Shown: one piece after another, positions 1-26,289 of the stretch
Numbering within the stretch: the stretch's first letter is position 1
How the letters are laid out: the number at the start of each line of letters is the position of its first letter
Virus record (IMG/VR): IMGVR_UViG_3300020474_000088
Span: 1 to 26,289 of that record
Origin: a virus
DNA: 26,289 nucleotides
Reading direction: 5' to 3' (one strand)
Notes under the pieces: model-generated
Databases searched by the model: none
What the model was told of the DNA's origin: nothing
The model's input: only the letters and a program-made list of their open reading frames with translations
Program-made: the position numbers and the translations under genes

Positions 1-614
1 GTAAGGGCATTTCTTAAAGGATCTGGGCCGGGAGCCTTACCTCCGCTAGACTTTAAATAAGAGCCTGCTGGACGTATTTTAGAGTAGTCAAAAATAACAG
101 TTTTACCATTGTACTCAGGGAAAAGATTATCTCCCTTAAAGTAACTAGAAACAAGAACACCTACTGCGTCTGACCATCCTTCAATAGAATCTTCAATAAC
201 AAATTTTTTCTGACTATTCTTACCCTTAATTAAGTTAGGTAATTTAGCGATGTGATGTTTTTGTACAGAAAATCCAGTTCCACATCCACACAGAAGAAGA
301 TACATACATTCTTGGAAAAATCTTGGCCTATCAATGTATGAAGAAATACAATTATACATCCTAGCATTATGCTTAAATATTGGAGATCCACCAAACTGTA
401 ACGCTCTTTGTGAACCTAATATTTTCTTCTTCTTCATATCATCGTATGCCTGATTGATAGCCTTGGTAACTTCTGGAGTGTCTCCATACTTATCAACCAT
501 CATCTGTCTTACTCTATCTACTGACTCTGCCCAAGTTTCTCTTCTTAATTTCTTTGAATCCCATCTTGCATATTTAGACACAAAAGTATAACTCATCAAT
601 GACTTTAGTGACAT
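1..614 (-). CDS. nrdJ: Adenosylcobalamin-dependent (class II) ribonucleotide reductase, N-terminal part
   Basis: Reduces ribonucleotides to deoxyribonucleotides for phage DNA synthesis, using adenosylcobalamin rather than a di-iron cofactor. The gene runs off the left edge, so only the first 204 residues are visible. They match the monomeric ribonucleoside-triphosphate reductase pattern: a TWAE helix (about 27-30), MYNC at 86-89 (Cys89 is the likely counterpart of the N-terminal redox cysteine, C119 in the Lactobacillus enzyme), the glycine-rich GCGTGFSV at 110-117, EGW near 145, and SSGGKAPGPDPLR at 189-201. The ATG at 614 follows AGGAG at good spacing; an inner ATG (residue 7) has no better site. 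The active-site loop cysteine and C-terminal cysteines lie outside the window, so an intact enzyme cannot be confirmed. Class I or III enzymes lack this NC...GTGFSV arrangement. Confidence 0.9.
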   Translation of the reverse strand, partial: MSLKSLMSYTFVSKYARWDSKKLRRETWAESVDRVRQMMVDKYGDTPEVTKAINQAYDDMKKKKILGSQRALQFGGSPIFKHNARMYNCISSYIDRPRFFQECMYLLLCGCGTGFSVQKHHIAKLPNLIKGKNSQKKFVIEDSIEGWSDAVGVLVSSYFKGDNLFPEYNGKTVIFDYSKIRPAGSYLKSSGGKAPGPDPLRNAL

Positions 615-632
615 GTACCGTCTCCTGTAATA

Positions 633-1247
633 TTAAAAGTATTTTTCAAGAAGTTTATTAATAATGAATTTAGCTACTGCTGGCAATATAAGAACTAAAA
701 ATATGTATGTCAGTATTACTGAACCGTGTCTTTTTTCTACATCTTTTCTAACGTTTTCTACAACAAAATCAAAACATTGCTTTTTAAGCCTGCGTTTATC
801 GTGCTTATCAGCACTTTTAAAACAAACTCCCTGACTAGATATTGTAGCCCAATCCTTAGCATACTGCAAGCATAAACTGGCGATTTCTTGTTTGTCTTGG
901 CAGTATTTTTGTTTAATTTCATATTCAATATCACTAGTATCTACACTGTCAGATAGATGACCAAAGAAAAAACTTTCGTAACCAAAAGGTATGGCTGGGA
1001 AATTTTTCAATACCACAAATCCGCTGTCTTCTTTTAATGTAATACTTTGTATTGTGGCAGATAACGTAATCAATCTTCTAAAAGATGCGATTGGTTGATT
1101 AGCTGGGAAACTAATTTTAATTCTAGTATCACTTTCTTGTTCTAAATAAATTTCTACAGGATCTTTACACTCTATATTCACTCCATTGATTTTTGATCCT
1201 CCGTTTAATACTCCTAATAGTGTTTGGTATGCCTCTTGTGGTGACAT
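633..1247 (-). CDS. Unknown protein with C-terminal membrane anchor
   Basis: A 204-residue protein that I do not recognise. Most of it (1-175) is soluble and mixed in character, with a cysteine and lysine-rich stretch at about 140-170. Residues about 178-196 form one strongly hydrophobic segment followed by a short lysine-containing tail, which suggests a C-terminal tail anchor. The ATG at 1247 is preceded by AAGGAG seven bases upstream, and that site overlaps the stop of the 112-residue gene upstream. It lies between the structural block and nrdJ, so it could be either a late membrane protein or a bridge gene. Function unknown. Confidence 0.75.
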   Translation of the reverse strand: MSPQEAYQTLLGVLNGGSKINGVNIECKDPVEIYLEQESDTRIKISFPANQPIASFRRLITLSATIQSITLKEDSGFVVLKNFPAIPFGYESFFFGHLSDSVDTSDIEYEIKQKYCQDKQEIASLCLQYAKDWATISSQGVCFKSADKHDKRRLKKQCFDFVVENVRKDVEKRHGSVILTYIFLVLILPAVAKFIINKLLEKYF

Positions 1248-1260
1248 TTATATCTCCTTA

Positions 1261-1599
1261 TTATTCTGATAGTGTTTCATAATTAACTGTACAAGTTGCT
1301 GCTCCACCGCTAATATCTGATTTAACTTTAAGAGCAACACCCTCAGTGACATACAGTGGCCTATTTATAACCACATCTGTTATACTATTGACATTTAATT
1401 GAACTTGCGCATAAATATCTGAATCCAAAGATACGGTATATATACCTGAAGGATCACTATTAGATGATATTTGTATGCTATTTACTTTATAAACTTTGTC
1501 AGTCGGACAAGTAATTATAGTTGTGTCTGTGTCCGGCACGGATGAGACGTTTGCGTTTGCATATATTGTAGAAAGATTTAATAAATTTGGGTTTGCCAT
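1261..1599 (-). CDS. Small conserved phage virion protein (MANPN type)
   Basis: A 112-residue beta-rich protein with no charged clusters. It begins MANPNLLNLSTIYAN, continues with a VYKVNSIQISS strand pattern near 38-48, and ends with CTVNYETLSE. This order (N-terminal MANPN-loop, 'vyKin' strand in the middle, final 'v.yEe.s') matches a family of short virion proteins common in marine T4-like phages, as I recall it; I cannot run a search. It is probably a small head or tail surface protein. The start at 1599 has AAGGAG at ideal spacing. It follows the 1232-residue structural gene after a 16-base gap, consistent with co-expression as a late gene. Confidence 0.7.
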   Translation of the reverse strand: MANPNLLNLSTIYANANVSSVPDTDTTIITCPTDKVYKVNSIQISSNSDPSGIYTVSLDSDIYAQVQLNVNSITDVVINRPLYVTEGVALKVKSDISGGAATCTVNYETLSE

Positions 1600-1615
1600 G
1601 TTTTCTCCTTTAGCG

Positions 1616-4600
1616 TCATGAGTATTTAAATGTATCTCCAGCTCTATGAAAAGCTGTGTTAAGGTAGTCGTATATAGAGCTAGTAAATCTTATGTCTGTT
1701 CCATCAAAGTCAAATACAGGATCGTATGCTTTACTAGCATTTATAGCTACAGCGCTGTGTCCAGCACCCGCTGTGTGAGCTGCTCGAAAGTTTATCAGCA
1801 TATGCATCCATACTAGACTACTTATTGTTTTATTTGAGGGTTGAATTCTATCTAGGGTAAACTTAACATAAGGGCCGATTTCCGGCGTGTTCGTTGTTGC
1901 ATCGTATGCATTAGGTAGAAAGAATTCTAGAGTTGCTGTGGCGTTTCTTACCTCTTCTTGAGCTTCTGCAAGACTATAAGAGATTGTTGAATAAGGCTGA
2001 CCAAACTCACTCGCCAGAAAGTCTGCACTGCTTTGAGCGCAGTCTGATAAATTTAGTTCTACTTTTTTATAAAATAATCCAGTGCTAGAGTCTAAGCTAA
2101 ATGGACCTACAATTGTTTCTGTATGTCCTCCAATAACTACAGTAGGTCTAACGTGGTCATTTGCATTAGCAATGAAGTTTACCGTACCTTTAATAGTATA
2201 ACAAGTGTTTCGACCGTTATCTCTATCATCTGGATCAAATCTTTTTCTTTTTAATGATAGATGAGTATATGGAAAAGAGTTATATCTTGATATAGTGGTT
2301 GTATAAAGGAAAATGTTTTTATGTTGTTCTCTTTTTGTGAAGGCTATTTTCTCCTTTAGTGGTTCTACGAATTCACCATCACCAGTAGTTTCATAATCTA
2401 TAGTTTCTAAATCAATACAATTGAAATCTCTATGCCGCCCACCATTCCAATTTAAATGACTGTTGTGCCTTATCGTAGTTATAGGAGTTCCATTAACTGT
2501 AGATTCAGCAGCGGTAAAGGTTAATTCACCCGTAGTAAGAGTGTATCCTCCATTGGATGAAATGACTCTTATTTCGTTTTCAAGAACCGGATTTAGCACA
2601 ACATAAGATATGAAATATTTTTCTACTGAGTATCCATTGTTTGCTTGGGCGGTTCCTAGTTTTCCAGCTATTGAATATCCAGCTCCCGGCACTTCAATTG
2701 TTCCAAACTCAGTGGTTGTTTCAGAGTACCCACCCGGACCTACTTTTGCGATATAAGTATCTGACTCTGGTTCTCCATGAATAACTATTGGTACTACAAC
2801 AAGGTCGGAGCTTGTTATATTACTTGTGTAAAAATCGTTGTATCCACTAGTAATACCTGTTATTTCATTAAAGTTAGGTGCTGTTTTCGTTCCGTACTGT
2901 ATATCTCCCGTGGGGAATATAAGAGTAGATGAACTATCTATTGTATTAAATCCACTAAATGTATTATTAAAATTAGCTCCAGTAAAAGTAACATTACTAA
3001 CGGACTTAACACGTATCATGTCTTCATTGTTAAATTTAATAACATTAAACTTTAATTCTGAATTTTGGAAATCAGATTCCGTAAAATTAGTTTCGCTTGG
3101 TAATGTAAAGGTTACTTTACCATCAATTATCGTAGGTTTATTTTCAAGATTATATTGTTCAGTTCTTTTTAGTAATTTTCTAGTAGTAAAGAATTTAGTT
3201 GTACGTACTACTTGTATTCTGTAATAATATTTTCCCGTTCCAGCTTCAGGATCTGTAAATTCTACCTTGAAGTTTTTTGAACTGTCCGCATCAACCATAG
3301 TTGCGGTGAGGTTGGTTATTGGGCTAGTCTCAAGAGCTGCTTGAATTTCTGGAAAATGAAAACCTTGTTCTTTCCACTTTTTACCCATACCACTTGCGGG
3401 TTTAATCTCAGCGAAGTATTTAGTTGTCAATGGAGCTTTATAGCTCGTGGTTTCGCTGGAAGAATTTCTTTTCACTGTCGCACTTACTAGTCTTACATTG
3501 TAGTAATTATCAGGTAATTCAATTCTTTCAACGTGGTCGTTGCCAGAAAAACCCATCTGCCAATATTCTGGATATGGTGAATGCCCCACTTGATCTATAC
3601 CACCTATGGGAAGAGGAGATAATTCGCCAACAGTGCGATGATCTCTGGAATTTACAGTTACTTTTTTAGTCATTGTGCTACCATCATTACTTATAAATTC
3701 TAATACTAACTCATGTGTAAAGTGTCCGTCATCAGTTCCAGCTGGTATAACGCCTAACTCAAAGAAATCTATAGGAGCTGTAGAGCTAGAAGAAAATACA
3801 GTTTTTGCTTGTTCAGATAGTATCCCATACCAAGGCAGGTGAATCAGAAGTATTGGATTTACTTCTACTAAATCACCGACATGGTAAACCTTACCAACGT
3901 CATCTGGATTTTTTGGTCTAAATCTTTTTTGTAATGCTAATTGACCAGTTACCGAAGGTAGATTAGGAGTACGTAGATCATTAAAGACATGCAAACTACC
4001 ACGAGTGCCGTCAGGACTAAAAGATATTACCTCTGCGTAGTTTGTTGGTTGTTTGAATGAGGCTAGCGTGGTATGTGCGACAGGTGTTGTGCCAGTTGGT
4101 CTATAAGCAGCGTCTGGATCTGTTCTAAAACTAAATCCGGTCATGTCCTGTACTACATTTGTTGTCTCTTTAATCTTTCTAAACTTATGAATTATCAAGG
4201 GAACTTTACCTACTGACTGTGAAGACATGGAGATTGCAAAATCTATTGGGTCGTTTACAGTATTTAGAGGAAGTGCTGCCATTTTGTAGCGATCTACTTT
4301 CCAATTTATTTTTTCTGGATCATTAGAGGTTATCAGACTTGTAGGAAGTTCTACATCCATCTGTCCATTGCTACCAGTTGTCACTGCTACGTCGTCGTTA
4401 GCTGATTGAGTTGGTGAGCCATCATCTGATGGTAAAGCTACTGTTACATTGCCTCCAGTATCATTAGTGGAAGAGGCTAATACTTGTGGCTCTGTAGGTG
4501 CTGGCGTAATAATTCCATTGTCATATATGTTGCGTGTTCTTGTTTCAGTAATTTTTATTTTTTTCTCAACGTAACTAGTATTAATATAAATTACATGTGC

Positions 4601-5314
4601 TTGGCTTGACAGTAGTTCATTGCTGTATGTGCTGCTTAATGTTTTATCAACAGGTCTTACCTCTAACACGAAAGCGTCTGTATCTAAATCACCAAAAGCT
4701 TTATCATTTAAATTTAATGAAGACAAATCATTAGCAGGAATTGTTATTCTAGCTAAAAGTGTTTTTGTCCAACCAGAGGATTGCAAATAATTTGTATCAT
4801 CGGGATTTGATTTTAAAGATATATTTTTATTAGAGTATGCATAAATTTCTACATCCATTTCTGTATCTAAAAGATTTTGTATTACAGACTGACTAATATC
4901 AATTTTTTGAAGCGCTTGTCTAGACCTATGCCTAGTTATCCTAGCACTATAATTCGCTCTAATGTTTCCTGCACCATCTGTGTATGTCTCGTTACTAAGA
5001 ACCTGTTTATCGGTCGTCGTTGGACCCCAGCCTATTTTTGGCATATTATAGAATATAATTATAGGCTCAAACCCAAGAACTTTACTGTTCTCTCTACGTC
5101 TCAGACTAGCCCTAGAGCCAACTACTTTATTTTGACCAAAAGATGTATATGAATTTCTTGCACTATACTTCTCTTGCTGCACTATGTCATTACCGGGATC
5201 AGTCGGGTTAAGACCAGTATAAAAGTGTCCAATATGTCCTTCTGCTATTGACAATCCAAAAAGATTCTGTGTTTTATTGACATGTTTTATATTTGTGCCT
5301 ATATAGTGCTTCAT
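1616..5314 (-). CDS. Large phage structural protein, probably tail fibre or baseplate-associated
   Basis: About 1232 residues, beta-rich, rich in Thr, Ser and Asn, without signal peptide or membrane segment, as expected of an extended virion fibre or wedge protein. A fibronectin type III-like stretch lies at about 664-740 (SPITNLTATMVDAD, then FKVEFTDPEAGTGKYYYRIQ). Two related basic motifs occur far apart: KRFRPKNPDD near 463 and KRKRFDPDDRDNG near 1056, possibly an internal repeat. I choose the ATG at 5314. It overlaps the upstream stop as ATGA and has GGGAG five bases upstream. The in-frame ATG at 5326, which would add four residues, has no ribosome site. It sits directly after the LamG-type fibre gene, with which it is probably translationally coupled. 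Exact role is inferred from size, composition and place. Confidence 0.75.
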   Translation of the reverse strand: MKHYIGTNIKHVNKTQNLFGLSIAEGHIGHFYTGLNPTDPGNDIVQQEKYSARNSYTSFGQNKVVGSRASLRRRENSKVLGFEPIIIFYNMPKIGWGPTTTDKQVLSNETYTDGAGNIRANYSARITRHRSRQALQKIDISQSVIQNLLDTEMDVEIYAYSNKNISLKSNPDDTNYLQSSGWTKTLLARITIPANDLSSLNLNDKAFGDLDTDAFVLEVRPVDKTLSSTYSNELLSSQAHVIYINTSYVEKKIKITETRTRNIYDNGIITPAPTEPQVLASSTNDTGGNVTVALPSDDGSPTQSANDDVAVTTGSNGQMDVELPTSLITSNDPEKINWKVDRYKMAALPLNTVNDPIDFAISMSSQSVGKVPLIIHKFRKIKETTNVVQDMTGFSFRTDPDAAYRPTGTTPVAHTTLASFKQPTNYAEVISFSPDGTRGSLHVFNDLRTPNLPSVTGQLALQKRFRPKNPDDVGKVYHVGDLVEVNPILLIHLPWYGILSEQAKTVFSSSSTAPIDFFELGVIPAGTDDGHFTHELVLEFISNDGSTMTKKVTVNSRDHRTVGELSPLPIGGIDQVGHSPYPEYWQMGFSGNDHVERIELPDNYYNVRLVSATVKRNSSSETTSYKAPLTTKYFAEIKPASGMGKKWKEQGFHFPEIQAALETSPITNLTATMVDADSSKNFKVEFTDPEAGTGKYYYRIQVVRTTKFFTTRKLLKRTEQYNLENKPTIIDGKVTFTLPSETNFTESDFQNSELKFNVIKFNNEDMIRVKSVSNVTFTGANFNNTFSGFNTIDSSSTLIFPTGDIQYGTKTAPNFNEITGITSGYNDFYTSNITSSDLVVVPIVIHGEPESDTYIAKVGPGGYSETTTEFGTIEVPGAGYSIAGKLGTAQANNGYSVEKYFISYVVLNPVLENEIRVISSNGGYTLTTGELTFTAAESTVNGTPITTIRHNSHLNWNGGRHRDFNCIDLETIDYETTGDGEFVEPLKEKIAFTKREQHKNIFLYTTTISRYNSFPYTHLSLKRKRFDPDDRDNGRNTCYTIKGTVNFIANANDHVRPTVVIGGHTETIVGPFSLDSSTGLFYKKVELNLSDCAQSSADFLASEFGQPYSTISYSLAEAQEEVRNATATLEFFLPNAYDATTNTPEIGPYVKFTLDRIQPSNKTISSLVWMHMLINFRAAHTAGAGHSAVAINASKAYDPVFDFDGTDIRFTSSIYDYLNTAFHRAGDTFKYS

Positions 5315-7350
5315 GTCGTCTCCCATTTTTCTTTTAAATAATTTCGTATATTCTTTTTATCAACCTCGCTTATTCCACCTTTATATACAAGTATTTCTGC
5401 TATGTTGCCTAACGATCCCTCAAGGACTTTGGTTGATCCATCTTCTAGTTTCTTTAGCCACGCTCCTACTACAAATTTATCAAAACTGTAGGGATTTCTG
5501 TGCATGGTGCGTCCTCTGGTAATACGGTTATTTGAGTAATTAATCACTTCACGAGCATCAAAATAATCAAAACCACCTGAACCAGAACTAAACTCATTTC
5601 CACCCCACTCAATATCTATTAAAGCGTATTGATCTATTAAATCCTGTGTCATCATGGTTTGTGATGTACCATTACCCCGTTGAGGGTTTCTATTAAAATT
5701 GTCTCTTCGTCTAAGACTCACAGTGCTAACCGCTCTTGACCCATACGCTCTAGGATAATTACTTACTTTCCACGAGGGATAGTGATAGTTTGTGCTTGGG
5801 TTTCCATATGCTGTATTGAAATCAAGTGTTCCAGTATTTAATAAGCTTAGTAATGTATGATTATAACTTATGACTCTTCCATCTTCCAAGCCTGATAGAA
5901 TTTTATAAACTAAAAATATACTTATTCTAGCTGCTTTACCATCACTTCCAGAACCTGTCGGTGTTGAGAAAAGATCTGTTGCACACTCTAGAAAGTCCCC
6001 ATTAGGAGTCGCGTCATTGAGGTCATCTTTTGACTGATCTCTAGTTCCTGAAAATCTCATTGTGGGTTTTTCAATAGATTCATTATACTGAAGGTGTGGC
6101 CTAAGACTAGCGTTTGTTTGTACTAAGTGATTTCCGTTTCCAGATTTATCACCCCAGAATTCTACACCAAACGCAGTGTCTTTAATGCTAGTTCTATCGT
6201 TTGCATCACACCACACTTGAAGACCACTAATACTATTTGGATTTAATGGTGGTATATTAAACGTAGTTATAGTTGCGTCTGCATTAAAGCTATCTAAATT
6301 AGCATACCTAGCTACTCCGGGTGTGTTTCTTACTAATGCTATGTCTCCTTTAAAACCAGAAGAAAAGCCTAAAATGTCTGAACCACTTCCAACATCGTGA
6401 CCGATATTGAAATTGCCAGAAGCGCGAAGAGAGGCACTATTTGAGTGTGTAGCTTTTTTTACACCGTTTATGTAGATAGATATATCTCCGTCATGACGCT
6501 GTACAGCTATATGATTCCACTCGTTCCAAATTACACCGTCTCCACTGCGGAGAAAAAATGTAGAAGTTCCATATTGTCGAAATGAAAATTCTATTTCACC
6601 TTGAGGTTCATCAAAAGCATCTAGTATTTTGATAACTGGACACTCAGTATATGTTGTAGAAGGTAATCTGCCTGCCCCTTGTGGCCTCATATCTAATAGG
6701 GTGTGGCTATTGTCTGCGGCTTGTTTTGGGTGAGTGTCGTTGTCTTTACGTTCAGGTCTTATCCACATTTCAAATGTAAAAAATTCTGAACCAAAATCAT
6801 TGTTTCGTGAGAAGTCATTAATCTCAAGTCTCTTACCTCTACCGTCAAGAGAATAATAGTTTCTAAATTTTGCTGATCTATGATTTTCTTCTTCAAATAC
6901 CACAGCTCGAAAGAAGCCATATCCATTTTTTACTCTATTTCCAAATTTAGATTTGTCCAAAAGCTGACCATCAAGAAGCAAGCCAACATAATCGTAAAAT
7001 TGGTCGTGTAGATTTCGTGGATCTGGAACTTCAACAAAATCATCTGAGACTTTGTTTCTGCCTCCTCTTCTTCTTTCTCCTTCAGTGTCAGATATATCTA
7101 CTACAAATCTTCTGCCGTCACTCTCCCACTCTCCTTTATTCCACACGTTATATGCGGGATCAAACATATTACGATATGCTTCCCCATCGTTGGGTGGTGC
7201 TATGGCTTCCTCAATAGGATTAGATGGGACTGTGGCAGGCGTGGTAAAATCTACTAAGTTAGAACCAAAACCAAATTTTTTTACTTGTTGTAAACTTTCA
7301 CCAGAAATTATCTTTGTAATTACACTATTACCCCTACGTGCTTTAGGCAT
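5311..7350 (-). CDS. Tail fibre-like protein with two concanavalin A-like (LamG) domains
   Basis: A 679-residue putative adhesin. The first lectin-like jelly roll spans about 122-355 and shows typical LamG signatures: FFTFEMWIRPE at 190-200, then WNEWNHIAVQRHDG at 275-288 and ISIYINGVKKA at 290-300. A second concanavalin A-like domain begins with ISGLQVWCDANDRTSIKD (374-391) and WGDKSGNGNHLVQ (399-411), and ends with GSLGNIAEILVYKG and a YLKEKW tail (near 645-676). Such domains bind glycans and commonly occur in phage receptor-binding proteins. The ATG at 7350 has GGAG at good spacing. The gene overlaps the start of the 1232-residue protein by four bases. The N-terminal 120 residues, probably the virion attachment part, do not match the adhesin module seen in three neighbouring fibres. 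Confidence 0.82.
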   Translation of the reverse strand: MPKARRGNSVITKIISGESLQQVKKFGFGSNLVDFTTPATVPSNPIEEAIAPPNDGEAYRNMFDPAYNVWNKGEWESDGRRFVVDISDTEGERRRGGRNKVSDDFVEVPDPRNLHDQFYDYVGLLLDGQLLDKSKFGNRVKNGYGFFRAVVFEEENHRSAKFRNYYSLDGRGKRLEINDFSRNNDFGSEFFTFEMWIRPERKDNDTHPKQAADNSHTLLDMRPQGAGRLPSTTYTECPVIKILDAFDEPQGEIEFSFRQYGTSTFFLRSGDGVIWNEWNHIAVQRHDGDISIYINGVKKATHSNSASLRASGNFNIGHDVGSGSDILGFSSGFKGDIALVRNTPGVARYANLDSFNADATITTFNIPPLNPNSISGLQVWCDANDRTSIKDTAFGVEFWGDKSGNGNHLVQTNASLRPHLQYNESIEKPTMRFSGTRDQSKDDLNDATPNGDFLECATDLFSTPTGSGSDGKAARISIFLVYKILSGLEDGRVISYNHTLLSLLNTGTLDFNTAYGNPSTNYHYPSWKVSNYPRAYGSRAVSTVSLRRRDNFNRNPQRGNGTSQTMMTQDLIDQYALIDIEWGGNEFSSGSGGFDYFDAREVINYSNNRITRGRTMHRNPYSFDKFVVGAWLKKLEDGSTKVLEGSLGNIAEILVYKGGISEVDKKNIRNYLKEKWETT

Positions 7351-7360
7351 ATTATGCTCC

Positions 7361-8152
7361 TTAAACTATAACATATACTGTATTAGGATCTACAACAAAC
7401 GAAGCATCATCATATTCAGCCTGAGTAAGCTGCACAATTCTAGTAGCTCTAGAGACTGTATAATTAAGCCATCTACTATAGCTATCATCATACGTCATTA
7501 CTATGGTTTCTCCAGATGCTAAAACCATATCTTCAGAAGGTATATTATAAAACCTGTTATCACTAGTTGCAGTTGCACTATCATTAGCAAAAGTTACAGT
7601 GTGAGGGCCATTGTTTGAAACTGTTAATTGATTTTTATTATAATAACTTGTAGATAGTCCGTGAATATTTACGTCAGCTGTAGTTGTTACACGTAACACA
7701 TCTGCTTGAACTGGAGGAACCCAGTTAGATATATCGCTAGAACCTAGAGTGCAATGATTAGCTTTAACTCTAGTGTCTTCTATGGTAGCTACAGCTGATC
7801 CGTTATTAGTTATTGTGCCGTTGCAGGTAATGTCGCCAGAAACTACCACGTTACCATCGTCTAAATCTACACCCCCAACGCCGATATTAATATTGCCATT
7901 ACCAACGATATTATTATTATTTAACTTTAAGTCTCCATTAAGCACGGGATCATAATCCGAAGACACAGATATTGCAAAGCTGCCAATGCTATTAAGAGAA
8001 CCGAATTCTGTTACTCCATCTCCCACTTTTAATAATGCAGCGTCTGAAACGTAAGCTAATTCACCTTCGCCTAAGTATACAGGATCAGCTGCTTCCCACT
8101 CTGCTGTTGTACCTCTACGTATTTGTACTCTTGTCTTAGTGTAATCTGGCAC
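7361..8152 (-). CDS. Phage tail fibre/adhesin with Mtd_N-like attachment module
   Basis: A 263-residue fibre. Residues 9-56 match the N-terminal module of phage major tropism determinant-like proteins: VQIRRGTTAEWEAADP, then GELAYVSD and LKVGDGVTEFGSL. A repetitive beta region with asparagine- and glycine-rich turns follows (about 65-115, for example NNNNIVGNGNINIGVGG). A knob-like part at 170-240 has the frequent phage pattern 'tv.N.G.htvtf...tat.dnRFynip...L..GE.i...YDd..sRW'. The end (240-263) has VQLTQAEYDD then NTVYVIV, also seen in a neighbour. The start is GTG at 8152, with AAGGAG six bases upstream. It is followed by the LamG fibre gene after 10 bases. Likely a receptor-binding or baseplate fibre; trimerisation is inferred. 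Confidence 0.8.
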   Translation of the reverse strand: MPDYTKTRVQIRRGTTAEWEAADPVYLGEGELAYVSDAALLKVGDGVTEFGSLNSIGSFAISVSSDYDPVLNGDLKLNNNNIVGNGNINIGVGGVDLDDGNVVVSGDITCNGTITNNGSAVATIEDTRVKANHCTLGSSDISNWVPPVQADVLRVTTTADVNIHGLSTSYYNKNQLTVSNNGPHTVTFANDSATATSDNRFYNIPSEDMVLASGETIVMTYDDSYSRWLNYTVSRATRIVQLTQAEYDDASFVVDPNTVYVIV

Positions 8153-8167
8153 GATTAGCTCCTTATT

Positions 8168-8623
8168 TTATTTGTTAACGATAACCCAAGCTATGCCCAT
8201 GAAATAGTCATGAATCTCCTGTCTTTCATCTTGAGATAACCTATGATTATCTGTAGATAAGACTTTTTCAAATATTCTCACAAGTTCATCTGATAAAGTC
8301 TCGTACTTGTTTACCAACTTACTCTCAAAGAAATTCTTTCCCGCTAAAGCATACACATTATTTAGCTGTTGGGATGTAGTATCATATCCCAATACTCTAT
8401 TGGCAAATTCATAGTTAAATATAGCTAATTTAGCTCTGTCTGAGGGATCAGTAATGATATCTGAAATTACCTTAACCTCATCTATGATTTCTTGACTAGG
8501 TTTATCTACCTGAATAATTTCTTGTTGGGGTTGTGGTACTATAGAACTCCAATCAAAATCTATCCAAGATAAACCAAACACTGCATACAGTGTTAAAATT
8601 GCAGCAAAAATTTTCTTTCTCAT
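8168..8623 (-). CDS. Unknown protein with N-terminal signal or anchor
   Basis: A 151-residue protein. The first residues MRKKIFAAILTLYAVFGLSW form a positively charged start and hydrophobic core, so a signal peptide or single anchor is likely. The remainder is mostly helical, with KLAIFNYEFANRVLGYDT and HRLSQDERQEIHDYF visible; it is acidic and without cysteines. I recall similar uncharacterised proteins in marine phages but cannot name a family. ATG at 8623 follows GGAGG, a site embedded in the end of the 93-residue gene upstream. It is the last of a run of three genes (9322-8168) that all begin with hydrophobic segments, which hints at a shared envelope or lysis role without proving it. Confidence 0.7.
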   Translation of the reverse strand: MRKKIFAAILTLYAVFGLSWIDFDWSSIVPQPQQEIIQVDKPSQEIIDEVKVISDIITDPSDRAKLAIFNYEFANRVLGYDTTSQQLNNVYALAGKNFFESKLVNKYETLSDELVRIFEKVLSTDNHRLSQDERQEIHDYFMGIAWVIVNK

Positions 8624-8624
8624 A

Positions 8625-8906
8625 CTAGTCCTCCGTGTTTAGTAGAGGAAATACCTCATCAATTTTTTCTACAGCATCTTTAAGGCCATATACTTCGCAC
8701 TGATGTCTTAGCTTGTGCCAAGTTTCAACAATTTCAAGAAAAGATACATTTTCCTTTTCAGGAATTGGTGTAACTTTAGGTTTTCTTTTAAAGATTGATT
8801 TAACCTTTTCGGTCAGTGCAGAAAAATTTAAATTAAAATTAGAAAATAAAAGCACAGCTGCAATTACAATAGCAGCAACTCTCAGATATGTTTCTGTGTC
8901 CATCAT
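8625..8906 (-). CDS. Small single-pass membrane protein
   Basis: 93 residues. An N-terminal transmembrane segment (about 8-28) is followed by a lysine-rich stretch (VKSIFKRKPKV, 35-45), which predicts the larger part lies in the cytoplasm, and then an amphipathic helix (60-90). The start is either the ATG at 8906, overlapping the upstream stop as ATGA, or the ATG at 8903, overlapping as TGATG. GGAGG lies one base before the first and four before the second, so the second is slightly favoured. Size and topology would suit a spanin- or holin-like accessory, but nothing in the sequence proves it. Confidence 0.65.
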   Translation of the reverse strand: MMDTETYLRVAAIVIAAVLLFSNFNLNFSALTEKVKSIFKRKPKVTPIPEKENVSFLEIVETWHKLRHQCEVYGLKDAVEKIDEVFPLLNTED

Positions 8907-9322
8907 TCCTCCTCGATAATTAGCGGATTTGTTATAGTTTTATTTAGTTCTTTTAGATTAGAACGAATAGTATTATGTTTATTGCCATGATAAGGGCATG
9001 GCGTAGTATGTCCATCTCCTTGTCTAATTACTCCAGATCCTTTGCATATACATTTATCAGGGTCTGGATGTGGACCTACAACGTCTGGAGTTGGTGCATT
9101 TTTAAACACTTCCTTTTCCGCTCTGTCGAACGCATTAGCTATATCTTGTTTCCACTGTTCTACATAGCTAGTGTACATGTCAGAAATTTGTTCTGTACTA
9201 CATCCAAAATTGTTGTTAAATCCATTGGACCAAGGATTTGTTTGTATATTTTTATTACAATAAGCAAGAGTTATTCCAATAGAAATTAAACTGACAAATA
9301 CAAGTTCCAAAAGCTTTTTCAT
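8903..9322 (-). CDS. Secreted or anchored protein with DnaJ-like half zinc finger
   Basis: 139 residues. The N-terminus MKKLLELVFVSLISIGITLA is a good signal peptide or anchor. A short cysteine cluster follows a proline-rich linker: CICKGSG at 91-97 then TPCPYHG at 107-113. This is the C-x-C-x-G-x-G ... C-P-x-H layout of half a DnaJ-type zinc-binding unit, with Cys91, Cys93, Cys109 and His112 as possible ligands. The 'LAYC' near residue 22 is not a good lipobox because tyrosine precedes the cysteine. The ATG at 9322 overlaps the upstream stop (ATGA), with GGAGG inside the end of that gene. It would be odd for a zinc site to act outside the membrane; the protein may instead be membrane-anchored facing inward. 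Function unknown. Confidence 0.7.
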   Translation of the reverse strand: MKKLLELVFVSLISIGITLAYCNKNIQTNPWSNGFNNNFGCSTEQISDMYTSYVEQWKQDIANAFDRAEKEVFKNAPTPDVVGPHPDPDKCICKGSGVIRQGDGHTTPCPYHGNKHNTIRSNLKELNKTITNPLIIEEE

Positions 9323-9561
9323 GGGGTTCCTCCATCTACTGCGTTATAGTATGAAATTTCATCGAATCTATCTGTAAATTTAGTTTCTAACGCTGCATAA
9401 GTCATGCTAACGTCAAAGTTTACAAAATTACTATCTGTAGTAGTGTCGATAGTAAAAGATTCACCAGTTGGCAAACAGCTACATACTACGCTTGCGTTTG
9501 TAGCTACTTCCAATGATGTATTAGGATTTGTTACAACGTCTGTTGTTGATACTACGCCCAT
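9319..9561 (-). CDS. Small unknown protein in the fibre cluster
   Basis: 80 residues, threonine- and valine-rich, beta-like in the first half (MGVVSTTDVVTNPNTSLEV), with two close cysteines (VVCSCLPTG, about 26-34) and an acidic helical end with DRFDEISYYNAVDGG. No membrane segment. ATG at 9561 is preceded by AAAGGAGAACGAC, a strong ribosome site. It lies 11 bases after the 34-residue gene and overlaps the next start by four bases. It is probably a small virion or fibre-accessory protein, judged by place only. Confidence 0.65.
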   Translation of the reverse strand: MGVVSTTDVVTNPNTSLEVATNASVVCSCLPTGESFTIDTTTDSNFVNFDVSMTYAALETKFTDRFDEISYYNAVDGGTP

Positions 9562-9572
9562 GTCGTTCTCCT

Positions 9573-9677
9573 TTAAGTATAGTTATTTATTATTGCTTCA
9601 CCTATTGCGATTTTATCTAATTGTACATTGCCTACATATACCGTGACCGGATCATTTCCTACATATACTGGTGGCAT
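9573..9677 (-). CDS. 34-residue small protein with repeated VYVGN motif
   Basis: A very short gene: ATG at 9677, TAA at 9573-9575. The product begins MPPVYVGNDPVTVYVGN and contains VYVGN twice, 10 residues apart, then a short helical end (QLDKIAIGEAII). TAGGAG stands seven to eight bases before the ATG, and the gene fits exactly between the 122-residue adhesin (stop at 9688) and the 80-residue gene. The VYVG pattern resembles short beta-hairpin 'kvYvGd' units in phage structural proteins. I infer a minor virion peptide or fibre-tip accessory; the reading frame rests on the good ribosome site, the fit between neighbours and the internal repeat. Confidence 0.6.
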   Translation of the reverse strand: MPPVYVGNDPVTVYVGNVQLDKIAIGEAIINNYT

Positions 9678-9687
9678 TACTCGTCTC

Positions 9688-10056
9688 CTACTGCGGCACG
9701 AAGTAGACTGTATTGTTGTCTTTTGTTATATTATTATATACATCTTGGCTAACAATTACGGCATTAAAAACACCGCTAGTATTGCTGTTATTACTACCCG
9801 CATACTCAGAAATAACAGTTGCTGGATCAGTATGTATAAGCTCCAAACCCCCCTTAGTTACTGTGTTAAAATCAACATCTGCCGGGATGCCGTTTAAAGC
9901 TACTATATTTTGGAAGGTACTCGTACCATCACCAACTTTAATCTCTGTAGTATCTGTAGCGTAAGCTATTTCACCCTGTGATAAAGTAATAGGATTAAGG
10001 TTAGCTTCAGTATCTCGTCGTAGTCTAATGCTTTGTGTGTTTCTATTTTCTGCCAT
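9688..10056 (-). CDS. Minimal phage adhesin with Mtd_N-like module
   Basis: 122 residues. Residues 10-56 carry the same attachment module as two nearby fibres: IRLRRDTEANLNP, then GEIAYATDTTEIKVGDGTS. The end (100-120) has IVSQDVYNN followed by KDNNTVYFV, matching the C-terminal pattern of the 263-residue fibre. Between the two ends are only about 40 residues, so this is a fibre reduced to its caps. I choose ATG at 10056: GGAGAG stands five to eight bases upstream and is itself the end of the 1218-residue gene. A TTG at 10068 would add four residues but lacks a site. Possible roles are a short fibre, a connector, or a chaperone-like partner of the large RCC1 fibre. Confidence 0.72.
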   Translation of the reverse strand: MAENRNTQSIRLRRDTEANLNPITLSQGEIAYATDTTEIKVGDGTSTFQNIVALNGIPADVDFNTVTKGGLELIHTDPATVISEYAGSNNSNTSGVFNAVIVSQDVYNNITKDNNTVYFVPQ

Positions 10057-10057
10057 G

Positions 10058-13000
10058 TCACTCTCCAAAAGGTTTTACTTGTGGTAAGATAGTATTACTG
10101 AAATTCCTTATATTAAATGTATTGTAATAGTCTCCGCTAGCTAAAGATAATTCATCAATATCAAAGTCGTAGAATGGAGTATCGCCAGAAGCTACCAAAA
10201 TATTAGTTACGTTATAAACTGTATTATCTATACCGCTAGCAACCAATGTTCCATTATGATATAGTTTAATTAGCTCTACATCGCTTGGGTTAGGTGTAGC
10301 TCCACTATTTCTAATTACTGCGATATGAGAATAATCTTCATGCCTTGATACAGAATTAAACTCTTGCTCAGGTGCTAGACCTCCAAAGGTCATCGTTGGC
10401 GTACTCATTATTAGAGCATCTCCACTATCATATACCTCAATTGAGTATCCAGTAGCATCTGTACCTTCGTATCGTAACCGTAGATAATCATACGTGTTAT
10501 CACGTAGCATAATAAGCGGAGAGTTTGCTTCTGCATAATTTCTTGGATTAAAGAAAAATTCTAAAGTAAACTGTTCCATTTGTGGTACGGAGCTTAGAGT
10601 ATTAAACTCTATACTGTCATGACGATATAATCTTAATGCTTCGCCACACTTTCCATCTAAGTATCTAGGAGCGTTTGTGAAAAAGCTAGTAGTTGTAGTG
10701 TAAGTAGATTCTTTATCACCTAAATCATTTTCGTCCAGATGACTATAGAACAATTGTTGAGCCGAACTGATACCTCTCCAGCTTGATCCTTTAGGGCTGA
10801 CTTGATTAGATGATTCTACTGCTAGACCAGACCCAGCTTTATTGACACCAGTTACCTTAGCTTTATAAGTCTTAGTATTATCTAGTCCGTCAATAACATA
10901 TTGGAATATGCCGTTCTCTACAGCCTCGCTATTGTTATCTCCAAAATGAGAACCAAACGCTAGATTGTCATATGTAATCCAGTTTGTTCCACCGTCTTCC
11001 GATAGTTCTATAATGTAGTTTGTTAGTCCCTCTTCGTATGCAGTTGCGTGAGCAAACTGAAGCAACAGTTGTCTATGACCAACTACGCTAGATGTGTCTG
11101 CATTTTTCAAAGAGACGTTACTTACAGGATTAGGATAGAAACAGAATACACTAAGATATGAGAAGTTGCCGTCAGCATAAATGTTTTCCCACAGTATGTC
11201 ACTATCTAGCCTAGTGGGAACGTCTCTGCTTAACTTGTCTCCTAACCCTAGTTGACCATGATCATTATCTCCAAAACACCATAAAGACCTAGTATTGTCT
11301 ATTAAGAATGAATGATCGCCACCAGCTTCTATTTTATCAACGTCTCCCTTAGTTATCCTGTAAGGTGAGTGTCTATTAATATTATCACCGATACCCAGTT
11401 GACCTTTATGATTTCTACCAAATGTCATTATTTGGTCTGTATCTGTTTTTAATATAGTATGATTTAATCCACACTTAGCGTCTTCTATATTGTATTTCGG
11501 AGTTTCATAGAATAGAATATTTTCTCCACCCATATAACCATGATACAAACAATATATACTGACTTTATCAAAATCATTAGTTACATTGACGTATACATCT
11601 CCGTAATAAAATTCATACTCTCCGTCTGCGGTCGTATTATATACCGTGGTACACCCTACTCTTGTGTCTCCATTATAACTTATAGCTGATTCTTTACCAC
11701 CATTAAGTATAGCGATTGGGTGAGTATCGGGAACGCCTTTGATGATATAGTTGCCTTTACCAAGTACAAATCTTTCTAATCCATTATATGATTTACCATC
11801 AGCGTAATTCAATACATAGAAATTTTTACCACTAATATTTTGTATTTGAATGTCACTTTCGGATGTTAGATCTGAGAAATTAGCATCGTCAATCTTAGAA
11901 AAATCAAAAAATATTCTTGTGGGAACATCTACGTGATTTTCGTTACCTAAAGCTAATTGACCATACTGATTATCTCCGAACCCAAAGACTCCACTTACGC
12001 CAGAAGTTGGAACAACGCTAGCTGATATAGCTATTGAATGATGACCTCCAGCAGATACGTCATGGAAATACTCGCTGCTGCTATATAGATTTCTATCGTT
12101 AAAGGATTCTATGTTTCGATAGTTAGATTCAGTATTGTCATCTCTATAATATCCTAGAACTTTTTGAGGGGATGTAGAGACTTCGTTGTGGTTTAAACCT
12201 TGTCCTAGCTGACCAAAAGAGTTATTTCCCCAAGAATAAAGCTCGCCTCTCTCTAAAGTGCCGCTTGTTCTTACAACACCCACAGAGTGATTACTTCCTG
12301 CGGAAACTGTTTTCCATACATTTCTCTCGTATCTTAAAATATTATTGGCGGTTGTATTAACTCCATCTCCAATTCCCAATAAATTAGCTGTGCCATAATT
12401 TCCAGACACATCAATAGATACATTACCGTAATAGTAATCATACCCATTAATTGTTGTATTTAGAGTACCAGTTATTGTGACAGTTGGTGTAACGCCATCA
12501 TCTAATGTAGTATCTCCATTAATTTGTAATGAAACACCACTTGTTGATGGGATAGTTCCTAAATTTGTAACCCCGGTGGGTGTGATAAATGAAAATTTAT
12601 CTGTTCCAGCTTCTTGCGTTTTATTTAATACATGTTTGTTTACGCCAGCTTGAGTTTGATCACTGTTAAGAGTAAAGAATCTTACACCACCACGAGTCCG
12701 TAAAAACTCTCTAGCACTATCATCAGTTATATTGTAATAATAAGCTTGATCACCTGAAAGAGTAAACTCTGTTCTTAATTCTTTATTACCAAGCCCTAAT
12801 TCTCCATAGGTATTATCTCCACAGGAAAATAATTGACCATCAGCACTAAGAGCTAAAGAAAATTGAGATCCACAGCTAACACCGCTCCAAGCAAAAGTAT
12901 TCGACACTAAATCTAACCCAGAAGCAAATACTTCACCATCTTGGAACAACGCTCTTTCTATAGGCGTAAAGTTCGTTCTGTTAGTTCCAACACCTTTATC

Positions 13001-13714
13001 TCCTAAACCTAACTGTCCGTAGTAGTTATATCCAACGCTGTATAGTTTTTTAGTATTACCAATACCCAAGCCGTGATAATGACCCGCTGCAAAGTCTGTC
13101 CATTTTTTACCACCATCATATACTAGCTTTGGTACATCCACTGACTTTTTATCGCCTTGTGCTAATTGTCCAAAGTCGTTTTGTCCAAATGAATATACAT
13201 CTTCTATAATTGGTGGAGGGGTTGTGGTGGTTGTTGTTGGTTCTACATAAGGATTAATGATATTAATTAATAAGTGTAACTTTACATTCGATGTAGGAGT
13301 AGAAAAGTTTGAACTTGTATTGCCATCAACTGTTGAGTTATCTATATTTGTAAATACAATATCTATAGAATTGTCTGCCGACACATGGGCGTATCTTATA
13401 TCTATATAATCTGGGATAGAAACTTCTGGTGCTACCAGTATAGAATATTCATCATTGCTATCAATACCGGCTACAGTTACAGTAACAGTATGTGATGTAT
13501 TAGATTGTATAGCTGGCAAATCTACAAGAACAGTAGTAACTCTAGAAGCTCCAACTATGGGTAGATCTCTCCATGCACTAATACCATTACCGATCTTTAA
13601 CTCATTAAAGTCAACCGCAAAAGCTGGCTCCCCATGTTTTAATATAGGATTATGAGAATCAAGTTTAGCTTTAGTATCTCTTCGTAATTGGATGTGTTGA
13701 AATTGTGACGACAT
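10058..13714 (-). CDS. Giant modular tail fibre: Mtd_N-like, RCC1 propeller, FN3, LamG
   Basis: 1218 residues. Residues 8-55 are the adhesin attachment module (IQLRRDTKAKLDS, FNELKIGNGISAW). A beta region and a Thr/Pro linker (158-169) lead to seven RCC1-type repeats with cores near 173, 224, 295, 492, 576, 762 and 811, each of the form 'lysfG.N.yGQLGlGd'. Seven is the number of blades in an RCC1 propeller. Two insertions of about 110-140 residues interrupt it: at 323-463 and 629-737. The second has His665, Cys722, His725 and Met728, a cupredoxin-like ligand set. A fibronectin III domain follows (about 862-976), then a LamG domain (about 985-1190, with FTLEFFFNPRN and YSHIAVIRN). The start overlaps the protease stop (TAATG at 13714) with GAGG upstream. 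It is almost certainly a receptor-binding virion protein; the use of the propeller and copper site is inference. Confidence 0.88.
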   Translation of the reverse strand: MSSQFQHIQLRRDTKAKLDSHNPILKHGEPAFAVDFNELKIGNGISAWRDLPIVGASRVTTVLVDLPAIQSNTSHTVTVTVAGIDSNDEYSILVAPEVSIPDYIDIRYAHVSADNSIDIVFTNIDNSTVDGNTSSNFSTPTSNVKLHLLINIINPYVEPTTTTTTPPPIIEDVYSFGQNDFGQLAQGDKKSVDVPKLVYDGGKKWTDFAAGHYHGLGIGNTKKLYSVGYNYYGQLGLGDKGVGTNRTNFTPIERALFQDGEVFASGLDLVSNTFAWSGVSCGSQFSLALSADGQLFSCGDNTYGELGLGNKELRTEFTLSGDQAYYYNITDDSAREFLRTRGGVRFFTLNSDQTQAGVNKHVLNKTQEAGTDKFSFITPTGVTNLGTIPSTSGVSLQINGDTTLDDGVTPTVTITGTLNTTINGYDYYYGNVSIDVSGNYGTANLLGIGDGVNTTANNILRYERNVWKTVSAGSNHSVGVVRTSGTLERGELYSWGNNSFGQLGQGLNHNEVSTSPQKVLGYYRDDNTESNYRNIESFNDRNLYSSSEYFHDVSAGGHHSIAISASVVPTSGVSGVFGFGDNQYGQLALGNENHVDVPTRIFFDFSKIDDANFSDLTSESDIQIQNISGKNFYVLNYADGKSYNGLERFVLGKGNYIIKGVPDTHPIAILNGGKESAISYNGDTRVGCTTVYNTTADGEYEFYYGDVYVNVTNDFDKVSIYCLYHGYMGGENILFYETPKYNIEDAKCGLNHTILKTDTDQIMTFGRNHKGQLGIGDNINRHSPYRITKGDVDKIEAGGDHSFLIDNTRSLWCFGDNDHGQLGLGDKLSRDVPTRLDSDILWENIYADGNFSYLSVFCFYPNPVSNVSLKNADTSSVVGHRQLLLQFAHATAYEEGLTNYIIELSEDGGTNWITYDNLAFGSHFGDNNSEAVENGIFQYVIDGLDNTKTYKAKVTGVNKAGSGLAVESSNQVSPKGSSWRGISSAQQLFYSHLDENDLGDKESTYTTTTSFFTNAPRYLDGKCGEALRLYRHDSIEFNTLSSVPQMEQFTLEFFFNPRNYAEANSPLIMLRDNTYDYLRLRYEGTDATGYSIEVYDSGDALIMSTPTMTFGGLAPEQEFNSVSRHEDYSHIAVIRNSGATPNPSDVELIKLYHNGTLVASGIDNTVYNVTNILVASGDTPFYDFDIDELSLASGDYYNTFNIRNFSNTILPQVKPFGE
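11504..11830 (-). other. Insertion 2 in RCC1 propeller: cupredoxin-like domain with complete ligand set
   Basis: Residues about 629-737 of the fibre. THPIAIL around His665 and IYCLYHGYMGG with Cys722, His725 and Met728 give the order His ... Cys-x2-His-x2-Met, the ligand order and loop spacing of amicyanin-type type-1 copper sites. The pattern also resembles the 'HP.rf ... yyyC..HsgMGG' module that I recall from other marine phage fibres. Copper binding is an inference. Confidence 0.6.
12326..12748 (-). other. Insertion 1 in RCC1 propeller: cupredoxin-like fold without metal ligands
   Basis: Residues about 323-463 of the fibre. The end of this insert (YYYGNVSIDV ... NILRYE) aligns with the end of the second insert (FYYGDVYVNV ... 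NILFYE), so the two are probably copies of one domain. This copy has no cysteine and lacks the C-x2-H-x2-M loop, so it should not bind copper. Confidence 0.6.
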
Positions 13715-14634
13715 TAAAATACCTCATCTATAGTCCAATCGACTTTTCTAGGGGGGAAACCATCTACATCGCTATATGCCCAAGCTCCGTTTTGATTAAG
13801 CATACCTCTCGCGTCTTTTTCTCTAACCCAAAAACTACCGTCTGGTTGATCATGTCTCTTAGGACCGCCATTAAATGCGCCCCAACTATTCTGTATTAAA
13901 AACAAAGTTTCATTATGAATTTCTCTACTATCATCCATCGCCGTCCATGACATCGCGTGATTCCATGACCCGCTCCTGCGGGCTATGCCATGTTCATTAC
14001 GGCGTGAGGAAAATCCATAATTACTACAGACACTTAAAGCATACCCATTAGCTATAGCATCTCTTGCTTCCTCTACAGATTTGATCATACTAATAGTTTT
14101 GACTTGATGTTTTTTACCTTCATCTTTTACTTCTTTTGGCACTCCTGATCTTCCCCAGTTTGTACCAATCCTGCTATTATATTTAGTAAAATCTACAAAT
14201 CCATAATCTTTTCTGACTAATATACCACCGTTTTGGTGGACAAATCTAGCAGCTACAGAGCATGACATTCCTTGACCACCATGACCTCTTGAGCCATAGA
14301 TAGCTTCAGTTGCGCCTCTTGCTACAAAATCTTCTGCTTCTCCACCAATAATTTCATGACACCTAGTTGCATCTACTGCATTTCTAGTTGCATGTGAGAC
14401 GCAATCTCCTGTAGTCTGTCGCTCATGCGCTCCAAACGTAGGATCATATTTCTGCACTGATTTGTATAATAAAGCTACCTTTCCTTCTCCACTGCTATAT
14501 AAATTAGAAGCTGCCGCCCCAAAAAGCGGGTGCGGCAGTTCCCCTAACAACTTGTCGGTATCTTCAGGATCACACCATGAGCCTACAAAACCATCTTTGT
14601 AAGCTCTTAGTAAATCTGTTGGTTTTTCAAACAT
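13714..14634 (-). CDS. Papain-like cysteine protease (C1-type fold)
   Basis: 306 residues. The catalytic pattern of papain-family peptidases is complete: Gln73 and Cys78 in RQTTGDCVSHATRN (oxyanion glutamine and nucleophile), His226 in SGSWNHAMSW, and Asn249 in FLIQNSWG. A GGQGMSCSVAARFV stretch near 118-132 resembles the central glycine-rich segment of C1 enzymes. No signal peptide or propeptide is evident. It lies between a holin-sized membrane protein and the giant fibre, overlapping the fibre start by one base (TAATG). Candidate roles are a lysis or entry enzyme acting on envelope protein or peptide, or maturation of virion proteins. Both are inference; the fold assignment is firm. CGGAG precedes the ATG at 14634. 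Confidence 0.85.
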   Translation of the reverse strand: MFEKPTDLLRAYKDGFVGSWCDPEDTDKLLGELPHPLFGAAASNLYSSGEGKVALLYKSVQKYDPTFGAHERQTTGDCVSHATRNAVDATRCHEIIGGEAEDFVARGATEAIYGSRGHGGQGMSCSVAARFVHQNGGILVRKDYGFVDFTKYNSRIGTNWGRSGVPKEVKDEGKKHQVKTISMIKSVEEARDAIANGYALSVCSNYGFSSRRNEHGIARRSGSWNHAMSWTAMDDSREIHNETLFLIQNSWGAFNGGPKRHDQPDGSFWVREKDARGMLNQNGAWAYSDVDGFPPRKVDWTIDEVF

Positions 14635-14637
14635 GGT

Positions 14638-14859
14638 CTACTCCGGTACGTTATTCTTAGCCCACTTAACAACAGTATTAATTACTACAGCTGCAATAGG
14701 AACTAGCATAACACCAATATTACCAAGGTCTAAGTCTGCCATGTTTTCGCCAAAGTATGTAAGACCAGCAGCGAGTGCTACTAGTGCTGTGTTTTTAGCA
14801 ATTTCAATCGTGTCTGTTACGTTTAAAGTGAATGCCGGTGAGTTCTTTTCGTCTGCCAT
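14638..14859 (-). CDS. Small two-helix membrane protein, holin candidate
   Basis: 73 residues. Two hydrophobic segments (about 20-37, NTALVALAAGLTYFG, and about 46-64, NIGVMLVPIAAVVINTVV) are joined by a short acidic loop and end in a lysine-containing tail. This is the size and topology of class II phage holins. Its neighbours are a PAS-domain membrane protein upstream and a protease downstream, separated by one and three bases. AGAGG precedes the ATG and lies at the end of the upstream gene. Holin function is a hypothesis; many small phage membrane proteins look the same. Confidence 0.65.
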   Translation of the reverse strand: MADEKNSPAFTLNVTDTIEIAKNTALVALAAGLTYFGENMADLDLGNIGVMLVPIAAVVINTVVKWAKNNVPE

Positions 14860-14860
14860 G

Positions 14861-15454
14861 TTAAACCTCTTTTTCTGTTTCTGTTATACTAACTAAAAAG
14901 CCGCCATGCTCTGTGTCGGTTAATTTATAAGGATATCCTAAAAGTCTTACCCTCTTACCGTTTTGCATGACTGTTACTTTGCTAAATCTCCTGTTCATAT
15001 GTAAACAAGATTTAAATTCAGAAAGCACCTCTTCTCTTTCATCTTCCGTGAACAGATTAATCCAATCAAACCCCTCCATGCTAGTTACTATATCTTTAGT
15101 AAGTTCACATAGATTTGCATTGCTCCAAATTAATCTTCCTGATTTGTCTGTTTCAAACAAAGCCATACTACTATAATGTAATGCTGCTTTCGTTCTTTGT
15201 ATAATTACATTTTGCCTGTCTTCTATTCTATTAACGGCTTCTCGCATACCTATAATAGCATCTTTTAAGCTACTTCCACCATTAGTAGATAATTCTTTTT
15301 TTATTTCATTTACAGATTCCATAAAGAAATCTTGGTTTTTGCACAGTTTGACTATTGGTTTAAGAAATTTTTTCCAAACTAAAGTAAAAATCCCAGTGAT
15401 TCCGCTAATTCCTCCAAATATAAGTGCTATAACTTCTGGGTTGATATCTATCAC
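14861..15454 (-). CDS. Membrane-anchored PAS-domain protein
   Basis: 197 residues. One hydrophobic segment at about 7-26 (VIALIFGGISGITGIFTLVW) is followed by a basic stretch, a helical or coiled region (50-85) and a PAS fold at about 95-197: ALFETDKSGRLIWSNANLCEL (118 onward in part), a middle helix DWINLFTEDEREEVL and closing strands with KRVRLLGYPY and GGFLVSITE. PAS domains sense ligands, redox state or light, or serve as dimer interfaces. I choose the GTG at 15454, which has GGAG seven bases upstream. A longer frame to an ATG at 15496 would run through a strong hairpin and has no ribosome site. No kinase or other output domain is present. It precedes a holin-like gene, so control of lysis is one possible role. 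Confidence 0.75.
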   Translation of the reverse strand: MIDINPEVIALIFGGISGITGIFTLVWKKFLKPIVKLCKNQDFFMESVNEIKKELSTNGGSSLKDAIIGMREAVNRIEDRQNVIIQRTKAALHYSSMALFETDKSGRLIWSNANLCELTKDIVTSMEGFDWINLFTEDEREEVLSEFKSCLHMNRRFSKVTVMQNGKRVRLLGYPYKLTDTEHGGFLVSITETEKEV

Positions 15455-15485
15455 AAGTTTTCTCCAAAATATTGTACGTAGAAAT

Positions 15486-15516
15486 GGGGTAAGCACCCCC
15501 GAAGAGGTGCTACCCC
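15486..15516 (-). terminator. UUCG-capped hairpin after the 231-residue gene
   Basis: In the minus-strand RNA, GGGGU-AGCACCUC-UUCG-GGGGUGCU-(A/U bulge)-ACCCC forms a stem of about 13 pairs with one bulged base, one G-U pair and a stable UUCG loop. It lies 20 bases beyond the stop of the 231-residue gene and before the GTG of the PAS gene. The following AUUUCU is only weakly U-rich, so it may be a partial terminator or an RNA-stabilising 3' end. Confidence 0.7.
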
Positions 15517-15535
15517 TAAACTAATTTACTAATGA

Positions 15536-16231
15536 CTATGCTTCGTGACTATCTTTTGCTTTGTAATCATCTGACTTAGGCAATTTAGCGCCAAACATAT
15601 AAGTCAGTTCGCCGGGAACATCCCTCTTAGGGAAGATTTCCGCTGACTCTGCGGCACTGCCGTCTACAGGATTAACGAATATAGCTTCAGCACCAGCATC
15701 ATCACCCTTGGTTCTACCCGGAACCATAGCAGTGGATGGTCTAACGAGGTAATTGAAGGATTTCACAGTTGATGTACTTCCATCAGCATTGGCAGATTCT
15801 CCAAACTGACGAGTAGCAACTACGCCATGAATATCACTAACTCCTCTAAGACCAACTTCTGAATCTGGCATTGCCAAAACATCGCTAGCAGAGTTATTGA
15901 TCTCGTTATTGCCATCAGCAGTACCAGCTCCACGGATAAGGAAATTTCTTTCCCCTTCTTGTGGGTTGGGCGTGAAAGCAAATGTACCGTTACCATTTCC
16001 TAGAGCTTCAATAACTCCAGAAAAATCTTTGCTAGCAGCGTTATTCTTATGAACAACTTTTGCACCATAATCGGAATCATTACCATCAGCAACGTCTACT
16101 AAAGCCTTGTTGACAGTCATAGGATTGCCAGCTTCAATAGCTCCACCATTAACAACTGTTCCCCCATCATTGATGGTTGTGGAATCAGTTACATCATTAT
16201 CAGCAGTAGTCTGCACTTGTTTAGTAGCCAT
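15536..16231 (-). CDS. Probable abundant virion protein (unrecognised family)
   Basis: 231 residues, very low in hydrophobic runs, rich in Gly, Asn, Asp, Ala and Thr, with no cysteine or tryptophan. The beginning MATKQVQTTADNDVTDSTT and the end (KLPKSDDYKAKDSHEA) look disordered. Several Gly/Asn-rich beta stretches lie between (NGNGTFAFTPNPQEGERNF). Codon choice and base content look more GC-rich than those of neighbours, as often seen for highly expressed phage structural genes. It stands alone: the sigma-factor gene and a 77-base leader with a palindrome lie upstream, and a strong hairpin lies downstream. GGAG lies six bases before the ATG. I propose a capsid, decoration or tail protein; no family is recognised. 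Confidence 0.75.
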   Translation of the reverse strand: MATKQVQTTADNDVTDSTTINDGGTVVNGGAIEAGNPMTVNKALVDVADGNDSDYGAKVVHKNNAASKDFSGVIEALGNGNGTFAFTPNPQEGERNFLIRGAGTADGNNEINNSASDVLAMPDSEVGLRGVSDIHGVVATRQFGESANADGSTSTVKSFNYLVRPSTAMVPGRTKGDDAGAEAIFVNPVDGSAAESAEIFPKRDVPGELTYMFGAKLPKSDDYKAKDSHEA

Positions 16232-16297
16232 AATATCTCCAAATTGTTTAATACATGATATTACGTCAAATTCCTAAAAATAAGTCCTTTTTCCTAC

Positions 16298-16311
16298 TAG
16301 TGTATACACTA
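16298..16311. promoter_or_regulatory. 14-bp perfect palindrome before the 231-residue gene
   Basis: TAGTGTATACACTA is its own reverse complement and overlaps the stop codon of the sigma-factor gene. It begins the only leader of appreciable length (about 77 bases) in front of the 231-residue gene. It could be an operator for a dimeric regulator, part of a promoter or an RNA processing hairpin. I see no convincing sigma70 or TATAAATA late promoter in the leader. Confidence 0.45.
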
Positions 16312-16785
16312 ATCAAAAGCAATTTTAAGTTGCGCATATATTTTTTTCAGCTTTTTCCTTACAGTTTCTCTGCTATACTCTCTTTTGTCTGCCATTTCTT
16401 GAATAGTCATGTTTTGGTACTTATCTATGATTAATCCCATATCTTCGTCATTGTCAATTTCGTCCAATATTTCAAACATGGTATCATCTTTAGATTTTGA
16501 TGGTATATTTGCATGAATATGCCTATTGCAGAAATCTTGTTTTTTCTCAAATTTTATAGCTTTTAAACACTCGATAAACACACCCTTATAAAGATAGGTA
16601 GTAAACTTTGTATTCTTTTCTGGCTTGAAGTTTACAAATGCTTTCCATAATGCATTAATTTGACATGTATAAATAGTATCTGAATCCAGACCACTAATAA
16701 ATCTAGCAGAAGCTTTATGCATGATGTTTTTAATATCTTTATTCTTAAGAGCCTTTTCAATCTTTGTATTTATGCAACCTTCCAT
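16309..16785 (-). CDS. Phage RNA polymerase sigma factor (sigma70-like, regions 2 and 4)
   Basis: 158 residues. The N-terminal half (about 30-85) follows the sigma region 2 pattern: a core-binding helix with INALWKAFVNFKPEKNTKFTTYLY (residues about 43-66 in part) and a basic ECLKAIKFEKK tail. The C-terminal part (125-155) is a region 4 helix-turn-helix: MTIQEMADKREYSRETVRKK then LKKIYAQLK. The linker is short and acidic, so the protein has the two-domain layout of small alternative sigma factors and could play the part of T4 gp55. AGGAG lies nine bases before the ATG. It sits directly upstream of the isolated 231-residue gene and the structural block, so it probably directs late transcription by host polymerase. 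Promoter specificity is unknown. Confidence 0.78.
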   Translation of the reverse strand: MEGCINTKIEKALKNKDIKNIMHKASARFISGLDSDTIYTCQINALWKAFVNFKPEKNTKFTTYLYKGVFIECLKAIKFEKKQDFCNRHIHANIPSKSKDDTMFEILDEIDNDEDMGLIIDKYQNMTIQEMADKREYSRETVRKKLKKIYAQLKIAFD

Positions 16786-16797
16786 ATAAATAATCTC

Positions 16798-17223
16798 CTA
16801 TTCTAATAATTTTTCCTCAATCACACTACGAACGTGTTGAAATTTAAACATTTTCCCAACACCTATAAAAAATCTATATCTACTCATCACTTTTAGTATT
16901 TCTACTCCAGCAATGTTGTCTAAAGTTTTTTTAATCTTTTCTGTTATGTCAAAATTAGTATGAGCTATCCAACAATCAAAATTAGTTACTAACAATGCAT
17001 CTTCTATTAGCTTGGCGTTGATGGGCAGAACCATAGGGTCTACCTCTTCAGTCCCATCTTCTACCATATCTTCGTAAGAAGGTTCTGAATCTTCTTTTTC
17101 TTCCACAGTAGAAAGGGTATTCATTGTGTGTTTTAATAGTTCGGAAAGGAATGGAGATGTTACTTGTTCTTCTAATAACATCTCGTACTTTTGCCATCCT
17201 ATTTCTTTTTTTATGTCAGTCAT
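16798..17223 (-). CDS. Conserved unknown protein upstream of sigma factor
   Basis: 141 residues. The first 75 are helical and strongly acidic in the middle (EEKEDSEPSYEDMVEDGTEE, about 41-60); the rest forms an alternating pattern with NFDCWIAHTNFDITEKIKK and SRYRFFIGVGKMFKF, which looks like a small alpha/beta domain. I recall this domain beside late-gene regulators in marine phages but cannot name it. The ATG at 17223 overlaps the upstream stop as ATGA and has no clear Shine-Dalgarno, so it probably depends on translational coupling. A link with the sigma factor is suggested by context only. Confidence 0.65.
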   Translation of the reverse strand: MTDIKKEIGWQKYEMLLEEQVTSPFLSELLKHTMNTLSTVEEKEDSEPSYEDMVEDGTEEVDPMVLPINAKLIEDALLVTNFDCWIAHTNFDITEKIKKTLDNIAGVEILKVMSRYRFFIGVGKMFKFQHVRSVIEEKLLE

Positions 17224-17579
17224 GATGGATATAAGTCAGAGGGTTTAATACATGGATGATTGTTTGCTTGTTCTTCTTCTAGCTTTTTTAAATATTGTGT
17301 ATTGTGTACCTGTGAAAGTAAGTACAATAATATTTCTTCTTGCCCTTCTTCTATGCAAAAATTCTTGATTATATTAATAGTTTCTAGAACTAAAGCATCT
17401 TCTGTTAATAAATTAACTAATTTAGCTAATGCGTTTACAGAAATCTTATCATACTCTTCTAAATTTATAGCGATTCTTGGCTCCTGTGTGTTCTCTCCGA
17501 TGTAAATTTTAATACTGGCTAATTCTATGTCTTCAGGAATAATTTCTTGTTGTTTCTTTTTCTTAAAAAAGTTGAACAT
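17220..17579 (-). CDS. Small unknown helical protein
   Basis: 119 residues. It starts MFNFFKKKKQQ, a short hydrophobic and basic tip that could touch membrane or nucleic acid, followed by a short strand (IKIYIGEN) and a mainly helical part (45-110) with NALAKLVNLLTEDALVLETI. It ends with a proline-containing tail. The start lies inside the last 17 bases of the glycosyltransferase gene, and its end overlaps the 141-residue gene by four bases, so the three are co-translated. The ribosome site is weak (AAGA). No family recognised. Confidence 0.62.
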   Translation of the reverse strand: MFNFFKKKKQQEIIPEDIELASIKIYIGENTQEPRIAINLEEYDKISVNALAKLVNLLTEDALVLETINIIKNFCIEEGQEEILLYLLSQVHNTQYLKKLEEEQANNHPCIKPSDLYPS

Positions 17580-18639
17580 ATTGTATAATCTTTCTTGCAG
17601 AGTTAGACCATGTAAATTCTTCAGAAGTTTTGATACCAGTTTGATTTATTGGCAAATTTCCATTTTGCTTATCGTTATGAATACTTCTCATAATATCCAC
17701 GAATTCATCCACCTGAGTTTCTTCTATTTTGGCCCAAGATCCACTACCAAAAAACCACTTACCATCATAAGCTGATTCTGTTGATTTAATATCAACTAAT
17801 TTGCAGTTATCTTTATTACAGAAAGCAGTGTGCGCTGAATAATTTGTAGCAATTACATTTTTACCGCAAGACATTAATTCTAATAGTTCTAGATTCCATC
17901 CCTCTGCTCTCGATGGAAACACGCCGCAGTCTATTTCACTCATTATATTATACACTTCTGCCTGCGTCTTTGCCCGTGGAAGTATCTTAATTTTAGAGCC
18001 TAATTTTGAGTTAATATATAAGTTTTCCCATTCTTTTTGCTCATTTGGTTGTAAAAATGGATTACTACACATCATCCACAGTTCTACGTTGTCTTCTTCG
18101 TTAAAAGCTTTACAAAAAATGTCTACCAAAATGTCATGCCCTTTTCTTATTTCCCATTTTCCGCAGTTGTAGAATATTGTTTTTCCTGCATTGACATTAT
18201 GGCTAGGTCTAAAGATATTCGTGTCAACTCCTAAAGGTACTACCTCTATATTTTGTTGAGGTATATTTAAATTATTAACACATACTTCCTTAGCCCAATC
18301 ACAGGTAACAAACAATCCATCTACATTATTTAGGTGGTGTTTTTCTACATCATTGAAAACATCTAATTCAAAAAATGGAAATCCTATTCTCAGCCCTCTG
18401 CCAGCAAATTGCGCCATATCATGTTGATGCCAAATTTTTATACAAGGAGCATCAAAGTCTAGCATTTGAGACTTGTGTAAGCATTTTCTTATATATTCAG
18501 CATCTTCTTGGTTGGTGACTTCAATTGGTCCCATAGGAAATAAGCTAACGTCTGCGTGTTCATCAAGACACTTAGCAACGTTAAGACCAGCAATACCATA
18601 CCCCAATTGATTAATTGGTGCTAATAAGTTAATGTTCAT
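17563..18639 (-). CDS. Glycosyltransferase, GT4 family (GT-B fold)
   Basis: 358 residues. Transfers a sugar from a nucleotide donor with retention of configuration. The acceptor-side half contains LGYGIAGLNVAK near 12-23 and PLGVDTNIFRPS at 135-146, the usual link between halves. The donor-side half begins with FYNCGKWEIRKGHD and has the E-x7-E motif Glu246-Glu254 in SRAEGWNLELLE, then LMSCGKNVIAT. There are no membrane segments. It overlaps the DUF5672 gene upstream by 11 bases, so two glycosyltransferases are translated together. Substrate unknown; likely targets are virion proteins or host surface glycans. Confidence 0.85.
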   Translation of the reverse strand: MNINLLAPINQLGYGIAGLNVAKCLDEHADVSLFPMGPIEVTNQEDAEYIRKCLHKSQMLDFDAPCIKIWHQHDMAQFAGRGLRIGFPFFELDVFNDVEKHHLNNVDGLFVTCDWAKEVCVNNLNIPQQNIEVVPLGVDTNIFRPSHNVNAGKTIFYNCGKWEIRKGHDILVDIFCKAFNEEDNVELWMMCSNPFLQPNEQKEWENLYINSKLGSKIKILPRAKTQAEVYNIMSEIDCGVFPSRAEGWNLELLELMSCGKNVIATNYSAHTAFCNKDNCKLVDIKSTESAYDGKWFFGSGSWAKIEETQVDEFVDIMRSIHNDKQNGNLPINQTGIKTSEEFTWSNSARKIIQYVQLF

Positions 18640-19363
18640 ATTGTAATAATTCCTTCATGCCAGCTACATTAAATTTACCATGAAACCCAAATGATTTGTA
18701 TGTATCTAATTTCATAGGATGAAATGTTTTACACACCCAATCCCCCTTATCCTCATGTCCCGGTAGTCTTCCAATGCCTTGATGCTCTACAGAAAACTGA
18801 TATGCTAATTCTGGTGTGGCAAATTTTATCCCATCGTTTACCATCTCATCTTTAAGCATATGGCATAGATAAAAATCTTCAGGGCATACATGACCAGAGG
18901 CAAAGTAGTGTCCCTTGTATTTATCTTGTAGATGTGTGTTGCTAATATATTTTTTCTTAGATGAAATATCTAAATACTTTTTACTTCTCAAAGAAAATCC
19001 ACCATTACCAACGGTAAAACCCCAACTCGCCCAAGGGCTACCAATATAATCATACTCCATAAAATCATCTGTCCAATAGCTGGTATCAATTATAAAACCG
19101 TCCCATTGTACCACCAAGCAGAAATCAGTTTCTATATAATTAGTTAATTCTTCTACGCACAGTTGGTTATACATAGCAAGATCTAAATATGGTATCTTTC
19201 TTGTATCAAATTCATCGTCATCTTCACAGTACAACAGTAAAGTTTTTTTAAAGTCTACTTGAGACAAACAATGATTCATTGCTATTTTGGTAAACTTTAA
19301 ATGCTTAGGATTACCTACAATAGAAATCAACGTTGTGTTATCTAGGTTTAGTCTATTACTCAA
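18629..19363 (-). CDS. DUF5672-type glycosyltransferase-like protein
   Basis: 244 residues. Conserved family blocks are visible in order: MYNQLCVEEL (64-73), LVVQWDGFIID (83-93), YDYIGSPWASWG (104-115), VGNGGFSLRSKKYL (118-131), CPEDFYLC (160-167) and FSVEHQG (190-196). These correspond to the DUF5672 family, related to GT-A glycosyltransferases; QWDGF probably takes the place of a DXD motif. The start is a TTG at 19363, with AGGTGG seven bases upstream, overlapping the upstream stop by eight bases. No inner ATG would keep the N-terminal strand. It forms a pair with the GT4 gene and probably acts on the same glycan. Confidence 0.8.
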   Translation of the reverse strand: MSNRLNLDNTTLISIVGNPKHLKFTKIAMNHCLSQVDFKKTLLLYCEDDDEFDTRKIPYLDLAMYNQLCVEELTNYIETDFCLVVQWDGFIIDTSYWTDDFMEYDYIGSPWASWGFTVGNGGFSLRSKKYLDISSKKKYISNTHLQDKYKGHYFASGHVCPEDFYLCHMLKDEMVNDGIKFATPELAYQFSVEHQGIGRLPGHEDKGDWVCKTFHPMKLDTYKSFGFHGKFNVAGMKELLQYEH

Positions 19364-19886
19364 AGAAGAACCACCTTTTTAATTTAGCAGTGTCTTCACA
19401 TAGAGACACATCATATAAGTAAGCTAATAATTGATCCATAGAACTAAATATATGCTCATGTGGTAGCATAAAGAATAACCAATTAGGTGCTGCCATTTTA
19501 CCCTGCTCGCACCACACCAATATTGGTTTCTTTTGTCTATTCGCTGTAGATATTTCTTCGTATGATCCACACATATGAACGTTCATGTCTATATTAGCTA
19601 TTACAAAGTCTGACACATCCACACACCTCAAGTCTGCATTCCTTATGTGACCATACTCATCTCTGATTTTGTTAAATTGTCCAGTTTGTTTATAGTAGTC
19701 TATAATAGTTCTAGTATTTGGCCCTTCTTTAGCTGACTCTATAGGCTTATCGCAAGGGTTGAGAACCTGTACGTCAAGTTCTGATAGCATTGGAGTAATA
19801 GCTTTTCTCCAACCTATACCACCATCAAGCACTCTATCCATAGCACCAACTAAGTAAGTTCTCATATTCTTGAGATTATTCTTCAT
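19356..19886 (-). CDS. Nucleoside 2-deoxyribosyltransferase-like protein
   Basis: 176 residues. The beginning (TYLVGAMDRVLDGGIGW, 10-26) resembles the first strand and substrate loop of the family. VDVSDFVIANID (89-100) and HMCGSYEEISTA (104-115) match the 'aD.viA..d ... GT..E.g.A' motif, where Glu111 is the likely nucleophile, followed by KKPILVW. The family exchanges bases between deoxynucleosides or hydrolyses nucleotides, so it may salvage or redirect deoxynucleosides; related proteins also act on modified nucleotides. The start at 19886 overlaps the oxygenase gene by 11 bases with AAGG close upstream. An inner ATG (residue 8) is possible but has no better site. Confidence 0.72.
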   Translation of the reverse strand: MKNNLKNMRTYLVGAMDRVLDGGIGWRKAITPMLSELDVQVLNPCDKPIESAKEGPNTRTIIDYYKQTGQFNKIRDEYGHIRNADLRCVDVSDFVIANIDMNVHMCGSYEEISTANRQKKPILVWCEQGKMAAPNWLFFMLPHEHIFSSMDQLLAYLYDVSLCEDTAKLKRWFFFE

Positions 19887-20526
19887 CTACCTTACTCCAG
19901 TATTTTCCTAAAGACATTTCTACTTTTTGGGTAACGCTTGTTCCTACATAACTAAAATCTTTTTCTTCTATGACTCTGAAATCAAAAGAAACTCTACTGA
20001 CTCCAGTATCATTTTTTTTGTTTCCATGATTTAAGTTCGCTCCATTCCATACAAAATATTCTCCATAGTCTGCATTCATTGGCGAGTAGTCACCTAAATC
20101 TTCTTTACTTTCAGCCCATATTGTATTAGACCCAAACGCATTAGTGATTGGCAAAAATATATTAATCTCTTTATCTGAGTGATTATATAGTTTGTCTTTG
20201 TGCCATTTCGCTACAGCAATATTGTCTGGACAATGAACTCTAAACGTAGGTCTTGCCTGATAAATTAAACTCTTGTTCTTATAATGAGTATCTTTAATAT
20301 GTTTAACAAAAGATCTGTATAGTGGCAATACCTCATCATTTTCATCTTCAAAAGAAGCATAAAATATTTTGTGAAATGCTGTCTTCTGATCTTTAGAAGG
20401 ATCGTCTGGTATATCGTTATTGTGTTTTAAAACATTGTGTATACTATCTAGATCATCTGTCTTAAATATGTTTTTGATTACTTGAGCAAAGTCAAATTTG
20501 GTAGTATCATATGTGTATTTTTTCAT
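19876..20526 (-). CDS. 2OG-Fe(II) oxygenase, StrG-like
   Basis: 216 residues. A double-stranded beta-helix dioxygenase: the facial triad is His109-x-Asp111 in KWHKDKLYNH and His167 in NGANLNHGNK, and Arg178 in GVSRVSFDFRV is the likely 2-oxoglutarate anchor. The spacing and words (EINIFLPIT, NTIWAES, NHGN, RVSFDFRV) match the StrG-like branch known from aminoglycoside biosynthesis clusters and from marine phages. It probably hydroxylates a small molecule, sugar or peptide. AAGGATAAGG precedes the ATG. It sits between a membrane-anchored RuvA_C-like protein and the deoxyribosyltransferase-like gene, next to glycosyltransferases. The substrate is unknown. Confidence 0.82.
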   Translation of the reverse strand: MKKYTYDTTKFDFAQVIKNIFKTDDLDSIHNVLKHNNDIPDDPSKDQKTAFHKIFYASFEDENDEVLPLYRSFVKHIKDTHYKNKSLIYQARPTFRVHCPDNIAVAKWHKDKLYNHSDKEINIFLPITNAFGSNTIWAESKEDLGDYSPMNADYGEYFVWNGANLNHGNKKNDTGVSRVSFDFRVIEEKDFSYVGTSVTQKVEMSLGKYWSKVDEE

Positions 20527-20529
20527 ACC

Positions 20530-20880
20530 TTATCCTTTAAGAGCGTGGTGTAAGAAATCTTGTATAGTTTCTGGACTATACTTATTCATTGTTGTGTTGT
20601 ACACATATTGCCTTTCCTTCTTAGATTTTATACCTAAAGATTTTAGAGCATCCATACAGTCTTGTTGGAATTGATTATGTTCTGGCTCTGGTTTAGCTTT
20701 AGTCTTGACAGTAGCTTTAACAGTGGCAGCAGGCATAACTTTGTCTTGCATTGTAAATAGCTCGACATTATCTAGATCAATTTTTGTAGCAGCAACAAAC
20801 GCAGCGGCAAAATAATACCCTCCAACAAGTATCATAGCAAATCCAATCAAATCCGACAATACTGATCCTTCGTGTCCCAT
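20530..20880 (-). CDS. Membrane-anchored protein with RuvA_C-like helical domain
   Basis: 116 residues. One transmembrane segment (about 9-31, with IGFAMILVGGYYFAAAFVAA), a low-complexity Ala/Lys/Thr/Pro linker (50-67, ATVKATVKTKAKPEPEHN) and a three-helix C-terminal part (70-115) with DCMDALKSLGIKSKKERQYV and SPETIQDFLHHALK. The last part resembles the RuvA C-terminal domain, which contacts partner proteins rather than DNA. Related membrane-tethered forms occur in cyanophages, as I recall. It is the first gene after the promoter at 20971-20998; AAAGGA precedes the ATG. Its role may be to bring a replication or recombination partner to the membrane; this is inference. Confidence 0.7.
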   Translation of the reverse strand: MGHEGSVLSDLIGFAMILVGGYYFAAAFVAATKIDLDNVELFTMQDKVMPAATVKATVKTKAKPEPEHNQFQQDCMDALKSLGIKSKKERQYVYNTTMNKYSPETIQDFLHHALKG

Positions 20881-20970
20881 GATAATTTCCTTTGTTATTA
20901 TTGTGTGATAGCAGAATACACCTTGAATCTAGAATAAACTAGTTTTTGTTTTGATTTCTGCATTTACTTC

Positions 20971-20998
20971 ATTATAACCTTTTTATCGTCTTAGTCAA
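20971..20998 (-). promoter_or_regulatory. Near-consensus sigma70 promoter
   Basis: On the minus strand TTGACT (-35, 20998-20993) and TATAAT (-10, 20976-20971) are separated by 16 bases. Transcription would begin near 20964, about 85 bases before the ATG of the RuvA_C-like gene. It lies just behind the terminator of the preceding unit. Such strong host-type promoters are typical of early or middle phage genes. Confidence 0.8.
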
Positions 20999-21008
20999 GG
21001 GCGAACTT

Positions 21009-21044
21009 TAAAAAAATAACCCCGGATGCTTGTGACATCCGAGG
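21009..21044 (-). terminator. Rho-independent terminator after ssb
   Basis: In the minus-strand RNA, CCUCGGAUG and CAUCCGGGG pair over nine positions around a seven-base loop, followed by UUAUUUUUUU. It stands about 60 bases after the ssb stop codon and closes the transcription unit that runs from the right edge of the window. Confidence 0.88.
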
Positions 21045-21047
21045 CTA

Positions 21048-21086
21048 TATCTTAAGATAGCATGTTGATTCTATTATAAATAATAG
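21048..21086. repeat. Two short inverted repeats in the ssb 3' region
   Basis: TATCTTAAGATA (21048-21059) is a perfect palindrome and CTATTAT-AA-ATAATAG (21071-21086) an inverted repeat. Both lie between the ssb stop and the terminator. They could add RNA structure at the 3' end or bind a dimeric protein. Being AT-rich and short, chance is also possible. Confidence 0.35.
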
Positions 21087-21101
21087 TATATGGCGTGGAT
21101 C

Positions 21102-21443
21102 TTAAGTACTATCTTTATCAGTGTTGGTTGTCCCATTAGGATTAGGACCAAGAGAAATTTCATCTGCCATAACGCATACAGAATTTCTTTGATTACCTTC
21201 CTTGTCTTGGTAATCATCAATTTTGATCTTACCTTGAACACCAACTAGTCTACCACGTTGAAGATGGTCTTTTAGCGCTTCTGCCATCTTGCCAAAACAA
21301 AGGACGTTGAGATACAAAGTATCATCATTTCTACGATCATTTACCGCCATCCTAAACTTCGCCATTGAAGTTCCTTTTTGGGTGACGTTAAAATCCGCAT
21401 CTTTAGTTAACCTACCGCATCCGAGCCACGTATTAATATTCAT
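21102..21443 (-). CDS. ssb: Single-stranded DNA-binding protein
   Basis: 113 residues. A bacterial-type SSB OB fold: NTWLGCGRLTKDADF at 4-18, KFRMAVNDRRNDDTLYLNVL at 29-48, CFGKMAEAL, then GRLVGVQGKIKIDDY and a closing strand with CVMADEISLG. It coats single-stranded DNA in replication and recombination. The tail is short and ends in NTDKDST, lacking the acidic DDDIPF-like tip that binds host partner proteins, so it may not recruit host enzymes in the usual way. This is not a T4 gp32-type protein. GGAGG precedes the ATG inside the end of the 105-residue gene. It is the last gene before the terminator at 21009-21044. Confidence 0.9.
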   Translation of the reverse strand: MNINTWLGCGRLTKDADFNVTQKGTSMAKFRMAVNDRRNDDTLYLNVLCFGKMAEALKDHLQRGRLVGVQGKIKIDDYQDKEGNQRNSVCVMADEISLGPNPNGTTNTDKDST

Positions 21444-21761
21444 TTATACCTCCAGTGCCGATCTAATTCTTCCACGAATAACTTGTGTGTTACCTCGGTT
21501 ATGAGTACCGATGGTAGCACTATAAACATTACGAGCAAAACTTCTTGGTAGCCCCAACGCACTAGCCGCTGTTTGCGTACCTTCCCTTGTGTTGGCAAAC
21601 ACGCCCAGACCTGACTTGTGAGCCAGTGCTGTAATTGGATTCAAAGTTTCTCCCCTGTGAGGACCGCTTTGAAAAGTTGCCACAACTTTCTTATCGTTAA
21701 TGTTCCAATGATACGCATGTGAAACATTGTCAAGTCTTTCAAAAAAATCAACGCTATTCAT
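21444..21761 (-). CDS. Conserved unknown phage protein upstream of ssb
   Basis: 105 residues. The beginning is an alpha/beta mixture with HAYHWNINDKKVVATF; the middle has GETLNPITALAHKSG, and the end is helical and basic (GLPRSFARNVYSATIG, then IRGRIRSALEV). The NPITALA phrase recurs, as I recall, in small uncharacterised phage proteins near replication genes. There are no cysteines or membrane segments. AAGGAG lies 11 bases before the ATG, which is slightly long. Only six bases separate the stop from the ssb ribosome site, so a replication-related role is plausible but unproven. Confidence 0.68.
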   Translation of the reverse strand: MNSVDFFERLDNVSHAYHWNINDKKVVATFQSGPHRGETLNPITALAHKSGLGVFANTREGTQTAASALGLPRSFARNVYSATIGTHNRGNTQVIRGRIRSALEV

Positions 21762-21764
21762 AAT

Positions 21765-21932
21765 TTACTTATCTCCTTCTGGATTTGGACTTAGTTCTGT
21801 ATAACCTTCTTCTAAATAAGATTTAAGTTTTGCAATTTCTTCGTCAATTTGAACTTTTTGCTGTTCTAGATCTAGAATTGCTTTTTGCACATTACCCAGA
21901 TGGGCTTGTGCCATTTCAGTAACCGATGGCAT
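21765..21932 (-). CDS. 55-residue coiled-coil protein
   Basis: A short gene with an excellent ribosome site: AGGAGG six bases before the ATG at 21932, TAA at 21765-21767. The product starts MPSVTEMAQAHLGNVQK and continues with heptad-like helix (LDLEQQKVQIDEEIAKLKSY, about 20-39), then a short proline-containing tail. It fills exactly the space between the 68-residue and 105-residue genes. The heptads predict a dimeric or trimeric coiled coil. Function unknown. Confidence 0.72.
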   Translation of the reverse strand: MPSVTEMAQAHLGNVQKAILDLEQQKVQIDEEIAKLKSYLEEGYTELSPNPEGDK

Positions 21933-21946
21933 TTTTACCTCCTATG

Positions 21947-22153
21947 CTAAGTTTCTAAAGTCACATAATTTAATACTTGTTGATGAGTCCAATCATTTTC
22001 ATACTCACCCATAGTTGCTAGCTTTGCAAGATCTTGATACTCTTGCTCCAGTTGAACTAGCAGTCTTACTATTATACCTTCGTTGTGAGAAATAATACAA
22101 TCATTCACTAGTGCGCGTAAAATTTCGTGCCGACTTTCTTCTTCGTCATACAT
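21947..22153 (-). CDS. Small acidic unknown protein
   Basis: 68 residues, mostly helical and acidic, for example MYDEEESRHEILRALVND and LVQLEQEYQDLAKLA. No membrane segment. The ATG at 22153 lies inside the last codons of the dCMP deaminase gene (8-base overlap) without a strong ribosome site, so translation is likely coupled. It ends 14 bases before the next ATG, and its tail region carries the AGGAGG of the 55-residue gene. Function unknown. Confidence 0.6.
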   Translation of the reverse strand: MYDEEESRHEILRALVNDCIISHNEGIIVRLLVQLEQEYQDLAKLATMGEYENDWTHQQVLNYVTLET

Positions 22154-22580
22154 TGAGCAACTCCATTTCTACACCAGCTTCTGAAAAAAGTTTTGCTGAA
22201 AGGTCAAAATTTTTTTTCCACCTATCACCTAAATGTACTACTGAAACCACTCTTTTAACGCCTGACTGTATAATTAGCCCCGCACATCTTGAGCAAGGCT
22301 GAAAGGGCCAACTATAAATTGTGCAACCCTCTACCGACCTATTTGCAAAAGATAAAGCATTGGCTTCTGCATGTACTATTATATCGTATTTTTCTTCCCT
22401 GTCAATAAGTTTTTCTTGATTATCTTTGATGCCTCTTGGGAATCCATTGTAACCAACCGATACAATTCTATTTTTTTGATCAACTATAACTGCACCTACC
22501 TGAGTTGACGGGTCTTTCGACCACGATCCGACTAGTTTGGCTAGTTCAAGAAATCTTTTGTCCCATTTTTTCATATTCAT
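22146..22580 (-). CDS. Deoxycytidylate (dCMP) deaminase
   Basis: 144 residues. Converts dCMP to dUMP, the precursor for thymidylate. Zinc site: His70 in VHAEANAL with the catalytic Glu72, and Cys96 and Cys99 in PCSRCAG. The N-terminal part has SKDPSTQVGAVIVD and GYNGFPRG, typical of the dCMP deaminase family rather than cytidine deaminase. The length suits the family. The start is ATG 22580 or 22574, neither with a strong site, but both lie inside the end of the 55-residue membrane protein gene, so coupling is likely. With GuaC, the deoxyribosyltransferase-like gene and NrdJ it forms a deoxynucleotide supply set. Confidence 0.9.
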   Translation of the reverse strand: MNMKKWDKRFLELAKLVGSWSKDPSTQVGAVIVDQKNRIVSVGYNGFPRGIKDNQEKLIDREEKYDIIVHAEANALSFANRSVEGCTIYSWPFQPCSRCAGLIIQSGVKRVVSVVHLGDRWKKNFDLSAKLFSEAGVEMELLNV

Positions 22581-22713
22581 ACCACAGTAATCCTAAGTTA
22601 GCAAGAGCGTAAGCAAACCACATTAAAGCGTGTGGGTAATCCTGACCACGTATACAACTAATGCACGTTGTTACATAACATATAGTTGAAATAATAATCG
22701 CCGGTAACGCCAT
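22546..22713 (-). CDS. 55-residue membrane protein
   Basis: ATG at 22713 overlaps the sulfotransferase-like stop (TAATG), TGA at 22546-22548, overlapping the dCMP deaminase start by about 35 bases. The product has two hydrophobic parts: about 2-20 (PAIIISTICYVTTCISC) and about 29-46 (ALMWFAYALANLGLLWYE), so probably two membrane passes. The reading frame without gaps, TAATG coupling and clear amphipathic layout support it. Similar 'almwfaYalanlgLl' proteins occur in marine phages, as I recall. Function unknown. Confidence 0.65.
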   Translation of the reverse strand: MALPAIIISTICYVTTCISCIRGQDYPHALMWFAYALANLGLLWYEYEKMGQKIS

Positions 22714-23525
22714 TATAATATACTCTTTAGTTTTGGATTGTTTTCAAGAAAAGACTCGTAATCATAATTATTTCTTTCAAACTTATTACCGTTTAATTCA
22801 AGACCTGTAAATTTTGAGATTTCTGTCCAATCATCTAATTTGTTATAGTCTACATCTAAATATTCTTTTTTATTTTTTTTGCAATATTCTCTAGCATTGT
22901 TGAATATTTCTTCTTTCCTCTCTATAACATATCTATAATTTAGAACATGCTTATCAGTTAAGGTAATGTTTACTTTTTTATTTTGAGCCTCCGAGACAGC
23001 CCACGGAGTTTTACTAGATGGAAAGTACATAGCATTACAATGAGAAAATACATATTCAAGTTTATCTCTATCTAAGATAATAATTTTATCAAAATAGTCT
23101 AACACTTCTTCTAGAGTGTGTGGATTCCCTACTCCATGTAGTGCTATTTGACTAGTGAATATCTTGCATATAAATACCTCTCCATGCTTCCTGTTACTTA
23201 CTTCTTGCATGAATAATTTAAGATATTCTCTCTCTGACCACTTTCTTAGTTTTAAAATCTCGCCTACAGTTATGTTTTCTGTTGGGAATATAACATCATC
23301 ATCATCTAGCCGATCTACAAACTTTTTCTTATCTTTATAATATTTCCCATTTTGACATGCGTACAGACATGTGCCAGCTTGTGGTACTAAATGTCTTGCT
23401 CCGGTCATTATTTCATAACAGGCAATTACCTTTTCACAGCTACCCTTATAACTATTTCTGATGTTACCTATAAAGTAAGTTGTACCATGACGAGCTTCTG
23501 ATAAAAGTAATATTTTTTGCCTCAT
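22713..23525 (-). CDS. Sulfotransferase-like protein
   Basis: 270 residues. The N-terminal strand-loop ILLLSEARHGTTYFIG (5-20) is the phosphosulfate-binding loop typical of PAPS-dependent sulfotransferases ('sxpRsGTTxl'). Further on, DKIIILDRDKLEYVFSH (about 146-162) corresponds to the second PAPS-binding element (R-d...S). The rest is helical and basic. It would transfer a sulfate from PAPS to a sugar or other hydroxyl. It begins at a TAATG overlap with the two-domain glycosyltransferase and has GGAGGA upstream, so the two are made together, which favours a sulfated glycan. The acceptor is unknown; sequence is divergent, so the family call is moderately firm. Confidence 0.72.
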   Translation of the reverse strand: MRQKILLLSEARHGTTYFIGNIRNSYKGSCEKVIACYEIMTGARHLVPQAGTCLYACQNGKYYKDKKKFVDRLDDDDVIFPTENITVGEILKLRKWSEREYLKLFMQEVSNRKHGEVFICKIFTSQIALHGVGNPHTLEEVLDYFDKIIILDRDKLEYVFSHCNAMYFPSSKTPWAVSEAQNKKVNITLTDKHVLNYRYVIERKEEIFNNAREYCKKNKKEYLDVDYNKLDDWTEISKFTGLELNGNKFERNNYDYESFLENNPKLKSIL

Positions 23526-25471
23526 TAATATCCTCCTATGAACGCATTAATAGATTTTACCATATTCGATACAGAGAATTTATCAATGTTAAAATCCTTT
23601 AGATAATGATAAGCATCTATAATGTTGTCCTCTATCAATAGATATCTAATATCTACATTGTCATCATAGAATAGTGGATATTCTGAGCCTAAATATTCTT
23701 CGCAGGCTGGTGATCTATTTAACAAGATTGGGCAATGCCTCTGTATGGCGTTAATTATGGCGTTATTTGCAGAACTATCATACAAATTTAAGAATATTAT
23801 ATTTTTAGTCAGTAATTGATTTAATTCTTGGTCAGATAATTTTGGAGCCACTTTAGTAGTACGATGAGATATTCCATGATATTCCATATCTGCATTAAAT
23901 ACTTCATACTTATAATCTTCTTCCCCTCCAAACACAAATAGCTTTTCATGATCTTGCACATCCAGCTTCTCAAAGAAACCAAAATTTCTATTAAACCATC
24001 CAAGGTTAATTAATTTTTTATTACCATTATCTAGGTATTTATCTATAGAAAACTTAGGGCAAGCGACATCTGGCATAATAGGATGATGTACTACACCCAA
24101 CCTTTTGTTTTGTAGATGTATTAAGTTTGAATTAGTTTCCATAGTGTGCTGAGAAGTAAATAATATTCCTTTACACTTCTCGTCCAATAGCCCAGATTCA
24201 TTTAACTTGTCATAGAAAGAACTGATCGTAGGGCTTGAAGGCAAAACGTCTGCGTAATATTCAGGGCAGTAATTGACAAGATGTTCTATGCCGTACCACT
24301 CTGATGACCATAATTTATCGGGATATGACTGATAAGACTCCCACAAAAATGTAATTAAATTCTCGCTCCTATCTTTTGTCCACATCCTATCTAACTCATC
24401 ATTTACAGACCCCCATCCACCATGCAAGTGTCTTTTATGATTATTAGATAATATAATTCTAAAGTTTTTAAATTCATCGTCACTTAAAAAGTCTGACATT
24501 ACTACATGATCTACAGTGTCTGATACCTTTTTAGGTGCTAGCACATAGTTTTTCTTTGATGGATAGTTTGGATTAATACAAGGCTCAACAAAACATATTG
24601 CCCCTACTAAAGCATCTGTTTTAACATTGTAGTTTCTGTGACCATCTCTGTGTTTATGGTATGATTTAATATGATAACAAGGATTGAATATATCAAATCC
24701 ACGACAAGCAAACTTGTAGGCAATTTTATTATCACACCTTGGTTTACCAGTTGGGGTATCTAAGGATGACATAAAATCTATATTATTTATAGTATTAGAA
24801 TGTAATGCCCAAGTATCTTGTGACCACTTGGGATTATTAATTACCTTATAGTCTCCGGCCTGATTCCTATCATATCTCGAAAGACATACTACGCTATTCT
24901 CTTTATCTGTAAAGCCTCTGACCTGTTCAATTGTATGATCAAAATATATGTCAGCATTACAAAAAACAGAGATGTATTTTTTTTCTTTAATTATATTCTT
25001 AGAGGATAATATCCAATCAGCATACGTTGGAGTTTTATTATCTATAGTTATATAAGTTATCTTAGGATTTCTTTTTAGAAAATCTGGACGCTCTGTTCCA
25101 ACTGTAATCAATACATATACGTGATGTATACTATTATTGGTTACATTCTTTTCGAGGCAATAGTCTATTTCGTGCTGACGACGATCATCCTTGTAATATG
25201 TGGTAAACAAATATATATTTTCATCACTAAAACCACTGAGTAAAACTAAGTCTTGATCTACAGTATCTTGTAAGTTACTTGCGAAACCAAAGTTTTTACC
25301 ATACAGATGGTAGTGATAAAATAATCTATGTCTATCGTCTATTCCTGAATCTGAGCAAAAAGGTTGATAGAAATCTTTAGTGTCTGGAAAAGAGTGTTGA
25401 TAAAATTTTTCATCGAAATTATCATCTATTACATTTGTTTTGTAAAATTCCAGAATGTTTAATTCTTGCAT
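23525..25471 (-). CDS. Two-domain glycosyltransferase (GT-A-like plus GT-B-like)
   Basis: About 648 residues. The N-terminus has a 'FDEKFYQHSFPD ... HYHLYGKNFG' segment (about 20-62) often found in front of glycosyltransferase domains. A GT-A-like part follows (about 85-290) with a TPTYADWI strand-loop and an acidic ISVFCNADIYFD (169-180 or nearby) in place of DXD. The C-terminal half (about 330-640) looks like a GT-B donor part: KKLINLGWFNRN, KLFVFGG, then IFLNLYDSSANNAIINAIQR and CPILLNRSPACEEYLG. I choose ATG 25471, which overlaps the GMP reductase stop as TAATG; a longer frame to 25522 lies inside that gene. It probably builds a glycan on the virion or cell surface; substrates unknown. 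Confidence 0.75.
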   Translation of the reverse strand: MQELNILEFYKTNVIDDNFDEKFYQHSFPDTKDFYQPFCSDSGIDDRHRLFYHYHLYGKNFGFASNLQDTVDQDLVLLSGFSDENIYLFTTYYKDDRRQHEIDYCLEKNVTNNSIHHVYVLITVGTERPDFLKRNPKITYITIDNKTPTYADWILSSKNIIKEKKYISVFCNADIYFDHTIEQVRGFTDKENSVVCLSRYDRNQAGDYKVINNPKWSQDTWALHSNTINNIDFMSSLDTPTGKPRCDNKIAYKFACRGFDIFNPCYHIKSYHKHRDGHRNYNVKTDALVGAICFVEPCINPNYPSKKNYVLAPKKVSDTVDHVVMSDFLSDDEFKNFRIILSNNHKRHLHGGWGSVNDELDRMWTKDRSENLITFLWESYQSYPDKLWSSEWYGIEHLVNYCPEYYADVLPSSPTISSFYDKLNESGLLDEKCKGILFTSQHTMETNSNLIHLQNKRLGVVHHPIMPDVACPKFSIDKYLDNGNKKLINLGWFNRNFGFFEKLDVQDHEKLFVFGGEEDYKYEVFNADMEYHGISHRTTKVAPKLSDQELNQLLTKNIIFLNLYDSSANNAIINAIQRHCPILLNRSPACEEYLGSEYPLFYDDNVDIRYLLIEDNIIDAYHYLKDFNIDKFSVSNMVKSINAFIGGY

Positions 25472-26289
25472 TATGTACTCTGATCGAAATGAGTTCTGTT
25501 GACCAAGTTGAATTCTGCGCATTTGTTCATGTCTTTGAGCTTTGTCGCTCCGATATACGCACAGGCGCTACGCAGACCGCCTAATACATCTAATATAATA
25601 TCCTTTGCTGGGCCTTTGTATGGCACTTCTTTTACACGACCTTCGCTTGCTCTGTAATCTTTTACTCCACCGTACTTTGACTGAGCTTCGCTTGAAGACA
25701 TACCGTAAAACTTTAGGGACGTTCTAACCATCTTATGGTGATAGTCATGCTTACCATCCGATATCCACTCGTATTGCCAATCGCCCTCGCATTCATACGC
25801 TCCAGCTAACATGCCACCCAGCATAACAAAGTCTGCCCCAGCAGCAAATGCTTTGCATACATCAGCAGGAGTCCTGCAACCACCATCAGCACAAACTAAT
25901 CCTAATCTGCCATCTCCGTTTCGTAACCCATGAGCTGCGTGACTACACTCTATTATAGCAGATAATTGAGGAAATCCCACACCTGTTTTCAGTCTGGTTG
26001 TACAAGCAGATCCGGGTCCAATGCCTATCTTAACAATGTCTACTCCACCGTGTAAAATTAATTCTTGTACCATCTCTGGAGTGCAAACATTACCCGCCAT
26101 TATGATAGTATGTTTACTTACATGTCTTCTTACTCTATGGCAGAAGTCAACAAAGTCGTCTGTATAACCATTAGCTACATCTATACAGATATTAGGATTC
26201 ATACCTGACTTCTCTTTAAACTCATTATACTTAAAAATATCTGCGTCTTTAATACCTATACTATACCATTGAGTTTCAGGGTAATATAA
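25471..26289 (-). CDS. guaC: GMP reductase, 5' end outside the window
   Basis: At least 272 residues; the frame remains open to the right edge. Converts GMP to IMP with NADPH. Diagnostic blocks: NICIDVANGYTDDFV, KIGIGPGSACTTRLKTGVG with the catalytic cysteine in the SACTTR loop, PQLSAIIECSHAAHGL, CADGGCRTPADVCKAF, FVMLGGMLAG, KFYGMSSSEAQ and KDYRASEGR, and LGGLRSACAYIGA. The 'FYGMSS ... YRASEGR' part fits GMP reductase rather than IMP dehydrogenase, and no CBS insert is visible. The reading before residue 30 (SIGIKDADIFKYNEF) also matches. Overlaps the next gene by TAATG. A purine-salvage gene is unusual in phages; it may raise IMP for adenine or guanine deoxynucleotides. Confidence 0.92.
   Translation of the reverse strand, partial: LYYPETQWYSIGIKDADIFKYNEFKEKSGMNPNICIDVANGYTDDFVDFCHRVRRHVSKHTIIMAGNVCTPEMVQELILHGGVDIVKIGIGPGSACTTRLKTGVGFPQLSAIIECSHAAHGLRNGDGRLGLVCADGGCRTPADVCKAFAAGADFVMLGGMLAGAYECEGDWQYEWISDGKHDYHHKMVRTSLKFYGMSSSEAQSKYGGVKDYRASEGRVKEVPYKGPAKDIILDVLGGLRSACAYIGATKLKDMNKCAEFNLVNRTHFDQST

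Follow-up and report, generated by a model that had tools for sequence, protein, structure and literature searches.

A cupredoxin-like domain with a predicted type-1 copper-kind site in an RCC1 tail-fibre-like protein of a virus fragment and in marine phage relatives

The stretch of DNA analysed in this work (the window; 26,289 nucleotides of the virus record IMGVR_UViG_3300020474_000088 of IMG/VR) carries on its minus strand a gene for a long tail-fibre-like protein, organized as follows:

10058..13714, minus strand: tail-fibre-like gene, 1218 aa, with Mtd_N, seven RCC1 repeats, two cupredoxin-like inserts, a weak fn3 domain and a C-terminal region
13580..13693, minus strand: Mtd_N (major tropism determinant N-terminal domain), residues 8-45 (Pfam PF18454, E 3.8e-10)
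12779..13201, minus strand: RCC1 repeats 1-3, residues 172-312 (Pfam RCC1 / WD40_RLD)
12311..12640, minus strand: insert 1, a ligand-less second copy of the domain, residues ~359-468 (ligand columns S, G, D, N)
11915..12289, minus strand: RCC1 repeats 4-5, residues ~476-600 (motif starts 496, 579)
11486..11860, minus strand: insert 2, cupredoxin-like domain with His-Cys-His-Met, residues 619-743 (HMM i-E 2e-42)
11198..11491, minus strand: RCC1 repeats 6-7, residues 742-839 (PHROG 7220 match 742-839; motif starts 765, 814)
10826..11083, minus strand: fibronectin type III-like domain, residues 878-963 (Pfam E 1.8e-4)

PHROG tail proteins match the N-terminus of the fibre at the same place as Mtd_N, and Pfam recognises RCC1 with an E-value of 2.9e-58, the RCC1-type motifs starting at residues 176, 228, 299, 496, 579, 765 and 814. 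The fn3 match reaches 22.1 bits, under the Pfam cut-off of 25. The combination of Mtd_N, RCC1 and weak fn3, together with the annotation of relatives of the A-type (described below) as tail fibres, is that of a fibre or adhesin. The window would belong to a tailed phage, an assignment that rests on the fibre domains, the PHROG matches and the status of the record as viral; protein-family scans recognised no hallmark packaging genes in this 26-kb virus fragment. Adjoining the fibre, a 306-aa protein (13714-14634, minus strand) resembles by eye a papain-like cysteine peptidase (GDCVSHA, NHAMSW, IQNSWG), and Pfam and PHROG searches gave no match for it. A second Mtd_N protein (7361-8152, minus strand) shows a weak Copper-bind match (E 0.0012); it was rejected as a cupredoxin because it has no Cys-His-Met motif and a Pfam phage depolymerase-type sandwich matches the same place, so that its C-terminal part is probably a sandwich of that type. 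Two further genes are related to nucleotide metabolism, an IMPDH-family protein (25471-26202, minus strand; E 1.7e-52) and a fragment of a B12-dependent ribonucleotide reductase (3-614, minus strand).

Insert 2 lies between RCC1 copies 5 and 6, where the first-pass annotation of this DNA had placed it and in agreement with the motif starts at 579 and 765, although the domain, of ~125 residues (~619-743, window 11486-11860), proved slightly larger than the interval 11504-11830 given at first. The same annotation had pointed to four residues as a complete set of type-1 copper ligands, and all of them were found at their positions in the 1218-aa reading frame:

11720..11722, minus strand: His665, first predicted ligand, in the HP[IF]A motif
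11549..11551, minus strand: Cys722, predicted thiolate ligand
11540..11542, minus strand: His725, second predicted His ligand
11531..11533, minus strand: Met728, predicted axial ligand (MGG)

The motif YC..H..MGG occurs once in the window and in 0/100 shuffles. The ligand loop reads CLYHGYM, that of amicyanin CTPHPFM, both with Cys-x2-His-x2-Met spacing, and in the predicted structure the residues follow the type-1 order His...Cys-xn-His-xn-Met, at the start of a strand, where the penultimate strand ends, and in the loop after it. Insert 1, between RCC1 copies 3 and 4, is a diverged copy of the same domain (E 9.6e-5 and 26% identity against insert 2; HMM i-E 4e-7) in which the predicted site is gone, and it would provide a natural negative control for copper binding within one fibre.

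The two nearest relatives are L176 (82% identical by tblastn over the ligand-bearing domain) and L177 (~55%), and in both of them insert 2 has all four ligands intact; in insert 1 of L177 the ligand columns are N, S, D and C. Between the window and L177 identity is 55% for insert 2 and 32% for insert 1 and synonymous sites are saturated. Since the ligands are kept in insert 2 at this divergence, selection has maintained them.

The modules with the motif 'C..HsgMGG', which that annotation had mentioned for other marine phage adhesins, are real: scans of IMG/VR DNA found YC..H.GMGG in at least 120 stretches and YC..H.YMGG in 51, and, among the matches listed, nearly all the stretches from both scans encode a like domain with an upstream H-P. 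The putative copper-type site, considered at first to be unusual in a fibre, is instead widespread among marine phages. Two subfamilies were distinguished, A-type (GHPLRFSTTSDGTHGGG...YYYCTNHSGMGG, also written 'HPLRFSTTSDGTHGGG...YYYCTNHSGMGG') and B-type (GVPS.HPIAILN...YNFYYGDVTITV..DFG..SYYC..HGYMGG), the window domain being of the B-type. Their profiles match at 97.6% (E 2.9e-12), and still at 91.6% (E 8e-7) with the His, Cys and Met columns masked, so that this homology is independent of the ligands. A-type domains are present in 135 isolate phage records, marine by name as far as listed (Synechococcus, Prochlorococcus and other cyanophages, Pelagibacter, Methylophilales, marine virus records and two unnamed phages) and often annotated as tail fibre or virion structural protein; the B-type search of isolate phage records gave no match. 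Matches in a viral structure library came from Aureococcus anophagefferens virus, cyanophages and Mimiviridae sp. ChoanoV1. A search for a cellular origin in 84,980 genomes yielded only three loci, one phage-like contig and two marine Euryarchaeota, and the B-type domain was absent from 96 further genomes of the archaeal family (1/97 positive). One of these loci (L238:3515-6640) encodes a marine euryarchaeal surface protein of 1041 aa with a pilin-like N-terminus and one B-type domain, alongside which it bears, at its C-terminus, an undisputed amicyanin-like cupredoxin (CQPHPSM). Searches of Pfam families, PHROGs and PDB sequences gave no match for the B-type domain, PHROGs places A-type members only within whole tail-protein families, and literature searches of partial coverage returned no relevant paper on cupredoxins in phage or virion proteins. 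None of eight related contigs had a match to phrog_2, the large-terminase family, a result of little weight since all of them are fragments. Judged by sequence, the domain family is common in marine virus fibres, with no Pfam or PHROGs family for its B-type.

As the motif scans are circular for the conservation of Cys, His and Met, they were replaced by a search with the N-terminal half of the domain (alignment A1, which ends before the Cys; 61 loci). C..H..M was present in 64 of the 70 copies located by the HP motif in these loci. When all copies in the 61 loci and the window were taken together at 90% non-redundancy, 32 of the resulting 42 had all four residues, six had none and four were partial (HCDM twice, HGGM and HGEM), and Met was retained in every copy that retains His, Cys and His. 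Of the other invariant positions, most are kept in the six ligand-less copies (Gly 6/6, Pro 5/6, Tyr 5/6, Gly 6/6), which suggests that the four residues act as a single site and that the fold is retained without it. These six copies correspond to about three independent events (two homologous pairs in L186/L179 and one pair in window/L177), and Fisher values on copy counts are consequently too optimistic. In the A-type, for which only Cys/His/Met had been selected, the first His is kept in 117 of 118 copies. Among isolate phages, nine checked domains are intact, the motif is lacking in PSS2, S-E7 and the second Syn1 copy, and the S-SZBM1 match keeps the first His but ends without the C..H..M loop. 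Poor conservation among homologues had been named beforehand as evidence against the site; what emerged was conservation of the ligands as a set in copies not selected for them, and the four residues tend, by their sequence record, to stay or disappear jointly while the fold is preserved. Other arrangements of the domain were also observed: L178/L179 have, within one adhesin, a tandem of four B-type copies in which the site is lost to different degrees (YYQL, QSNA, HCDM, HCHM), in L155 and L239 a B-type domain harbours an A-type domain that has an HP...C..H..M set of its own, a cupredoxin nested in a cupredoxin, and a stand-alone 112-aa gene of cyanophage PSS2 (GQ334450.1, 63255-63593; L247) consists of an A-type domain without ligands.

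Structure prediction had been proposed as a check, and AlphaFold2 gave for residues 612-746, with 56 sequences, a confident all-beta domain (pLDDT 93.7, pTM 0.86) with the predicted ligands at canonical cupredoxin positions along the strands: His665 just ahead of a strand, Cys722 closing the penultimate strand, and His725 and Met728 in the next loop. A fold that sets the four residues far apart had been named as the other condition against the site, and the model shows them in cupredoxin order. In the search against PDB suggested at the same time, the top Foldseek matches of the window domain were nearly all cupredoxins (CueO, laccases, Cu nitrite reductase and plantacyanin among its fold neighbours), but these were weak (best E 0.058, TM at most 0.48), and significance was reached only by the A-type relative (pLDDT 92.5), which matched rusticyanin (E 3.3e-5, probability 1.00) and then pseudoazurin, AcoP and amicyanin. 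In profile comparisons the A-type matched undisputed cupredoxins at 92.7% (E 4.3e-7) with all four ligands in register, and 100 column shuffles of this comparison reached at most 2.2%. Since masking the ligand columns removes the match (0.9%), it rests on the motif, and the independent support for the A-type as a cupredoxin comes from the match of its predicted fold. B-type profiles compared directly with cupredoxins gave a weak 3.9%, neither phmmer nor hmmsearch of PDB found a cupredoxin with the window domain or with the B profile, and PF00127 (Copper-bind) matched neither the window domain nor any of 15 B-type members. The best E-value of the A-type against PF00127 was 6e-4 among 53 members, with 15-16 bits against a cut-off of 21.2 for the member shown. 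E-values near 1e-3 against Copper-bind were set aside as uninformative, because a window protein without the Cys-His-Met motif also gives one. The window domain would be connected to cupredoxins by its own weak fold match, by its strong homology to the A-type and by the fold match of the A-type; we describe it as a putative cupredoxin-like domain in a new setting which, by the cut-off, falls outside PF00127.

We consider it probable, with limited confidence, that insert 2 is a divergent cupredoxin borne on an RCC1-propeller fibre, with a predicted site of the type-1 copper kind and a structural or adhesive role. In this model, His665, Cys722, His725 and Met728 would form one mononuclear site of that kind; the fibre would be made in the host and the site would take up copper when the virion meets it, at lysis or in seawater, and the bound metal would lock the ligand loop and the sandwich of an adhesin module exposed at the surface. 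The fold may be a reusable adhesin part and the metal site an added property that selection keeps in most copies. Indeed, the fold should have a use of its own, because copies without the site persist, and the site a further use, because most copies keep it. The module is found in four tandem copies in L178, inserted in RCC1 propellers, in the pilin-like archaeal surface protein of L238 and nested in L155 and L239. We infer that a metal is bound, that this metal is copper and that its role is structural or adhesive rather than electron transfer; attachment-related roles are possible for an adhesin module that holds copper, and copper would presumably enter after lysis or in seawater. It counts against the copper reading that the folding of phage fibres takes place in the cytoplasm, which contains very little free copper.

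The same site may bind another metal, zinc or, opportunistically, Ni, Co, Ag or Hg, as a structural metal site on a cupredoxin fold. The co-conservation of the ligands as a set would be expected of such a site too, no copper-handling gene was recognised in the window by protein-family scans, and cupredoxin sites take up zinc on heterologous expression. We nonetheless regard this as unlikely, since an axial Met thioether with Cys-x2-His-x2-Met spacing is the arrangement of copper proteins, as the alignment with amicyanin indicates, and Met is kept wherever His, Cys and His are kept. We also think it improbable that the domain is a metal-free, vestigial cupredoxin serving as an Ig-like adhesin module, with Cys, His, His and Met engaged in core packing or hydrogen bonds. 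The persistence of ligand-less copies (insert 1 of the window, copies 1-2 of L178/L179, PSS2 and S-E7) is in line with such a module, as is the equal conservation of the MGG/GYMGG residues that flank the ligands; against it, the residues are retained or lost jointly (32, 6 and 4 of 42) and the ligand-less copies still have other invariant residues of the core.

The direct interaction of secreted azurin with OprC, a TonB-dependent copper transporter (PMC6907878), is a precedent for the docking of a cupredoxin on a receptor, and HxH iron sites are one for metal in tail fibres (PMC11705849). A holo domain might likewise mimic a copper-carrying protein and dock on an outer-membrane copper transporter, as a copper counterpart of the 'Ferrojan Horse', and the 135 isolate records of the A-type, marine by name as far as listed and many of them tail fibre or virion structural proteins, would suit this proposal. 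It seems very unlikely to us, given that nothing ties the domain to a receptor, that the hosts are diverse (cyanobacteria, SAR11, Methylophilales), that some proteins have site-less copies only, and that virion and baseplate proteins with no known receptor contact are matched by the domain as well. A redox role, in electron transfer or in the sensing or scavenging of reactive oxygen by the fibre, would suit the ligand set, which is that of electron-transfer cupredoxins, but is the least probable of all, as protein-family scans recognised no partner domain in or beside the fibre and the Cys and the second His are separated by two variable residues, with no conserved docking patch apparent there. 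As the scans of the window revealed no gene for a redox partner, a metal-stabilised adhesin module that holds copper is favoured.

If the site of this adhesin module is filled, copper-binding surface domains would be common in marine virus adhesins and unlabelled in current libraries, virus attachment would gain a concrete metal-dependent step, parallel to the iron-in-tail-fibre proposal, and virions would join the marine copper ligand pool. A broader reading, that marine virus particles commonly bear type-1-like copper centres on their fibres for copper-dependent attachment or as a copper lure, and virions are thus a copper ligand of seawater, seems doubtful to us; it would take in phages and, by predicted structure match, algal and other large viruses. 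Even without copper, this is a large cupredoxin-like adhesin family without a Pfam name.

Among known systems, amicyanin has the same His...Cys-x2-His-x2-Met order as the window domain, and amicyanin and plastocyanin (PF00127) share with it a Cys that closes the penultimate strand, a following loop that holds the other ligands and an aromatic residue just before the Cys. In contrast to them, the window domain has Pro after the first His, where PDB sequences read PHN (Asn), and an invariant MGG, and it resides in virion fibres instead of a periplasmic or thylakoid carrier. The term 'amicyanin-type', as first applied here, appears right for the loop spacing only, since PDB sequence searches support neither homology to amicyanins nor membership of the family. 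The ligand loop of rusticyanin, C-x4-H-x4-M, differs in length from that of the A-type. Rusticyanin, AcoP and pseudoazurin (PDB 2cak, 7z3b, 1adw) are the closest solved folds to the A-type (E 3e-5 to 5e-3), but with a TM of ~0.5 only, and they have no virion role. The At5g54830-like domain (PF25489, named after a plant protein) was matched by 3 of 53 A-type members, one of them with 28.7 bits against a cut-off of 27. The A-type itself, in tail proteins of cyanophages, pelagiphages and Methylophilales phages, has the four residues in register with the B-type and the same virion context, whereas the middle region differs, the B-type having an added YNFYYGDVTITV hairpin. Finally, iron HxH sites have been described in phage tail fibres, those of T4 gp37 and of marine phages (PMC11705849), likewise a transition-metal site proposed in marine phage fibres; there, His pairs along a trimeric fibre hold the iron, whereas the predicted site of the window would be formed by Cys, His and Met of one chain, within a folded domain of its own.
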